Shown here: one piece after another, positions 1-64,000 of the stretch
How the letters are laid out: each line of letters opens with the position of its first letter
Numbering within the stretch: the first letter of the stretch is position 1
Origin: Cyclonatronum proteinivorum
Lineage (GTDB): Bacteria; Bacteroidota; Rhodothermia; Balneolales; Cyclonatronaceae
Length of the DNA stretch: 64,000 nt
Assembly: GCF_003353065.1 (NCBI RefSeq)
Contig: NZ_CP027806.1
Location: forward strand, 248,001-312,000
Reading direction: 5' to 3'
Notes under the pieces: model-generated
Told to the model about the DNA's origin: nothing
Seen by the model: the letters and a program-made list of their open reading frames with translations, nothing else
The model's database searches: none
Position numbers and translations under genes: made by a program

Positions 1-2
1 TG

Positions 3-707
3 CTCGAGTCTTCCTTTATCCAGAGTTTTTACTCGGATTTGGTTTCGTATTCCTTTGTGATGGGCATCTCAATCGGCATGCGCTATGCCAAACAGGGACT
101 GCTCGACCGCTACCTGCTCCAGGAAATGCAGGCGCAGCTGCTGAAAGCCGAACTCGACACCCTGAAATCGCAGATCAATCCGCACTTTCTGTTCAACACC
201 CTGAACAACATCTACGGCGTGAACCTGACGGATCCGGAGAAAGGCTCCGAGATGATCCTGAACCTGTCGGAGATGTTCCGCTATTTTCTGGAAGCGCAGA
301 AATGGGACAAGGTTACGCTGGGTGAAGAACTCGAGCTCATCCGCAATTACATCGCCCTCGAACGGATGCGGCTGACCCCTGCCAACCGCATCGAACTGAA
401 GGTGCAGGCTGAGGTACCCTCACGCCTCCTACCCCCGCTCCTGCTCATGCCCCTCATTGAAAATGCGGTCAAATACGGCGTACAGCCGGGTAAGGCGACC
501 ACGATTTCAATTGACATACAGCAAGGGAAACAGGAACTTACGCTTACAACCCTAAACGAACTTCACCCCAATCACCGAACCGCCTCGACCCGAACCGGAC
601 TCAAAAACCTGAGCGAGCGGCTCGAACGTCTGTACCCCGGTCGCTTCACGCTGCACAGCGCAGCGGCAGGCAACCGCTGGCAGGCCAAACTGATCATCCC
701 GCTATGA
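3..707 (+). CDS. LytS-type sensor histidine kinase, 5' end outside the window
   Basis: The C-terminal part of a membrane-linked sensor kinase of the His_kinase/LytS class. The phosphoacceptor block SQINPHFLFNTLNNIY and the later N-box region LMPLIENAVKYGV are both visible, followed by a compact ATPase end with a GLKNLSERL motif in place of a classic G box, as usual for this class. The frame is open to the window edge; the first in-window start is a TTG near 39, so the real start and the membrane segments lie upstream. The stop codon overlaps the start of the response-regulator gene by 4 bases (ATGA), which indicates translational coupling and a cognate pair. The signal sensed cannot be told from this fragment. 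Confidence 0.9.
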   Translation, partial: LESSFIQSFYSDLVSYSFVMGISIGMRYAKQGLLDRYLLQEMQAQLLKAELDTLKSQINPHFLFNTLNNIYGVNLTDPEKGSEMILNLSEMFRYFLEAQKWDKVTLGEELELIRNYIALERMRLTPANRIELKVQAEVPSRLLPPLLLMPLIENAVKYGVQPGKATTISIDIQQGKQELTLTTLNELHPNHRTASTRTGLKNLSERLERLYPGRFTLHSAAAGNRWQAKLIIPL

Positions 708-1456
708 TTCGCGTACTGATTGTAGATGATGAAGCACCCGCGCATACCGTGCTCAAAGCACACTGCGCCAAAATCGACGATATTGAGGTTGTGGGCAACT
801 GCTACGACGGCACCTCGGCCCTGACCTTTCTGCGGCAGCATCCGGTTGATCTCATGTTTCTCGACATGCAGATGAGCGATCTCACGGGTTTTGAACTGCT
901 CCAAACCCTGGACGCCCCGCCCTGCGTAGTGTTTGTTACCGCTTATGCCGACTATGCGCTCGAAAGCTACGAATTTGGAGTAACCGACTACCTGCTCAAG
1001 CCGGTGCGCTATGCCCGCTTTCTTGCGGCTGTTGAAAAAGTCAGGCGCTATCTCGGCAGGGTCAACGGAAGCGTGAAATCGGGTCCGGAAGTTTCCCCGG
1101 ATGCGGCTGCCTCCGCCGATGCATCTTCCGGGGCGGAAACGGCTTTTCTCAGCATCAAAACAGACGGGGTGACCGAGCGCGTAGAAGTGGGCCGCATCCT
1201 GTACATCGAAGCCTGGGGGAACTACATCAAAATTCATCTGCCCGAACAAACCCTGGTCGAGCGCCGCACGCTTAGCGACCTCGAGACCGCCTTGACGGAT
1301 CACGGCTTTGTGCGCATTCACAAAGCATGGCTCGTACGCCTGCGGGCAATAGACGCGATTGACGGGAACCGCGTCAGAATCGGGAAAACCGAGCTGCCTG
1401 TTGGGGCCATCTACAAACAAAAGCTGCGGGATCTTATCGCTTCGGATTCGGTATGA
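704..1456 (+). CDS. LytTR-family response regulator
   Basis: A 250-residue two-component regulator. An N-terminal receiver domain (about residues 1-120) shows the acidic pocket in LIVDDE, the phospho-acceptor Asp in LMFLDMQMS and the conserved Lys in DYLLKPV. A serine/alanine-rich linker (about 125-145) leads to a C-terminal LytTR DNA-binding domain (about 148-250) with the typical FVRIHKAWLV stretch. The gene overlaps the upstream kinase by 4 bases, so the two are co-translated and the kinase is very probably its phosphodonor. Family members bind direct-repeat promoters and often control surface or transport genes; the targets here are unknown. Confidence 0.92.
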   Translation: MIRVLIVDDEAPAHTVLKAHCAKIDDIEVVGNCYDGTSALTFLRQHPVDLMFLDMQMSDLTGFELLQTLDAPPCVVFVTAYADYALESYEFGVTDYLLKPVRYARFLAAVEKVRRYLGRVNGSVKSGPEVSPDAAASADASSGAETAFLSIKTDGVTERVEVGRILYIEAWGNYIKIHLPEQTLVERRTLSDLETALTDHGFVRIHKAWLVRLRAIDAIDGNRVRIGKTELPVGAIYKQKLRDLIASDSV

Positions 1457-1669
1457 AAATGAATGTCCCGTCAGCAATCGCAATATGAATGGATTGACGG
1501 CATCTTTGACAACCCCGTAACCCCAAAAGCAAGGAGCACTGCGTAGGTTTGGGAGCTTTCGGATTGGTACAACTGCCAGTGATGCGCACGGGGTTTCACC
1601 CAAAAAACAAACAGATGCTAAACTGCCGAAGCGGTCGGATTCCGGCTGATTCGATGGATATTTGGCCTT

Positions 1670-2908
1670 TTATCCCTGATCCGGCGAGGTGTCATGCATC
1701 AACCGGTAAGCGGGAATCAGCCGGATGGTTTTGCCCTCGGTGCTCAGGGTATCGGCCTGATTGCGGGTGATGATGAGGCCTTCCTGCAGCCCAAAGTAGT
1801 TCAGGGCTTCGATGAGGCCGCCGGTTTCCCGCTTCAGGTTGTCGGGCGTTAGTTCTTCGCAAGCCTGAATGACTGAGGTGCAGCTTCCTTTTTCGAATAC
1901 CACAAAGTCGCATTCCTGCTTCTCACGGAAGTAGTAAATTTGAGTTGGTCCGGCCCCAGCCGCTCGTCGCAGGTGCAAATAAACGGCATTTTCAAGCCTT
2001 CGTGCGCGGTCAGCGCTGAAGCTCAACGAGTTAGCGCGGATAAGACCGGTATCAATGGCATAAATCTTCCGTGGATTTGCTGTACGGGTTTTCGCAGACC
2101 AACTGAAGCGCTGCAGCTGGGAAAACAGCCAGGATTCTTCCATCCTGTGCAAGTAATCAGAAGCTGTATTTGCTGCGCCCATCCCAAACTGTTTTTTCAG
2201 GCTGTTGTAGGTTGTTTCTTTACCCGTGTTGGTGATCAGAAACAGCGCCATTTCCATGAGTACCTGCGTGTTCCGGATACCATGCCGAATCGCGATGTCG
2301 CGCAGCAAAATATCCTTGAACAAATTCTGGAGCACGGCAGGATCTTTTTGAGTGATAAACTCCGGGAAACCGCCTGTTTCGAGATACGCATCGAAACTGT
2401 CTGCTGAAGGGTTTAGGCCAGCAAATGAGATAAACTCGCTGTAGCTAAAGGGATAGAGGTCATGCCGGATATACCTGCCGGTCAGACGGGTTCCCAGCTC
2501 TGTACTCAGCAGGGAAGCATTGGATCCTGTGATGAAAATTTTACAGCCCCGGTCGTGGAGTTGGCGCACAAACAGCTCCCATCCGGTGATGTTCTGGATT
2601 TCGTCAAAAAACCATGTTTGGGTCTGTTTCGGTACGATTTCATCCAGCTTTTGAAAATCGCCTGCTTCAAAATCAAACAGACGGGAGTCTTCAAAATTGA
2701 TGTAAATGGAATCGGGATAATGCGCCTTTCGGATCATCCCCATTAAAGTACTTTTTCCGCATCTTCGAACCCCTGAAACGACTTCAATATGTGAGAGCGC
2801 AGGTTTGAATTCAGACGAAAAACTTCGCGGCATGGCATCCTCATACCGCCTGAGCGGCATGCTTTGCTGATCATCCAATACCTGTGCGAGAACCTGCTTT
2901 AAAACCAT
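1670..2908 (-). CDS. AAA ATPase with DUF4143 C-terminal domain
   Basis: A 412-residue protein of the AAA_14/DUF4143 family. It has a Walker A motif (GVRRCGKST, about residues 47-55), a Walker B-like segment (TWFFDEIQN, about 98-106) and the sensor stretch IFITGSNASLL. The C-terminal half matches the DUF4143 fold, with a nuclease-like ECDFVV near residue 330. These ATPases are common as scattered, often multicopy accessory genes; their function is not established and a link to DNA mobility or defence is only a suggestion. The gene is divergent from hutI, and two tandem palindromic repeats sit directly upstream of its start (see 2926-2965), suggesting self-regulation. Confidence 0.85.
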   Translation of the reverse strand: MVLKQVLAQVLDDQQSMPLRRYEDAMPRSFSSEFKPALSHIEVVSGVRRCGKSTLMGMIRKAHYPDSIYINFEDSRLFDFEAGDFQKLDEIVPKQTQTWFFDEIQNITGWELFVRQLHDRGCKIFITGSNASLLSTELGTRLTGRYIRHDLYPFSYSEFISFAGLNPSADSFDAYLETGGFPEFITQKDPAVLQNLFKDILLRDIAIRHGIRNTQVLMEMALFLITNTGKETTYNSLKKQFGMGAANTASDYLHRMEESWLFSQLQRFSWSAKTRTANPRKIYAIDTGLIRANSLSFSADRARRLENAVYLHLRRAAGAGPTQIYYFREKQECDFVVFEKGSCTSVIQACEELTPDNLKRETGGLIEALNYFGLQEGLIITRNQADTLSTEGKTIRLIPAYRLMHDTSPDQG

Positions 2909-2925
2909 GACGGGAGTTAAGTTTG

Positions 2926-2965
2926 TATTACTAATATAAGATAGTTTATATTACTAATATAAGAT
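2926..2965. promoter_or_regulatory. Tandem palindromic repeats, likely operator of the DUF4143 ATPase gene
   Basis: The 17-base sequence TATTACTAATATAAGAT occurs twice, at 2926-2942 and 2949-2965, with starts 23 bases apart (about two helical turns). Each copy contains the perfect palindrome TATTA-C-TAATA. The repeats begin 18 bases upstream of the ATPase start codon on the minus strand. Spacing and symmetry suit a dimeric repressor binding to one face of the DNA, but no cognate binding protein is identified. Confidence 0.5.
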
Positions 2966-3027
2966 TTGTTGGGGGGATTTATTATCAGCGTTTAATTCTG
3001 CACACTTCTGCTCCCTTTAAATGAGGC

Positions 3028-3093
3028 AATTCCTCTAATTCGGCTAAATTAGAGGAGTTCAACTCCTCCAATTTAGCTGAATTGAAGGAGTTT
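3028..3093. repeat. Double hairpin / long inverted repeat upstream of hutI
   Basis: Two adjacent 33-base arms (3028-3060 and 3061-3093) form an imperfect inverted repeat. Each arm is itself nearly palindromic; for example the first contains CCTCTAATT-cggct-AAATTAGAGG. The sequence could fold into one long hairpin or two tandem ones. It lies between the ATPase gene and hutI (start 3217). It could be a transcription terminator, an attenuator in the hutI leader or a mobile remnant; no T-run follows, which argues against a simple terminator. Confidence 0.5.
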
Positions 3094-3216
3094 CTGCTAC
3101 ACCCCTTTCGTTACCTTGCCTTACCTCCCCGATTTGTTATTTTGGCTTGATGTATAAAACGATTCGACTTCCCAAAAAGCAGCTCAAAACCTGATTTCAC
3201 CACACCAAGAAAAACC

Positions 3217-4443
3217 ATGCCCGTCCTGAAAAACATCGGAATACTCTACACCTGCGCCGCTGAAGGCGGTCAGGCCGATATTCACCCTGTGAAGTACGCC
3301 GCGCTGGTGTGGGAGCGGGATAAAATCCTTTGGACCGGTCCTGAGGCCAACCTGCCGGAGCCGTATCACAAGCTGGAGTCGCTCGACGCCGGGGGGAAAA
3401 TGGTGATTCCGGGTCTTGTTGAGTGTCACACACATCTCGCCTTCGGCGGCTGGCGGGCCGATGAGTTTGAGCTGCGCTCGCTCGGGCGACCCTACCTCGA
3501 AATCGCGAAAAGCGGAGGCGGCATCCTGAGCAGCGTGCGGGCTACAAGAGAAGCGAGTCCGGAAGAGCTCCTCAACAAGTGCCTCGGGCATTTACAGGAA
3601 ATGAAAGCCCTCGGCATCACGACCGTGGAGTGCAAAAGCGGCTACGGACTAAACCGCGACGACGAGCTCAAGGTGCTGCAGGTGTACCGCGAACTCGACC
3701 GCATGCAGCCGCTTGATATTGTTTCGACCTTTCTGGGCGCACACATGGTGCCCCCTGAATACGCCGGCCGCCGCGAGGCCTATGTCGCTTTTTTGGTGGA
3801 AGAAATGCTGCCGCTCATCGCCGACGCGCAGCTTGCGCGCTTCTGCGATATTTTCATTGAGGAAACCGCCTTCACTATAGACGAGGCCTACACCATCCTC
3901 GCCAATGCCATCGACTACGGATTCATGCTGAAACTGCACGCCGATCAGCTCAGTCCCGGCGGAGGTGCAGAGCTTGCCGCGCAGCTCGGGGCCGTTTCCG
4001 CCGATCACCTCGAGTACATTTCCGAGGCCGGCATTCAGGCCATGAAAAATGCGGATGTTGTTGCCGTAAGCCTGCCGCTCGCGAGCTTTTACCTCCGGCA
4101 GCCGGCCATTCCTGCCCGCAAACTGATCGAAGCCGGGGTTTCGGTAGCCGTCTCCACGGATTTCAATCCGGGCTCGGCGCCAAGCTTTCACCTGCCCGCA
4201 GCCATGACGATGGCCTGCACCCTTCAGCACATGAGTCCGGCCGAAGTCCTCAAAGGCGCTACCTTCTACGCTGCCAAAGCCCTGCGCATGCAGGACGACA
4301 TCGGCAGCCTCGAACCCGGCAAACGCGCCGACTTCGCCCTAATTGATGCGCCGTCTGTTAATCACTGGCTCTATCACCTGCGTCCCAATGCCTGCACGGC
4401 TTCCTGGAAAGACGGTATTCAGATTTACGGCCAAAGCATTTAG
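3217..4443 (+). CDS. hutI: Imidazolonepropionase
   Basis: A 408-residue amidohydrolase of the HutI family, which hydrolyses 4-imidazolone-5-propionate to N-formimidoyl-L-glutamate, the third step of histidine breakdown. The metal ligands are visible in HTHLAFGG (about residues 70-77) and HADQLSPGGG (about 242-251), the substrate-loop motif is KSGYGL (about 144-149), and the second-half motif DFNPGSAPS is near 309-317. Length and termini are normal for the family. No hutH, hutU or hutG lies in the window, so the rest of the pathway must be encoded elsewhere. Cytoplasmic. Confidence 0.96.
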   Translation: MPVLKNIGILYTCAAEGGQADIHPVKYAALVWERDKILWTGPEANLPEPYHKLESLDAGGKMVIPGLVECHTHLAFGGWRADEFELRSLGRPYLEIAKSGGGILSSVRATREASPEELLNKCLGHLQEMKALGITTVECKSGYGLNRDDELKVLQVYRELDRMQPLDIVSTFLGAHMVPPEYAGRREAYVAFLVEEMLPLIADAQLARFCDIFIEETAFTIDEAYTILANAIDYGFMLKLHADQLSPGGGAELAAQLGAVSADHLEYISEAGIQAMKNADVVAVSLPLASFYLRQPAIPARKLIEAGVSVAVSTDFNPGSAPSFHLPAAMTMACTLQHMSPAEVLKGATFYAAKALRMQDDIGSLEPGKRADFALIDAPSVNHWLYHLRPNACTASWKDGIQIYGQSI

Positions 4444-4843
4444 CGTAAGTATCTATTTACATTTACTATAAGCGAATTAAAACTGGTTCATTAGAACATT
4501 TCTATTTTTTTTGGGGAGAATTCCGTGCGCATCACTGGCTGTTTTGCCAACCCGATATATCCCAAACCTACGGCATGCCCCTTGCTTCTTGGTGTTGGGT
4601 GAAAAAGTCCGAGCCAGTTTAAGTCATTCCGAACGCTATTCATTTGGTGGGCCCGTATCGAAGCCATTGTGAGAGATCAGGCTGCGTAACCGGAGCGAAC
4701 GACGAGGCAGGTAATCACCGGAACTTTCATCTCATCAGATCACATTATACGACCCAAAATAGCCTTTTAAGCAGCTCTCATAAATTGTTGTTATCTTAAG
4801 AGGCTAAGAAAAAAATCACCTTTTCAGTCTGCTAAATCCGACT
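4444..4843. other. 400-base intergenic region without a recognised gene
   Basis: Between hutI and mnmG. No coding region, tRNA or convincing hairpin terminator was recognised on either strand. The last 100 bases are AT-rich and probably contain the mnmG promoter, but no specific promoter motif can be assigned with confidence. Confidence 0.5.
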
Positions 4844-6730
4844 ATGTCATCACTATTTTCCAGGTATAATGTAATTGTTATCGGCGGGGGGCATGCCGGG
4901 AGCGAAGCGGCAGCTGCTGCTGCACGGATGGGCATGCGTACCCTGATGATCAGCATGAACCTGAACGCTATTGGTCAGATGTCCTGTAACCCCGCGATGG
5001 GCGGTGTTGCTAAAGGTCAGCTTGTCCGTGAAATCGATGCCCTCGGCGGTATCTCTGGCATCGTTAGCGATCAAACCGGGGTGCAGTTCCGCATGCTTAA
5101 CCGGAGCAAAGGCCCTGCGATGTGGTCGCCCCGTGCGCAAAGCGACCGCATGCTGTACGCCCAAAAAATCCGCGAACAGCTCGAAGCTATTCCCACGCTC
5201 TTCTTCCGTCAGGACAATGTAGTGCACATCCTGATCAACGAAAAGAAGGAAGCCTACGGGGTTGTAACCCAAACCGGACAGGAAATCTACGCGGATGCCG
5301 TCATTGTTACGAGCGGCACGTTTCTGAACGGACTCATCCATATTGGCGAAAAAAACTACGGCGGCGGACGCTCAGGCGAGCGCGCATCCAAAGGTATCAC
5401 TGAGTGCCTCGAAGCACAGGGCTTTGAATCCGGGCGGCTCAAAACCGGAACCCCTCCCCGGCTTGACGGCCGCACCGTGAATTACGACAAGCTCGAAATT
5501 CAGTATGGTGATGAGGACCCCTCCCCTTTTTCCTTTATGACGGACAAGCTGCCTTCGATCGAGGAACAACTCAGCTGCTGGATCGGCTACACGAGTCCGG
5601 AGGTACACGAGGTCCTGCGCGGGGGCTTTGACCGCAGCCCGATGTTCAACGGCGCGATTCAGTCAACGGGTCCCCGCTACTGCCCGAGCATCGAAGATAA
5701 AATCAACCGCTTTGCCGACCGGGACCGCCATCAGCTCTTTCTTGAGCCGGAAGGCTGGAACACCTACGAGATGTACCTCAACGGCTTCTCGACGAGCCTT
5801 CCGGAGGATGTGCAGTACAATGCCCTGCGCACCATCGCTGGTTTTGAGGATGTGATGATGATTCGTCCGGGCTATGCGATCGAGTACGATTACTTCCCGC
5901 CGCATCAGATTCACCGCAACATGGAAACCAAGCTTGTTGCCAACCTCTTCTTTGCCGGGCAAATCAACGGCACAACCGGGTACGAAGAGGCGGCCTGTCA
6001 GGGACTCATGGCGGGCATCAATGCCGCGCGCAAAGTCCGGGGCGAGGATGAGCTTGTGCTCTCCCGTTCGCAGGCCTACATCGGCGTACTGATCGACGAC
6101 CTCGTGAACAAAGGCACCGAAGAGCCTTACCGCATGTTCACTTCCCGGGCGGAACACCGCATCCTGCTGCGTCAGGACAATGCTGACCTTCGCCTCACCC
6201 AAATCGGTCATGAAATCGGTCTTGCTACCCCCGAGCGGTACGAGCGCTACACGAAGCGCCGCGAAGACATCGATCATCTGATGAAGATGTTCACCGATCA
6301 CAGTGTGCGGCCCGAGGTTTACAACAGCCTGCTCGAATCCCTCGGCACAACGCCGCTGCGTCAGACGATCAAGTTCCCGAACCTCGTAACACGTCCGGAG
6401 CTGAGCCTTGCGCAAATGCTGGAGGTTGACGCCGAACTCAAAGCTAAAGCTGAGGCTATCACAACATCCAAAACCGAACTTGAACAGTGCGAAATACAGT
6501 TCAAGTATGCCGGGTACATCCAAAAAGAGTACGAAATGGCGGATGAAATGAGCCGGAAGGAGAACATGCGCATCCCTGAAAAAATCAACTATGACGGGAT
6601 TCACAGCCTCTCCACGGAAGGCCGCCTGAAGCTGATGAAGGTGAAACCGGAAACCATAGGTCAGGCCGGACGCATCAGCGGCGTGTCGGCAAGTGACCTC
6701 GCGGTACTCATGGTCTATCTCAAAAATTGA
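4844..6730 (+). CDS. mnmG: tRNA uridine-5-carboxymethylaminomethyl modification enzyme MnmG (GidA)
   Basis: A 628-residue FAD-dependent enzyme that, with MnmE, installs the cmnm5 group on wobble U34 of several tRNAs. The N-terminal dinucleotide fold VIVIGGGHAGSEAA (about residues 10-23), the MSCNPAMGGVAKG signature (about 46-58), the FAD/folate-region GLKTGTPPRL-type motif (here RLKTGTPPRL, about 198-207) and the C-terminal LMVYLK end are all present, and length is typical. It is followed by rsmG, the classical gidA-gidB pairing often close to replication origins. A terminator-like hairpin separates the two genes, so rsmG may have its own promoter. Confidence 0.97.
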   Translation: MSSLFSRYNVIVIGGGHAGSEAAAAAARMGMRTLMISMNLNAIGQMSCNPAMGGVAKGQLVREIDALGGISGIVSDQTGVQFRMLNRSKGPAMWSPRAQSDRMLYAQKIREQLEAIPTLFFRQDNVVHILINEKKEAYGVVTQTGQEIYADAVIVTSGTFLNGLIHIGEKNYGGGRSGERASKGITECLEAQGFESGRLKTGTPPRLDGRTVNYDKLEIQYGDEDPSPFSFMTDKLPSIEEQLSCWIGYTSPEVHEVLRGGFDRSPMFNGAIQSTGPRYCPSIEDKINRFADRDRHQLFLEPEGWNTYEMYLNGFSTSLPEDVQYNALRTIAGFEDVMMIRPGYAIEYDYFPPHQIHRNMETKLVANLFFAGQINGTTGYEEAACQGLMAGINAARKVRGEDELVLSRSQAYIGVLIDDLVNKGTEEPYRMFTSRAEHRILLRQDNADLRLTQIGHEIGLATPERYERYTKRREDIDHLMKMFTDHSVRPEVYNSLLESLGTTPLRQTIKFPNLVTRPELSLAQMLEVDAELKAKAEAITTSKTELEQCEIQFKYAGYIQKEYEMADEMSRKENMRIPEKINYDGIHSLSTEGRLKLMKVKPETIGQAGRISGVSASDLAVLMVYLKN

Positions 6731-6748
6731 CCGAAATTGCCTACCTTT

Positions 6749-6787
6749 AAGCGCCGGAGCAGCACGTCTGTTTCGGCGCTTTTTTTA
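6749..6787 (+). terminator. Rho-independent terminator after mnmG
   Basis: A GC-rich stem (AAGCGCCG pairing with CGGCGCTT) with a loop of about 20 bases, followed by a run of T residues. It starts about 19 bases after the mnmG stop codon. It argues against the earlier in-frame rsmG starts within or just after the hairpin. Confidence 0.75.
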
Positions 6788-6830
6788 TTTTATGACGGAT
6801 GATGACCTGACTGTCCAAACCCTTTTCTCC

Positions 6831-7493
6831 ATGATGCCTCACAAAATAGTACCCAAATTTTTCTCAGACGAAATGCTCGAATCGGTCAACAATCTGATTG
6901 AAGCCAACGAGCCGCTGCTCAGTCAATATGCCGAACAATTGCTGTGGTGGAATGAAAAAGTGAACCTGCTCAGCCGCAACTCCGACATGAAAGCGGTGGA
7001 GAAGCACATCGTACACAGCTTGTTTTTAGGTGTAGTCGGCAGCTTCGCCCGTGAAAAAGCATTCGTGGATATCGGCAGCGGCGGCGGACTCCCGGGTATC
7101 CCGCTCGCGATTTGCTTTCCGGAGAAAAAGTTTGAGCTGCTCGACCGCACCGCCCGCAAGTGCGCAGCGATGAACGACATGATTGGTCAGCTGGACCTGA
7201 AAAACGCAACGGCACATCACACAGAAGCCGCTATGTTTCACGTGAAACATGAAAGTTTTGGCTGGACAAGCAAACACGCCATTAAGCTCAGCGAGTATGC
7301 AGGTCTGAGCGAAAAGTATCCTGCGGCCAAAGGCTATTTCCTAAAGGGCGAGGACTACAAGGAGGAACTAAAGGAAGTAAATCTCCCTCTGAAGGTGCTC
7401 GAATTCAAAATAGACGATTATCTGACGGATCCTTTTTATGACGGGAAACGGGTCCTGATTCTTCAGCAGCTCAACGAGACGGAGAACAGCTAA
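6831..7493 (+). CDS. rsmG: 16S rRNA (guanine-527-N7)-methyltransferase RsmG (GidB)
   Basis: A SAM-dependent methyltransferase acting on G527 of 16S rRNA. The WNEKVNLLSR segment and the SAM-binding motif DIGSGGGLPGIPLA are clear. I chose the ATG at 6831 (220 residues) over those at 6693 and 6792, because the former overlaps mnmG and the latter sits 5 bases after the mnmG terminator; 220 residues also suits the family. The C-terminal third is divergent, and its MFHVKH peptide is encoded by a perfect parS site (7234-7249). That DNA element probably constrains the protein sequence there. Confidence 0.92.
   Translation: MMPHKIVPKFFSDEMLESVNNLIEANEPLLSQYAEQLLWWNEKVNLLSRNSDMKAVEKHIVHSLFLGVVGSFAREKAFVDIGSGGGLPGIPLAICFPEKKFELLDRTARKCAAMNDMIGQLDLKNATAHHTEAAMFHVKHESFGWTSKHAIKLSEYAGLSEKYPAAKGYFLKGEDYKEELKEVNLPLKVLEFKIDDYLTDPFYDGKRVLILQQLNETENS
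7234..7249. promoter_or_regulatory. parS centromere site (ParB/Spo0J binding) inside rsmG
   Basis: TGTTTCACGTGAAACA is an exact match to the widely conserved 16-base palindromic parS consensus of chromosomal ParABS systems. It is embedded in the rsmG reading frame, where it encodes MFHVKH. parS sites cluster around replication origins, so it supports an origin-proximal location for this window. Confidence 0.92.
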
Positions 7494-7577
7494 GCTACCG
7501 TCTTGCATCTGCGAGCCCATTTTATTTGAGTATCTTACAATGAGGCCGCACAAAGATTAAATTCAATCAGGGAACCA

Positions 7578-8522
7578 ATGAACTCAACAGAAAGACGACT
7601 CAACTTGCTTCTTTTGCTTCAGAGTAACAGAAAATGGACCGTTGATGACATGGCGGAACATTTTGGCGTGAGCCGCCGCACGATTTTCAGAGATCTTGCT
7701 TCTTTCTCTGAGATCAATTTGCCTGTTACCTATGAAAAGGACGCGGGATATAATATGATGAAGGGCTACTCCATCCCCCCTATCATGTTCTCGCCTAAAG
7801 AGCTCGCCATCATTCAGATTGGTCTGTCTTTTGTTGACTCACAGGTTGATGAAACCCTTGTCAAAGATTCCAGGGCGGTTCAAACTAAAATCGACAGCGT
7901 ACTGCCGACCGAAGAACTCAAGAACCTAATGGCTGACCTGGGCAGGAAAACTATTGTTGACCCCTACAAAATGTACGCCGCAGAAAAGCGAAAAGGCGGC
8001 GACTGGTTCACGCTCGCAAACAGTATTTCACAGTACTTCGAGGTCAGCTTCACCTACGCGTCCCTGAAAGACGGCGCTGCTGAAAAACGAAGCGTCCGGC
8101 CCTATTTGCTCGTCTATTACACTGATCACTGGACCCTCATCGGGTATGATGTGAACCGCAAAGACATCCGCAGTTTCCGGCTTGACCGCATGAAGAAAGT
8201 TGAGATGACGGCAACAAAGTTTAGCGGCAACAACATACCCGGCGTGAAATCACTTTTGTTTCGGGTTAAAGAGGAAGCTGCAACAGAAGTTGTGATCCGT
8301 GTGAGCGCAGAGGAGGCCGGACGTTTCCGGGGATCGGTTCCGGCACAAATAGAATCTGAAGAAGAGACAGCTGAAGGACTCGTTTTCCGATTCCGGTTTG
8401 ATAATCTCGATTACATCAACAAATGGCTTTTCACCTTTCACAATGAAGTAAAAGTCATCAAGCCGAAAACACTTATCGAAAAGCGAATACTTCTCATTCA
8501 GGAAATGCTCCGCGGTATCTGA
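7578..8522 (+). CDS. HTH/WYL-domain transcriptional regulator
   Basis: A 314-residue regulator of the YafY/PafC-like type. An N-terminal winged helix-turn-helix (about residues 5-60) includes FGVSRRTIFRDL. A central WYL domain (about 140-220) carries the WTLIGYDVNRKDIRSFRLDRM-like core in which the tryptophan-containing strand and the Arg residues thought to bind a ligand or nucleic acid can be seen. A C-terminal WCX-like extension follows (about 225-314). Such proteins act as repressors or activators responding to DNA damage, metabolites or phage. It is a single gene, convergent with the patatin gene; the hairpin between them contains a parS site. Confidence 0.88.
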   Translation: MNSTERRLNLLLLLQSNRKWTVDDMAEHFGVSRRTIFRDLASFSEINLPVTYEKDAGYNMMKGYSIPPIMFSPKELAIIQIGLSFVDSQVDETLVKDSRAVQTKIDSVLPTEELKNLMADLGRKTIVDPYKMYAAEKRKGGDWFTLANSISQYFEVSFTYASLKDGAAEKRSVRPYLLVYYTDHWTLIGYDVNRKDIRSFRLDRMKKVEMTATKFSGNNIPGVKSLLFRVKEEAATEVVIRVSAEEAGRFRGSVPAQIESEEETAEGLVFRFRFDNLDYINKWLFTFHNEVKVIKPKTLIEKRILLIQEMLRGI

Positions 8523-8547
8523 GGCGTAAAACAGAGCTTTTCAAAAA

Positions 8548-8585
8548 GAAAAAGGGGATGTTTCACGTGGAACATCCCCTTTTTC
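8548..8585. terminator. Bidirectional terminator hairpin with parS at its centre
   Basis: A 38-base palindrome with 19-base arms and a single imperfect pair (T8563/G8570, a G-U wobble in RNA). An A-run precedes and a T-run follows, so it can terminate transcription in both directions between the convergent WYL regulator and patatin genes. The centre is the parS-like sequence at 8559-8574. Confidence 0.85.
8559..8574. promoter_or_regulatory. Second parS site, within the terminator
   Basis: TGTTTCACGTGGAACA differs from the perfect parS palindrome at one position, a variant commonly seen in functional parS sites. It is 1325 bases from the perfect site inside rsmG. The combination of two sites in 1.3 kb makes chance occurrence very unlikely. 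Confidence 0.88.
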
Positions 8586-8614
8586 TATTTGGTGAAATGG
8601 TGGTTTCAGTTGAA

Positions 8615-11290
8615 TCAGAAATCGAAAACACGCTTGTCGTCCGATGGATAAAGATGCCGGTCAGACGACCATGACGAATCTCCAATCACCGAATACTGCC
8701 CTATAGTTTCAATGGCGCTGAGTTCAAGGGTGAGCACGTTGCCGTAAATCGTGGATCCCTTTTGCAGGATAGAATCCTCAGGAAGCTTAATCAGAAACAA
8801 GCGTCCATTATGCTGTCTTAGCAAGATGTATCCATGGCTGACATAACGACTTTCCCATACAAGTGCATCGGAATTATTCGAAACTGCTTTCACATCAATG
8901 GCAATACATTGGCGTTGGTCGGCTTCTTTGTTTTCATTAAAGGGCCAGTGATTTTCGGATACTATGCTTATATGACGTCTTCCTGCGCTCAAACGCTTTT
9001 GAATATCACTGCTAAGTTCAGAATCTAACCCGAAATTTGGCAAATAATCCTTCCATTTGTTGTTAGCCGCAATAATTGAAAACGAACTGCTATTTCCGGT
9101 GATGAGGAGCGACAAATCAAACTGCTTGGATGGATATATATTTTCTTTGAGGATATCTGCAAGCTTTTGCTCATTCAGAAACCTTGAAAACAGCCATGGT
9201 ATAAAGCGGCTAAAAAAACGAATTTTGTTGTTTCCGCTCCAAAACCGCAAATCTATACTCCCCTGACGAACCATTTCATCGAGCCGTAGTGAAAGCTGTC
9301 TTGCCGAGCGCTGAATGTCCTTAGTGAAATCAACTTTCCGAACGGGTAATTCTTTCTGACCTTCAAATACCGGATGAGATTTGTTGAAATTTGCGTCAAA
9401 ATAGAGAAAGTGGAAGGAAGCCCATTTACCACTTGCAAAATCTGCACTTCGGGCATATTCACTGACAAATCCGGCAAAGGCAAATAGCGGTGATCCCTTC
9501 AGGTTTAAAGGTTCGATAGTATACCCGGGTTCACTGTCTGATAGTTCAACTTTATGGGGACTTATGCTTATAAGCTTTGCTCGGTTATCTACCCCTTCCA
9601 TATCCATCATAATATCAAGGCGCGAAAGCATCAGCAGCTTGTACCATTTTGCAGCAATGCCGTCATCATCTGAAAACAACCAGTCTGAGCCATCATCCAA
9701 CCACCTCAAAAATTGATTTGTCTGGTTAGCGAGCTCATCGAATTTGGGCTTTGTCTCAAAAATAATCCGTTTGATCTCATACTCAAGATTTGTCTGAACT
9801 GATGCAAGTTTATCCGAAAGCCGCTTTATCTCTAATTGCTTTGAACACTCTTTTGCAAGCAGTCTTAGCTCTGATTTATCGGCGACGTTACCTAAGGGCA
9901 TCTTCACAAAATCATCTCTGTAAGCCTTCCTTAATTTGAATTCATCCCATTTTGCAAAAACTTTATCCGCTTCATTAAGCCGTGCCTGATTCTTGATCGC
10001 CAAACCAATTGCAAGTGCGGTATCTTTCAAACCTAATACACTTCCTTTTTTTCGAAAAGCATTTTGTTTCTTGTTTGAACCAAAACGACTATACATACTC
10101 AAGCCGAGCGGAATAACATCATCGCTCACGCTCGGATCTACAAATAACACGCGCCGATCATATTCGACTTGCGTTTTCCGCATATCCTGATAGTAGGCTA
10201 ACCTGAATGCTTCCCGCAAAGGCTCATTATTGAATACACCTCCGTCTATATATGTGAAAGGGTAGCGATCTTTAGCATAGCTACCGACCTTGTTTATGTT
10301 TTCAGGAAGGCTATCAATCTGTTCCGGTCAAAGATTCTCACCAAATTCACAACGATGTCGTTCCAATAAAACGGGCCTAAATGCAACGGGAAAACAGCCG
10401 CAGGCAATCGCTGTTGCTGAAATGGTTTGCCAACTGCTTTTGTGACTGATGTTTTCGAGAATATGTTTTTCGCTTTGAGTATCAGCTTCTCCCGTGTGAA
10501 GTCTGTACCAGCGTTTAGGTAAACGTTGGAGCTCATCCTCATTTAAAGCGTTAAAATGAATATCGAAAACGCGCATATCACGATGGATGAAGGATCGCAG
10601 CGCATCGTTAAGAGCAATGTTGGCTTTATCCTCCAGGCGTAGCTGATACTGTTTCCGGCCATCAGCCACAACAGGATTGAGCCGGGAAAGAGAGCAAGCA
10701 AACGTATCACTCTCAACAAGGAAACCCGAAGGATTTAAGGTTCCAGTGTATCCTTCTTCTCCGGGTGAAAGGAAACGTGCTGCGATGTCTTCATAAGTCT
10801 TCAGGTAAAGAATTGAAGGATCATGCTCCATGCGCGCAATATCAAACGGAAGCTTGTCTCTTCTAAGCAGGCGCTCCAGATTAACTGTTTTAACCCATGC
10901 CTGCTCCTGAAGATGCTGTGCGTACTGAATCAGCAACAACTGCATTTTTTCCTGCTCGTTTGCTTCTTCCAGCAGCTTACTCAGATTTGCACCAAATTCA
11001 GTATGAAGACTATTCCAAAGTTGTTTATGCGGTGAAGAATATTCATCGAAAACAGTTTCATCAGGCGCTGTAAAAGCCTTTAGCATCACCGTAAGCGCCA
11101 ACGCCCCCGCGCTTGCACCGCTGAAGGCATCTATTATGATGCGATTGTAATAGTGCTGGTTCTTTTGTTTCTTGTTAATTAAGTTATTAACAAACAACAA
11201 CTTAATAGTCTATGTTAGCGCGCCGCCGCTGAAGGTACCAAGGGAAACGCCCCCTCCCATTGCCATTGCCAGTCGAAGTTCTCGTGCCAT
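8615..11290 (-). pseudogene. Patatin-like phospholipase gene with two in-frame stop codons
   Basis: Translated from the ATG at 11290, one continuous 892-codon frame runs to 8615, broken only by a TAG at codon 27 (11210-11212) and a TGA at codon 321 (10328-10330). There is no frameshift. The complete patatin hallmark set is spread across the breaks: the oxyanion loop MGGGVSLG (codons 11-18) before the first stop, the nucleophile elbow GASAG (Ser at codon 60) between the stops, and the catalytic DGG (Asp at codon 349) after the second. The C-terminal ~500 residues are not recognised. By family resemblance the stops probably replace Glu and Trp codons. The likeliest reading is a recently inactivated gene; readthrough or assembly error are alternatives. 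Confidence 0.82.
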
Positions 11291-11430
11291 ATATGTTTGT
11301 TTTTTAGTTGTTTAAGATTAATAGGCACTTCAAACTACTAAAAACAAATCAAAATGCCGTGCTTTATTTAATAAAGTGGCAAAAACCGCATATTCATGCA
11401 GTTAGTAGCAAAACACTGGCGCTGAATTAC

Positions 11431-12720
11431 TTAGCCTATTACTCTCCTGTTACCCGTCCGCAGAACAACCTCGTGCCATACAAGCCCAAGGGCAATAAAA
11501 ACAATACCTAAGAGAATGATTTCGGGCTGAATCCAAAAAGCAAGACCCAGACATCCTGTAAACCCTAATACCGGTATGATGCGGGGATAAAGCCGACGTT
11601 CAGCGGGGAGCAGAAAGGCGCTCAGGTTGGTGATGCTGTAATAAATAAGCACTGTGAAAGCGCTGAACGACCAGGTAAAGCGGATGTCGCCGCTCAGCAC
11701 AAGCAGGGTGATGATGATGCCGGTCAGCCATACGGCCATGACCGGACTTTTCGAGACGGGGTTGATTTCAGCTACTTTCTGCGGCAGGTCTCCCCTTCTT
11801 GCCATGCTGAGCATTACCCGGGAAAGCCCCAAAACCAGATTGAGCAGCACGCCTGCCATAGCGGTCACTGCAGCAAGGGAAACGATGAGGCCAATCAGAG
11901 GCAGTTCGAGGAGCTGTGCTACGACCATCAGTGGGGCGGCTTCTCCATCGAGAGTCTGCCCGAAGGCCTCAGCACCGAGCGCTTGAAGCGCGGTCAGGGT
12001 CACAATCCCGTACAGCAGCACAATCACGATCATGGCAGTGACAATCGCCTTTGGGATGGTTTTTCGGGGTTCGGCTACTTCCTCGCCCAGGGTTGCGATG
12101 CGTCCGTAGCCGGTGTAGGCCACGAACATGAGCGCGGAGGCGAATAAGAGGGAATCTATCTCTAAGCCTTCAAAAGCAGCAGATATCGGCTCTGTTGGGA
12201 GACCGTTCACAAAAAAGCCGGCTACGACCAGAACAGCGAGTCCGAAAAGGGTGAAGCCTACGATCATTTTATTGGCTGTATTGCTTCGGCTGATGCCCCC
12301 TGAAACCAGTGCCGTGAGCAGCAGCAAGATTCCGAGTGATAGCCCCACAAAGAGTACCGGACCCGCATCAATCCCAAAAGTATAGAGCAGATAGCCCGCG
12401 CTGCCCAGGGCCGCCGTTGCCGCAGATGCCGATTTGGCTGTGAGAAACATCCATCCTGCCGTAAACCCAAAACGGGAACCCAGCACGCGATTGGCGTACT
12501 CGTAAGTGCCACCGCTCACCGGGTAGGCTGCCGCAAGCTGCGCGCTGCTGAGTCCGTTAAGTGCCGCAACAATCGCCGCAATAAAAATGGCAATGACCAC
12601 CGCATTGCCGGCAATCTGTGCCCCGAGGGCGATACTCACAAAAAGGCCGGTTCCGACAATGGAACCAAGGCCCATCAGCACGGCGCCCGGCGTCCTGACG
12701 GATCTGCTTAGTTCAGACAT
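11431..12720 (-). CDS. APC-superfamily amino-acid permease
   Basis: A 429-residue inner-membrane transporter with about twelve hydrophobic segments. The N-terminal GSIVGTGLFVSI unwound helix and the helix-2 motif PVSGGTYEYANRVLG are typical of the amino acid-polyamine-organocation superfamily. The substrate cannot be assigned; cationic or neutral amino acids are plausible. It is transcribed leftward, about 30 bases downstream of a DoxX gene and in the same direction as the Na+/alanine symporter, so the three may share a transcript devoted to amino-acid uptake. Confidence 0.9.
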   Translation of the reverse strand: MSELSRSVRTPGAVLMGLGSIVGTGLFVSIALGAQIAGNAVVIAIFIAAIVAALNGLSSAQLAAAYPVSGGTYEYANRVLGSRFGFTAGWMFLTAKSASAATAALGSAGYLLYTFGIDAGPVLFVGLSLGILLLLTALVSGGISRSNTANKMIVGFTLFGLAVLVVAGFFVNGLPTEPISAAFEGLEIDSLLFASALMFVAYTGYGRIATLGEEVAEPRKTIPKAIVTAMIVIVLLYGIVTLTALQALGAEAFGQTLDGEAAPLMVVAQLLELPLIGLIVSLAAVTAMAGVLLNLVLGLSRVMLSMARRGDLPQKVAEINPVSKSPVMAVWLTGIIITLLVLSGDIRFTWSFSAFTVLIYYSITNLSAFLLPAERRLYPRIIPVLGFTGCLGLAFWIQPEIILLGIVFIALGLVWHEVVLRTGNRRVIG

Positions 12721-12750
12721 AAAGACAAATTGATGTTAGGCAGGTACAGT

Positions 12751-13263
12751 TTAACCTGATTGATAAGTACCGAACCGGCGAAGATCAACCGACCAGTACC
12801 CGCCTCCCTTGATGAATAAAAAGATGCTGCCCGCAAGCATGGCGAGGTCGTTGCGGGACTCATGTAACGCGCTCAAAAGTCCGTAGTGTTCCAGCTCGCG
12901 CAGGCTGAAACCCCAGAATCCGGTACCCAGCAAAATGGGCAGCTTGGTGGTAAACAAAGCGGTCAGCATGATAATGATGAGCGGAACTGCGGCATAGCGG
13001 GTCATAAATCCGGCCAGAATCAGCAGGCCACACAGCACCTCCATGCCGCCCACAAAGTAGCCGTTAAATTCCGGAAACGGGATGCCAATACGTTCAAAAC
13101 GACCCGCGCCCCGGAGTTCAGCCCAGATAAACTTTTGGAGCCCTTCGCTCACAAAAACAATCCCGACAACCAGCCGGATAAGTATGGTTGCCTTGTCGGT
13201 ATCGGTTTTCAGAAGTTCCATAGCCCAAGGGTACGGATTCGATGTGAAATTAATATTACCCAT
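12751..13263 (-). CDS. DoxX family membrane protein
   Basis: A 170-residue protein with four predicted membrane helices. The first-helix region LIRLVVGIVFVSEGLQKF and the following GIPFPEFNGYFVGGMEVLCG-type stretch are characteristic of the DoxX/SURF4-like family. These proteins are small quinone-pathway or thiol-stress associated membrane proteins; the precise role is unknown. It lies 17 bases after the Na+/alanine symporter gene on the same strand, so co-transcription is likely. Confidence 0.85.
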   Translation of the reverse strand: MGNINFTSNPYPWAMELLKTDTDKATILIRLVVGIVFVSEGLQKFIWAELRGAGRFERIGIPFPEFNGYFVGGMEVLCGLLILAGFMTRYAAVPLIIIMLTALFTTKLPILLGTGFWGFSLRELEHYGLLSALHESRNDLAMLAGSIFLFIKGGGYWSVDLRRFGTYQSG

Positions 13264-13280
13264 TGCAGCTTAGCGTAGCA

Positions 13281-14684
13281 TTAGTCTTCATTGCTGAAAT
13301 CACCGCGGTCATACCGGGCGAAATAGTCTTTGGCAGCCGCTACAACCTTAGGTGCGAGCAGAATGGTCGAAAGCATGGTAGGGATGGCCATCATCGCAAA
13401 AGCGCTGTCCAGAATATTAATCACCGCCCCTATAGAAAGCACCGAACCTACCACAATACTTAAGGCATAGAAATAATTGAAATATGGTTTCTTGTCAGCA
13501 CCGGCCAGAAAACCCAGACATTTGGAGCCGTAATAGGAATAGGTGAACATCGTAGTCAGTGCAAAAATGGAAACGCATACAATGAGAATAGGAACGCCAA
13601 TTGTAGGCAATCCAACCGAAAAGGCCATAGCCGTGAGCGTTACGCCATCCGTATCGGTATTGAGCCATACGCCGGTTACGAGAATAGCGAGGGCCGTCAT
13701 GGTACAGACAAGCAGTGTATCAATGGCGGGCTCGAGCATGGCAACAAGACCTTCGCGTACAGGCTCGTTGGTTTTGGCCGCACCATGCGCCATGGATTCG
13801 GTTCCAATCCCGGCCTCATTCGAAAAAGCAGCGCGGCGTACCCCGATGATGATCACCGCGCCGACTGCGCCGCCCAGGAGCGATTCCGAGTTGACATACT
13901 CCCCCCGAAACGCATCGCTCACAATCAGGCCGAGATAGTAAGGAACGACCTCAATATTGATGATGAGGATATACACCACGCCAATCACGTACAGCACAAC
14001 CATGAACGGCACGAGCGTAGCCGCGACCGTACCAATGCGCTTGATGCCGCCAAAAATCACCAAAGCCACTATACCCATCAGGATGAGACCGGTAATTAAA
14101 TCCGAGGTAAAATGCGCCTCGGGACTCACCACGGCCATCGGCACGAGTACGCTGTCGCGGATAATTTGCGTGAGCTGATTGGCCTGAAACATCGGCAGAC
14201 AGCCGAGCAGCCCGCAAAAACTAAAGAAGTACGCCAGGGGCATCCATTTCTTACCAAGGCCTTCGCGAATAACATACATCGGACCGCCCTGAAGCTTGCC
14301 TTCACTGTCACGCCCGCGGTACATGATGGAAAGCGTACAGGTGAAGAACTTGGTCGCCATGCCGACCACCGCGCTCACCCACATCCAGAAAATGGCACCC
14401 GGGCCGCCCATGGTGATGGCCACGGCAACGCCCCCTATGTTGCCCATCCCGACAGTCGCCGCAAGGGCCGCGCTCAGCGCCTGAAAATGATTGATATCCC
14501 CCTCCGCCTTAGGGTCGTCGTACTTGCCGGTCAGCACCCCAACCGCATGACCAAAGTACAGGTAGGGTTTGAAGCGCGACATGATGACAAAGAAAATACC
14601 TCCGCCCACAAGCAGGGCAACGAGCGGCGGACCCCATGCGAGATTCGCAATGGTGCCGGTCAGTTCCTCAAAACGTTCGAACAT
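13281..14684 (-). CDS. Sodium:alanine symporter (AGCS family)
   Basis: A 467-residue multi-helix transporter of the alanine/glycine:cation symporter family. Family signatures include GMGNIGGVAVAITMGGPGAIFWMW-like helices (about residues 78-101), the FSNEAGIGTESMAHGAAKT block (about 290-308) and ALTTMFTYSYYGSK near 375. It imports alanine or glycine with Na+ (or H+), which would suit a sodium-rich habitat. Full length for the family. It appears to be the first gene of a leftward set with the DoxX and APC permease genes. Confidence 0.94.
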   Translation of the reverse strand: MFERFEELTGTIANLAWGPPLVALLVGGGIFFVIMSRFKPYLYFGHAVGVLTGKYDDPKAEGDINHFQALSAALAATVGMGNIGGVAVAITMGGPGAIFWMWVSAVVGMATKFFTCTLSIMYRGRDSEGKLQGGPMYVIREGLGKKWMPLAYFFSFCGLLGCLPMFQANQLTQIIRDSVLVPMAVVSPEAHFTSDLITGLILMGIVALVIFGGIKRIGTVAATLVPFMVVLYVIGVVYILIINIEVVPYYLGLIVSDAFRGEYVNSESLLGGAVGAVIIIGVRRAAFSNEAGIGTESMAHGAAKTNEPVREGLVAMLEPAIDTLLVCTMTALAILVTGVWLNTDTDGVTLTAMAFSVGLPTIGVPILIVCVSIFALTTMFTYSYYGSKCLGFLAGADKKPYFNYFYALSIVVGSVLSIGAVINILDSAFAMMAIPTMLSTILLAPKVVAAAKDYFARYDRGDFSNED

Positions 14685-14863
14685 AAAATTGATTTAGGTA
14701 GCAGTAGTGAGCAGAAAAGGGATCAAGTCCTCATTAATGAATCCGATGATACCATATTGAGCTTAAAAACGAAACAGAACACCTAAATTAAACAGAAGTA
14801 CCTTTAACTGAGCTTCTTTAAAAATCTTTCCAACTTTGTTAATCAGCTTTTCGGAGACCCTGA

Positions 14864-15685
14864 CTATTTCGGACTTTCCTGACAGTTTTCACAGAGGTAA
14901 ATCCTGCGGCTGTTCATGGCTGTTTTGAGGATTTCATTGCCGCAATGATAGCAGGGTTCGCCCTCTCTTGCAAAAACGAAATGCCGGTAGCCCCTGCGTT
15001 TAGTACCGGCAGCTTTGGCCTGCGCTACACGGACTTCATCCAGCGTAATTCCTTTGGTTTCAAATGCCCGATGACTGATCAGAAGCGCCGTTTCAGCAAA
15101 CTTTTGGAGGCGCACTGAGCTGAGCTGAGATGGTTTTTCAGAGGGATGAATGCCGCTGCAGAACAAAATTTCCGACCGGAGATAGTTGCCGACACCCGCA
15201 AGAAAATGCTGATCAAGCAACAGCCCGGAAAAAGCGCGGTTTCGGAAGGAAGTATGCTGACACTGTGCAATCACATCATCGATGGAACACCGCAGCACAT
15301 CCGGCCCGATGGCGCTCAGGTAGGGGTGTGTTTTGATGGATTCACCATCCATCACATCAATTTCGCTGGCACTGTAGAGAAGAGCAGTATGATGAGCAGT
15401 CTGAATTTCAAGCCGCAGACTCCGGCTGATATTCGGGTACTCCCCTGCCTTTGCGATGTACCAGCGCCCGTACAGCTGATTATGGCTGTAAATGTGAGTG
15501 TCTCCATCAAAAGATATTACGAGTCCTTTACCGTAGGCCTGTACGTCGAGGATTTTCTTTTCGCTCAGCTCGCGCTCAAAAGGCTTCAGGTGCTCATGGA
15601 AAAACCAGCTGTAGGTGCAGGATTTACCCGCCAGTACTTTCCGGATTTTTTGGGCTTCAAGATGAATTTCGGGTCCCTCGGGCAT
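14864..15685 (-). CDS. nei: Endonuclease VIII-type DNA glycosylase (Fpg/Nei family)
   Basis: A 273-residue base-excision repair enzyme that removes oxidised bases and cuts the abasic strand. The N-terminus PEGPEI (catalytic Pro2 and Glu3 after Met removal) is of the Nei rather than Fpg type. The helix-two-turn-helix region DQHFLAGVGNYLRSEILF (about residues 160-177) and a C-terminal C-x2-C...C-x2-C zinc finger (CYHCG and CENC) complete the family signature. A monocistronic leftward gene between the AGCS symporter and a sensor kinase. Nei is favoured over Fpg from the PEGPEI start, but substrate range cannot be seen from sequence. Confidence 0.92.
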   Translation of the reverse strand: MPEGPEIHLEAQKIRKVLAGKSCTYSWFFHEHLKPFERELSEKKILDVQAYGKGLVISFDGDTHIYSHNQLYGRWYIAKAGEYPNISRSLRLEIQTAHHTALLYSASEIDVMDGESIKTHPYLSAIGPDVLRCSIDDVIAQCQHTSFRNRAFSGLLLDQHFLAGVGNYLRSEILFCSGIHPSEKPSQLSSVRLQKFAETALLISHRAFETKGITLDEVRVAQAKAAGTKRRGYRHFVFAREGEPCYHCGNEILKTAMNSRRIYLCENCQESPK

Positions 15686-15753
15686 AGTTTTATTTCGGCA
15701 GGCTTGGATTGACGTAATTAAGTATGCCCTCCAAACCGGGTCTCCCTAACACT

Positions 15754-17643
15754 TCATTCCCGGTTAACGGTACCTGCCGTAGTATTGGCAGCATGCACCT
15801 TCGGGAAAAAGACGGAAAAAGTTGTCCCCGAACCCGGCTCACTTCTGACCTCTATATGTCCGCCCATGCTCTCAATTTGATTTCGGGTAATAAAGAGACC
15901 TATCCCCTTTGAATCCTTGTTCCTGTGAAAGGTTTTATAGAGTTTGAACAGATTATCACCGTGTCTTTTCAGGTTGATTCCGAGACCGTTGTCCTCAATA
16001 TAAAGTACCGTATAGGGTCCTTTAACAGCGGAGAACAGTTTCACATAAGAAGCCCTTTCTTCAGATCTGTATTTGATCGCATTGGTTAGGAAATTGAGCA
16101 CAATGCTATCCAAATAAGCCGGAATACCGTTTACATGCACACTAAGCGGTATAAGATTGATGATTTCGACCCCGGCTTGCTCAGCAAGTACCCTGACCTG
16201 ACTAACCGTTTTGGCTACAACAACACCCAGACTAAGCCTGTGAAGCTGATTGTTATTCTCGAGGGTTATTTTCGCAATATCCTCAAGGTTGGAGATGGTC
16301 TCCGTCAGGTTTTCGGATACTTCCGCCAGGTAGCTAAACATCTCATTTTGGGCTAAAGAAGGATTTTCTTCAGCCATCATATCAAGTAAGCCTTTCAGGT
16401 TTGATGCATGCGAGCGCAGGTTGTGGCTTACAATGCCTGAAAAGTTTTTGAGCTGCTCGTTTTGTCGCTTGGTGATGCTAATGAGTTGCTGCTGCTCAAG
16501 TTCAGCTTTCTTCCTCACCGTAATATCCTGAACCGTACCAAAAATCCGGACACACTGCACCTTATGGTATTCAGCCATGACTTTGCAGTTAAGCCATTTC
16601 TTCTTTCCGGTCGGAGTCAGGATTTCAATTTCACGTCCCAGACTATTTTTCTTTTCATTTTTTATGCTGTCAAAAATTTCCTTCAGCCCGCCTGTTTTTT
16701 CCGGAGAACTGAGCCGCTCAAGTGTGAGCCGGAAATCAGGTTCAGTCTCATCTGTTTCCTCAATAATAGTTTTGAACGTTTTTGACCAATAGGTCCTGTT
16801 TTCCAGAAAATCATGCTCAAAGAAACCTACAAGGGCTATTTCGTTGGTTTGCTGCAGTGCTTCTTTGGTTCGTGTGAGTTTTTGCAGTGCTTCGAATTCA
16901 TCTGTAATATTTCGCACGAGTGCAATTACTTCTTTGTGCATGTAGGGTGCAATTCGCGCCTCGAAATACTGCAGCTGACCTTTAATCTGCAGGTTGTACT
17001 TAATCAACTGCAGCTTCCCTTCATCTACAGCTTTACGAATAGCCTCTTCAATCTTGACGCCCGTGCTATTTGCCAGAACTTCTGATACCCGCTTTCCCAG
17101 CATATCGGACTTGTCATACAAAAGCTTTTTATCTTCTGAGTAGTTGACAATGTCGATATAAGTACCATTATAATCACAATGAATTACAAGGTCAGGCAGT
17201 GCTTCTACCATCGACCGTTTGAACTTTTCATTTTCAGCAAAAGCCTGCTTATAAGACCTTCGCCTTTTGATGCTGTTTTTTTCTGATTCTGCAATACCAG
17301 CAATAAATGAGAGATCCCCGGAATCGGGATTTTTTCTTACCATCACATGTACAAAGCACTCCATCAGAAGACCGGTTTTGTGCCCCAAAACCAGTTTTTC
17401 CGATACGGGAATATCCTGAGTACCAGCCTTCAGATAATCCAGACGCAGTTTTTGTAGCGCATCTGTTAAGCTGCCTGCCGTAGTCTCATCCAGCGCTGCA
17501 GCCCTCGGGGAGACAAAACACATTTCATCCTGGAGGCTGTTAAAAAAAACTACTCCTCCGACGCCAAAGTCTAATGTGAAATCAAAAAGTTTCGGATCTT
17601 TTTTTAGTGCGTCAAAGAAAAACGCTTCAGCTTGTTTATTCAT
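15754..17643 (-). CDS. PAS-domain sensor histidine kinase
   Basis: A 629-residue soluble sensor kinase with no evident membrane segment. PAS-like modules occupy roughly residues 10-120, 140-255 and 265-385. The dimerisation/phosphoacceptor helix holds FSGIVSHNLRSHASNLKG, placing the phospho-His at about residue 407 in the unusual SHNLRSH context common in Bacteroidota. The ATPase domain (about 515-629) shows the N box (LNFLTNAIKYRS), DNGLGINL and GIGLFITR. It ends in a short tail. No response regulator is adjacent, so it is an orphan kinase; the ligand is unknown. Confidence 0.92.
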   Translation of the reverse strand: MNKQAEAFFFDALKKDPKLFDFTLDFGVGGVVFFNSLQDEMCFVSPRAAALDETTAGSLTDALQKLRLDYLKAGTQDIPVSEKLVLGHKTGLLMECFVHVMVRKNPDSGDLSFIAGIAESEKNSIKRRRSYKQAFAENEKFKRSMVEALPDLVIHCDYNGTYIDIVNYSEDKKLLYDKSDMLGKRVSEVLANSTGVKIEEAIRKAVDEGKLQLIKYNLQIKGQLQYFEARIAPYMHKEVIALVRNITDEFEALQKLTRTKEALQQTNEIALVGFFEHDFLENRTYWSKTFKTIIEETDETEPDFRLTLERLSSPEKTGGLKEIFDSIKNEKKNSLGREIEILTPTGKKKWLNCKVMAEYHKVQCVRIFGTVQDITVRKKAELEQQQLISITKRQNEQLKNFSGIVSHNLRSHASNLKGLLDMMAEENPSLAQNEMFSYLAEVSENLTETISNLEDIAKITLENNNQLHRLSLGVVVAKTVSQVRVLAEQAGVEIINLIPLSVHVNGIPAYLDSIVLNFLTNAIKYRSEERASYVKLFSAVKGPYTVLYIEDNGLGINLKRHGDNLFKLYKTFHRNKDSKGIGLFITRNQIESMGGHIEVRSEPGSGTTFSVFFPKVHAANTTAGTVNRE

Positions 17644-17769
17644 AGTGAATTATAGTGCATAAGCCGTATGTGCGTTCAATGGTGTAATAAAGTCTTTTAT
17701 GTATAGGTAAATCACCCAAGATCTGCGCATCTGCCGGACTGACAGAAAACAATATACTGCCGATTAAAT

Positions 17770-18951
17770 TTATTTTTTAGTGCAAACCAAAAGCTCAAAA
17801 CCGCCGGTTTGCGCTTTCACTTCGCAGCTAAACCACTGCTGCAAATGTGTGCTATAATTCAGATGCGTCCCCGCTACTACCCAGAGCGAACCGCCGGATT
17901 TCAGTTTTTTTGACGCCTGCTTAAACAGGCTCAGACTGACTTCAATGTTGTTCTCGTGTTCCAGGTGTGCAGGGGGATTGGTAAGTATCACATCAAAAAA
18001 ATCAGACGGGAACATATCGAGACCGTCATAGTGATGTACCATGGCGGCTTCACCGAGGTTCAGCCGTGCAGATGCGCAGGCGAGGAAATCGTCATCGAGC
18101 GCATGCACTTCCCGGTCAGCGGAAGGAAGCAGGGTGACGGCTTTGGCGATCACGCCATTGCCACACGCAAGATCAAGTATGGTTCGGTCGCTTTCTTTCA
18201 GTTCAAGGTGAGCAATCAGTAAAGCGGTGGCTTCATCAACAGCATCCGCCGAAAAAACGCCGTAATATTGTTTTAGGGGGATGGATTCTTTGTCCTGAAC
18301 AAGATGTGCGGGTAGCTTCCAGCTGATTTCTTTAAGGAGGGCTTCCATCCCGGCGTCTTCAGACAGCTCAGGTTCAGCAGGCTTTGGACCCTTTAGTTTC
18401 AGAACTCTCGCTTTCTTTACAGCAAGGCTTTGCTCGGCATGTTCAAAATACCGGGCGCTGATTTTGAGCATTTGCGGCGTAAAGTGCCGTGTCATGAAGC
18501 CTGCAAAAACCTGAAAATCCGGATTTCCTTTCGATAGCAGCCATGCATGGCGCAGGTAAAGCTCGAACAGCTCCAAAGATTTGGGAACCTTCATCAGTGC
18601 CAGGGCAGGGACTGAGGCTTCATCCGAAACCTGAAGCGGATTGATCCAGCGGCTGTCTTCAAGGGGAAGATTGTTCTGCGTCAGGTTTTGGCGCATGGCT
18701 TTATCCTGACTGCTGTAATTGACAACGCACAGGGGTTTCCAGCTATGGAGGACCGTGCTCAAAAATCCGAAGCGGTCGTGGTACAGAACGAGTCCGAAAT
18801 CAGCGGGAGAAAAGTCGGGTTGCTGACGAAGCGCCTCAAAATGACTCATTAACAGCTCATCGGCAGCGCTCCAGCTCCGGAGTGATCGGTTGGTAGTTTC
18901 AGGATAGCGCTTAAAGTGCCAGGACTTTCCCTCGTTTTGATAGACAGCCAT
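17770..18951 (-). CDS. Class I SAM methyltransferase, RsmC/RlmG-like
   Basis: A 393-residue protein with the two-domain layout of the RsmC/RlmG rRNA guanine-N2 methyltransferases. A divergent N-terminal half (about residues 1-190) is followed by a catalytic half with the SAM motif ILDLACGNGVIAK (about 243-255), an acidic HALDDD motif and the catalytic LTNPPAHLE (about 320-328). In E. coli such enzymes methylate G1207 of 16S or G1835 of 23S rRNA; which applies here cannot be decided. A monocistronic leftward gene. Confidence 0.82.
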   Translation of the reverse strand: MAVYQNEGKSWHFKRYPETTNRSLRSWSAADELLMSHFEALRQQPDFSPADFGLVLYHDRFGFLSTVLHSWKPLCVVNYSSQDKAMRQNLTQNNLPLEDSRWINPLQVSDEASVPALALMKVPKSLELFELYLRHAWLLSKGNPDFQVFAGFMTRHFTPQMLKISARYFEHAEQSLAVKKARVLKLKGPKPAEPELSEDAGMEALLKEISWKLPAHLVQDKESIPLKQYYGVFSADAVDEATALLIAHLELKESDRTILDLACGNGVIAKAVTLLPSADREVHALDDDFLACASARLNLGEAAMVHHYDGLDMFPSDFFDVILTNPPAHLEHENNIEVSLSLFKQASKKLKSGGSLWVVAGTHLNYSTHLQQWFSCEVKAQTGGFELLVCTKK

Positions 18952-19112
18952 ATTCAGTTTTAACCATGATATTCTAATAATTTAGTAAGTTACCATTACT
19001 GTATCTGCAAACCGAATTTTTATTCGTAAAGGGTTGAGATATACAGACTCGTTGTTTGCACAAATCCTTCTATATTTTTTATCACACCTCATATAGATAT
19101 GCCTTTCTTTAC

Positions 19113-20282
19113 TCATCGGTTTAGCTGATAGGCTTCGAGGTATTTGTAGCCGTTTCCGGTGTTAAAGAGCACAATGCGCTCGTCTTTTCCGATGTTGCCT
19201 TGTTGAATCAGTTCCATCATCGCGGCAAAAACGGCGCCGCCTTCCGGAGCAGGAAAGATGCCGGTGAGCCGCGCCATTTCGTTGCTGTAGTGCATCATGG
19301 CTTCATCGGAAATCGCAATAGCGGCGCCTTTGCTTTCTCGGATGGCGCGCAGCATCAGGAAATCACCTACAGCGGCAGGCACCCGGAGTCCGGAAGCGCA
19401 GGTATGTGCTCCTTCCCAGTATTCGGCATGGGTTGTACCTTCTTCCCAGGCCCGCACAACCGGCGCACAGCCGGCTGCCTGAACCGAAATCATCCGCGGC
19501 CGCTCTGCACCGATCCATCCCAGCTGCTCCAGTTCGTCGAAGGCCTTCCACATCCCTATCAGACCTGTTCCGCCACCGGTAGGATATAAAATCACATCCG
19601 GCAGGCTTCCGCCAAACTGCTCAAAAAGCTCGTATCCCATCGTTTTTTTGCCTTCGAGGCGGTACGGTTCTTTTAGGGTTGAGACATCAAACCAGCCTTT
19701 TTCGGCTTTGAGCGAGCCCACGATTTTTCCGCAGTCGCTGATGAGTCCGTCAACAAGCACAACCTCGGCGCCCGCTGATTCACATTCCTGCCGGAAGGCA
19801 AAGGGGGTATCTCTTGGCATGTAGATGTGGGCCGAAACGCTGGCAAGTGCACAGTATGCGGCAAGCGCGCCGCCCGCATTTCCGGCAGTGGGGATGGCAA
19901 AGGCATTCACACCCCGCTCAAGCGCGGCATTTACGGCGGCTGCGAGTCCCCGCGCTTTGAAGGAGCCGGTCGGATTCACGCCTTCATCTTTGATAAATAC
20001 CTGCGGTGTACCAAAGCTTTTCTCAAAACGGACAGCGTGTCGCAGGGGCGTGCCGCCTTCGCCAAAAGTAATTAGCTTACTTAGGTCTTTTTGGGGCATC
20101 ATTTCGTGGTAGCGCCACATATCGGTGCGGCGCCCGGGCAGATTCTCCGGCCTGAGCGTCTGTCTCGCCTTTTCAATATCATAGCGCGCAAGCAGCGGTG
20201 CGCCGGCGGGACTCAGGTTTTGTACCGCTTCGGATGAGAAGGTTTCGCCTGTTTTGGAGCATTCAAGATGGGTGAGATACAT
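19113..20282 (-). CDS. thrC: Threonine synthase
   Basis: A 389-residue PLP-dependent enzyme converting O-phosphohomoserine to threonine. The PLP lysine lies in NPTGSFKARG (about residues 122-131), the asparagine loop in PTAGNAGGALAAY (about 151-163) and the phosphate-binding glycine loop in YPTGGGTGLIGMWKA (about 232-246). An N-terminal CSKTGE segment matches the zinc-less head of class II threonine synthases. It is the last gene of a leftward set with dtd and a metalloenzyme gene: the spacing of about 30 bases to the upstream gene indicates co-transcription. Confidence 0.93.
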   Translation of the reverse strand: MYLTHLECSKTGETFSSEAVQNLSPAGAPLLARYDIEKARQTLRPENLPGRRTDMWRYHEMMPQKDLSKLITFGEGGTPLRHAVRFEKSFGTPQVFIKDEGVNPTGSFKARGLAAAVNAALERGVNAFAIPTAGNAGGALAAYCALASVSAHIYMPRDTPFAFRQECESAGAEVVLVDGLISDCGKIVGSLKAEKGWFDVSTLKEPYRLEGKKTMGYELFEQFGGSLPDVILYPTGGGTGLIGMWKAFDELEQLGWIGAERPRMISVQAAGCAPVVRAWEEGTTHAEYWEGAHTCASGLRVPAAVGDFLMLRAIRESKGAAIAISDEAMMHYSNEMARLTGIFPAPEGGAVFAAMMELIQQGNIGKDERIVLFNTGNGYKYLEAYQLNR

Positions 20283-20311
20283 GTGCTTATTTAATAGTGT
20301 GATGGATGGGT

Positions 20312-21229
20312 TTAATTTTCAGAGAATTCCGCTGCACCAAAAGATGAGAGCATCGCAGGCGTAACATCGGTTATGCTTTTCACTTCAGAAAAATGACCTG
20401 CAAGCGGACCTTTAGCGATGAGCGGGACGGGGTTTCGCGTGTGCGTTTTGCGGCCCAGATCTTCCAGGTTGCCGTGATCGCTGCTGATCAGCAGGGTGTG
20501 TTCGCTGAGATTATTGAGCAGCGGAGTAAACACCTGATCGAGCCTGTGCAGGGTTTCAAAAGCGAAGGATGCATCCTGTTCGTGCCCGGCTTTGTCGGTG
20601 AGATAGTATTCGAGAAACAGCAGATCTGTTTCAGCAGCTGCATTCAGGATGATTTCTGCTACGTCGGTTCCGTCCCGTTTCGGGAGGTTAATGCCGAGTT
20701 TTTCGCGCCAATAATCGCCAAAAAGTTCGGCGGTGATCGCTTTCCCGGCCATGACTTCAGCAGTTGAATTCAGCTCATGACCCGCATTTTTCACCATATA
20801 GGTCGATGAACTCCAGCGCTTTGTTTTTTCCGCCCGTTCAAAAAATACCGGCGGATAGGCATTGAGGAAACGGGCGCGCTTTCCCGCGTTATGCAGTTTA
20901 TTGAAAAAACTTTCTGTTTTTAGAAGAGGCCTGATCTTGGAATGCGGGTAAGGTCCGAAATGCCTGCCAACGACTTTTGCCGCATTCTGACCGGTAAACA
21001 GCGCGGTTTGTCCCGTACCGCTTTGAGGTAAGCCTTCAATATCGAGATTGGCGTCAATGCCGCTTATTAGGTGATTTTTATCTGTCGGGAAGGTTTCACC
21101 GGCAGTAAGCGATCGCCCGTTCAGGAGCAACTCCCAGCCCGGCAGTTTATCAGCAAAGCGCGAAAATGGATTAGAATCGGCAGCGGGCCCGATACCGATT
21201 CCATCGATAAAAATGAAAATAAGACTCAT
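20312..21229 (-). CDS. Alkaline phosphatase-superfamily metalloenzyme
   Basis: About 305 residues from the ATG at 21229, chosen over an upstream start at 21313 because the latter would overlap dtd and lacks family similarity. The first metal-binding motif FIDGIGIGP is at the N-terminus, a Ser/Thr-containing SGTGQTALFTG lies near residue 82, and the second metal cluster LLISSDHGNLEDLGRKTHTRNP is near 250-271. These match the phosphoglycerate mutase/phosphopentomutase-like branch of the superfamily, but substrate is unknown. It lies between dtd and thrC in an apparent operon. Confidence 0.8.
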   Translation of the reverse strand: MSLIFIFIDGIGIGPAADSNPFSRFADKLPGWELLLNGRSLTAGETFPTDKNHLISGIDANLDIEGLPQSGTGQTALFTGQNAAKVVGRHFGPYPHSKIRPLLKTESFFNKLHNAGKRARFLNAYPPVFFERAEKTKRWSSSTYMVKNAGHELNSTAEVMAGKAITAELFGDYWREKLGINLPKRDGTDVAEIILNAAAETDLLFLEYYLTDKAGHEQDASFAFETLHRLDQVFTPLLNNLSEHTLLISSDHGNLEDLGRKTHTRNPVPLIAKGPLAGHFSEVKSITDVTPAMLSSFGAAEFSEN

Positions 21230-21263
21230 GTAAAGATTAACTCTATCTGCCCTTTGCAAGGCA

Positions 21264-21719
21264 TTAGTCAGGATTTTTCTCTCTGTCGATGATGATGGTG
21301 ACGGGACCATCATTCACAAGTTCAACCTGCATCATAGCGGCAAATTCCCCGGTTTCTACTTTTCCTGCGAAATTTGAGCGGGTATAGCTCACAAAATAAT
21401 CATACAGCGCTTCAGCTTTATCCGGCTGTGCCGAAGCAATGAAGCTGGGCCGGGTTCCTTTCCTGACATCACCATAAAGCGTGAACTGCGATATGATCAG
21501 AATGCTGCCCCCGGTATCCTGCACGGAGCGGTTCATCTTTCCCTGATCATCCGGAAATATGCGGAGTCGCATCATTTTATCAGCCGCCCACTCCGCTTCT
21601 GCCTTTGAATCCGTTTGATGCACGGCTGCAAGCACAAGTAAACCGGGTCCGATCTGACCCGCAATTTTGCCTTCAATGGTTACCGAAGCCGACGATACGC
21701 GCTGTACTACAAGTCTCAT
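21264..21719 (-). CDS. dtd: D-aminoacyl-tRNA deacylase
   Basis: 151 residues from the ATG at 21719 (MRLVVQRVSSASV, the canonical start); a 26-codon upstream extension in the frame lacks family similarity. The enzyme frees D-amino acids mischarged onto tRNA. The SQFTLYGD and NDGPVT (Gly-cisPro) motifs of the active site are both present. It is the first gene of the leftward dtd - metalloenzyme - thrC set and its promoter would lie within or beside the candidate origin (21840-22110). Confidence 0.95.
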   Translation of the reverse strand: MRLVVQRVSSASVTIEGKIAGQIGPGLLVLAAVHQTDSKAEAEWAADKMMRLRIFPDDQGKMNRSVQDTGGSILIISQFTLYGDVRKGTRPSFIASAQPDKAEALYDYFVSYTRSNFAGKVETGEFAAMMQVELVNDGPVTIIIDREKNPD

Positions 21720-21839
21720 AACCTCAATTTTAGTGTTGGAAAGTGTGTGGGTAAGTAAGCGGTTTTTCGTGGAAAACCGAAACCCTGATTTTTCCAAAAA
21801 AAGTTATCCTTTGTTTCAAACAGCAGAAATTTCGTTTTC

Positions 21840-22110
21840 CACCGGTATCGAAAAGAAACAGATGTGTTAAGACTTATCGACATTATTTTCAACAAAGGGT
21901 GTCGATAAACGGGTCAAAAATGTGAAGAAGATCGCCAAAAGCAACAAAAACAGTAAGCTGGTTTATCCACAATATTATCCACATATCCACAATTAGTTTG
22001 TGTTTTGTGATGAAAACCACATTTTCCACATATCCACCAAACCTACCACATCTACGAATTTTATAAATTAAATAGCTTAACAGTAGAAATACCCTGTGGA
22101 AAGCTTTTTA
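21840..22110. other. Candidate chromosomal replication origin (oriC)
   Basis: The 472-base gap between divergent dtd and purM contains a cluster of DnaA boxes: exact TTATCCACA at 21963-21971 and 21975-21983; one-mismatch ATATCCACA at 21983-21991 and TTTTCCACA at 22022-22030; and TTATCGACA at 21874-21882 with its reverse complement TGTCGATAA at 21900-21908. A weaker box lies at 22095-22103. An AT-rich stretch (about 22054-22080) follows and could be the unwinding element. Two parS sites lie 13-15 kb to the left, and genes on the two immediate flanks point away from it. dnaA itself is not in the window. Confidence 0.7.
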
Positions 22111-22191
22111 AATTTTAGCTCATTTAGGGCTTACAGATCTTTGAAATGAGCTGTACCTTTTAGAGAACCAAAACCCACATCCAAATCACAA

Positions 22192-23199
22192 ATGAAAAAA
22201 CCGATCAGCTATAAAGACAGCGGTGTTGATGTTCAGGCCGGAGAAGCGCTCGTTCATTCGATTAAATCAATGGTTAAAAAAACACATGGGGTGGAAGTAC
22301 TAAGCAACATTGGTGGATTTGGAGGATTATTCAAACCGGACTTCCGTAACATGAAAAATCCGGTACTGGTAAGCAGCGTTGACGGGGTTGGTACCAAGCT
22401 CATTGTAGCTTTTAAAATGAAAAAATATGATACCGTCGGGCAGGATTTGGTAAACCACTGCGTAAATGACATTGCCGTGTGCGGAGCTGAGCCACTTTTT
22501 TTTCTCGATTACTTCTCAACCGGAAAGCTTAATACCGACACCGGGTTTAAGGTGATCAGCGGATTCGCTAAAGCCTGTCGTGAAAATGGCTGCGCTCTCA
22601 TTGGCGGTGAAACTGCCGAAATGCCCGATATCTATAAAGACGAAGAGTTTGATCTTGCCGGTACCATTGTTGGGGTAGTTGATGAAGAAGAGATCATCAC
22701 CGGTCAAAAAATTAAAAAAGGGGATTTACTCATCGGGCTGCCCAGCAATGGACTGCATACCAACGGCTATTCTTTGGCCCGAAAAGTTTTATTCAGCACG
22801 TATGATGTTCAGGATACGCCGGATGGCTTCGATCAGTGCCTGGGTGATGAGCTGCTGCGCATTCATAAATCTTACCTGCCGGTCATCAGACTGCTAAAAA
22901 AGATGGAAGGCGTGAACGGATTTTCACACATCACGGGCGGAGGAATTATCGGGAATACCAAGCGGATCATACCAAAAGGGCTTAAAGCGGAGGTAAAATG
23001 GAACAGCTGGGAAAGGCCAAAGCTATTTAAACTGATTCAGGAACTCGGAAATGTAGAAGAAGCCGCTATGCAGGAGGCGTTTAATCTCGGAATTGGCCTG
23101 ATAACGGTAGTTTCGGAAAGTGCCGCTGATTCCGTACTTTCAGCCCTGAAAGAAGCCGGTGAAGCTCCGGTAATTATGGGAACAATTACAGAGGCTTAA
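22192..23199 (+). CDS. purM: Phosphoribosylformylglycinamidine cyclo-ligase (AIR synthetase)
   Basis: A 335-residue ATP-dependent enzyme forming aminoimidazole ribonucleotide in purine synthesis. Signatures include YKDSGVDVQAGE at the N-terminus, the SSVDGVGTKLIVAF nucleotide region (about residues 62-75), LIGGETAEMPD (about 136-146) and HITGGGIIGNTKRIIP (about 247-262). Normal length. It points away from the candidate origin and is followed after 65 bases by a small AtuA-like gene in the same direction, probably co-transcribed. Confidence 0.96.
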   Translation: MKKPISYKDSGVDVQAGEALVHSIKSMVKKTHGVEVLSNIGGFGGLFKPDFRNMKNPVLVSSVDGVGTKLIVAFKMKKYDTVGQDLVNHCVNDIAVCGAEPLFFLDYFSTGKLNTDTGFKVISGFAKACRENGCALIGGETAEMPDIYKDEEFDLAGTIVGVVDEEEIITGQKIKKGDLLIGLPSNGLHTNGYSLARKVLFSTYDVQDTPDGFDQCLGDELLRIHKSYLPVIRLLKKMEGVNGFSHITGGGIIGNTKRIIPKGLKAEVKWNSWERPKLFKLIQELGNVEEAAMQEAFNLGIGLITVVSESAADSVLSALKEAGEAPVIMGTITEA

Positions 23200-23264
23200 A
23201 TAAATTTCCGGTTATCCGGCAGTATTCTGAACTATTTTATTCGACTTAACTTAAGAGATTTTTT

Positions 23265-23630
23265 ATGGCAAAAGTACATTTGCTGGAAATAGCACACGGA
23301 CGCAGTGGCGATAAAGGAAACGGCAGCAATGTCGGCATCATCGCACGTCACCCGGAGATTTATTCCTTCCTGGTGGAAGTTCTTACTTCTGAAAAGGTTA
23401 AAGAACACATGAAGCACGTTTGCAAGGGGAAGGTTGAGCGGTATGAAATGCCCAATATTGGTGCGCTTAATTTTATTCTGCATGAAAGCCTCGGCGGCGG
23501 CGGGACCGTATCCCTGAAACTCGATGCTCAGGGCAAAACCCATGCTGCACAGGTCCTTCGAATGAAGCTTGAGGTGCCGCAGCATCTCCTTAATTTGGCC
23601 AAAAAAGAAGAGCGTCAGGCAGCATCATAA
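23265..23630 (+). CDS. AtuA C-terminal-domain-like small protein
   Basis: A 121-residue protein starting with a segment that includes AHGRSGDKGNGSNVGIIARHP, a glycine-rich motif found at the C-terminal part of AtuA/DUF1446-type proteins and in stand-alone homologues. A second conserved block, NFILHESLGGGGTVSLKLD, follows at about residues 67-85. AtuA relatives are linked to acyclic terpene or branched acyl-CoA breakdown, but this stand-alone form has no established function. Followed by a strong bidirectional terminator. Confidence 0.75.
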   Translation: MAKVHLLEIAHGRSGDKGNGSNVGIIARHPEIYSFLVEVLTSEKVKEHMKHVCKGKVERYEMPNIGALNFILHESLGGGGTVSLKLDAQGKTHAAQVLRMKLEVPQHLLNLAKKEERQAAS

Positions 23631-23635
23631 AATTT

Positions 23636-23675
23636 AAAAACCAGATGGGACTTTAGATGATCCCATCTGGTTTTT
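23636..23675. terminator. Bidirectional terminator between convergent genes
   Basis: Perfect 15-base arms (AAAAACCAGATGGGA and its complement) around a 10-base loop, with flanking A and T runs. It lies between the AtuA-like gene (plus) and the GH13 gene (minus) and can serve both. Confidence 0.92.
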
Positions 23676-23684
23676 CTGTTTGCT

Positions 23685-25406
23685 TCAGAATTTCACCCAC
23701 ATTACCTGCCATGGCTGAAGCGTAATGCTTTGAGATGTTATGGTAGCCCCTGAAATCAGTTCCGTTGCATTGGTGACATCATAAGCTGAAGGGATGTTCC
23801 ATGTAACCGGATTTTCAGTTACGTTTCCGATGATAATTAACTGATCTCCTTTTTTTGGTGCATTACGCCACATTGCAAATATTTCAGAGGGCGAATCAAG
23901 GACTTTTTTACCGCCCTGTGGATCAAAAGAAGGCTCACTAATCCGGATTTTAAGGAGCTTTTTCCATGCGTCAAGTACAGTTCCATGATGGCTGTCAGCA
24001 TTTTTAAGCTCTTTATTTAATTCATTAATATCCCATTTCCGCCGGTTGATAGACCTTGCCATACCGGTTTTTGCTACATTTTCATGGTCGTTTTTAGTTC
24101 CAAGAAGGCTGTGAATATAAATAGCCGGAACACCCCTGAAGCTGAGCATGAGGGTTTGAGAACAGAGAAATTTCCGGATCTGTACCGAAATATCATCTGT
24201 TTTTATATCCTTGAACGCATCAAAATAGGTGATATTCAGCTCATAAGGCGATTTAGTACCGTCTCCGTTTTCTTTGTAAGAAACATAACCGCCGCGTTTT
24301 ACGGCCGCATTAATAATCTTATTGAACTCTTCATCGGGTACCAGACCTTCAAGCGGTCGAACCCCAATACCATCATGTGAAGCTGCAAAGTTAAAATAAG
24401 TACATCCTTCCGGCGGTGTACTCAGATTCCTGGACCAGTCAGATAAATAGGAAGCATTCTGGGTAATAATCGCATGATAAAGCAAGGGAGGAAGAGAGAA
24501 ATTATAGACCATGTGTGCTTCATCGCCATCCCCAAAATAACTGATGTTTTCCTTATGCGGGACGTTGGTTTCAGTTATGAGAACCGTATCAGGCGCTAAA
24601 ATATCAACCACATCACGGATAAGCTTAACCACTTCATGGGTTTCGGGAAGGTGAATACAGCTTGTACCGATTTTTTTCCAAAGAAAAGCAACGGCATCCA
24701 ACCGGATTACCCTTACCCCCTTTTCCAGATAAAAAAGTAAAATATCGAGATACTCAAAAAGAACATCAGGATTGCCGAAATTAACATCAACCTGATCTGC
24801 ACTAAAGGTCGTCCAGACATGGTAAATACCCATTTTAGTTGCAATAGGACTTAGAAGAGGTGTACTTCTTGGCCGGGTTACCATCCGGACATTAGAATTG
24901 GGATCAACAATATGGAAAAAGCTGGCGCCCGGCTCTTCGCCCCTTAAAAAATTCCGGAAATAGCTGCTTTCACTTGAAACATGGTTAATAACCAGATCAG
25001 CCATAACCCTGTAATCCTTTGAAAGGGTAGTTACATGATCCCACTTACCGAGGTCTTCTCTGATCTGTCGGTAGTCAATTACTGAAAAGCCGTCATCGGA
25101 CGAATAGGGAAAAAAAGGAAGTATATGAAGATTTTTGATAAGGTGACTAAAGTGCTCATTCATAAACTCATGAAGTACTTCAAGCGGATACCTGTCTTCA
25201 TCTTTTAGTGAATCACCATAGGCAATGACGAATAAGTCTTTGTGTGAATAGTATTTTTTCTTTGAGCTGCCATTGGATGACTGCAGTCCGGCATAGGATT
25301 CAATAAGTTGAGATAGTCTGTTGCTTAGCTCTGCGGTATTAAGGTCGGGATAGATAAATTGAAGTCGCTTTTCTAAAGTCTGCGCCTGTTTTTTTGTAAG
25401 AATCAT
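23685..25406 (-). CDS. GH13_18 glucoside phosphorylase (sucrose phosphorylase family)
   Basis: A 573-residue alpha-amylase-family enzyme. The catalytic triad is visible: nucleophile Asp237 in VIRLDAVAF, acid/base Glu279 in LITETNVPH and the transition-state Asp345 in AASHDGIGVRP. The ILPFFPYSSDDGFSVIDY block near residues 95-112 is diagnostic of the subfamily-18 phosphorylases, which act on sucrose, sucrose 6-phosphate, glucosylglycerol or glucosylglycerate. The exact substrate cannot be read by eye; in a halophile a glucosylglycerol or glucosylglycerate specificity linked to compatible-solute turnover is plausible. No signal peptide, so cytoplasmic. A single leftward gene. Confidence 0.88.
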   Translation of the reverse strand: MILTKKQAQTLEKRLQFIYPDLNTAELSNRLSQLIESYAGLQSSNGSSKKKYYSHKDLFVIAYGDSLKDEDRYPLEVLHEFMNEHFSHLIKNLHILPFFPYSSDDGFSVIDYRQIREDLGKWDHVTTLSKDYRVMADLVINHVSSESSYFRNFLRGEEPGASFFHIVDPNSNVRMVTRPRSTPLLSPIATKMGIYHVWTTFSADQVDVNFGNPDVLFEYLDILLFYLEKGVRVIRLDAVAFLWKKIGTSCIHLPETHEVVKLIRDVVDILAPDTVLITETNVPHKENISYFGDGDEAHMVYNFSLPPLLYHAIITQNASYLSDWSRNLSTPPEGCTYFNFAASHDGIGVRPLEGLVPDEEFNKIINAAVKRGGYVSYKENGDGTKSPYELNITYFDAFKDIKTDDISVQIRKFLCSQTLMLSFRGVPAIYIHSLLGTKNDHENVAKTGMARSINRRKWDINELNKELKNADSHHGTVLDAWKKLLKIRISEPSFDPQGGKKVLDSPSEIFAMWRNAPKKGDQLIIIGNVTENPVTWNIPSAYDVTNATELISGATITSQSITLQPWQVMWVKF

Positions 25407-25635
25407 AAAAAGTAATAGGTATTAGTTTAAATATCTGTTTATAGCTTTAGAAGAAAGATATATTTTTATTTTAATGTCCTATTATTTCATAAAGCTGTTT
25501 ATCTCAAAAGTATAAATAAAGAATAATCAGCACTTATATTCGATATATAGGTATATCCCCTTAAATAAACAGTAATAGCGGGAATAATCAAGTAGCGGCT
25601 GTAATGTGTTTGGTCTGCACCTGTAAGAAACAACA

Positions 25636-25665
25636 AAGGCCGCCCTCCGGCAGCCTTTATTTTAA
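25636..25665 (+). terminator. Orphan terminator-like hairpin
   Basis: AAAGGCCGCC and GGCAGCCTTT form a 10-base stem with one mismatch and a 4-base loop, followed by TATTTT. No gene ends immediately upstream on the plus strand, so it may belong to a lost gene or an unannotated small RNA. Confidence 0.5.
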
Positions 25666-25934
25666 GTTTGCACCTTATTATGCACCTATATATTTATATG
25701 CACCTATAATTGTTGTTTGCTTTACGCTTAATATAAGCTCAATTGTCTTTTATTAAAAAAAATTAATATTAAAAATTTAGCCATATTAGCTTAATATAAA
25801 CAGCTATTTAGCTTCGTTTATTTGGAATTAGATGAAGCTATTTATTAAGAAAAACTAATAATTGACAGCGCATGAATGCAATTCAAGGGCTTAAACGGAA
25901 TGAGATTCCTTCTTTTCCGGATATAAAGGAATTT

Positions 25935-26046
25935 TAATAATGAGCTTACTCCGAAAAGTCCATTTTGAGGGTTTTAACCCCTCTTTATTTGCAATAGAGG
26001 CCACTTTTTTTGCTGAAATTGACTTTTCGGAGCGGGCTCAATAATA
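25935..26046. repeat. 112-base element bounded by imperfect 31-base inverted repeats (MITE-like)
   Basis: Left arm 25935-25965 and the reverse complement of right arm 26016-26046 agree at 25 of 31 positions, including the block CTCCGAAAAGTC. The interior contains two smaller hairpins (around GAGGGTT/AACCCCTC and CCTCT/AGAGG). It looks like a small non-autonomous mobile element or a remnant with both ends, but only one copy was noticed in this window. Confidence 0.5.
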
Positions 26047-26141
26047 AAAAAATGATTTCAAAGCCCGGGACACCCTTTCAGCTTGAAATACCTTATCTTA
26101 GCTAATCTCGCAGACCTTAATTTTTGCATCTCTAAAGTTTT

Positions 26142-26618
26142 ATGACCAACAAAATAGAAGAAGAAGTTTTTTTGCACACCTTTAGAAACGAGTACCACAA
26201 AGGGATTGTGAATTTGATTTTCACCTATGGATATGTACAAAACAAGCTTCAGGAGCTCTTTACCAAGCATGGACTTACCATGCAGCAATTTAATATTTTG
26301 CGCATACTTCGTGGCTCCTACCCGGATAGCTGTTCAAATACAGATATCAAGGAGCGGATGCTGGATAAAAATTCTGATGTAACCAGAATTGTGAACAGAT
26401 TGATTAATCAGAAATTAGTTGAGAGACGTATTTGTCCGGAAGATAAGCGCAAAGTTGAAATAAAGATTAAAGATGACGGCTTAAGACTGCTTTCCGAAAT
26501 AGATACAGTTAGCGAAAAAGAAGATGAGATACTACAAAACCTGAATGAACACGAAATCCTGGAATTCAACCGTCTTCTAAATAAAATTAGAGGTATTGCT
26601 GTACCTGAAGAATCGTAA
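26142..26618 (+). CDS. MarR-family transcriptional regulator
   Basis: A 158-residue winged helix-turn-helix protein. The helix-rich N-terminus, the LTMQQFNILRILRG segment (about residues 47-60), the recognition helix region DKNSDVTRIVNRLINQKLVER (about 86-106) and the wing CPEDKRKVEIKI are typical. MarR dimers usually repress a neighbouring gene and are released by small ligands. The flanking genes are a divergent GH13 phosphorylase and a convergent NYN protein; the target is uncertain. The stop codon lies 2 bases from the end of the convergent NYN gene. Confidence 0.9.
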   Translation: MTNKIEEEVFLHTFRNEYHKGIVNLIFTYGYVQNKLQELFTKHGLTMQQFNILRILRGSYPDSCSNTDIKERMLDKNSDVTRIVNRLINQKLVERRICPEDKRKVEIKIKDDGLRLLSEIDTVSEKEDEILQNLNEHEILEFNRLLNKIRGIAVPEES

Positions 26619-26620
26619 GC

Positions 26621-27436
26621 TTATGGTGCTGAGACAAGAACAATATTCTGTGCTACCAGCCCCTTTTCATTTTTAACCAGGTCAAATTCAAAAATAAGTT
26701 CTCTGCTCGGTAAAAAGCTGCTATCGAAATCTGATTCAAACTGAGATACGTGGGCAAAGACTGTTTTGTAGGGAGAATCAGATGACCTGGAATCGGTAAT
26801 CCAAAGAAACTCATCAATTTTGTTGAGGTATCTCAGAAAACCGTAGCCATCACTGTGGCTGAAATCATAGCACACCCCCCGAACACGGGAACCTACAGTA
26901 CCCCATTCATAAGGTGTTTTAATGGGCAACAGACCGGGAATGGTATATCCCGAAATATACATGTCAGCCATTTTTTTAAGGCGTGAAGGGGTATCATCAA
27001 ATCCGATAAGCTCTACCCGCTTACCCATATTTTGGAGGACATTTACAACATAGACAAAGCTTTCCTGATTGGTAAGCAGAATAATGCGATCCATTTGAGA
27101 AGCCTGAGACAGAATATCGCAGGCCATTTCCATTTCGAGAATTGATTTATCCATACCGTCAGTGGTCAGATTCTCATTCTGCGGCAAATCCCGCTGAACA
27201 ACTTTGTATTCAAAATCCCGAAGTACTTCGCTAAAACGATTGCTCTTCTGTTTGTAACTGCTGTCCTCGGCAGCTCTTTTACTGTCAAGTCCGAGATATA
27301 CATTCATGCGGGTTGCCATACAGCCATCACGGGTAGCAAACTTTCTGAGGATATCGTACCGCAGCCCGAAACCGCCGTTCATTGTCACATCTATGGCATC
27401 AATATAAATACCAACTTTGTTGCTTCTCTTCATCAT
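26621..27436 (-). CDS. NYN-domain nuclease-like protein with cold-shock-like C-terminus
   Basis: A 271-residue protein. The N-terminal two thirds (about residues 5-165) match the LabA/DUF88 NYN fold of the PIN superfamily, with acidic positions in GIYIDAIDVT, TDGMDKSILEMEMACD and RIILLTNQESF where metal-binding Asp residues sit. The C-terminal part (about 185-271) resembles a cold-shock domain: GYGFLRY, VFAHVSQFE and an EFDLVKNEKGLVAQNI strand pattern. Such a combination suggests RNA binding plus RNA cleavage. Note the second acidic position is an Asn (LLTNQES), so catalysis is uncertain. Location: cytoplasm. Confidence 0.75.
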   Translation of the reverse strand: MMKRSNKVGIYIDAIDVTMNGGFGLRYDILRKFATRDGCMATRMNVYLGLDSKRAAEDSSYKQKSNRFSEVLRDFEYKVVQRDLPQNENLTTDGMDKSILEMEMACDILSQASQMDRIILLTNQESFVYVVNVLQNMGKRVELIGFDDTPSRLKKMADMYISGYTIPGLLPIKTPYEWGTVGSRVRGVCYDFSHSDGYGFLRYLNKIDEFLWITDSRSSDSPYKTVFAHVSQFESDFDSSFLPSRELIFEFDLVKNEKGLVAQNIVLVSAP

Positions 27437-27580
27437 AATAATACTTTAAAAGAATGGCGGAATACTACTATCCAAATAATAATTAAACTAAATTAAAACA
27501 ATACTTTATTGTCTATCTTTTATTCTATTGCTCTCGTTTTAAAAGCACAGTGGTATCATAACTTCCAATAAAATAGCGAA

Positions 27581-29062
27581 TTACAGCGCATTTGATCTGA
27601 AACGTAATAAAACAGCAAGCAGCAGCAAGGTGCCGGTACCAAACAAAATAATCTTCCAAAACAACTCCTGTACCGGTAAAATTACATGAATGGCAGAAAG
27701 GAACACTAAACCTACCATAGATAACATTATAAATATAACACTCTTAAGGGGATAATTCACAGGGTAGTATTTCTGCGCATATCCGTATGCGAGCATGCTC
27801 ATAAATCCATAACAAAGCAGCGTTGCAACAGCAGAACCAACCATGCCAAAATATGGCACAAGGATGATATTTCCTCCCAAAGTAATTACAGCTCCATAAA
27901 GCGTAATTCTCGGAAATTTAAGCGTTTGGTCTTTAATGAAAATGCCGGCAGAAAAGTTTATAAACCATCCCTGAAACCAGTAAGCAAGCAGCAAATAGGG
28001 CACGATTTCAAGACCAGACCAGTAGCGGCTGTCGATCAGCGTACCACCGAGAACGGGTACCTGAAGCGCCACAATTTGTTTAGCGAAAATACCAACGGTC
28101 AGAAAAATAGCACCGCAGGCAAGGTTGAAGTAAAAGAAAACAGCGCCAAACAGATCAGATGAATCCTTCGCTTCGGCATACCGCATGAAAAAAGGCTGCC
28201 ATGCCAGCCGGAACATCTGCACGCCAAGCAGCATGAATACAGCGATTTTATAGCAGGCATTGTAAATACCGGTGATTTCATCAGCGGTGTAAGGATGACC
28301 ATAAATCGCTTCTATGGCAGCTTCATCCATGCGCACCAGGAAGAAGCGGTCGATTACCTCATTAATGGCAAAACCGATGCCATTGGGTACATAGGGCAGT
28401 CCAAAAATCAGGGCTGTTTTTAATACTGCGAGCTCAGGCTTTCCGGCATACATGTGCCGGCAGGCAATAATCAGCAGTAATACCGCCGATCCAGAGGCAA
28501 TGATGTTACTTATAAATATGGCTTCAATACCCCAGCCCTGAACAATAACGAGATACAGATTCAGCGATACATTGATAAGTACATTCAAAAGCTTAATCAC
28601 GGCATATACCCATGATTGCCGAACAATGCGAAGGTGCGCATAAGGTACAATTGTGAGCGAATCAAGCCAGAGAATGCTCAGCATCAGCACAAAAAGACGA
28701 GCGCCCCCATCGAAATCAAGGCTCATAAGGGGCAGCAACAGCGGTTTGCCTGCAAAATAAAGGAGTGCCCCTAATACGCTTGCTACTGCAAGCAGACTGA
28801 GCTGAAGGGTGACAAAAACCTTTTTGTCATCGGTGTCGCTTCCTTTAGCATAACGGATATAAGCCGACTCCATCCCAAAGGTGTACAGCACGCCCAGAAA
28901 CATGATGGCAGCATACACAAGTCCGACAATCCCGTATTCAGCGGGATTGAAGTACATGGTGTAAAAAGGAACAAGCAGATAGTTGATGAAGCGGGCAACA
29001 ACGCTACTGAGTCCGTACACAACACTGTCAGAAAACAGCTCTTTGATGCGGCTTACCGCCAA
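27581..29062 (-). CDS. Polysaccharide/oligosaccharide flippase (Wzx-like, MOP superfamily)
   Basis: A 493-residue integral membrane protein with about 12-14 hydrophobic helices. The N-terminal stretch VYGLSSVVARFINYLLVPFYT and the following FNPAEYGIVGLVYA are typical of polysaccharide exporters of the MOP (MATE-like) superfamily. It would flip a lipid-linked glycan across the inner membrane. No glycosyltransferases are adjacent; it is instead the last gene of a HIT - aroQ - flippase operon, 21 bases after aroQ. Confidence 0.88.
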   Translation of the reverse strand: MAVSRIKELFSDSVVYGLSSVVARFINYLLVPFYTMYFNPAEYGIVGLVYAAIMFLGVLYTFGMESAYIRYAKGSDTDDKKVFVTLQLSLLAVASVLGALLYFAGKPLLLPLMSLDFDGGARLFVLMLSILWLDSLTIVPYAHLRIVRQSWVYAVIKLLNVLINVSLNLYLVIVQGWGIEAIFISNIIASGSAVLLLIIACRHMYAGKPELAVLKTALIFGLPYVPNGIGFAINEVIDRFFLVRMDEAAIEAIYGHPYTADEITGIYNACYKIAVFMLLGVQMFRLAWQPFFMRYAEAKDSSDLFGAVFFYFNLACGAIFLTVGIFAKQIVALQVPVLGGTLIDSRYWSGLEIVPYLLLAYWFQGWFINFSAGIFIKDQTLKFPRITLYGAVITLGGNIILVPYFGMVGSAVATLLCYGFMSMLAYGYAQKYYPVNYPLKSVIFIMLSMVGLVFLSAIHVILPVQELFWKIILFGTGTLLLLAVLLRFRSNAL

Positions 29063-29083
29063 TTCGTCTTCCCCTGATTTATA

Positions 29084-29521
29084 TTAGGCATTATGAAGCC
29101 GCTGTGCAGCATCAACGGCGAGCTCGTAGCTCATGAATCCAAAACCGGCAATGATGCCTTTGGCAGCTCCACCGGTCAGGCTTGTGTGCCGGAAGGTCTC
29201 CCTTGCATGAATGTTGGACAAATGTACTTCTAAGTAAGGCAGTTTGAGCATGGATAGCGCGTCGCGAATCGCAACGGAGGTATGCGTGAAACCACCAAAG
29301 TTGGCAAGGAGTACATCACAGCTTTTTTTTCCTTTTACGATTTGGTGAATCGTATCGATCAGCTCTCCTTCATGGTTACTCTGATAAAAGGTAAACACAA
29401 CATCCGGATATTTTTTCCGCAGCGTATCTTCAAGCTCAGCAAGCGTGCCGGTTCCGTAATGTGCCGATTCGCGGCTGCCAAGCATATTCAGGTTGGGACC
29501 GTTCAGAACTGAAATTTTCAT
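29084..29521 (-). CDS. aroQ: Type II 3-dehydroquinate dehydratase
   Basis: A 145-residue enzyme of the shikimate pathway, removing water from 3-dehydroquinate. The N-terminal LNGPNLNMLGSRE carries the active-site Asn, and the flexible catalytic loop (about residues 18-27, with the Tyr in HYGTGT), QSNHEGELID (about 51-60) and VHLSNIHARE (about 99-108) match the dodecameric type II family. Its start overlaps the stop of the upstream HIT gene by 4 bases, indicating translational coupling. Confidence 0.96.
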   Translation of the reverse strand: MKISVLNGPNLNMLGSRESAHYGTGTLAELEDTLRKKYPDVVFTFYQSNHEGELIDTIHQIVKGKKSCDVLLANFGGFTHTSVAIRDALSMLKLPYLEVHLSNIHARETFRHTSLTGGAAKGIIAGFGFMSYELAVDAAQRLHNA

Positions 29522-29913
29522 TGCAGGCTGTCTCTGATCGATGCTGCAATGGCTTCCATTTCTTCTTTCGAAAATTTTGGCCTGTTGCTGAAATTAAAGG
29601 ATTTTTTTCCGGCATAGATAGGAATCAGATGTACGTGTGCGTGAGGCACTTCAAGCCCTTCCACAATTACGCCGGTTCTGACAGTGCCAAGCGCGCGGTC
29701 GATGCCGTGTGCAATCTTTTTGGCGAAGGTCATCAGGCTTTGCAGGCGCTCATCCTTAAGATCAAAAACGTAGTCTGTTTCTTCTTTGGGCACAACAAGC
29801 GTATGCCCTTTCGACATCGGGTTAATGTCAAGAAAAGCAAAGTGATGCTCATCTTCGGCTATTTTGTAGCAAGGGAGCTCGCCTTCAATAATTCGGGTAA
29901 AGATGGTAGCCAT
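29518..29913 (-). CDS. HIT-family nucleotide hydrolase (HinT-like)
   Basis: 131 residues from the ATG at 29913 (MATIFTRIIEGELP, the typical start); an in-frame extension to 29976 has no family similarity. The histidine triad HAHVHLIPI is at about residues 90-98 and the upstream FLDINPMSKGHTLVVPK segment is the usual HIT core. Family members hydrolyse adenosine phosphoramidates or dinucleoside polyphosphates. First gene of the operon with aroQ and the flippase. Confidence 0.93.
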   Translation of the reverse strand: MATIFTRIIEGELPCYKIAEDEHHFAFLDINPMSKGHTLVVPKEETDYVFDLKDERLQSLMTFAKKIAHGIDRALGTVRTGVIVEGLEVPHAHVHLIPIYAGKKSFNFSNRPKFSKEEMEAIAASIRDSLQ

Positions 29914-30028
29914 GGTGTCTTTTTGATTGAATTTGATACGTAGTTGGTTATGTTGAAAGGTAAGACAAAGCAGCACATCACAAAAATATGCTTCTTCAAT
30001 ATTATGTCAGATTAATCCGATTGTACGT

Positions 30029-31189
30029 ATGCAGGAACGGAAAAGGCTATTGATTTGCGGTGGCGGACATGCTTCGCTTCCTGCCATTAAAATGGGAAAA
30101 CACTGGCAGAAGCACGGACTCGAAGTCCTTTTGGTTTCAGCCCACCCGTACCTGTATTACTCCGGTGCTGTACCGCAATATTTGGGAGGATTTTTTGATG
30201 AGGATGAAGCCCGGATTGATCTTAAAAAACTGTGTCATGATTATGGCACATCATTTATCTGTGCTTCTGTTAAAGAAGTTGATGGTGAAGCGCAAACGGT
30301 AGTGATCAGCACCGGGAAACAGCTGCACTGGGACTATCTCTTTATCAATACCGGCGTAAGAAGCCGGAACAGTGATTATGATCACGCGCACTATTTTCCT
30401 GTGAAGCCTATGCAGCGGCTTGTTCAGCTTTTTGGCAAGCTTGAATCAGCAGCAACAGCAGGCCTGAAAATACTGATACTTGGCGGAGGCGCTGCGGGAT
30501 GTGAAATTGCCCTTAATCTTTCAGTTTCAAACCATAAAAACATCAGGTCTGTCACGCTGTTTGAAGCGGATGACAGAATTTTGTCATCTTTTCCGGAACG
30601 GCTTTCGGCTGTGGTGAGGCGGGCTTTAGCAGAAAATAGGGTTAGTATAAGCTGTAAGCGGAAGATTGCGGGTGATGAAATATCCCAATTGATGTCAGAT
30701 TATGACATCGTAATTGATGCTTCCGGAAATATGCCTGAGACCGAGCGAATTAAACACGGGCTTACAACGGATGAGAGCGGGCGTATCCGCGTTCATCAGA
30801 CCCTTCAGTCAGCAGATTATCCGAACATTTTTGCCGCCGGTGACTGTGCCTTAGTCGGAGAGTCCGGTTACATGCCTGTTGGCGTGCATGCGGTAAAACA
30901 GGGTGCCCTGTTCAGGGATGTGATGGATGCCATACTGCGCGGGTCAGCACTTCCGGCTTACAAACCCTGGCCGGCTACGCCCCTTATTTTATCTCAGGGT
31001 CAGAGCCGGGGGTTCTTTGTTTCGGGTAAGCTGGTGTTTTCAGGAAGATGGTGCATTATCCTGAAGTACATGCTCGATATGAACTGGCTTGAAAAGTACA
31101 CGCTTCCGCGTTCTGAACGTCGCTCGTGGTTTCGGCTGATTTATGATGGCTTCACCCGAACAAAAAAAGCCAAACCCCCGCAAAGCTGA
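30029..31189 (+). CDS. FAD-dependent pyridine nucleotide oxidoreductase (NDH-2-like)
   Basis: A 386-residue flavoprotein. The N-terminal dinucleotide-binding LLICGGGHASLPAI (about residues 6-19), a central NAD(P) fold ILILGGGAAGCEIAL (about 147-161) and the FAD-binding IFAAGDCALV (about 267-276) are clear. The YYSGAVPQYLGGFF stretch resembles the branch that also occurs fused to SelD. Related enzymes are type II NADH dehydrogenases or quinone reductases; substrate uncertain. A terminator overlaps its last codons and serves the convergent sppA-like gene as well. Confidence 0.85.
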   Translation: MQERKRLLICGGGHASLPAIKMGKHWQKHGLEVLLVSAHPYLYYSGAVPQYLGGFFDEDEARIDLKKLCHDYGTSFICASVKEVDGEAQTVVISTGKQLHWDYLFINTGVRSRNSDYDHAHYFPVKPMQRLVQLFGKLESAATAGLKILILGGGAAGCEIALNLSVSNHKNIRSVTLFEADDRILSSFPERLSAVVRRALAENRVSISCKRKIAGDEISQLMSDYDIVIDASGNMPETERIKHGLTTDESGRIRVHQTLQSADYPNIFAAGDCALVGESGYMPVGVHAVKQGALFRDVMDAILRGSALPAYKPWPATPLILSQGQSRGFFVSGKLVFSGRWCIILKYMLDMNWLEKYTLPRSERRSWFRLIYDGFTRTKKAKPPQS

Positions 31190-31201
31190 GGTTCGGCTTT
31201 T
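31165..31201. terminator. Terminator between convergent oxidoreductase and SppA genes
   Basis: AAAAGCCAAACC pairs with GGTTCGGCTTTT with one mismatch; A- and T-rich flanks allow use in either direction. It overlaps the 3' end of the oxidoreductase coding sequence. Confidence 0.8.
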
Positions 31202-31230
31202 CATTACTAAAATCAAGCTAATAAAGGAAC

Positions 31231-33690
31231 TTAGCGCGGCTGCGTCAGCTCGTAGATCAGCTGATAATATTCGAGGGGTAGCCCTACTGTTGGCTGACCG
31301 TTTTGAGCAATACGCATTTTCAGATATTCAACGAGGGGATCTGCAAGCATGGCTTCTTCCTGTGAAAATCTTGCCCGAATTATGGAAGGCACAGGAAGTG
31401 CTGAGAACAGATCGAATGCCTGAGGTACCGGTCGTTCGAATAGTTCAAAGGGTTCATCCGCACCAAGGCTGGCTTTTTCACGGGCAAGGTCAATCGCGAA
31501 TTGCAGGCTGCCAATCTCATCGGCAAGTCCATTGGCAACAGCCTGTTCTCCGGTCCAGACGCGGCCTTCGGCAACGGCTCTCACTTCTTCTTCGCTCATA
31601 TCGCGGCCTTCTGCCACTTTCTCAATAAAATCATCATAGAGGCTGAGCATGCTGCCGATGAGGCGCTCCCGTTCGTGTTCGGTTAGGTTGCGGCCGGGAA
31701 GACCAAGGCCGAGCAGTGGAAGCGATGGCCCGCCCATGAGATCAGCGGATTCACCGCGGGACAGCACTTCGTAATTGAGTCGGAGTCGGTCTGTGAGACC
31801 GTCATCGTAAATCCAGCCGGAAATTACGCCAATAGATCCGGTCACAGTATTGGGTGCAACAACAATGGCGTCGGAATACATCGAAATCCAGTACCCGCCA
31901 GAGGCAGCCACATTTCCCATGGATACAACAACCGGTTTCTCTTCTTGTGTTTTAAGGAGTTCCTGAGCCACAAGATCAGAGGCGAGGGCGTCGCCGCCGG
32001 GTGAATCGGCACGCAGCACGACCGCGCGAATATTGTTGTCATTTCGGGCGGCACGGATATCACGGGCAAGCCTGCGGGCCTGAATACCGCCTTCTGTTTG
32101 GGTGCCGCCAATGGCATAGATTACGGCGATTTGCGGGCGCGCACCCCAGTAATCATCACGGGGCAAAGTATTTGCAAGAAGATCCGAAGTGCTGATACGC
32201 TGCATACGGCGGTCTTCAAGCTCACGGATGATGTCATCCAGTTCCGTATTGCGGGCCAGCGTATCAACGATCCCGGCTTCGAGCAGGTCGCGTGGCAACA
32301 GACCAAGAGCACCGTCGATGAGGGCGTCAAAGTCTTCATGGCTGATATTGCGGCCACGGCTTACATCGGCCCGGGTAACTTCATAATAGCCATTAATGAG
32401 GTCCATTCTTTGCTCGCGGTCTTCTTCAGAACCTTCGCTACGGGCAAAAGCTTCAAAAGCTGATTTATGCGTCATCTCCCGGAATTCATCCACGCCAATC
32501 CCGTAATGATCGAGTAAATCTTTGAGGTAGGTCGAGCTTGAAGCATACCCGGAAATCATCAGGCCGCCCATGGGATCCATCACCACATAATCCGCAACCG
32601 ATGCGAGGTGAAGATGGCTCATTCCGCCGCGCTCAATATAGATCAGCACTTTTTTTCCGGCTGACCTGAAATCCTGCAGTGCTTCACGAATTTCCCAAAT
32701 CATCACCGGTGATATTGCCATACCGGTCGTATTAATGGTAATGCCCGCAATACGGGGATCTTCTTTGGCGTCGCGGATGGTCTCAAGGGTTGCGGCCAGG
32801 GTGTTGCGGCTGTCAAAGAAACGGTTGTTCTGATACACCATCGGGCCCCGCAGATTAAGCGTGAGATAGGCAGCGTTACTGCGTGTGGAACGGTCGAAAA
32901 TATTTCGGTCCATAGCGCCGAGACGGATGCCGTAGGTATTGAACTGATGGCTGCCGCCCGTATCCAGATGTGTTTGCGTGCTTACGCCACTGCGCCCAAA
33001 GCTAAACTGCAGGCCTGTCGTGAACCCGATATCGTGCAGATACCGACCCGTGAGCCGTACCCCGGGCAACGCTTCAATCGCAGCACCCGCACTCCAGTTC
33101 CCTTCACCAATGGCAACGCCGGGTATCGCATAGTCGGCAAAAAGTGCCAGTTTTGGCGTACCAAAAGGACGAACGCCCACATCAAAAACGACTTCATAAT
33201 CGTCGTCATCTACCGAAAATGAAGCCATGCTGCCTACCGAAACGAAACGGTTTATCCGGCTCACGCTGCCGAGGGTAACAAAGCGCTTCAGCTCAAAAAG
33301 TGTGCTGTCGCCGCCGTTCCAGTTATAGGAAATACCGAATGCACCGCGGTCATCACCAAAACCAAGTCCCAGACTGTAATTCCGGAAGGTCTCCGGACCC
33401 AGCTGATCAGAAAGTACCGAAAAGCCAATGCCCGGTGCCGCAAGGAACAATCCGCTTCGGTTGTCTTCGCCGAAGCCATTATGGTCGGAAAACTGAAATA
33501 ACAGATCAAACTGATTCACATACGCCAGCAGAGCGGGATTGTCGAATCCATAAAGCCCGAATTTCATGGCACCCGGACTTGCAAGCAGAAAGTCGTTGCG
33601 CTCATGAAAACCGTATGAGCTAAATTGTGCCTGCGCAGCGGTAAAACTGAGCAGCGGAATAAACAGAAACAGCAGTAATTTCTTTTTCAT
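31231..33690 (-). CDS. SppA-type S49 peptidase fused to an N-terminal outer-membrane-barrel-like domain
   Basis: An 819-residue exported protein. Residues 1-21 are a signal peptide (MKKKLLLFLFIPLL...). Residues about 22-265 are rich in alternating aromatic strands (FGLYGFDNPALLAY, RNYSLGLGFGDDRGAFGISYNW, GFTTGLQFSFGRS) and look like a small beta-barrel. Residues about 280-500 and 515-760 are the two S49 domains: the general-base Lys409 in MTHKSAFEAF and nucleophile Ser597 in GNVAASGGYW align with the E. coli SppA dyad. Classical SppA (about 600 residues) lacks the barrel. The fusion would place the peptidase at the outer membrane, though this is inference. Confidence 0.85.
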   Translation of the reverse strand: MKKKLLLFLFIPLLSFTAAQAQFSSYGFHERNDFLLASPGAMKFGLYGFDNPALLAYVNQFDLLFQFSDHNGFGEDNRSGLFLAAPGIGFSVLSDQLGPETFRNYSLGLGFGDDRGAFGISYNWNGGDSTLFELKRFVTLGSVSRINRFVSVGSMASFSVDDDDYEVVFDVGVRPFGTPKLALFADYAIPGVAIGEGNWSAGAAIEALPGVRLTGRYLHDIGFTTGLQFSFGRSGVSTQTHLDTGGSHQFNTYGIRLGAMDRNIFDRSTRSNAAYLTLNLRGPMVYQNNRFFDSRNTLAATLETIRDAKEDPRIAGITINTTGMAISPVMIWEIREALQDFRSAGKKVLIYIERGGMSHLHLASVADYVVMDPMGGLMISGYASSSTYLKDLLDHYGIGVDEFREMTHKSAFEAFARSEGSEEDREQRMDLINGYYEVTRADVSRGRNISHEDFDALIDGALGLLPRDLLEAGIVDTLARNTELDDIIRELEDRRMQRISTSDLLANTLPRDDYWGARPQIAVIYAIGGTQTEGGIQARRLARDIRAARNDNNIRAVVLRADSPGGDALASDLVAQELLKTQEEKPVVVSMGNVAASGGYWISMYSDAIVVAPNTVTGSIGVISGWIYDDGLTDRLRLNYEVLSRGESADLMGGPSLPLLGLGLPGRNLTEHERERLIGSMLSLYDDFIEKVAEGRDMSEEEVRAVAEGRVWTGEQAVANGLADEIGSLQFAIDLAREKASLGADEPFELFERPVPQAFDLFSALPVPSIIRARFSQEEAMLADPLVEYLKMRIAQNGQPTVGLPLEYYQLIYELTQPR

Positions 33691-33791
33691 AAACCAAAAG
33701 GTAAAATTAGGATGAAACAGGTCTCCGTCAGACAGACCTGTGCATTAAATCAAAAGGGTCATGGGCTACGCAATAATAGGGCTAAAGTTCA

Positions 33792-34035
33792 TAACCCGCA
33801 TGATTCACAATTAAACAGAATTTATTTGCTAAATGTAGGTTTAAACTTGGTTTAGTTAAAATAACACCAGCCCAAATCTGTGTTTGGGCTAAGACTGCGC
33901 ACCGAGCGCAGCGAAATTTCCCCGCTGGCTACGTTGAAGCTGAAAACTCATGCTCAGGGTACTTGGGTACCCTTCCGCTGAGTTTTCAGCTTCGCCTTGC
34001 CATCGAGAAAATTTCTTGGTGAATCATGCGGGTTA
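33792..34035 (+). repeat. MITE-like palindromic repeat, copy 1
   Basis: 244 bases bounded by inverted TAACCCGCATGATTCAC / GTGAATCATGCGGGTTA ends. The right two thirds fold into one long hairpin centred on GGGTAC/GTACCC, with arms containing GAAGCTGAAAACTCA and TGAGTTTTCAGCTTC. Same family as the elements at 42122-42382 and 46248-46507, and in the same orientation as the latter; the least conserved of the three. It sits between the sppA-like gene and rraB. Confidence 0.88.
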
Positions 34036-34177
34036 ACCCGCATGATTTCATAGCATAATACCAAGACCGTTCTGAAATGTGATTTGAAGCGTATTGAAAA
34101 TCGAAGTGTATTTTCGATTTCGCTGCAAAAATCCTATTCTTAGCCCGATCATTCAATCTATTCCACAGTTCAAACCA

Positions 34178-34510
34178 ATGAATGAAAGTCAGAAACAAAA
34201 TTTGGGTATAGTTAAGGCTTTTTTCCGGGGAGAAGTAAAGCGCTTAACCGAAACCCCATGGCCGGTGCATTTTTTCTTTTTTTGCGAGGATGAATCGGAC
34301 GCTTACCGGCTAAGCGGTGCACTCCAAAAAAGGGGACACAAAATTTTGAGCTGTAAGTTTTCAGAAGAAAGTGCGAAGTGGCAGGTCAGAACGGAAGAAA
34401 TGCTGATTTTTGATAATGAAGTTCTGGCTGAAAGACTTGACCGCTATGAAGCGCTTGCAATACAAATGAAGGCCGAGTTTGACGGCTGGGAATCTATGAT
34501 GCCTGAATGA
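34178..34510 (+). CDS. RraB-like ribonuclease E inhibitor family protein
   Basis: 110 residues from the ATG at 34178 (MNESQKQNLG); an earlier in-frame start at 34094 would add 28 residues with no family likeness. The FFFFCEDESDAYRLSGALQKRGH region and the C-terminal EFDGWE match the RraB fold, whose E. coli member inhibits RNase E. No RNase E gene is in the window. Function in this lineage is not established. It follows the first MITE-like repeat and is a single plus-strand gene among leftward neighbours. Confidence 0.75.
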   Translation: MNESQKQNLGIVKAFFRGEVKRLTETPWPVHFFFFCEDESDAYRLSGALQKRGHKILSCKFSEESAKWQVRTEEMLIFDNEVLAERLDRYEALAIQMKAEFDGWESMMPE

Positions 34511-34611
34511 AAATCCGGTGTGCTGTAATCGGATTTGGTGGTTTATTTCCGAACGGCATTCATCCCAAAAAAAATGAACTCAAAAATGAGCCGAACTGCC
34601 TGTTTAAGAGG

Positions 34612-35397
34612 TCAGTCAGACAGGTTAGTTTTCAGGTCGGCCATGAAGCGCTGAACACGGCGCGCGTTTACACCGAGATCGGTGCCCCCGATGCGGGACT
34701 TGGACCGCATGTCAAAAATGGTACGACCGTTATCAGAAACAAGACGAATCACCACATCGTCTTTGAATCCAAACCAGGGTAATTTTTCCGTTGCTTCAAT
34801 AATGCCGGTTTCGTAGTTACCGGCAGCAAGATCCCATCCCCTTGCGCCTATCAGGCTGACGGCTTCATCATAAACCCGCTGTTTGGGGTACGGTAGCACA
34901 ATGGTGATAATATCCGGGAAAGCAGCTTGCTGCAGCATAGCAACGGGTTCACCGCCATATTCCGGCGGATTGGGTGCGTCAGCCCGAAGATCAAGAATAG
35001 CGTCAAAAGCCGGCGGATTTTGGGTATCGGTGCTGATTTCATGCAGAAACGGGTTGTTGTTGACCTGAGCCTGCCAGTACAGCGCAACACCAACAGCCGT
35101 ACCACTTAAAGCAATAGTAAGGAATGTGTAGGTAAGATGTCTGCCCCTGTTTCGGCTGCGGTTGGCAAACCAAAGAGACAGCAGCCCTGCAATTCCAAAA
35201 ACAATCAGCATATAAGCGCTGATACGGAGGATGAAAAATGCGGTGGAAAGTCCCCAGACGCCCCAGTTGTACCCATATCCGGAGAGTACGAAAAACAGCG
35301 CGGTCAGCGCGGTGAGTCCGATAAGGGTTGCGAAATACCAGGAGGAGAAAGCCGAAGCCTTCGGGTTGAGATCGCTCTCGGATTGGGTTGTTTCCAT
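34612..35397 (-). CDS. DUF1499 family membrane protein
   Basis: A 261-residue protein with three hydrophobic segments in the N-terminal half (about residues 20-42, 52-72 and 85-108) and a C-terminal DUF1499 domain (about 130-258). The ending pattern MRSKSRIGGTDLGVNARRVQRFM is the strong signature of that family. The function is unknown; DUF1499 proteins occur in envelope-associated contexts. It starts 25 bases downstream of the M14 peptidase stop on the same strand, so co-transcription is likely. Confidence 0.85.
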   Translation of the reverse strand: METTQSESDLNPKASAFSSWYFATLIGLTALTALFFVLSGYGYNWGVWGLSTAFFILRISAYMLIVFGIAGLLSLWFANRSRNRGRHLTYTFLTIALSGTAVGVALYWQAQVNNNPFLHEISTDTQNPPAFDAILDLRADAPNPPEYGGEPVAMLQQAAFPDIITIVLPYPKQRVYDEAVSLIGARGWDLAAGNYETGIIEATEKLPWFGFKDDVVIRLVSDNGRTIFDMRSKSRIGGTDLGVNARRVQRFMADLKTNLSD

Positions 35398-35422
35398 CGC
35401 ATTTTTTGGATTAAGTGAAAAG

Positions 35423-37963
35423 CTACTGACCTACAAAAAAGATGGCGTTTGCGAAAAGCAGTGCGCCGTTATGCCAGAATCCGCGGAATATCGGATTATC
35501 GTTCAGGTACACAATGTTTCCGCGTCCATAGGGCTGTACGCCAAAAATAAGGGAATTTTCAATGTGATCTTTTACCCGGTATCCCTGAAATCCGGAGCGG
35601 TGTGCGCCCGCTTGCAGCGTCCCTACATTAAAGCCGCTCTCGAGGTATTCAAAGGCGTTAGCGCCTGATTTCAGGGAATAGTAAAACTCGGGATACCCAA
35701 ATGCCAGCGGATGGCTGTTGTCAAGGTTGAGGTAGTAGATACTGCCCGTAATAAGGCTGGCTGCGGCGTCCCGGCGGCGGTCTTCGGCCCGCAGCAGCTG
35801 TTGTGCAGTTCGCGCTTCGTCTGTGGGTTCAGGCATACTGCGCAGTTCCTGAAACTGATCGCCTTCATCGAGGGCACGGATGGCGTTGCCGAAGGTAATC
35901 ATGCGGCCGCCGTTACGAATCCAGCGGCGAAGATCATCCTTAACCTGATTGCTGACCTGATTCAGATAGCCGCCCTGAGGCAGAATGATGACATCAAAAT
36001 CCGAAAAGTTAACCCGGTTCAGGTGCGTGTGTTCGAAGACAGAATGGGGATATTCCAGCTCCTGATCCAAAAAGTGCCACACTTCCCCGAAATTGTTGGG
36101 ATTCGCACCAGGTCCGCCGATCAGCGCAACGCGCGGCGCATGCACCATAGGTACACCTGAAGATCCAAAGTCGCGTCCGCTCATCACCAGTCCGGTGTTC
36201 ACCGCAACAAGTTCGCGGCCCAGCTCGTCGGCAAGCTCCCTTACTACGCTGTCGAAGCGGTCGCCGTGCTGTTCATTGCCCCGGCGGGTAAGGATGAGGG
36301 TGCCCCGCTCCCAGGTACGCTGCCCGTCCATACTGAAGGGCTGTGTGGCGAATCGTACGCGGATATCGTGCTGCAGCAGCTGTGCAAGGTAAAAAGCGTC
36401 CTGTTTGCTTTCCCAGCGGGCAAGGTAGGCATAAGGCTGTTCCGGCATGGCGCTGAAATCCGTTACCGGATGATTGATTGAAAACGGACCCGCAGGATCA
36501 ATGCGGCGTTCAATCGCAAATGCTTCGAGGCCCATGGCATAAGGCACGGCCCATGCCGTAATATCATAGGTGAGAGAATCAACAACTGTTGTGCGGGGTT
36601 CAAACAGCACGTTCAGCAATACTGATTTTGGCTGATGTGCACTGATAAGCAAATCCTGACTGTTGAGCGAAATAGTACGCTCTTCAAGCGATTGATAGTC
36701 GAGTGCCCGTACAGAGCGTGTATTCGGGGCATGTCCGTAGCTGATACCCCAGGCGTCGAGATAGCTTGTGAGCAGCTGAAGTTTATCAGGGGTGTTGTTG
36801 CCGGAAATAACGTAGGTTTTATGCGGCGCATAGGGTGTTTCGGCAGCGTCTCTGAAGAAGCGGAAAAACTCCTCGGCTACGCGCTCATAGTGCATGGAAG
36901 CGACTTCAACAGTTGACATCCCGGCAACATGCTGATTCAGAATGCGACGGGCAAAGGTGAGGGTATCCCCGTCAGCAGTAATCACGCTCAGGCCGCCCTG
37001 TGTGTTGCCGGCCTGTTCGTAGGTCATGCCTATGGCTCCGTTAAAGGTCGGGTATGTATCACCGTAGCTGGGATAGAAGAGGTCGAAAATTTCGCGGGTA
37101 AAGTAAACCCGGAAGTCGTCATCGAAATGGCGCGCGTGATTTTCACCAATGGTTTGCTGAAACTCCCGCTGCCAGTCTGTGATGGCCACGTGAAAGGGCT
37201 CGGCCGCAGGTGCAAAATAATAAGGCTGATCGACGCCCATTTCATGGAAATCGGCATGGATATGCGGCATCCACTGATGGTACACGGCCATGCGCTGTCG
37301 CGTTTCGATCTGCGTTTGCCAGGCCCAGTCGCGGTTCAGGTCGATGTTGTAGTGATTGGTACGCGCATTGGGCCAGGGCTCGATGTGCTCACGGGAGGTC
37401 CGGTACGGGTCAGGCTGACGCCCCGCGGTTTGGTGATACCAGTTTACATAGCGGTCTCTTCCGTCCGGGTTCAGCAGCGGATCAATGATCACGACCGTGT
37501 TCTGAAGATGGGTGTCGTCGCCGGTAGCGAGTTCGTAGAGGGTGAACAGAGCGGCTTCCGTGGCTGAAATTTCGTTGCCGTGAACATTGTAGCTTAGCCA
37601 GATGATGGCTTTGGATTCCAGGGATGTGGCTTCCCCGCCAAGCAGTCCGGCACGGCGCAGGTTGTTGGTCCGGATTTCGTCGAGGCGCGCAAGGTTTTCA
37701 GGCGTACTGACGTAGAGCAGCATGAGTGTGCGTCCGCCGTAGGTTTTGCCGTACGGCTCAGCCATTACCCGATCACTGTTTTCGGCTACGTGCGTCACGT
37801 AATCCATTACCCGGTGATGTGGCGTGAGGCGCTCCCCTTTTTCGTAGCCCAGAAAAGCTTCCGGCGACTGAACGGACTGACTTACGGCAGCAGAGACAAA
37901 TGCGGCCTGCATCATCCCCCCTAAAAAAAACAGCACAAAAAGGCTGCATAGCGAAGTTTTCAT
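35423..37963 (-). CDS. Secreted M14-family zinc carboxypeptidase
   Basis: An 846-residue exported protease. A signal peptide covers about residues 1-25. The M14 catalytic domain (about 40-330) shows the zinc ligands in NVHGNEISATE (H-x2-E) and the later His in HADFHEMG, the substrate-binding NPDGRDRY and NIDLNRDWAW motifs, and the catalytic Glu in MTYEQAGNTQGG. The rest (about 370-846) has a ThuA/GATase-like region with VALIGGPGANPNNFG and IILPQGGYLNQV, an arrangement common in Bacteroidota M14 proteins. No T9SS sorting domain is present, so it is probably periplasmic. Confidence 0.9.
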   Translation of the reverse strand: MKTSLCSLFVLFFLGGMMQAAFVSAAVSQSVQSPEAFLGYEKGERLTPHHRVMDYVTHVAENSDRVMAEPYGKTYGGRTLMLLYVSTPENLARLDEIRTNNLRRAGLLGGEATSLESKAIIWLSYNVHGNEISATEAALFTLYELATGDDTHLQNTVVIIDPLLNPDGRDRYVNWYHQTAGRQPDPYRTSREHIEPWPNARTNHYNIDLNRDWAWQTQIETRQRMAVYHQWMPHIHADFHEMGVDQPYYFAPAAEPFHVAITDWQREFQQTIGENHARHFDDDFRVYFTREIFDLFYPSYGDTYPTFNGAIGMTYEQAGNTQGGLSVITADGDTLTFARRILNQHVAGMSTVEVASMHYERVAEEFFRFFRDAAETPYAPHKTYVISGNNTPDKLQLLTSYLDAWGISYGHAPNTRSVRALDYQSLEERTISLNSQDLLISAHQPKSVLLNVLFEPRTTVVDSLTYDITAWAVPYAMGLEAFAIERRIDPAGPFSINHPVTDFSAMPEQPYAYLARWESKQDAFYLAQLLQHDIRVRFATQPFSMDGQRTWERGTLILTRRGNEQHGDRFDSVVRELADELGRELVAVNTGLVMSGRDFGSSGVPMVHAPRVALIGGPGANPNNFGEVWHFLDQELEYPHSVFEHTHLNRVNFSDFDVIILPQGGYLNQVSNQVKDDLRRWIRNGGRMITFGNAIRALDEGDQFQELRSMPEPTDEARTAQQLLRAEDRRRDAAASLITGSIYYLNLDNSHPLAFGYPEFYYSLKSGANAFEYLESGFNVGTLQAGAHRSGFQGYRVKDHIENSLIFGVQPYGRGNIVYLNDNPIFRGFWHNGALLFANAIFFVGQ

Positions 37964-38010
37964 AAGATTGATGGTTGCGTTAGTAGCGGTAAATAGTCTG
38001 AAGGCGGATG

Positions 38011-38910
38011 TCAGACAAGTTTGAGTTTGTGAAGTTCTTCGATAAGTGATGTGCGCAGGCGGTTGCTCATAGGTACAAGCGGCAGCCGGAGTACATTTTT
38101 GATCAGGCCCATTTCAGCAAGGGCGGCTTTGACGACGGTAGGATTGCTTTCCCAGAAATTGGCTTTCATCAGGGGCAGCAGCTCGTAATGACGGGTGCGG
38201 GCCTGTTCAAAATCCCCGTTCAGCGCAGCCTGCACCATTTTTACCATCAGGGCCGGTGCTTCATTGGAAATCACGGATATGGTGCCTCTTCCCCCGCAGC
38301 CCAAAACAGGCAGCGTAATCGGATCATCGCCGGCAAGTACCGTGAAGGGTTGTGGCACCCGTGCAATCACATCCATAATCTGATTGATGTCGCCGCTTGC
38401 TTCCTTCACAGCAATGATGTTGGGATGACGGGCCAGTACAATCAGCGAATCGGTGGTAATGTTCACAGCCGTGCGACCCGGTACATTGTACACGATAATG
38501 GGCAGATCAACCGAATCGGCGATGGCGTGATAATGGGCAAGCAGGCCGTTTTGGGTTGGCTTGTTGTAGTAGGGTGAAGCGATAAGCAGCACCTGAGCCC
38601 CGTTGTCACGGGCAAGCTTGGAGCGTTCAATGGTTTTTTCGGTACAGTTGGTACCGGTGCCGGCAATCAGCACGGCTCTGCCCCTGAGCTTTTTATGCGT
38701 AAGCTGAAGCAGTGCCGTAAATTCTGTTTCGGTAACGGTTGGGCTCTCCCCTGTTGTGCCGCAGACCACTACGCCGCTAACACCCCCTTCAAGCTGCCAG
38801 TCCAGTAATTTTTCAAATGCGTGAAGATCAAGACTGCCATCTTCTGTGAAAGGCGTAACAATGGCTGTGTAAACCCCCTGAAGCCTAAGGTCGTGTTGGG
38901 AAGCGCTCAT
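38011..38910 (-). CDS. dapA: 4-hydroxy-tetrahydrodipicolinate synthase
   Basis: 299 residues from the ATG at 38910 (MSASQHDLRLQGVYTAIVTPF); the longer frame to 39033 would run toward the ppc terminator and lacks homology. The enzyme condenses pyruvate and aspartate semialdehyde in lysine and peptidoglycan precursor synthesis. GTTGESPT, the catalytic Tyr in PIIVYNVPGRT and Schiff-base Lys in IIAVKEASGD are all present. Located downstream of ppc on the same strand; ppc supplies the oxaloacetate for aspartate, though a terminator separates them. Confidence 0.95.
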   Translation of the reverse strand: MSASQHDLRLQGVYTAIVTPFTEDGSLDLHAFEKLLDWQLEGGVSGVVVCGTTGESPTVTETEFTALLQLTHKKLRGRAVLIAGTGTNCTEKTIERSKLARDNGAQVLLIASPYYNKPTQNGLLAHYHAIADSVDLPIIVYNVPGRTAVNITTDSLIVLARHPNIIAVKEASGDINQIMDVIARVPQPFTVLAGDDPITLPVLGCGGRGTISVISNEAPALMVKMVQAALNGDFEQARTRHYELLPLMKANFWESNPTVVKAALAEMGLIKNVLRLPLVPMSNRLRTSLIEELHKLKLV

Positions 38911-39015
38911 AATGAGAAATTGAAAGTGAGGTCGATGTACGTGCGGGTTGAAAACCGCTTTGAATATACGAAAGTAAAACGACCCTAAACATTCGGCGCC
39001 CACGCTGCCATGTAA

Positions 39016-39046
39016 AAGGGCGTGAACATGCACGCCCTTTTTTTGA
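39016..39046 (-). terminator. Terminator between ppc and dapA
   Basis: AAAAGGGCGTG and CACGCCCTTTT form an 11-base stem around a short loop, with A/T runs on both sides. It can end ppc transcription before dapA. Confidence 0.85.
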
Positions 39047-39078
39047 ATGATATCGGAAGCTGATTTTGGTGCGCTGCC

Positions 39079-41898
39079 CTAACCCGTGCTCTGCATAGCG
39101 GCAGCAACCCCGTTTATGCTCGTAAACAGCAAGTATCGGAGTTGTTTGCCTTCATCAGAATCATCCTTGGCACGCCAACGCGTCATCAGCTCGGCCTGAA
39201 CAAGGTTCAGGACATCGGTATAAGGGTTCCGCAGGCGGATGGATTTCTGAATAACCGGGTTGTTATCCAGCAGTTCTTGCTGACCGGTGATTTGCAGAAT
39301 GGCTGTTCTCGCAAGACTGAATTCCTTCTGAATCATTTCCGGAATCGTGCTGATTTCGCTCAGGCCGGTGTAATACGGGGCAATGGCGAAATTGGCCCGG
39401 GCCATTTCGCGCTGCGCATTATCGAGCACTACCTTGAAGAAGGGCCACTCGCGGTACATTTGCTGCAGCTTTTCGAGCCTTCCTTCGGTCTCTGTCTGAT
39501 GATGCAGCGCTGTTCCGACCCCGAACCAGCCGGGGATGTTGTGCCGGATTTGGGTCCATGCAAAAACCCAGGGAATGGCCCTGAGACTGCCGAAATCTAC
39601 TTCGCTGCCGGTTTTACGGGAAACAGGACGTGAAGCAATTGGCAGGCGTGAAATATGCTCGATGGGGGTCACCTGCGTGTACCACGGCCAGAAATCTTCA
39701 TGATGAATCAGACCATGATAGGCCTTCATCGAAGTATCGGCAATTTCATCCATGATGGCTGAAAAGCCGCCGTTTTCGGGCTCGACCGATTCCTTGTGGT
39801 AACCCAGCCCGGAAGCCGTAGCCCGAAGCGTAGCGTTAACGATCTGTTCAATGTGCCGGTGCGCAACATGCGTATGCGCATAGCGGAAAGAGATCACTTC
39901 ACCCTGTTCGGTGAAGCGAATGCGCCCGCTGTGACAAACTGGTGGCAGTGCCAGCATGCCCTGATTGGCGCGTCCGCCCCCGCGCCCTACCGAACCGCCC
40001 CGGCCGTGGAAAAGGCGGAAGTCGATGTCATAATTACGGCACACCCGTGCCAGCTTTTCCTGCGCGAGGTGCAGTGACCAGTTGGCCATCCAGTAGCCCC
40101 CGTCTTTGTTGCTGTCGCTGTAGCCCAGCATGATTTCCTGAAAACGGTTACGGGCTTCCAGATGCAGCCGGTAAACCGGATTTTCGTACAGCCGTGCCAT
40201 AAGTTTGTCACTGTTCTCGAGGTCTTCCACCGTTTCAAAAAGCGGCACAACATCAATGCGGCTGTTCACCTTGTTGCCTTCGAGCTGCCAAAGTCCACAC
40301 TCTTTAGCCAGAATCAGCACTTCAAGCATATCGCTCACCTGATGCGTCATGCTGATGATGATACTGCCGATGGCCTGCGGATCGACCCGCGTCGTTTTGC
40401 GGATGGTGTGGAAGATGTCGATGGTGTCCTGTGTTTTGTCGCTGAGCTGAGTGCTGAAAGGTACCAGCGGACGCGGATTTTTCAGCTCCTCGCTGAGCAG
40501 GGCAATGCGCTCTTCCTCACCGAGTCGCGCGTAATTGGCCGTGACGCCCGCCTGCGCGAAAAGCTCGTTGATGGTGTGCTCGAAAACCGAGCTGTGCTGC
40601 CGCACATCAAGCGAAGCCAGCGAGAGCCCGAAGGTGCGTACCTGCATGATGAGCGTTGCGATGGAGCCGTTCTCGGCCAGCTCCGGAAAATGCTGTTCCC
40701 GCAGACATTCCCGGATAAACTCCAAATCTCCCAAAAAGGCATCGAAAGTGTACACGAAAGCTTCGTCAGTCGCCTTCGTTGGGCGAAGCAGCCCTTTGTC
40801 GTCAGGCGGGAAACTCATCTGCAGTTTGGCCATAATCTGACTGATGCGGATGCGGTACGGCTCGTATTTGTGAACGCTTTCCACTTCTTCACTCAGGGTT
40901 ACTACTTTACGGTCAGCCGCAACAGCATCGAGCAGCTTTTCAGGTACCGAAATCTGCCGGGTTGAAATGCTGAGTTCGCTGCGGAGCTCTTTGAGCGCTT
41001 CGAGGTAAAGCTCAACGACGGCATTGCGGTGCGCCTGCAGGGTGAAGCGGCTTACTTCGGGGGTCACGAACGGATTGCCGTCGCGGTCGCCGCCGATCCA
41101 GGAGCGGTAGCGGATGAAGACCGACATTTCGGGTGCTTTGCCGTAGTGCGTGAGCAGGGCCTGCCGCATATCGCGGTAAATCAGCGGGATGGTCTTCCAG
41201 ATGGCGTTGGTGAAAAAGAAGAGTCCGTTTTTGATTTCATCATAGACGGTGAGCCGCGTGCTTCTCACATCGTCGGTGTTGAGCAGCAGCTTGATCTGCC
41301 GGTACATCTCGTCGATTTCCTGCTCTTCTTCTGCGGGAGTAAGGGTGCGCGAACCGAGCCGCCCGAGCGCTTTCGAGATCCGGTTTTGGATGCGCAGCAC
41401 CGAACGGCGGCGGGCCTCGGTCGGGTGCGCCGTGAGGGTCGGCTGAATGTCCATTTTCTGAAGCACTTCGACGACCTGCTCATACGTGAGTCCGGATGCT
41501 TTCAGCATAGCAACAGCCTGCGAAATAGATTCCGCCCGGGTTTTGCCGGCATCAGCCTTTAATTCGCGCTGCCGGTTAATGCGGATGATTTCTTGCTGCT
41601 CCGCCTTGTTTACCATGTGGAAAAAAGCGGTGTAGGCCCGCAGCAGCCAGTCGATGCGCTCAAGCGCAAGACCGTTGATGGTCTGCCGCGTATCTTCGCG
41701 GAGCGCCGGATTATTATCGATGTAGGCCGTTTTGCATTTGCTTCGCAGCCCGTCCACAATATCAAACATCTCTTTGCCGGCCTGATCACGAACGGCCTCC
41801 CCGATTAAGGAGCCGAGCAGGTTAACCTGCCTGCTGAGTGAGGTTGAAATGCCTTCGCCTTCGGCGTTTACTTGTATGCCTTTCCGGGTAGTTCTCAT
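39079..41898 (-). CDS. ppc: Phosphoenolpyruvate carboxylase
   Basis: 939 residues from the ATG at 41898 (MRTTRKGIQVNAEGEG); a 34-codon extension upstream is unlikely as it runs into unrelated DNA. It makes oxaloacetate from PEP and bicarbonate, an anaplerotic reaction. The TAHPTEARRRSV active-site His region (about residues 158-169), the GYSDSNKDGGYWMANW block, the FHGRGGSVGRGGGRAN loop, and the C-terminal SINGVAAAMQSTG (normal ...NTG end) are intact. Length is normal. Leftward gene with a terminator after it. Confidence 0.97.
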   Translation of the reverse strand: MRTTRKGIQVNAEGEGISTSLSRQVNLLGSLIGEAVRDQAGKEMFDIVDGLRSKCKTAYIDNNPALREDTRQTINGLALERIDWLLRAYTAFFHMVNKAEQQEIIRINRQRELKADAGKTRAESISQAVAMLKASGLTYEQVVEVLQKMDIQPTLTAHPTEARRRSVLRIQNRISKALGRLGSRTLTPAEEEQEIDEMYRQIKLLLNTDDVRSTRLTVYDEIKNGLFFFTNAIWKTIPLIYRDMRQALLTHYGKAPEMSVFIRYRSWIGGDRDGNPFVTPEVSRFTLQAHRNAVVELYLEALKELRSELSISTRQISVPEKLLDAVAADRKVVTLSEEVESVHKYEPYRIRISQIMAKLQMSFPPDDKGLLRPTKATDEAFVYTFDAFLGDLEFIRECLREQHFPELAENGSIATLIMQVRTFGLSLASLDVRQHSSVFEHTINELFAQAGVTANYARLGEEERIALLSEELKNPRPLVPFSTQLSDKTQDTIDIFHTIRKTTRVDPQAIGSIIISMTHQVSDMLEVLILAKECGLWQLEGNKVNSRIDVVPLFETVEDLENSDKLMARLYENPVYRLHLEARNRFQEIMLGYSDSNKDGGYWMANWSLHLAQEKLARVCRNYDIDFRLFHGRGGSVGRGGGRANQGMLALPPVCHSGRIRFTEQGEVISFRYAHTHVAHRHIEQIVNATLRATASGLGYHKESVEPENGGFSAIMDEIADTSMKAYHGLIHHEDFWPWYTQVTPIEHISRLPIASRPVSRKTGSEVDFGSLRAIPWVFAWTQIRHNIPGWFGVGTALHHQTETEGRLEKLQQMYREWPFFKVVLDNAQREMARANFAIAPYYTGLSEISTIPEMIQKEFSLARTAILQITGQQELLDNNPVIQKSIRLRNPYTDVLNLVQAELMTRWRAKDDSDEGKQLRYLLFTSINGVAAAMQSTG

Positions 41899-42121
41899 AG
41901 CAGTTTTAGAAATAATAAAAAAATCATTGAAACAGATAAATCCGCATGATTCAAAGCATTGCACAGGAAAATGCGGAATGCCTGCTTTTCGGACAAGCAA
42001 GCTTAATATCGGAATAAATAGTTCAGTTCCGGGTAATAATCCGTAATTAAGCCGATGAATATAAGGATTTTAACAGCCAGTGCGTCTATCCTGCAGTCTT
42101 CGGGGTACAGCGGTGTATGCC

Positions 42122-42382
42122 TAACCCGCATTATTCACCAAGAAATTTTCTTGCTGGCAAGGCGAAGCTGAAAACTCAGCGGAAAGGTACCTAAGAACCC
42201 TGAGCATGAGTTTTCAGCTTCAACGCCGCCAGCGGGGAAATTTCGCTGCGCGGGAATCGCTTCGCTCGGTACGCAGTCTTTACACCACACCCAAATTTTG
42301 GCTACCTTTTTTTTTTCACTAAGCCAAATTTAAACATATACTTAACCAATAAATACTGTTTAATTGTGAATAATGCGGGCTA
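42122..42382 (-). repeat. MITE-like palindromic repeat, copy 2
   Basis: 261 bases in the opposite orientation to copies 1 and 3. Ends are TAACCCGCATTATTCAC and GTGAATAATGCGGGCTA. Internal stems include GAAGCTGAAAACTCA ... TGAGTTTTCAGCTTC. It lies between ppc and secG. The terminal TA at each end could be a target duplication. Confidence 0.9.
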
Positions 42383-42436
42383 AAAGACTTTGATGAATGC
42401 TGTGGCCAGGAAAAGCATGCTTCATCAAAAGGTATA

Positions 42437-42471
42437 AAAAAAGCCTTCATCCCAAAGAATGAAGGCTTTTT
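42437..42471 (-). terminator. Terminator after secG
   Basis: AAAAAGCCTTCAT pairs with ATGAAGGCTTTTT around an 8-base loop, lying 18 bases past the secG stop codon on the minus strand, with T-rich end. Confidence 0.9.
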
Positions 42472-42488
42472 AAAATGATGTGCCGAAG

Positions 42489-42875
42489 TTATTCGTCACT
42501 GCCACCGTTTTGCTCAGCCGGTGCAGGTGCTGGCGCGGGTAGTGTAGTAGCGTCGTCCTGCGGAAGCTGCAGATTGGGCGGAGCCGGCTGTTCGAAGCCA
42601 GAGCTACGCTGAATTACGCTGCCTTCCTGCGGATCTTTATCAATGAGAAAGTTGGCCAAAAGGCAAAGAACGAGGAAAGTTCCACCCAAAACGGAGGTCG
42701 ACTTTGAAAGGAAATCGGCTGTTCGGCGTGCACCTACCATGTTACCGGCACCACCACCAACATTACCGGCCATGCCGCCGGAAAGTCCGCCACCCTGTCC
42801 GCTTTGAAGCAGGATAACAATGATAAGAACAACACAGATGATAGCAATCAGAACGATTGTAATAGAATAGAGCAT
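42489..42875 (-). CDS. secG: Preprotein translocase subunit SecG
   Basis: A 128-residue subunit of the SecYEG channel. Two hydrophobic helices flank the conserved glycine-rich segment: IVILLQSGQGGGLSGG (about residues 18-33) and then a second helix near 60-78 after RRTADFLSKSTSVLG. The C-terminal tail (about 85-128) is proline- and alanine-rich and longer than in E. coli, as is common in Bacteroidota. It has its own terminator and is monocistronic. Confidence 0.95.
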   Translation of the reverse strand: MLYSITIVLIAIICVVLIIVILLQSGQGGGLSGGMAGNVGGGAGNMVGARRTADFLSKSTSVLGGTFLVLCLLANFLIDKDPQEGSVIQRSSGFEQPAPPNLQLPQDDATTLPAPAPAPAEQNGGSDE

Positions 42876-43103
42876 AATCAGTATGGAACAACGGGTGAAG
42901 TTGAAGTGTAGCTTGGAAAAATAAGGATAAGCATTATCTGTATCAACAACATATTATTAGGTAATTTTAACCGGTTTGTAATGATATATTGGGATACAGA
43001 GCAAGTCAGCCCAAGACAAAGGTTCAACTTTATTGGTGACCTGCTTCACATATAGAACGCTGTGCAGGTATTCTTTTAAATATAACCAATTAGACCTGGA
43101 TTA

Positions 43104-43466
43104 ATGGATTTTGCAAGCTTCCGCGAATTTTGCCTCGCCCTGCCATTTACGGATGAGTCCTTTCCGTTTGATGAAAAAGCACTCGTGTTTAAAGTGGGCG
43201 GAAAGATCTTTGCCATCACGGATGTCGATACCTTCGACAGCGTGATTGTGAAGTGTGATCCGGAGGAAGCCATTGAGCTGCGGGAAACGTACCCGTTCGT
43301 ACAGCCCGGCTATCACATGAATAAAAAGCACTGGAACAGCATCATGATTGTCCCGGCCTTACCCCAGGAGCTTTTGACGAAATGGGTACGGGATAGCTAT
43401 GCACTTGTGTATGCATCGCTTCCGGCGAAGCTCAAGAAAGCGCTCGCAGCCGGAAACAGCGCCTGA
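43104..43466 (+). CDS. MmcQ/YjbR family protein
   Basis: A 120-residue protein matching the YjbR fold. FREFCLALP, EKALVFKVGGKIFAI and the C-terminal VRDSYALVYASLPAKLKKAL segment are typical. YjbR homologues adopt a double-psi-like DNA-binding-type fold, but their function is unknown. It is convergent with mutS2, ending about 45 bases from its stop codon. Confidence 0.88.
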   Translation: MDFASFREFCLALPFTDESFPFDEKALVFKVGGKIFAITDVDTFDSVIVKCDPEEAIELRETYPFVQPGYHMNKKHWNSIMIVPALPQELLTKWVRDSYALVYASLPAKLKKALAAGNSA

Positions 43467-43513
43467 GCAGTTTTAGGAAGCAGGCACAATCGGCCATTAT
43501 GCCGCTTTTCCGG

Positions 43514-45913
43514 TCAGGCAAATTCTACAATCGTGCAGCCGGGGCCTCCCTGCTCCCAGGGCGCGAAATCGAACTTGCGGACGTCGCCCCGTTTTGAAAG
43601 CTGTTCATGCACGATTTTTTTGAGGATGCCGTCGCCCTTCCCATGAATAATCTCAGCACGCCGCAGGCTTGAGGCGCTCACCCGGTCGAGGTAATGCATC
43701 AGCTCTTTGCCGGCCTCCTCTCCTCTGTATCCGCGTATATCAAGGCTCGGGGGTACCGGGATGGGGTTGAAGTCGTCATCGGCAGTGCTGAAAACAGGTT
43801 CCCGTTTCTGAGGCTTCGGTTTTTTTGTTTTGACCAGGTTTTTGTACTTCGTTTTAAGACGAAGTCCGTTTACATCCACCACGGCCTGCTTGCCGTTAAC
43901 TTCGATCAGTTCACCGGTGGCATTGCTATCCGTAAGGCGCACGGGGTCGCCCGGTTGGGGCGGCGTCTGATCTTCGGTTTCTTTGCCTTTTCTTCGGTTA
44001 CTTGTCTGCTGCAGGTCTTTTTCCACCTCCTGCCGGTGCTTCCCGACCTCCGCGCGGATTTCCTTGATTTTTTCTTTGTCGGTGCCGGCCTCATAAACTT
44101 TTTGAATCGCTTCTTCAATGCGCGCATTGGCTGACTGCATGATGTCGCGGGCATCGAGCAGGGCTTTTTCGCGGAGTTTGTCCCGTTCGGCGGTGAGGGT
44201 TTTCAGGCGTTGTTCGTAATTCCGAATGAGCTTTTCTGCCTTAACCTGTTCACGCAGTGTTTTGGAGCGGATTTCGCCGGCCTCCTGCGCTTTTTCTTCC
44301 ATCTCGGTGATCAGGGATTCAAGCTTGTTTTTGGATTCCCCTACGAGTTCACGTGCCCGGCTGAGAAGATTGGGTGAAAGGCCGAGCCGCTCACTCATTT
44401 CAAAAGCGTAGCTGCTGCCCGGTACGCCCTTCCGGAAGCGGTAGGTTGGGGTGAGCCGGTTGCGGTCAAACTCCATTGAAGCATTTACAAAACCAGGGTA
44501 GTTGTGCGCAAAAACCTTAAGGTTACCGTGATGCGTGGTTGCAAGAATGGTGCAGCCACGCGCATGCAAAATTTCCAGAAACGCCTGAAACAAAGCTACG
44601 CCTTCTTCGGGATCTGTTCCGGTGCCGGCTTCATCAACTAAAATCAGGCTGCCGGCATCGGCACCTTTCAGCGTTTCCCGCATCCAGGCCAGGCGGCTCG
44701 AGAACGTACTCAGATCGTTATCGATCGACTGTTCATCACCCATATCAAGCCAAAGTCCGGTAAAAAGCGGTAGGCTTGAGGTGTCATCTGCCGGAATGGC
44801 GAAACCGGATTGCGCCATCATCGAAAGCAGGGCGACCGTTTTAAGGCTCACAGATTTACCTCCGGCATTGGGTCCGGTGATAATCACGCCTTTTTCCTGG
44901 GTTTCAAGCTTAATGTTGAGGGGTACGATTTCTTCCCGCTCTTCTTTTGGCATGCGCCGGTTGCGAAGCATGAGAACCGGGTTCCGGGCATTTTCCAGAG
45001 AAAGCTGCCGCGATTCCCCTATTTCGGGAATTGTACAGCCCAGTGAGAGGGAAAAACGGGCAATAGCCAGTAGCAGGTCGAACCGCCCTATGCATCCGGC
45101 ATTGCTCAGCAAGTGTTCATGATCTCCCCCTATTTCAGCTGTAAGCGCCATCAGAATACGCTCAATCTCTGCCCGCTCCTGCTGCTCGAGTTCGCGTATA
45201 TCATTGTTAATATGAAGGGTTTCGGTAGGCTCGAGATATACCGTTTGACCGGTAGCGGATACATCCTGAACAAAGCCGCTGATTCTGCGCTTGTGCTCCG
45301 CACGTACCGGCAGCACCATACGCCCGTTTCGGATGGTAGCTTCAAACTCAGCAAGGTAGCCATCCTTACTCATCTGTCTGATTATCCGGTTGATGGCAGA
45401 GCGCAGTTCATTTCTGCGACTCCCAAGGCTTTTCCGAATTTGCCGGAGCGCAGCTGATGCACTGTCTTTTACACTACCGTGTTCGCTTACAACCTCGCTG
45501 ATTTTCTTTTCGAGTTCTTTTAGCGGGATGATTTCCTGTGAAAGCTGACTCAGCAGCGGATGGGTTTCTGATTTGGAACGAAGGTAGTTTTTGAGCAGGC
45601 GCGCAGATACACAAAACTGACGGATCTGATAAAGCTGTTCAGGGTTGAGTATGGCGCGTTTTACCCGGGATCTTTTGGCAAACTCCCGGATATCGTGCGG
45701 GTGTTCGAAGGGAACCTCGTTCTCATACTGAAGCGCATCCATCAATTCACACAGCAAAGACAGTTTATGACTTACGATCCGGGCAGCTGAAACGGGCTTC
45801 AGACTTTGTAACTCCTCCTGCCCCATCTCAGATCTGATGAAGACGGATGTAGCTTCTGTTATAGCGGTAAAGCCAAGTTTATCAGATGTGGACGGAGGGA
45901 AAACTTTCATCAA
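43514..45913 (-). CDS. mutS2: Endonuclease MutS2
   Basis: A 799-residue MutS-family ATPase lacking the mismatch-recognition domain. Helical core at about residues 1-310; Walker A in ITGPNAGGKSVSLK (about 345-358), Walker B LILVDEAGTGTDPEEG (about 425-440), a long coiled-coil region at about 520-640, and a C-terminal Smr nuclease domain (about 725-799) with LDIRGYRGEEA and EIIHGKGDGIL. MutS2 dampens recombination or, in some species, rescues collided ribosomes. A single leftward gene. Confidence 0.96.
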   Translation of the reverse strand: MMKVFPPSTSDKLGFTAITEATSVFIRSEMGQEELQSLKPVSAARIVSHKLSLLCELMDALQYENEVPFEHPHDIREFAKRSRVKRAILNPEQLYQIRQFCVSARLLKNYLRSKSETHPLLSQLSQEIIPLKELEKKISEVVSEHGSVKDSASAALRQIRKSLGSRRNELRSAINRIIRQMSKDGYLAEFEATIRNGRMVLPVRAEHKRRISGFVQDVSATGQTVYLEPTETLHINNDIRELEQQERAEIERILMALTAEIGGDHEHLLSNAGCIGRFDLLLAIARFSLSLGCTIPEIGESRQLSLENARNPVLMLRNRRMPKEEREEIVPLNIKLETQEKGVIITGPNAGGKSVSLKTVALLSMMAQSGFAIPADDTSSLPLFTGLWLDMGDEQSIDNDLSTFSSRLAWMRETLKGADAGSLILVDEAGTGTDPEEGVALFQAFLEILHARGCTILATTHHGNLKVFAHNYPGFVNASMEFDRNRLTPTYRFRKGVPGSSYAFEMSERLGLSPNLLSRARELVGESKNKLESLITEMEEKAQEAGEIRSKTLREQVKAEKLIRNYEQRLKTLTAERDKLREKALLDARDIMQSANARIEEAIQKVYEAGTDKEKIKEIRAEVGKHRQEVEKDLQQTSNRRKGKETEDQTPPQPGDPVRLTDSNATGELIEVNGKQAVVDVNGLRLKTKYKNLVKTKKPKPQKREPVFSTADDDFNPIPVPPSLDIRGYRGEEAGKELMHYLDRVSASSLRRAEIIHGKGDGILKKIVHEQLSKRGDVRKFDFAPWEQGGPGCTIVEFA

Positions 45914-46005
45914 AAAAATTGGATTGCTGTATGAGGAGATAAGGAAGGAAAATTCAGCTTTTCAGAATACGGGCTAAAAACAGATAACAGAGCTGTACGG
46001 TTCAG

Positions 46006-46167
46006 ATGGTATACGATTATGACCTTTTATTAAAAGCTGAGAAATACCCGCGCATAAGACTACATGAGGTATTTTATGAAGAAATTCCGCCATTCAGCCT
46101 GTATTTAAAGGCTGACAACGTGAAGATAAAAAGTTACCTGAAGCATATCGCATTACATTTAAAATGA
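46006..46167 (+). CDS. Possible small protein of 53 residues, unrecognised
   Basis: An ATG-to-TGA frame encoding a 53-residue, lysine- and tyrosine-rich product (it starts MVYDYDLLLKAEKYPR). Its composition looks protein-like, with alternating charged and hydrophobic residues, but no family is recognised, no ribosome binding site is seen, and it lies in otherwise non-coding DNA just before the third repeat copy. It may be the remnant of a longer gene. Confidence 0.25.
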   Translation: MVYDYDLLLKAEKYPRIRLHEVFYEEIPPFSLYLKADNVKIKSYLKHIALHLK

Positions 46168-46247
46168 CTTTCATTTAAAACATACCCTTAGCGGATTGTT
46201 TTGACAGCTTTAGGCATACACTCCGTATTTGAGTGATGACACTTGGT

Positions 46248-46507
46248 TAGCCCGCATTATTCACAATTAAACAGGATTAATTTGCTAAATAATAGTTTAA
46301 ATTGGGCTTAACGAAAAACACTTGTAGCCCAAATTTGGGTGTGGTGTAAAGGCTGCGCACCGAGCGCAGCGATTCCCGCGAAGCGAAATTTCCCCGCTGG
46401 CGGCGTTGAAGCTGAAAACTCATGCTCAGGGTACTTAGGTACCCCTCCGCTGAGCTTTCAGCTTCGCCTTGCCAGCAAGAAAATTTCTTGGTGAATAATG
46501 CGGGTTA
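46248..46507 (+). repeat. MITE-like palindromic repeat, copy 3
   Basis: 260 bases, starting TAGCCCGCATTATTCAC and ending GTGAATAATGCGGGTTA, in the same orientation as copy 1 and inverted relative to copy 2. It contains a small GC-rich hairpin (TGCGCACCGAGCGCA) and a long imperfect stem whose arms run from GAAATTTCCCCGCTGG to its approximate complement AGCAAGAAAATTTC. It lies between mutS2 and the giant exported protein gene. Confidence 0.9.
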
Positions 46508-47265
46508 GGATAGGGCCGGCTAATTCAGTTAGATAAGGATTGAAGCTGTATTGTGAATAGTAGAAGTGAAACGTATTACAGCCTTACCTGTCAGTACCAG
46601 TGACTGTAAGAGCTCAATAAAATTGTAAATAGGGAAAGGACATGTAGTATTACATTTAATAAATACAAGGTGTAGAAGGAACGGTAGCGCGGTTTTCAAA
46701 TCTGATTATATCTGTTAGCTGACATCCGGACTATTCCCAGTCATGGTATTTGCATAATAGGCTTTCAAAAGAGGGGGATTAATATTGAATACCTGTAATA
46801 AGTTAAGTGGCTGAGCTCAGCAGGCTAAGTCTGTAAGGAGTACGTAAAGCCATATCGTCTGTCACCAAAAGAGTCATGTGCTGCACAGTTTGGTTGAGCC
46901 GGGAAAAAAGACCAGAAATCACTGATAGACCAGAAATCTTAGGATATAGCAAAATTGTAAATCTGAAGGAAAAGTATAGCTTACTAAGTACTTATTTTTA
47001 TCTACTAAGTTAAAAATAAACAACGGTTAAGCACTATATTTTTGTTGGTCACAATTCTGTTGCCGAAGTGAAAAAAAAAAAAACTCATTTTGCATTTACA
47101 ACTATAAACTTATATTAAGTCTGCCCTCTTTGGCGTGTGAAAGCTGGTTGATCACGCCAAAAAAAGCCTGTAAGTACTTGTTTATTAGTATGTAAATAAA
47201 GTATACACGGCAGGGGTAAAAGAGCTACACAAGGTCAATCTATCCTTTAAAAATCACGAATACCT

Positions 47266-50200
47266 ATGAATAACTTTCACTACAGTATGAAAGGCAGTGC
47301 GGGTGTATTCGCATTTCTTTTCCTGGTGATGAGCTTGTTCCCGATTGCGGTTTCAGCGCAGTCATCCGGAGTGAGCCTGACAGCACAACAGGAAAGAAAT
47401 ACGGCTATCATCAACAGTGCCGGTATACAGACGGCAGACAGACAGGCGATTATGAATCGCTTTTCGGAGGCCGAAATTAACTTCCTCGGAAGTATTGCTC
47501 CAGGCGTTTTTAACGCCTTTGATGTTGCTTCCCTTGAAGTGATTCTTGCTACAGAGCGACGCGAACTGGTAAATCCAGATTTTGCAGCGCAGCAAATTTT
47601 AGATGAATATCAAGCCTTCCGGGCGGCTCAAACAGCAAACAGGGTACAACATCCGGGTTTGCTGGAATTTGATCCTGAGTTGGATGAAGGTTATGAGTTT
47701 GAGACTTTCACGTTAGTTAGTGAAGCAAATGGTGGCAGCCCCGTTGTTTTCGAAGTTGAAGGCGGTGTTGACACTTCCGGTATGGTAGTGGGCTTTACTT
47801 TTACTGGTACCGTTGAGGGGGTTTCAGGTAACAGCACCTGGGCTTCTGATACTCAAATGGTAATCGAAAGCCCTTCCGGCGAATCTTTTTCAGTTGGTGG
47901 TTTTTCTGGTGTCGAAAATAATTGGGATTTCCAAGGTTCTGGTTCATCAAGTGATGGTACCTACACCAGCACCCATACAGGCGATGAGGTGTTCGGCGAA
48001 GGCGGAACCATGGATGCCGGCACATGGACCATTACTTTCGTTAACGGCTGGAACAGTGCAGCCGCCGCGGATATGGAATGGAGTGATGTTTCTGTCGTAC
48101 TTCATAAAGAAGGTGAAGCGGCTGGTGAACCGGAGAATTTCGTTTTCGAAATTCCGGAAGTACCTTTTGCAAGCTTAGAATTTGAATTCCTGGATGAAGC
48201 CTTCACGGGTGAATTGTTTGGTTTTAACCCTGACATTATTGCTATAGATATGATTGGGGGCACCTGGACCAATGATTTTACCCTGCTATTTGTAGATGGT
48301 GATTTGGAAACAGGCGAGGTTATTCTGCAGGTTGGTGGCGGATTAACCGACTTTGGTGCCGCAACAAGCGTTGACTGGATTGGCGGTACACAATCAAATC
48401 CAATTACAGAGCCAATTGAACTTGCAGAACCACTGCAGGTAGATGGTCTCAATGTATTTTTTGGCCACGGCTGGGAGAATGCTTCGGCAATAGGCACTTG
48501 GGGCGGTACGATCGAGTTTGTGTTTGAAGGGGAAGAACCAGACCCAGACCCGGAACCAGCACCAGGTGAAATCATTTGGGCGCAGACCATTGCCGGAACA
48601 AATGGTATTGTTTCAGGTTTCTTCAATGAGCTTGATAGTGGTGCTTTCAGCGCAGATGATTTTTCTTTTGATGCCGCTTCCGAAATTACGGTGCTTTCAG
48701 TTGAAGGGTTTTATAGTGAGGGCTTTACACCTTCCGGAATCCTGAGCACAGGCTGGTATATCTTCCCTGATGCTGACGGTTCATCTGCCGGCAACCCGGA
48801 AACCTCACCTGAAGCAGCTGTTTGGTCTTACATTGCAGATGCGGATGATGAAGCTCTCGTTTTTTCTAATGGTACGATCACGCTTAATGTATTTCAGACT
48901 GGCGAAGAGCTTGAGCTGCCGGCTGGTACATACTGGCTGGCCTTCCATACAACCCAGGCTGGAGTTGTTTCAAATTCCCGCTGGAACTGGTTTGCTGGCG
49001 AGCCTGTACAACTCGAGAATGCACAGATTATAACACCAGGTACTGCATTTGGCGGGGTATTCCCTGAGTGGACTGATCTTACAGAAGTAAACCCCGTACT
49101 TGCAGGTCTTGCTTTTTCTATCACCGGTTTTCTTGATGAACCGGTTGTACCCACTAATCCTATTGCCGGAGTTGATCCTGATTCAATTGAATTCGATATA
49201 CAGCTTGGCGAATCAGCTTCCTCAGTACTTGAAGTATTGAACCTCGCTGACATGGGTGCAGATGATCTTGAGTTCTCGATAGTGGTTGAAAACGCAGCTG
49301 CCCGAAACTACTCAAGTGGTGTCCGTACCAACTTTGCCACCGTACAGGGTGCTGACCGCGCTTCCGGTGTTGCAACGCCGGCCGGTACCATTGATGCCGT
49401 CGTTCCTCACAATGCTGATCTGATGGCCATTGATGAGTTCAGCGAAAGCTTTGCAGATATCGAGACCCTGCCCGCAGACGGCTGGTCACTTCAAAACCTG
49501 AGTGAGCCGGTTGGTACCACAACATGGTTCCAGGGAAATTCAGCTGTCTTCCCGTCTTTCAGTGGTGAGCCTGATCATTACATCGGTGCAAACTTCAACA
49601 GCACTACTGGCTCTAACACCATCAACACCTGGTTGATGACGCCTGAAGTTACGCTCGTCAATGGCACAGAACTCCGTTTCTACACCCGTTCAACAGGGGG
49701 TGCCTTCCCGGATCGCCTTGAAGTACGACTCAGTACTGACGGCGGCAGCACAGATGCACCTGATTTCAGCACGCTGATGCTTTCTATCAATCCGGACCTT
49801 GAAGTTGGTGGATACCCGGATGAGTGGACAGAATATGTTGCAGTGGTTGAAGGTCTTGATGCAGCTGCAACAGGGCGTTTTGGCTTCCGCTATTTCGTTA
49901 CTGATGGTGGACCCGCAGGTAACAACTCTGACTTTATCGGCATCGATGAAGTACGCGTAGTTCAGCCAGACGATAATGGTGGTGAAGATCCCGAGCCGCT
50001 TGTAGTTGACCCGACAAGTGGCAACGTCACAGCCGGTGCTTCTGCAATGGTGAACGTAACTGCCAATACACAAGGCCTGCTTGTGGGCTCTTATGCTTAC
50101 AACCTGCTTATCACAACCAACGACCCTGAGAATGGTCTGATCACTGTTCCGGTGACGGTTGATGTAAATGATGACACCTTTGCGCAAGTACAGGTTATCC

Positions 50201-53200
50201 ATAATGCAGCCGATCCTGCGCTTGCATTGGTTGATGTATATGTGAACGGCGACTTGTTTGCAACGGACTTCCCGTTCCGTGGCGCAACCGAGTACCTGAC
50301 TGTACCCGCCAATGTTGAGCTTACGCTCGAGATCATGGCACCGGGCGAAACAGATGCGCTTCTGTCTCTTACCGTTACGCCAGATACAGATGAAGCCTAT
50401 GCTGTTATCGCACAGGGTGTTGCTGATCCTGACGCCTTCGATCCAAATCCGGACGGACTTGATATCGGTGCTGAACTTGTTGTACTGACCGACCGCCAGG
50501 CAACCGGTGGCGGTGATACCTTCGATTTCTATGTCTTCCACGGTGCTACCGATGCGCCTGAGGTAGATATTTTTGTACGCGAGCTGGGTACCAACATCCT
50601 CGAAGGTGTGCCTTATGGTACTGGTTCCGGCTACTTTAGTGTAGATCCGGGTGTATATGTAATTGAAGTGAGACCAGCTGGTTCCACCTCTCCAGTTGCT
50701 GCATTTATTGCAGATGTTACGGAATTGGGTGGTCTTTCTGCCGGAATCCTTGCTTCAGGCTTCCTGAACGCCGATCAGGGCGAAGCTTTTGGATTGCTTG
50801 TAGCACTTGAGGAAGGTACAACAGCGCTTATCCCGGGAACAACCGGACCTTCTCTGTTGATTACCCCGGGTGAACTTGCATTTGGTGAAGTTGCTGAAGG
50901 CTTCTTTGCTGAGCAAATTGTAACCTTTACGAATGCTGGTACTTCTAATCTGGTGATCTTCGATGCTACCCTCGATAACGATGCGTTTAGCATTGATTTT
51001 GTGGATGTAGAAATCGTTTCACCAGGTGCTACAAGAACTTTCACCGTTACCTTCTCTCCTGAAGAATCCGGTGAATTTGATGGCGAGCTTTCTGTAGAAA
51101 GCAGTGATCCTGCGGGCGTTAAGTCCATTCCGGTTTCCGGTACAGGTGTATTTGGTTCAAGTGTTGCATTCGATCCTGAAGCTATCGAAGCTGAACTCGT
51201 TGCCAATACTTCAGATACTTTCGAGCTGACCATCATCAATGATGGAAATGGTGAACTTGAGTTTGCTTTCCCTGATTACGTGATGGAGCGCATTCTCGAT
51301 GGTACTGACAGCCGTTTTGATGCTGTGCGTCAGCGTATGATGGTACAGGTAAGATCTGCATTCGAAAATACCGAAGAGCAGATGAATGCCAACCTGCAGC
51401 GTCTGCTTATGCACGAAGCGGGTATTACCATGGAAGCTCCGCTCAGAGCAGCTGCTGCGCAGCAAAATCAGGACGCTGATCTCGATAGCGATGGTTTCCT
51501 TATCGAGTTCGAAGAGCTGGTTCTTGCAGGCGGTAACTTTATTACCGTTGCAGACGGGCTGAGCGGTGAGCTTACTTCCGTTAACCCGGACTTCGTAATC
51601 AATGCTGCCGAAGGTGGTACATGGGCAAATGATTTTGCTGTACTCTTTACTACCGAACCCCTGGAAACGGGTGTTGTGCTTGATCCTGCAACCGTTGTAT
51701 TTCAGGCTGGTGGTCTGACAAATTACGGACCTGCTGGTACCCGCGTAGCATGGGGAGAGGGTTCATCTGGTACTCCCGGTACAGCTGTAACAACGCCTAT
51801 TGCTCCTCCGGCTCCTTTGGATATGTCAGGTGTCTTTGTTTCTATCGGACACGGATGGACTCCGGGCGGCCCAAGCTCCTGGACCGGTTCCGTGGAACTG
51901 ATTGGTGTAAGTGCTGGTGCCGAATTCATAACTGAAGTATCCCCGGCCGTTGGTACAGTTGCACCAAACAGCTCTGAGGTTATTACCCTGACTCTTGATG
52001 CCGCAGATCTGATCGGCGGTGTGTATTCAGGCATACTGAATGCTTTAACCAATGATCCTGCCAACCCGGAAGTAGGCATACCTGCCACACTTACCGTAAC
52101 AGGTGAAGCCGTTATTGCTGTAGATCCGGAATCAATCGATTTTGGCACGGTAGTAGTCGGTGAAGAAGCTTCAGCTACGGTCACGGTAAGCAATGCTGGT
52201 ACAGATGTACTTTCTGTAACCGGTTTTGCAACAGATAACGACGCATTTGTGGTTACAACTTCAGCATTTGACCTCGCAGTAGGCGAAAGCGCTGAAGTAA
52301 CTGTAACCTATGCACCTGCAGCAGCCGGTGATGATTCCGCAACCTTAACCTTCGAAAGTAATGCTGGTGAAGCAACCGTTGCCCTTAGTGGTGCTGGTGC
52401 GGATGCAGGTATACTGGTTCTCGATCCTGAGAGCATCAGCTTTGATGTAAATGAAGGCGAAGACGGAATGTTTACCTTCACCATTAGCAACAGTGGCGCT
52501 TCATCCTTCGACTACAGCGTATCTGGTGGTTTCACAGGTGAAAACCGTACTATTGCACCAGTTGGCAGCGTGACCGAAGTGGTACTCGGTGAGCAGCCAA
52601 TGGGTCGTGGTATCTCTGCTGAGTACGAGTTCCAGACAGCTCCTCCTGCTGCAATGCGCTCACGTGGTGCCGCTTCCGATGACGCTGTGTCCCTCATGAA
52701 CCGCAGTGTGTTTAACGATGAAGTTATCCTCACACACTCGCTCTCTCAGGAAGTTGCTCCTGTAACAGGCGTTCGTTGCGGTGGTGGCGGAACAACCGCG
52801 GAAAATAGCTTCATGCGTACCTATACCCTTACTGACTTCGATATTGACGGTGGATTTAATGTTACCGCAGTTCAGTTCGGTGTAGAAACGGCAACTGGTC
52901 CTGCACTTCCGCTTGAAGCACGCATTTATCTGCTTGAAGGTGATTTCGTGTTCGCGAACATGACCTTACTGGGATCAGGTGCAGGTTCTGTAAGCTCTGC
53001 CAATGACCTTAGTGTTGTTACCATACCGGTCGAAGCGGAAGTACCTGCAGGTTCTACCCTTGTAGTGGAAGTTTTCGTTGATGATTCTACTACTTCAGAC
53101 ATGTTCCCGGGTGCGAACAGCGAAGGTGAAACCTCACCGTCGTACATTGCTTCCGATACCTGTGGTATTCCTGAGCCAACACCTTACTCTGCCATTGGCT

Positions 53201-54090
53201 TCCCCGATGCACACCTCGTACTTAACGTGGTAGGTGAAAGTGGTGATGGCCTCTTCGTTTTCGAACCGAATACCGGTACCGTAGCGCCGGGTGAAACTGT
53301 AGAAGTTGTTACTTCTGCAATCACTTCTGAGCTCGAAGCTGGTGCATACAGCGCAGAAATCGTAGTAAGCACTACTTCACCCGCAACACCATCAGGTGTA
53401 ATTCCGGTAACCTTCGAAGTAATCGAAGAAGAAGTATTCTCCGAGTTCGTGACCTTCCAGGTTGATATGACCGCTCAGGCTCAGCTGGGTAACTTCGATC
53501 CTGCACTGGGTGATGAAGTATATGTTCGCGGAAGCTTCAACGACTGGTCTGTCATCTCAGGTGATGAAATGATTGACGACGGTGAAATGGTATTTGTCTT
53601 CGAAACCGAAGTCTTCGGCGAAGCCGGCACGGTGCATGAGTACAAGTACTACATCCTCGCCGGCGACGGTCGCGAACTGCCTAACGGTGGTTGGGAAGAG
53701 GATTCTGTAGGTGAAGGCGGAAGCAATAACCGTCAGCTCGTGCTGATTGGTGAAGATCAGGTACTGCCTGTTGTATTCTTCAACAACCTGCCGCCAACAA
53801 GCCTCGGACCTGATATGGAAACCCCTGTTGAGTTTGCGCTCAACCAGAACTATCCGAACCCGTTCAACCCGACTACCAACATCGTGTATGCACTGCCTGA
53901 AGCTTCTGAGGTAAGACTCGAAGTATTCAACCTGCAGGGTCAGCGCGTTGCGGTTCTGGTTAGCGGTCAGCAAACAGCGGGTTACCACACCGTAACCTTC
54001 GATGCTTCCAGACTCGCATCCGGTATGTATCTGTACCGTCTGCAGGCAGGCAGCTTCGTACAAACGCAAAAAATGATGCTCGTGAAGTAA
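47266..54090 (+). CDS. Giant T9SS-exported multidomain surface protein (2274 residues)
   Basis: A signal peptide (about 1-31) and a C-terminal type IX sorting domain (about 2188-2274, NQNYPNPFNPTTNI ... MMLVK) mark it as outer-membrane exported. In order I see a P-domain-like jelly roll (about 150-282), a domain (about 302-422) repeated at about 1412-1548, a choice-of-anchor-J/adhesin module (about 722-900), two DUF4397 modules (about 971-1060 and 1085-1180), HYDIN/ASH-like Ig modules (about 1196-1296, 1618-1712) and a starch-binding-like FVRGSFNDW-type domain (about 2060-2175). It is strongly acidic with only two cysteines (1838 and 1966). No catalytic motif was found; an adhesin or scaffold is likely. 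Confidence 0.85.
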   Translation: MNNFHYSMKGSAGVFAFLFLVMSLFPIAVSAQSSGVSLTAQQERNTAIINSAGIQTADRQAIMNRFSEAEINFLGSIAPGVFNAFDVASLEVILATERRELVNPDFAAQQILDEYQAFRAAQTANRVQHPGLLEFDPELDEGYEFETFTLVSEANGGSPVVFEVEGGVDTSGMVVGFTFTGTVEGVSGNSTWASDTQMVIESPSGESFSVGGFSGVENNWDFQGSGSSSDGTYTSTHTGDEVFGEGGTMDAGTWTITFVNGWNSAAAADMEWSDVSVVLHKEGEAAGEPENFVFEIPEVPFASLEFEFLDEAFTGELFGFNPDIIAIDMIGGTWTNDFTLLFVDGDLETGEVILQVGGGLTDFGAATSVDWIGGTQSNPITEPIELAEPLQVDGLNVFFGHGWENASAIGTWGGTIEFVFEGEEPDPDPEPAPGEIIWAQTIAGTNGIVSGFFNELDSGAFSADDFSFDAASEITVLSVEGFYSEGFTPSGILSTGWYIFPDADGSSAGNPETSPEAAVWSYIADADDEALVFSNGTITLNVFQTGEELELPAGTYWLAFHTTQAGVVSNSRWNWFAGEPVQLENAQIITPGTAFGGVFPEWTDLTEVNPVLAGLAFSITGFLDEPVVPTNPIAGVDPDSIEFDIQLGESASSVLEVLNLADMGADDLEFSIVVENAAARNYSSGVRTNFATVQGADRASGVATPAGTIDAVVPHNADLMAIDEFSESFADIETLPADGWSLQNLSEPVGTTTWFQGNSAVFPSFSGEPDHYIGANFNSTTGSNTINTWLMTPEVTLVNGTELRFYTRSTGGAFPDRLEVRLSTDGGSTDAPDFSTLMLSINPDLEVGGYPDEWTEYVAVVEGLDAAATGRFGFRYFVTDGGPAGNNSDFIGIDEVRVVQPDDNGGEDPEPLVVDPTSGNVTAGASAMVNVTANTQGLLVGSYAYNLLITTNDPENGLITVPVTVDVNDDTFAQVQVIHNAADPALALVDVYVNGDLFATDFPFRGATEYLTVPANVELTLEIMAPGETDALLSLTVTPDTDEAYAVIAQGVADPDAFDPNPDGLDIGAELVVLTDRQATGGGDTFDFYVFHGATDAPEVDIFVRELGTNILEGVPYGTGSGYFSVDPGVYVIEVRPAGSTSPVAAFIADVTELGGLSAGILASGFLNADQGEAFGLLVALEEGTTALIPGTTGPSLLITPGELAFGEVAEGFFAEQIVTFTNAGTSNLVIFDATLDNDAFSIDFVDVEIVSPGATRTFTVTFSPEESGEFDGELSVESSDPAGVKSIPVSGTGVFGSSVAFDPEAIEAELVANTSDTFELTIINDGNGELEFAFPDYVMERILDGTDSRFDAVRQRMMVQVRSAFENTEEQMNANLQRLLMHEAGITMEAPLRAAAAQQNQDADLDSDGFLIEFEELVLAGGNFITVADGLSGELTSVNPDFVINAAEGGTWANDFAVLFTTEPLETGVVLDPATVVFQAGGLTNYGPAGTRVAWGEGSSGTPGTAVTTPIAPPAPLDMSGVFVSIGHGWTPGGPSSWTGSVELIGVSAGAEFITEVSPAVGTVAPNSSEVITLTLDAADLIGGVYSGILNALTNDPANPEVGIPATLTVTGEAVIAVDPESIDFGTVVVGEEASATVTVSNAGTDVLSVTGFATDNDAFVVTTSAFDLAVGESAEVTVTYAPAAAGDDSATLTFESNAGEATVALSGAGADAGILVLDPESISFDVNEGEDGMFTFTISNSGASSFDYSVSGGFTGENRTIAPVGSVTEVVLGEQPMGRGISAEYEFQTAPPAAMRSRGAASDDAVSLMNRSVFNDEVILTHSLSQEVAPVTGVRCGGGGTTAENSFMRTYTLTDFDIDGGFNVTAVQFGVETATGPALPLEARIYLLEGDFVFANMTLLGSGAGSVSSANDLSVVTIPVEAEVPAGSTLVVEVFVDDSTTSDMFPGANSEGETSPSYIASDTCGIPEPTPYSAIGFPDAHLVLNVVGESGDGLFVFEPNTGTVAPGETVEVVTSAITSELEAGAYSAEIVVSTTSPATPSGVIPVTFEVIEEEVFSEFVTFQVDMTAQAQLGNFDPALGDEVYVRGSFNDWSVISGDEMIDDGEMVFVFETEVFGEAGTVHEYKYYILAGDGRELPNGGWEEDSVGEGGSNNRQLVLIGEDQVLPVVFFNNLPPTSLGPDMETPVEFALNQNYPNPFNPTTNIVYALPEASEVRLEVFNLQGQRVAVLVSGQQTAGYHTVTFDASRLASGMYLYRLQAGSFVQTQKMMLVK

Positions 54091-54120
54091 TTCACGCCAG
54101 GCATTATACCGACCAGATTC

Positions 54121-54149
54121 TTCCGGGAAGCTTTCTGAGCTTCCCGGAA
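54121..54149 (+). terminator. First hairpin after the giant protein gene
   Basis: TTCCGGGAAG and CTTCCCGGAA form a perfect 10-base stem 30 bases past the stop codon. No T-run follows; it may act with the next hairpin. Confidence 0.6.
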
Positions 54150-54172
54150 TCCTGCCGGTACTAATAAACATT

Positions 54173-54208
54173 TAAGCCCGGTTTCTTTTCAGAAGCCGGG
54201 CTTTATTT
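54173..54208 (+). terminator. Rho-independent terminator after the giant protein gene
   Basis: AAGCCCGG and CCGGGCTT pair across a short loop, followed by TATTTTTG. It isolates the giant gene from the next exported-protein gene. Confidence 0.85.
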
Positions 54209-54283
54209 TTGTAATTTAGGGGCGGCTCTGCCATTTCCGGCCGATTCAGATCACTCGTCAAAGCTCATCTTTATTACAAGCGC

Positions 54284-56755
54284 ATGTACAAAGCTCTACC
54301 CTGTTTTATCTTATTGCTTGCCTTTTCTTTTAATTTGCCCTTTTCTGCAAAAGCGCAATACACCAGCCCGAATGATAACCTCACCCTCACCTTGTCGGAT
54401 TTGGTTGAACTCTCCGGCGGCGTTGTTACTGAGGACGGAGACGGGTTCCTCATAAATGCGGAACTTACCATAGCTGAAACAGACCGGCTTGAAATACTGA
54501 CGCCTGCGCGGGTACGTGTTACTGAAGGTGTACGCATAGTTGTTCAGGGCGGCTTCAGAGCTGAGCCTGCGTTTGATACCGTTACATTTACCGCTTCTGA
54601 CACCAGCAGTACGGCCACCAATTTCAGAGGATTTCGTTTTGAAGATGCCACGGAGGCGGTATTCCGTAATACGATCGTAAAATACGGCGGCGGCATTCAG
54701 CTACTGGGCACGCCAGCTGAATTCGAAGACTGCGTTATGCGCAACAATGGCTTTAGCGGGGTGTCAAATGCCATTACCTACAGCGGTTCAAGTCCGGTCA
54801 TCAACCGCTGCGATTTTATTGATAATGTGCGCTCGGCCATTGGATCCGGTGCCACGGTGAGCGGTGCTCCGCAAATCACCAACAGCCGCTTTTTGCGGAA
54901 TGTAACCGATAATTCCAACCGACCCCAAATCAACCTCGGGCCTGGTGTGGCGGGTGATACCCTCCGTATTGAAAACAACATCATCGAAGGGTTTAATGAT
55001 AATTCCGGAGGTATTGGCCTGAGCAACCTTTTTCCGGCGGGTGTCACGGTTGCTTCCATCCGCAACAACGTGATCATCAATAACCGTTTTGGCATTACCC
55101 AAATCGGGAATAACATCTCCACGGTGATTGAGGACAACATCATCACCGATAACAACATACAGAACAACCCCATGCTGGGCGGCAGCGGGCTGAACTTCCT
55201 GGCTACGGAACCGACCAACACTTCGCGCGTGCGCCGCAACATCATTTCCGGCAACCTGTGGGGTGTTACCCTGCAGGTTGGCAGCACGGAGGCCACCCAG
55301 GCGCCGCAGCCCGATTTCGGTACCGCCGAAGATCCGGGCGGTAATATCTTTTTTGACAACGGCAACTCCGGCGAAACCCACGCCCTCTTCAACAATACCA
55401 TGATGGACCTGACTGCCATCGGTAACTATTGGGGCGATAACAGCGCAGCTTTCGCAGAGAGCGTAATCGCCCATCAGCCCGACAATCCGGATTTTGGGCT
55501 CGTCACCTTCGAGCCCGTTCTGGAACTGAACCCCGTATTTGAATCCTTAGGTTTTCTCGCTGCCGACAACCTGGAACTTAGTGAAGATGTTGTTGCTGAA
55601 ATTGACCCGGAGACAGCTGTTGTTTCAGCCGTATTGCCGGCAGGTACAAACCTCAGTAACCTGATACCAAGTGTATCGGTGCAGCTTGGCGTAAGCGGGG
55701 CACCGGAAGCCGGTCAGGCCTTAGACTTTACTGTGCCGGTCAGCTTCACCCTCAGCACCCCACACGGCGAGGAGCAAACCTGGACTACCGACTTCACAAC
55801 GGCACCTGTTTTCTACAACCTGCAGTTTGCCCATTTCTCCCCGGACCCTGCCCTTGAAACCGTCTCCCTTTTTGTGGATGGTGAACTCGTCGAAGAAACC
55901 CTCAGCTACGAAAGCGCCACCGCGTTTACACCCTTCAGCTTCTCCGGCTTCGAGCTGCCTGTCGAGCTAAGAATCGGCCAAGAAGTTGTCTTCGAAGAAA
56001 CCTTTGAACTCGGAGAAATGGATAACATGGCCACCATCGCTTTTGTAGGCGTGGGCGACCCGGATGCCTTCAGCCCTAACCCGGATGGCATTGATACAGG
56101 ATTCCGTTCTGTCATATTCCCAAGAAATATGATTCCGGTTGCAGACTATCTCGCAGAGTACAGAATACTGAACAGCATTATCAATGCACCTGCGATAAAC
56201 TTCTCTACCCAGCCCAACGATTACAATCTGGGGACAGCTGCTTTTGCCGAAGACGGGGATTTTGTGTTCGTTCTTCCTCTGGATTTCAGCGCGGAAACGG
56301 TCGAATTGGCCGGGGCTGAAAGCGGTGAATTAATTGCGTTATTCGATCTTATCATGAATGAAATTCCAGGCAATTTCTTCTTCATAGCCAACGGTTTCGC
56401 GGAAAATCCGCAGCTGGGACTTCTTAATGCAGAAACCGGAGCATTTACACCGCTGATGCGTGCCACAAGTCTGCCGCAGACCGAAATGCCGTTGACGTTT
56501 GCATTGCAGCAAAACTACCCTAACCCCTTTAACCCGGCAACGAATATTCGGTTCAGTATACCCGAAACCGGTGATGTCAGCCTGTCCGTGTATAACCTGC
56601 AGGGACAGCGGGTTGCAACGCTCGTGAACAGCACGCTTCAGGCAGGTGCGCATCAGGTCCGTTTCGATGGAAGCGCGCTTTCAAGCGGACTGTATCTTGC
56701 GAGACTGAGCAGCGGCCCTGAAACCAGGGTTATCAAAATGATGCTTGTAAAATAA
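54284..56755 (+). CDS. T9SS-exported beta-helix protein (823 residues)
   Basis: Signal peptide about 1-25 (MYKALPCFILLLAFSFNLPFSAKA then Q), then a parallel beta-helix region (about 95-430) with repeated N-N-x-I and N-R-F/N-N-I turns (for example IENNIIEGF, IRNNVIINNRFGI, RRNIISGNLWG), as in pectate-lyase-like and carbohydrate-binding proteins. An Ig-like region (about 440-525) precedes one or two DUF4397-like modules (about 530-735) and the C-terminal sorting domain (737-823, with QQNYPNPFNPATNI). No catalytic residues are assignable. Second of three tandem exported proteins. Confidence 0.85.
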   Translation: MYKALPCFILLLAFSFNLPFSAKAQYTSPNDNLTLTLSDLVELSGGVVTEDGDGFLINAELTIAETDRLEILTPARVRVTEGVRIVVQGGFRAEPAFDTVTFTASDTSSTATNFRGFRFEDATEAVFRNTIVKYGGGIQLLGTPAEFEDCVMRNNGFSGVSNAITYSGSSPVINRCDFIDNVRSAIGSGATVSGAPQITNSRFLRNVTDNSNRPQINLGPGVAGDTLRIENNIIEGFNDNSGGIGLSNLFPAGVTVASIRNNVIINNRFGITQIGNNISTVIEDNIITDNNIQNNPMLGGSGLNFLATEPTNTSRVRRNIISGNLWGVTLQVGSTEATQAPQPDFGTAEDPGGNIFFDNGNSGETHALFNNTMMDLTAIGNYWGDNSAAFAESVIAHQPDNPDFGLVTFEPVLELNPVFESLGFLAADNLELSEDVVAEIDPETAVVSAVLPAGTNLSNLIPSVSVQLGVSGAPEAGQALDFTVPVSFTLSTPHGEEQTWTTDFTTAPVFYNLQFAHFSPDPALETVSLFVDGELVEETLSYESATAFTPFSFSGFELPVELRIGQEVVFEETFELGEMDNMATIAFVGVGDPDAFSPNPDGIDTGFRSVIFPRNMIPVADYLAEYRILNSIINAPAINFSTQPNDYNLGTAAFAEDGDFVFVLPLDFSAETVELAGAESGELIALFDLIMNEIPGNFFFIANGFAENPQLGLLNAETGAFTPLMRATSLPQTEMPLTFALQQNYPNPFNPATNIRFSIPETGDVSLSVYNLQGQRVATLVNSTLQAGAHQVRFDGSALSSGLYLARLSSGPETRVIKMMLVK

Positions 56756-56810
56756 TCCCCGCATGTAGCACTTAACCATTGTTTTTTATTTATTCAAAGA
56801 GCTGAAATAC

Positions 56811-56867
56811 AGGCTCAGAAGGCATGCCCCGCTATGAGCGAACAGGTAATCTTCTGAGCCTTTTTAT
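56811..56867 (+). terminator. Rho-independent terminator after the beta-helix protein gene
   Basis: AGGCTCAGAAG pairs with CTTCTGAGCCT, followed by TTTTATTTG. The loop of about 30 bases is long but the stem is perfect over 11 bases. Confidence 0.8.
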
Positions 56868-56953
56868 TTGCGCATTATTCACCGGGCATTTTGTGCCTTC
56901 CTACGGGTTTTATGTCAACTACTAACCTACTCTGAACAAAACCGGACTAAACC

Positions 56954-59926
56954 ATGATCAAGATGAACTTTACAACGCTGCAGGGCGCAATCCTGTCCCT
57001 CGCACTGTTACTGATAAGTGTGCCGCAGCTGCAGGCACAGCATTTCGGGGAAACAGCCGTCATTCACCCGGAAACAGGAGAACCTGTACCGGCCTTTCGC
57101 GGGGATGCAGCCCAGCTTGAAGCCTGGCTCGAAGCCTCCGATGAAAGCGCTACCCAAAATCTTCAAAATGAAGACGCTTTTGAGTTACTTTCTTTTGTGC
57201 CCGGCGGAACAAGCCGCTCCGGCTTCATTCAGGACGATTTCGCCTTTTTCGGCGACGGGCCCGCATTTGTTGTCGTAGACCTCACGGAACCGCAGGTGCC
57301 TGCATCGAGAGGCAGGTTCATCTTTTCCGGCCTGATCAGTGAAATAGTGGTATCCGGCGACCTCGCCTACGTAGCGGTTCGCAACCCCGGGGGCGGACTC
57401 TACATCCTGAATATTTCCGACAAAGACAATCCCGAATTAATCGGATCCTTCACCCAGCGTGCAGGATTTACGGTAGAAGTCTTGGGTGATGAGGTCTTTA
57501 TAGGTCATGGTACGCAAGGTTTTAGCCGATTGGATGTCACCAACCCCGCTGAACCTGTACTGATTGAATATGTAACCGGAAACGGGTCCGCCAACGGCAT
57601 GTCGGTGGACGACACTTTTCTCTATGTTGCATTTGGCGTTCCCGGCTTTCGGATTTACGACCTTTCAGATTCGCAAACTACCCTCCTTTCCACGACCGAT
57701 GCAGGCGGCTTCGTGAACAATCTCACCATTGTTGATGACCTCCTTTATGTGTCCTTTGCAGGCGGTTTTGCGGTGTACGATGTAGCAGACCGGGGTGCAC
57801 CTGTGCTGCTCGGAAGCTACACGGCGGGAGGCGTAGTGTATGGCTCAAGCGTCGTTGATGGTACAGCGTATCTTTCCGGTTCGTTCGGCCTCCGTATTCT
57901 TGACGTTTCTGATCCCGGGTCCATCAGTGTGCTAAGCGCTTCAACACCGGATGTGCAGTCCTCCCTCGATACCTTCTCCGACGGCAACCTTGCGGTAGTG
58001 TCAAGCCGCTTTTTTGGACTAAACGTCGTGGATGTCAGTGATCCGTCAGCACCCGTACGCAACGGCCTCGTGGATAACTTAGGCTTCGCCTATAAAGTGG
58101 CACTCGAAAACGACCTCCTCTACCTCCTCGATATTGCGGGCAAGCTCACCATTTTCGATGTTACCGATCCGACCAGCCCCGACTTTCTTTCCCGCATTTT
58201 TACCACACCCAATGCTGAAAACATTGCTGTATCTGACGGCTTGGTGTACATGGTGGATTCCGATGGCGGCTCCGGGGGTATCACCCTCATCGATGCTACA
58301 AACCCGACTGACCCGCAAATACTCGAAGTTATTCCCACGACTTCCCAAAGCTTTGGTATCGATCTCACCGAAAACCGCGCCTACACGGCATCCGGCTTTG
58401 GCGGACTTCGCGTGTACAGCAGAAACCCGCTCACCGGCGGAGTGAACCTCATCTCTACCCTGCCAACCGGCAACAATGCCTACTACGTGCGCCGCAAAGA
58501 CGATCTCGCCCTGATTGCCAACTTCGGCGGCGGCCTGTTTGTAGCTGATATTGCTAACGAACTCAACCCCGTACAGGCTTCTGCCCTCGTAACGGGTCAG
58601 CTTGTGCAATCGCTCGATTTCCGCGAAGACGAGCCCTTTGTCGTACTCGCTGACGGCAACAACGGCCTCACCGTCGTGAACCTGACAGATCCCACAGCCC
58701 CTGTCATCGAGGGCAGTTTCACGGTAGGCAGCAACGGGCGCGACGTACGTATACAGCAGGATTTCGTGTACGCAGCCGCGGAGTTTTTTGGCGTACGGCA
58801 GTTTGAGGGAAGCGACCTCACAAGCCTTACCCAAATAGCCTCGTTTGCAACGACCGACCGCGTCACCGGTTTATCTGTGGAAGGCGGCCTGCTTGCTGCA
58901 GCCGGTGCCGAAGGCGGACTTTTCCTCTTCTCCATTCCGCTTGAAGGGGATGAGCCCGAGCCGGACCCTGCCTTCGTGCAGGTCATTCATGCCGCTGCCG
59001 ATCCGGCTGCTGCGCTCGTCGATATTTTCGTAAATGACGTACTTGTGGAAGCCAACTTCCCGTATGGCGCTGCGACACCGGTTCTTCCGGCACCTACCGG
59101 TGAGCCGCAGATTGTGAGCATCCGCCTGCCCGGTACCGATACCGTCATTCTCGAGGAAACCTTCGTACTCGAACCCAACCGCACGTACAGCATCACCGCA
59201 ATCGGGGTCGCCAACCCGGCAGACTTCGCACCGAATCCCGGTGGCGCCGATATATCAGTGAGCCTGGCCGTGAAGCTCTATCCCGAAGACATTGAGCCGG
59301 CTGATCTGCACGCTTATGTGCTGCACGCCGTAACCGATGCACCTGCCGTTGATGTGTTTGCGAACAACAGCCTGCTCATTCCGGGCCTCAGCTATGGCGA
59401 GCCCTCTTCCCTTGCAGGCCTGCCAGCGGAGTCCGTTGAGCTCTCCCTTGTGCTTGCCGGTACCGACACCGAAGTCGCACGCTTCACTGCCGACCTGAGC
59501 ATCTTTACCGGCGAAATTATCGCTGTGCAGGCCCGCGGATTCCTGAATCCTGCCGATAATCAGGACGGTCCCGCCTTCGAACTCGCCGCGGTTCGCCCAT
59601 CCGGCGAAGTCGTACTGTTCGACGCCATCCCCGTTTCGGTGAGTCCGGAAACACAGCTCCCCGAAACTGTTGCCCTGTTCCAGAATTATCCCAACCCCTT
59701 CAATCCGACTACAAACATCCGGTTCAGCCTGCCGGAGCAACAGGACATCCGTCTCGAAGTCTTCAACATGCAGGGGCAGCGCGTAGCGGTGCTCGCCTCC
59801 GGCAGCTTCCAGGCCGGCAGCCACACCCTCCCCTTCGACGCCTCCGCCCTCGCTTCGGGCCTCTACCTCTACCGCCTGTCCACACCCGCGCAAACCATTA
59901 GCCGGAAAATGATGCTTCTAAAATAA
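56954..59926 (+). CDS. T9SS-exported LVIVD beta-propeller protein (990 residues)
   Basis: Signal peptide about 1-28 (MIKMNFTTLQGAILSLALLLISVPQLQAQ). Residues about 70-660 hold around 12 LVIVD-type repeats, each with a pattern like VVDVSDPSAPV or IIDATNPTDPQ, building a beta-propeller. Two DUF4397 modules follow (about 675-780 and 790-895; compare VQVIHAAADPAAALVDIFVND). The sorting domain is at 904-990 (FQNYPNPFNPTTNI ... MMLLK). A likely surface protein with a sugar- or protein-binding propeller; ligand unknown. Third of three tandem exported proteins. Confidence 0.87.
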   Translation: MIKMNFTTLQGAILSLALLLISVPQLQAQHFGETAVIHPETGEPVPAFRGDAAQLEAWLEASDESATQNLQNEDAFELLSFVPGGTSRSGFIQDDFAFFGDGPAFVVVDLTEPQVPASRGRFIFSGLISEIVVSGDLAYVAVRNPGGGLYILNISDKDNPELIGSFTQRAGFTVEVLGDEVFIGHGTQGFSRLDVTNPAEPVLIEYVTGNGSANGMSVDDTFLYVAFGVPGFRIYDLSDSQTTLLSTTDAGGFVNNLTIVDDLLYVSFAGGFAVYDVADRGAPVLLGSYTAGGVVYGSSVVDGTAYLSGSFGLRILDVSDPGSISVLSASTPDVQSSLDTFSDGNLAVVSSRFFGLNVVDVSDPSAPVRNGLVDNLGFAYKVALENDLLYLLDIAGKLTIFDVTDPTSPDFLSRIFTTPNAENIAVSDGLVYMVDSDGGSGGITLIDATNPTDPQILEVIPTTSQSFGIDLTENRAYTASGFGGLRVYSRNPLTGGVNLISTLPTGNNAYYVRRKDDLALIANFGGGLFVADIANELNPVQASALVTGQLVQSLDFREDEPFVVLADGNNGLTVVNLTDPTAPVIEGSFTVGSNGRDVRIQQDFVYAAAEFFGVRQFEGSDLTSLTQIASFATTDRVTGLSVEGGLLAAAGAEGGLFLFSIPLEGDEPEPDPAFVQVIHAAADPAAALVDIFVNDVLVEANFPYGAATPVLPAPTGEPQIVSIRLPGTDTVILEETFVLEPNRTYSITAIGVANPADFAPNPGGADISVSLAVKLYPEDIEPADLHAYVLHAVTDAPAVDVFANNSLLIPGLSYGEPSSLAGLPAESVELSLVLAGTDTEVARFTADLSIFTGEIIAVQARGFLNPADNQDGPAFELAAVRPSGEVVLFDAIPVSVSPETQLPETVALFQNYPNPFNPTTNIRFSLPEQQDIRLEVFNMQGQRVAVLASGSFQAGSHTLPFDASALASGLYLYRLSTPAQTISRKMMLLK

Positions 59927-59973
59927 AGCTCAATGCGAAGCCAAGCCCGCTTCGAGGCCGGAATTAAATCAAA

Positions 59974-60240
59974 TCAAAAAAGGAAAACCCGCACAGGTCT
60001 CAACTTGTGCGGGTTTTCTTTTATTAAGCTATGAGAAAAACATCCCGCGTAATACCGCCGCGCTGTCATTTCTGAATATCTCTTGTTTTGAACAATCATT
60101 TTCTTGTATATCACTATAAACAGAGCTATCCCGATGCTACAGCCAAATGCCAGGCTTATTGATGTTGGTGCTCTGAATGGGGTCAATATAAATCCTGCCA
60201 AAAGGCCACCTGCTGATTCATATATGGACGTTGACCGTGA
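59974..60240 (-). pseudogene. Possible fragment of a small membrane-protein gene
   Basis: An open minus-strand frame reading SGFLSRSTSIYESAGG then a hydrophobic stretch (SISLAFGCSIGIALFIVIYKK) that looks like real membrane-protein sequence. It has no ATG, and its last codons run through the terminator of the LVIVD gene, so the true C-terminus is missing. It is probably a remnant or a chance frame; family unknown. Confidence 0.2.
59984..60020 (+). terminator. Rho-independent terminator after the LVIVD protein gene
   Basis: AAAACCCGCACA and TGTGCGGGTTTT form a 12-base perfect stem with a short loop, followed by CTTTTATT. Confidence 0.93.
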
Positions 60241-60295
60241 CAGGAACCCAGACTATATTAATTAAAGCATCCCATTACTTTTTTTAGTTTGAATT

Positions 60296-61477
60296 ATGCC
60301 CGAAACCATCCATTTACTGATCGATACCGGGAATCCGGAAGCGGAAGACCTTAAGCTCGGTCTCGAAGATTTGCTGCTCAATACCGGAAACCTTGTTTTT
60401 GAGATGCGAGAGGTGAGCACCGCAGCGCTCCAACTTAGCGGAAGTCGATTGCCACCGGGTAAGAAGGGAACCTTAAGCCCTTATGAGATTGAGTTGATAG
60501 AGGAAAGTTATTCCTACAGTCTCGAAGAGCCTATGTTCAAGCTTCCTCAGTTTGGTCTGCGCCCCGGGCCACCGCCGCATCGTCCGCATCTGGGGTGGGT
60601 TGTGCTGTATGAGGCCATCAGCGAATTCCGGCTGCAGTGGGATATTCCGGCTACGGAGACCGCCATCCTGCTGACGCCCCATGCCAATGAGAAAAACTGG
60701 TTTTCTGGCTTCCGCTCCCAACCAGCGCCGGATGGGTTTGTGCAGACAACGGACTGGGAGTACTACCAGAAGGCACCATTCTGGTTTCCGGTGGCGCAGC
60801 AAATTTGGGCCATGATACTGCAGCTCAGAGGTTTTGGCAGTCTCCGGGAAGCCTTGAACCATGTCCACATGGAGCCTGTGGGCTGTCTGAATGATTGTTG
60901 TGAAGAGAAGATCGATTTCCATATTAAGCTCCGCACGGCAGATATTTGTCCGGCATGTCAGGAGGTGATGCTGCAGGGCGGCCTGAGCCGGAGTGTGCTG
61001 TATGCGGGGATTCAGGCGCTGGAAAAAATCCGCCGGCAGACGCGGTTTATTCAAACGAATCCCTGGAACGAGGGCGATTTCAGGGTCCGCATTGACGCGA
61101 AGGGGGTGCTGCATTTTCCGAATCTCGAAAACATGAGTTGCCCTTTTGCGCCAATCGAAAAAGCGCTGTACCTGTTTTTTGTGAAGCATCCGGAAGGCGT
61201 TGCGCTCCGTGAGCTGTCGGATCACCTGCCGGAGCTGCTTGATCTCTACCGGCGCATCCGCAATCAGGAAGAAGACGTTGCCCGGCCCGTCGTGCAAAAG
61301 CTGGCTGACCCGCTGGATAACTCGGCTTACGAAAAGATTTCGAGGATTAACAAAAAGCTGGAGCTGGTACTGCTCTGGGGAGCGCGTTACGAGCAGTGTT
61401 GCATCACCAACGAGGGCGGGCGCTGTTTTATCCCGTTGGCTGCGCAGGGATTTGAGTTGGATTCCTTCTGGATTTGA
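60296..61477 (+). CDS. Unrecognised protein with a cysteine cluster and winged-helix-like C-terminus
   Basis: A 393-residue cytoplasmic protein (no signal peptide). The centre (about residues 195-225) has a metal-site-like cluster, CLNDCCEEK ... RTADICPACQEVM, with five cysteines, suggesting zinc binding. The C-terminal part (about 285-375) has the pattern LYLFFVKHPEGVALRELSDH ... SAYEKISRINKKLE, seen in a family of bacterial helical C-terminal domains. No known catalytic motif was identified. It is followed after 75 bases by an IS66-interrupted vWA gene in the same direction, so the two may once have formed an operon. Function unknown. Confidence 0.7.
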   Translation: MPETIHLLIDTGNPEAEDLKLGLEDLLLNTGNLVFEMREVSTAALQLSGSRLPPGKKGTLSPYEIELIEESYSYSLEEPMFKLPQFGLRPGPPPHRPHLGWVVLYEAISEFRLQWDIPATETAILLTPHANEKNWFSGFRSQPAPDGFVQTTDWEYYQKAPFWFPVAQQIWAMILQLRGFGSLREALNHVHMEPVGCLNDCCEEKIDFHIKLRTADICPACQEVMLQGGLSRSVLYAGIQALEKIRRQTRFIQTNPWNEGDFRVRIDAKGVLHFPNLENMSCPFAPIEKALYLFFVKHPEGVALRELSDHLPELLDLYRRIRNQEEDVARPVVQKLADPLDNSAYEKISRINKKLELVLLWGARYEQCCITNEGGRCFIPLAAQGFELDSFWI

Positions 61478-61586
61478 CAAGCTTGTCAAAATGGCATCCG
61501 GGCCGGTTTCAGGGTAGTTTTAAGTAACCTCAAACCTTAAAACAATACTGCCATGACACAGCAAAACAAAAACCAAAGCAAGAACA

Positions 61587-61594
61587 CAACGACC
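61587..61594 (+). repeat. IS66 target site duplication, left copy
   Basis: CAACGACC directly before the IS, repeated at 63953-63960 after it. The shared stretch extends to 11 bases (ACACAACGACC) because the IS end happens to match; 8 bases is the usual IS66 duplication length. Confidence 0.85.
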
Positions 61595-61661
61595 GTAAGC
61601 ATCCCACCAACTGCATCTTTATCTGCATAGTTTTGGTTTTGTAGCTTGCGCCAAAAAAATT

Positions 61662-61958
61662 ATGGCTACAACGAAAGAACAACGCATGTTTGCCTTGGTA
61701 GATCAGTGGCGTGCCAGTGGTGAACTTCAGGCTAACTTTTGCCACCGGCACCAGATTACCACATCCACCTTCAGCTATTGGGTGACCCGTAAAAATAAGG
61801 CGGAGCAACAAACTAATAATAGCGGGTTCGTGCAGGTTGAACCCGCCGGGCCTGCACCGAAAGCCGGTCAGGTCGAACTGACTTATCCCAACGGGGTACG
61901 CCTTCGCGTTGATGGTGCGGATGTGGCTTTCATTAGCAAACTAATCCGGGTCTGGTAA
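61662..61958 (+). CDS. tnpA: IS66 accessory protein TnpA
   Basis: A 98-residue protein with an N-terminal helix-turn-helix-like segment (QWRASGELQANFCHRHQI, STFSYWVTRK) found in the IS66 Orf1 family. It ends in the LTYPNGVRLRV ... LIRVW motif. It is the first of the IS66 genes and its stop is followed by the tnpB start after 2 bases. Confidence 0.9.
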   Translation: MATTKEQRMFALVDQWRASGELQANFCHRHQITTSTFSYWVTRKNKAEQQTNNSGFVQVEPAGPAPKAGQVELTYPNGVRLRVDGADVAFISKLIRVW

Positions 61959-61960
61959 CT

Positions 61961-62329
61961 ATGTTTGGTCTCAACAGTACCCATACCTACCATTTATACC
62001 GCAAGGCCTGTGACATGCGCAAAAGTTTTGACGGACTCAGCGGGCTTGTTCGCAACGAGCTGGGGCGTGAACCCGCATCCGGTGACGTCTTTGTCTTCGT
62101 CAACCGCAGCCGTACTCTCATCAAGTTGCTGCAATGGCAGTCAGGCGGATATGTACTGTACTACAAGCGGCTGGAACAGGGTACCTTTGCCGTACCTGCC
62201 CTTGGGGCTGACACCACGCGGATTCGCTGGCCCGAACTGGTGGTGATGATTGAAGGGATCAAGGTGGAACACAGCGGGAAGCTGCCGTGCAACCGGCTTA
62301 AAAATGAGCCAGAACAGGCCGGTAATTAA
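61961..62329 (+). CDS. tnpB: IS66 accessory protein TnpB (Orf2)
   Basis: A 122-residue protein with the typical IS66 Orf2 features: MRKSFDGLSGLVRNELGREP, the block DVFVFVNRSRTLIKLLQW and YKRLEQGTF. Its role in transposition is accessory and not fully understood. The gene starts immediately after tnpA and is followed by a gap of about 100 bases before the transposase. Confidence 0.95.
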   Translation: MFGLNSTHTYHLYRKACDMRKSFDGLSGLVRNELGREPASGDVFVFVNRSRTLIKLLQWQSGGYVLYYKRLEQGTFAVPALGADTTRIRWPELVVMIEGIKVEHSGKLPCNRLKNEPEQAGN

Positions 62330-62430
62330 AAGACTAAAGCCGGAAAAAGTCAGACAAATAAGAAGCAAAAAACAATTAAAAGCCTTCTTTTTTTTGTATT
62401 ATAAGAGCATGTTATTGCTTATCTTATTGG

Positions 62431-63942
62431 ATGCAAATAACACTCGAAAATATGTCCAAAGCCCAGCTTATTGATCACGCCAATAAGCTGCAGAAAACCG
62501 CTGATGTGCTGCAGGAAAAGCTCGCCCGCAAGGACGAACTGATTGCCCAATTACAGCGCATGCTGCATGGACAAAAAAGCGAGCGCTTCGAGCTACCCAA
62601 AAACCAGCTGCCCCTTCCCTTTGAACCCGACCCCGCTCACAAGGCTCAACAAGCTGAGGTCCACGAACAGAAAATCAGCTATGTGCGCACCAAAACAGCA
62701 CGGCCGAACCACAAAGGACGGCTGAAGCTGCCGGATCACCTGCCCGTAGAGGAGGTGGAAATCTACCCCGAAGGTGACCTCTCTGAGATGGTATGTATAG
62801 GCAAAGAAGTGACCGAAGAGCTCGATCTCAAGCCTGCATACCTGTTTATTCGCCGGTACATTCGTTACAAGTATGCAGATAAGTCCGCCGAAGCCAATCC
62901 AAACCATATTGGCGAACTGCCCGAGCGGGTTATCGAAAAGGGTATTCCGGGCGCGGGGCTGCTGGCAAGCATTCTTATTGATAAATATGCTGACCATCTG
63001 CCCTTATACCGGCAGGTGCAGCGCTTGCGGCGGCAGGGCGTAGATATAGCCCGTTCCACCATCGAAGGCTGGACACGTCAGGGCCTGGAGAAGCTGACCA
63101 TTCTCTACGATCACCTTGTAGCCGAAACCAAGTCACAAGGCTACCTCCAGGTAGATGAAACCCGCATAAAAGTACTGGAATCCAACAAAAAAGGCGCCGC
63201 GCATCAAGGCTGGTACTGGGTATATTACGCCCCGATCAACGGTAGTGTACTGTTTGAATACCAGCCTACCCGCAAGCGGGCCGGGCCTGAGAAGATGCTT
63301 GACGGATTCCGGGGCTATTTACAAACCGACGGCTTCACCGCTTATAAACGTTTAGGCGCCACACCGGGGATCACTCCTTTGGGGTGCTGGGCCCATGCGC
63401 GGCGTAAGTTTGACAAGGCATTGACCAACGATGCCGCGCGGGCGGGCTACGTTTTGACGCAGCTACAACAGCTGTATGCCGTAGAGCGCATGGCTCAAAC
63501 CAATCAGCTCACCCCCGCTGAGCGCAAAAAGCTTCGGCTCGAACAGAGTCTTCCGGTTATCAATGAACTGGGTAAGTGGATCCCTCAGGAGTACAAAAAA
63601 GTGCAGCCCAGAAGCGCCATTGGTCGGGCCCTGGCCTACTGCATCAACCAGTGGGATCAACTGTGCGAATACCTGATGGACGGTCATCTGGAGATTGACA
63701 ACAACCCGGTAGAGAACGTGATTCGCCCCGTAGCACTGGGGCGCAAAAACTACCTGTTCGCTGGTTCACACGAAGCTGCCCAACGCGCGGCTATGATCTA
63801 CTCCTTACTGGCCATTTGCAAAAAACATCAGGTTGACCCCTACAAATGGCTGCGTCATACCCTGCAAAATATCAGCACCACCAGGTACAACGAAGTGACA
63901 AGTTTGTACCCTCAGAACTTTAAAGCAACATGTAGTTCGTAG
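62431..63942 (+). CDS. tnpC: IS66-family transposase TnpC
   Basis: A 503-residue DDE transposase. A coiled-coil leader (about residues 10-55) precedes the C-terminal zinc-like and helical region. Catalytic residues are visible: Asp in YLQVDETRIKV, Asp in YLQTDGFTAYKR and Glu in LEIDNNPVENVIRP. The start ATG (62431) gives a full-length family-sized protein, and the C-terminal region reaches close to the IS right end. Confidence 0.96.
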   Translation: MQITLENMSKAQLIDHANKLQKTADVLQEKLARKDELIAQLQRMLHGQKSERFELPKNQLPLPFEPDPAHKAQQAEVHEQKISYVRTKTARPNHKGRLKLPDHLPVEEVEIYPEGDLSEMVCIGKEVTEELDLKPAYLFIRRYIRYKYADKSAEANPNHIGELPERVIEKGIPGAGLLASILIDKYADHLPLYRQVQRLRRQGVDIARSTIEGWTRQGLEKLTILYDHLVAETKSQGYLQVDETRIKVLESNKKGAAHQGWYWVYYAPINGSVLFEYQPTRKRAGPEKMLDGFRGYLQTDGFTAYKRLGATPGITPLGCWAHARRKFDKALTNDAARAGYVLTQLQQLYAVERMAQTNQLTPAERKKLRLEQSLPVINELGKWIPQEYKKVQPRSAIGRALAYCINQWDQLCEYLMDGHLEIDNNPVENVIRPVALGRKNYLFAGSHEAAQRAAMIYSLLAICKKHQVDPYKWLRHTLQNISTTRYNEVTSLYPQNFKATCSS

Positions 63943-64000
63943 CGCGGATACACAACGACCTACTATCAGCTCATCGTCGATAAATCCGGTTCTATGGGCG

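Follow-up and report, generated by a model that had tools for sequence, protein, structure and literature searches.

A probable dtd-linked chromosomal replication origin in Cyclonatronum proteinivorum and the order Balneolales

Based on the evidence assembled in this study, Cyclonatronum proteinivorum very probably has its chromosomal replication origin (oriC) in the divergent intergenic region between dtd and purM, and a site linked to dtd in the same way very probably serves the order Balneolales as a whole. An initial annotation of the 64-kb window analysed here had proposed a candidate chromosomal origin in this gap, and the proposal is supported by the DnaA-box cluster, the GC-skew minimum, the nearby parS sites and the conservation in Balneolales. 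The genome is a single closed contig of 4,294,247 bp, of which the window covers positions 248,001-312,000, and its numbering starts just before dnaA; dnaA itself, at genome position ~0.7 kb, is 270 kb away from the site, in line with the earlier expectation of an origin remote from that gene. An oriC adjacent to dnaA is thus not what is found, the distance being 345-406 kb in four relatives.

The features on which the assignment is built are collected in Table 1. The immediate flanking genes point outward, as had been described. The further remark that genes beyond 23.6 kb mostly point left is correct locally (genome 270-300 kb: 8 right, 11 left), and the majority is reversed when 90 kb are considered (33 right, 22 left); leading-strand gene bias around the site is slight. 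The genes gidA and gidB, which are frequent neighbours of bacterial origins, are also present in the window.

Table 1. Features of the proposed origin and its surroundings (window positions)
Feature	Position	Strand	Details
gidA (mnmG) + gidB (rsmG)	4844..7493	+	Pfam PF01134, PF02527
Exact parS TGTTTCACGTGAAACA	7234..7249		Inside gidB reading frame
parS, 1 mismatch	8559..8574		Intergenic
dtd (D-Tyr-tRNA(Tyr) deacylase), left neighbour	21264..21719	-	Pfam PF02580, E=4.2e-60; start at conserved MRLVVQRV
Divergent intergenic region dtd-purM, proposed oriC	21720..22191		470 bases
Outer left DnaA box TTACCCACA	21746..21754	-	1 mismatch; leftward boxes kept here, TGTGGATTActaTGTGGATTA in large Balneolales family
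Inverted pair TTATCGACA...TGTCGATAA	21874..21908		One mismatch each
Direct-repeat array of three boxes, TTATCCACA, TTATCCACA, ATATCCACA	21963..21991	+	
Tandem boxes of unwinding core, TTTTCCACA + ATATCCACC	22022..22038	+	Consensus TTATCCACATATCCACA
AT-rich unwinding gap, 56 bp	22039..22094		71% AT; 4-nt spacer, then CTA at 22043-22045
Five NTN triplets GTA TTT CTA CTG TTA, possible reverse-facing trio	22078..22092	-	Adjoins inverted box
Inverted terminal DnaA box CTTTCCACA	22095..22103	-	2 mismatches; TTTTCCACA/TTATCCACA in relatives
purM (phosphoribosylformylglycinamidine cyclo-ligase), right neighbour	22192..23199	+	Pfam PF00586/PF02769

Box cluster and unwinding core

When up to one mismatch is allowed, seven DnaA boxes fall within 285 bp (21746-22030) of the dtd-purM gap, which additionally holds two boxes with two mismatches. 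Since the window total of 16 boxes at one mismatch or less is close to the 12.6 expected, without overall enrichment, the signal is one of clustering: finding 7 of the 16 within 285 bp has a Poisson probability of ~3e-13 per place and ~7e-11 over the window, and the intergenic cluster is therefore beyond chance. Each element listed in the initial annotation was recovered, namely the two exact TTATCCACA boxes with 12 bases between their starts (21963 and 21975, +), the two one-mismatch boxes ATATCCACA (21983, +) and TTTTCCACA (22022, +), the inverted one-mismatch pair of TTATCGACA (21874, +; partner at 21900, -) and the AT-rich stretch nearby. The box TTACCCACA at the left lies in the gap and outside the range 21840-22110 considered previously, and the two core boxes ATATCCACC (+) and CTTTCCACA (-), with 2 mismatches each, had been missed. 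The inverted pair TTATCGACA/TGTCGATAA was rejected as a special element, as the nearest relative does not keep it. The pair TTATCCACA-N3-TTATCCACA occurs a single time in the 4.29-Mb genome, even allowing 2 mismatches. Among the stretches examined (eighty 20-kb samples, the genome ends and 180-540 kb without gaps), the site had the highest box score (9), followed by a cluster at 4.262 Mb (7) and by the dnaA region and a location at 180 kb (4 each); the latter is a box pair 244 bp apart, with no further boxes found there.

Alignment revealed a core common to 37 of 41 loci tested (about 32 genomes). It consists, in this order, of tandem TTATCCACA-TATCCACA, 4 nt, up to five CTA repeats, an AT-rich gap and an inverted TGTGG(A/T)AA-like box, with the gap spanning 51-57 bp (61 in one locus) at 62-81% AT. 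In C. proteinivorum, whose genome averages about 49% AT, the AT-rich element adjoins the boxes. Judged from the alignment, the functional core is placed closer to 22022-22103 than to the exact box pair. The consensus of the DnaA-trio is 3'-GAT-5' (PMC6669920), and the CTA repeats, being its complement, match it. A basal unwinding system (BUS) comprises DnaA-box, spacer and 3'-GAT-5' trios, with tandem boxes and a short spacer as the commonest arrangement (PMC8287927); the criterion applied here was a DnaA box, a spacer of ≤16 bp and ≥3 DnaA-trios (3'-NAN-5'). The pattern of box plus CTACTA gave one match at the dtd site in many of 60 relatives; taken alone as an origin marker it was discarded as unselective, its matches in these relatives being no more numerous than those of a reversed control.

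By analogy with characterised origins, initiation at the site can be envisaged as follows. DnaA would bind the direct-repeat and the tandem boxes and be guided from them onto the DnaA-trio triplets in the adjacent 56-bp gap, which would thereby be opened. The replicative helicase would be loaded on the opened gap, with forks departing both ways. At 22095 the gap is bounded by the inverted box, on which another DnaA assembly, facing inward, may be anchored; ParB acting on the parS sites would segregate the new origins.

Conservation, skew and rival positions

Loci of relatives were collected via purM and, independently, via dtd across the phylum, the named relatives in the public collection being Balneolales, Balneolaceae and Balneolia MAGs. 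Among the 30 best-scoring dtd loci, which constitute the phylum-wide comparison, a box cluster stands directly upstream of dtd in all 16 from Balneolales, compared to none of the 14 from other orders or classes. Conservation beside purM or dtd had been named earlier as a check; it is borne out for dtd, and purM proved not to be an invariant neighbour. The distance of purM from the site varies and the gene is displaced in some relatives, which makes dtd the anchor. Position and box layout are both kept.

The cumulative GC skew has its minimum at genome position 267,791 (contiguous 180-540 kb), ~2.2 kb left of the boxes. Outside that range the skew was sampled in 80 stretches of 20 kb, corresponding to 37% of the genome, and these samples bottom in the same broad region, consistent with the minimum anticipated by the initial annotation: cumulative skew drops from about 2.3-2.4 Mb via dnaA to 216-486 kb, then climbs, and the genome-wide sampled peak is near 2.27-2.40 Mb. 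The site is hence located at a skew switch, contiguously within 180-540 kb and by samples elsewhere, in a genome whose GC skew is weak and noisy. A dif-like site TATAATATATATTATGTTAAGT (genome 2,307,636-2,307,657) lies at the skew maximum, roughly opposite the dtd-purM site; the arms it defines, 54:46 for an origin at dnaA as against 47:53 for one at dtd, do not decide between the two.

The two parS sites 13-15 kb from the boxes were confirmed, and a genome search up to two mismatches returned them as the only sites with ≤1 mismatch. Their proximity, a common attribute of origins that is not universal, recurs in relatives: the parS-purM distance is 14-69 kb in 12 of 12 genomes with both on one contig, C. 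proteinivorum included. The usual place of parAB is beside parS. No parB was found near parS or the site, the only ParB_N-family gene being at genome 925,665-925,937, ~656 kb off.

The first rival position is dnaA, with the dtd-purM boxes only titrating DnaA or regulating dtd or purM. We regard this as very improbable. The dnaA region does offer two exact TTATCCACA boxes 98 bp apart upstream of the gene and a third at 4,294,171, and up to four boxes are kept there across Balneolales, nearly all in the same orientation and flanking a conserved TTTGAC before the start codon. However, all nine stretches analysed between dnaA and the dtd site show negative skew. The skew thus does not switch at dnaA, and the intervening segment gives the impression of being copied leftward, starting at the dtd site, rather than rightward from dnaA; moreover, the parS sites are by the dtd site, not by dnaA. 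The three to four boxes at dnaA run one way around the promoter-like TTTGAC element, without an adjacent CTA trio and without an inverted box, and the tandem-box/CTA/inverted-box core was not found upstream of the gene. A stronger box cluster beside dnaA, which the initial annotation had considered decisive against the dtd-purM site, was thus looked for and not encountered (score 4 vs 9, no trio). Autoregulation of dnaA is well known in other bacteria, and from their arrangement the boxes upstream of dnaA probably serve it at the dnaA promoter.

Slightly less probable still are two firing origins, the dtd site together with a second one either in the dnaA region or at the cluster near 4.262 Mb, a possibility that the three box clusters in the genome might suggest and that has been put forward in DoriC for a few bacteria, with loci hundreds of kb apart (e.g., Ralstonia pickettii 12D, 291 kb; PMC4403523), but against which stand the single skew trend across dnaA, the lack of a BUS-like layout at dnaA and the restriction of the 4.262-Mb cluster to the genus, other Balneolales being devoid of it. 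The last-mentioned cluster (genome 4,262,100-4,262,400) follows a metalloprotease gene and comprises six boxes with ≤1 mismatch in the same orientation, including two pairs 11 bases apart. It is kept in 5 of 5 genus members having the metalloprotease gene, and five more distant genomes lack it although they encode a clear orthologue. It may be a DnaA titration or reactivation locus (datA/DARS-like).

Relation to known origins

The dtd-linked origin proposed here shares with the BUS of Bacillus subtilis incC (DnaA-boxes 6/7 and DnaA-trios) the tandem TTATCCACA-TATCCACA, the short spacer, the CTA repeats, the AT-rich gap and the upstream box array. Unlike incC, the Balneolales site is away from dnaA, an inverted box closes its gap at 51-57 bp, and in C. 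proteinivorum the forward trios are mostly lost. As an intergenic box cluster remote from dnaA it resembles the oriC of Escherichia coli (gidA-mioC) and of Caulobacter (hemE), the former also in that gidAB is only 15 kb from the C. proteinivorum site; the neighbours, however, are dtd and purM, and adjacency to gidA/mioC or hemE is lacking. The putative double origins of DoriC likewise combine a box cluster at dnaA with another one far from it (Gao 2015, PMC4403523), whereas here skew and parS mark one locus and the dnaA boxes resemble promoter autoregulation.

Origins remote from dnaA are known from other bacterial groups. Strain Omega, which we take to be Cyclonatronum proteinivorum, is a Balneolota isolate from soda lakes, and neither dnaA nor an origin of replication is mentioned in the main text of the paper describing it (PMC6243061). 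A published origin for Balneolales, or one tied to dtd or purM, was not found in the open literature; DoriC may already hold a prediction. What appears to be new is the dtd-linked oriC throughout Balneolales, while the separation of oriC from dnaA and the type of unwinding core were known already. Tying the origin position in Balneolales to dtd instead of dnaA corrects the practice of starting the numbering of their genomes at dnaA on the assumption that it marks the origin. It also offers an indicator gene where origins are sought in draft genomes or growth rates are estimated from metagenomes.

Variation within the order

Regarding their DnaA-trios, intact in some members and decayed in others, the Balneolales represent a natural series of unwinding cores. 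Most relatives have two to five CTA repeats, which in many of them form a run of 3-5 at offset 4; C. proteinivorum and its nearest relative have a single forward CTA (22043), and the published program needs three. It is conceivable, if unlikely, that the core has switched strand in the family of C. proteinivorum, such that the forward trios decayed and opening proceeds from the inverted box at 22095 via reverse-facing trios; if true, an origin would in this case have flipped the polarity of its unwinding in nature. Reverse-side runs number 4-6 triplets in seven members of the family and 1-2 in nearly all other loci. When this one locus is shuffled, the run of five in C. proteinivorum does not reach significance (P 0.17), runs of 4-6 are reached by 5-25% of single-sequence shuffles, and conservation of the purM promoter could explain the similarity of the reverse-side triplets.

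In a single Balneolales family, the large one, and not in C. proteinivorum, a conserved motif AAAAAGAATAACTTTT is present to the left of the unwinding core at a distance of ~173 bp, possibly as the site of an origin-binding protein; at some of these loci it sits within a dyad. Lastly, the dnaA-purM distance is 270-406 kb in all five genomes in which it could be measured (both genes on one contig), a similarity that looks as if the spacing of dnaA and the origin were kept.
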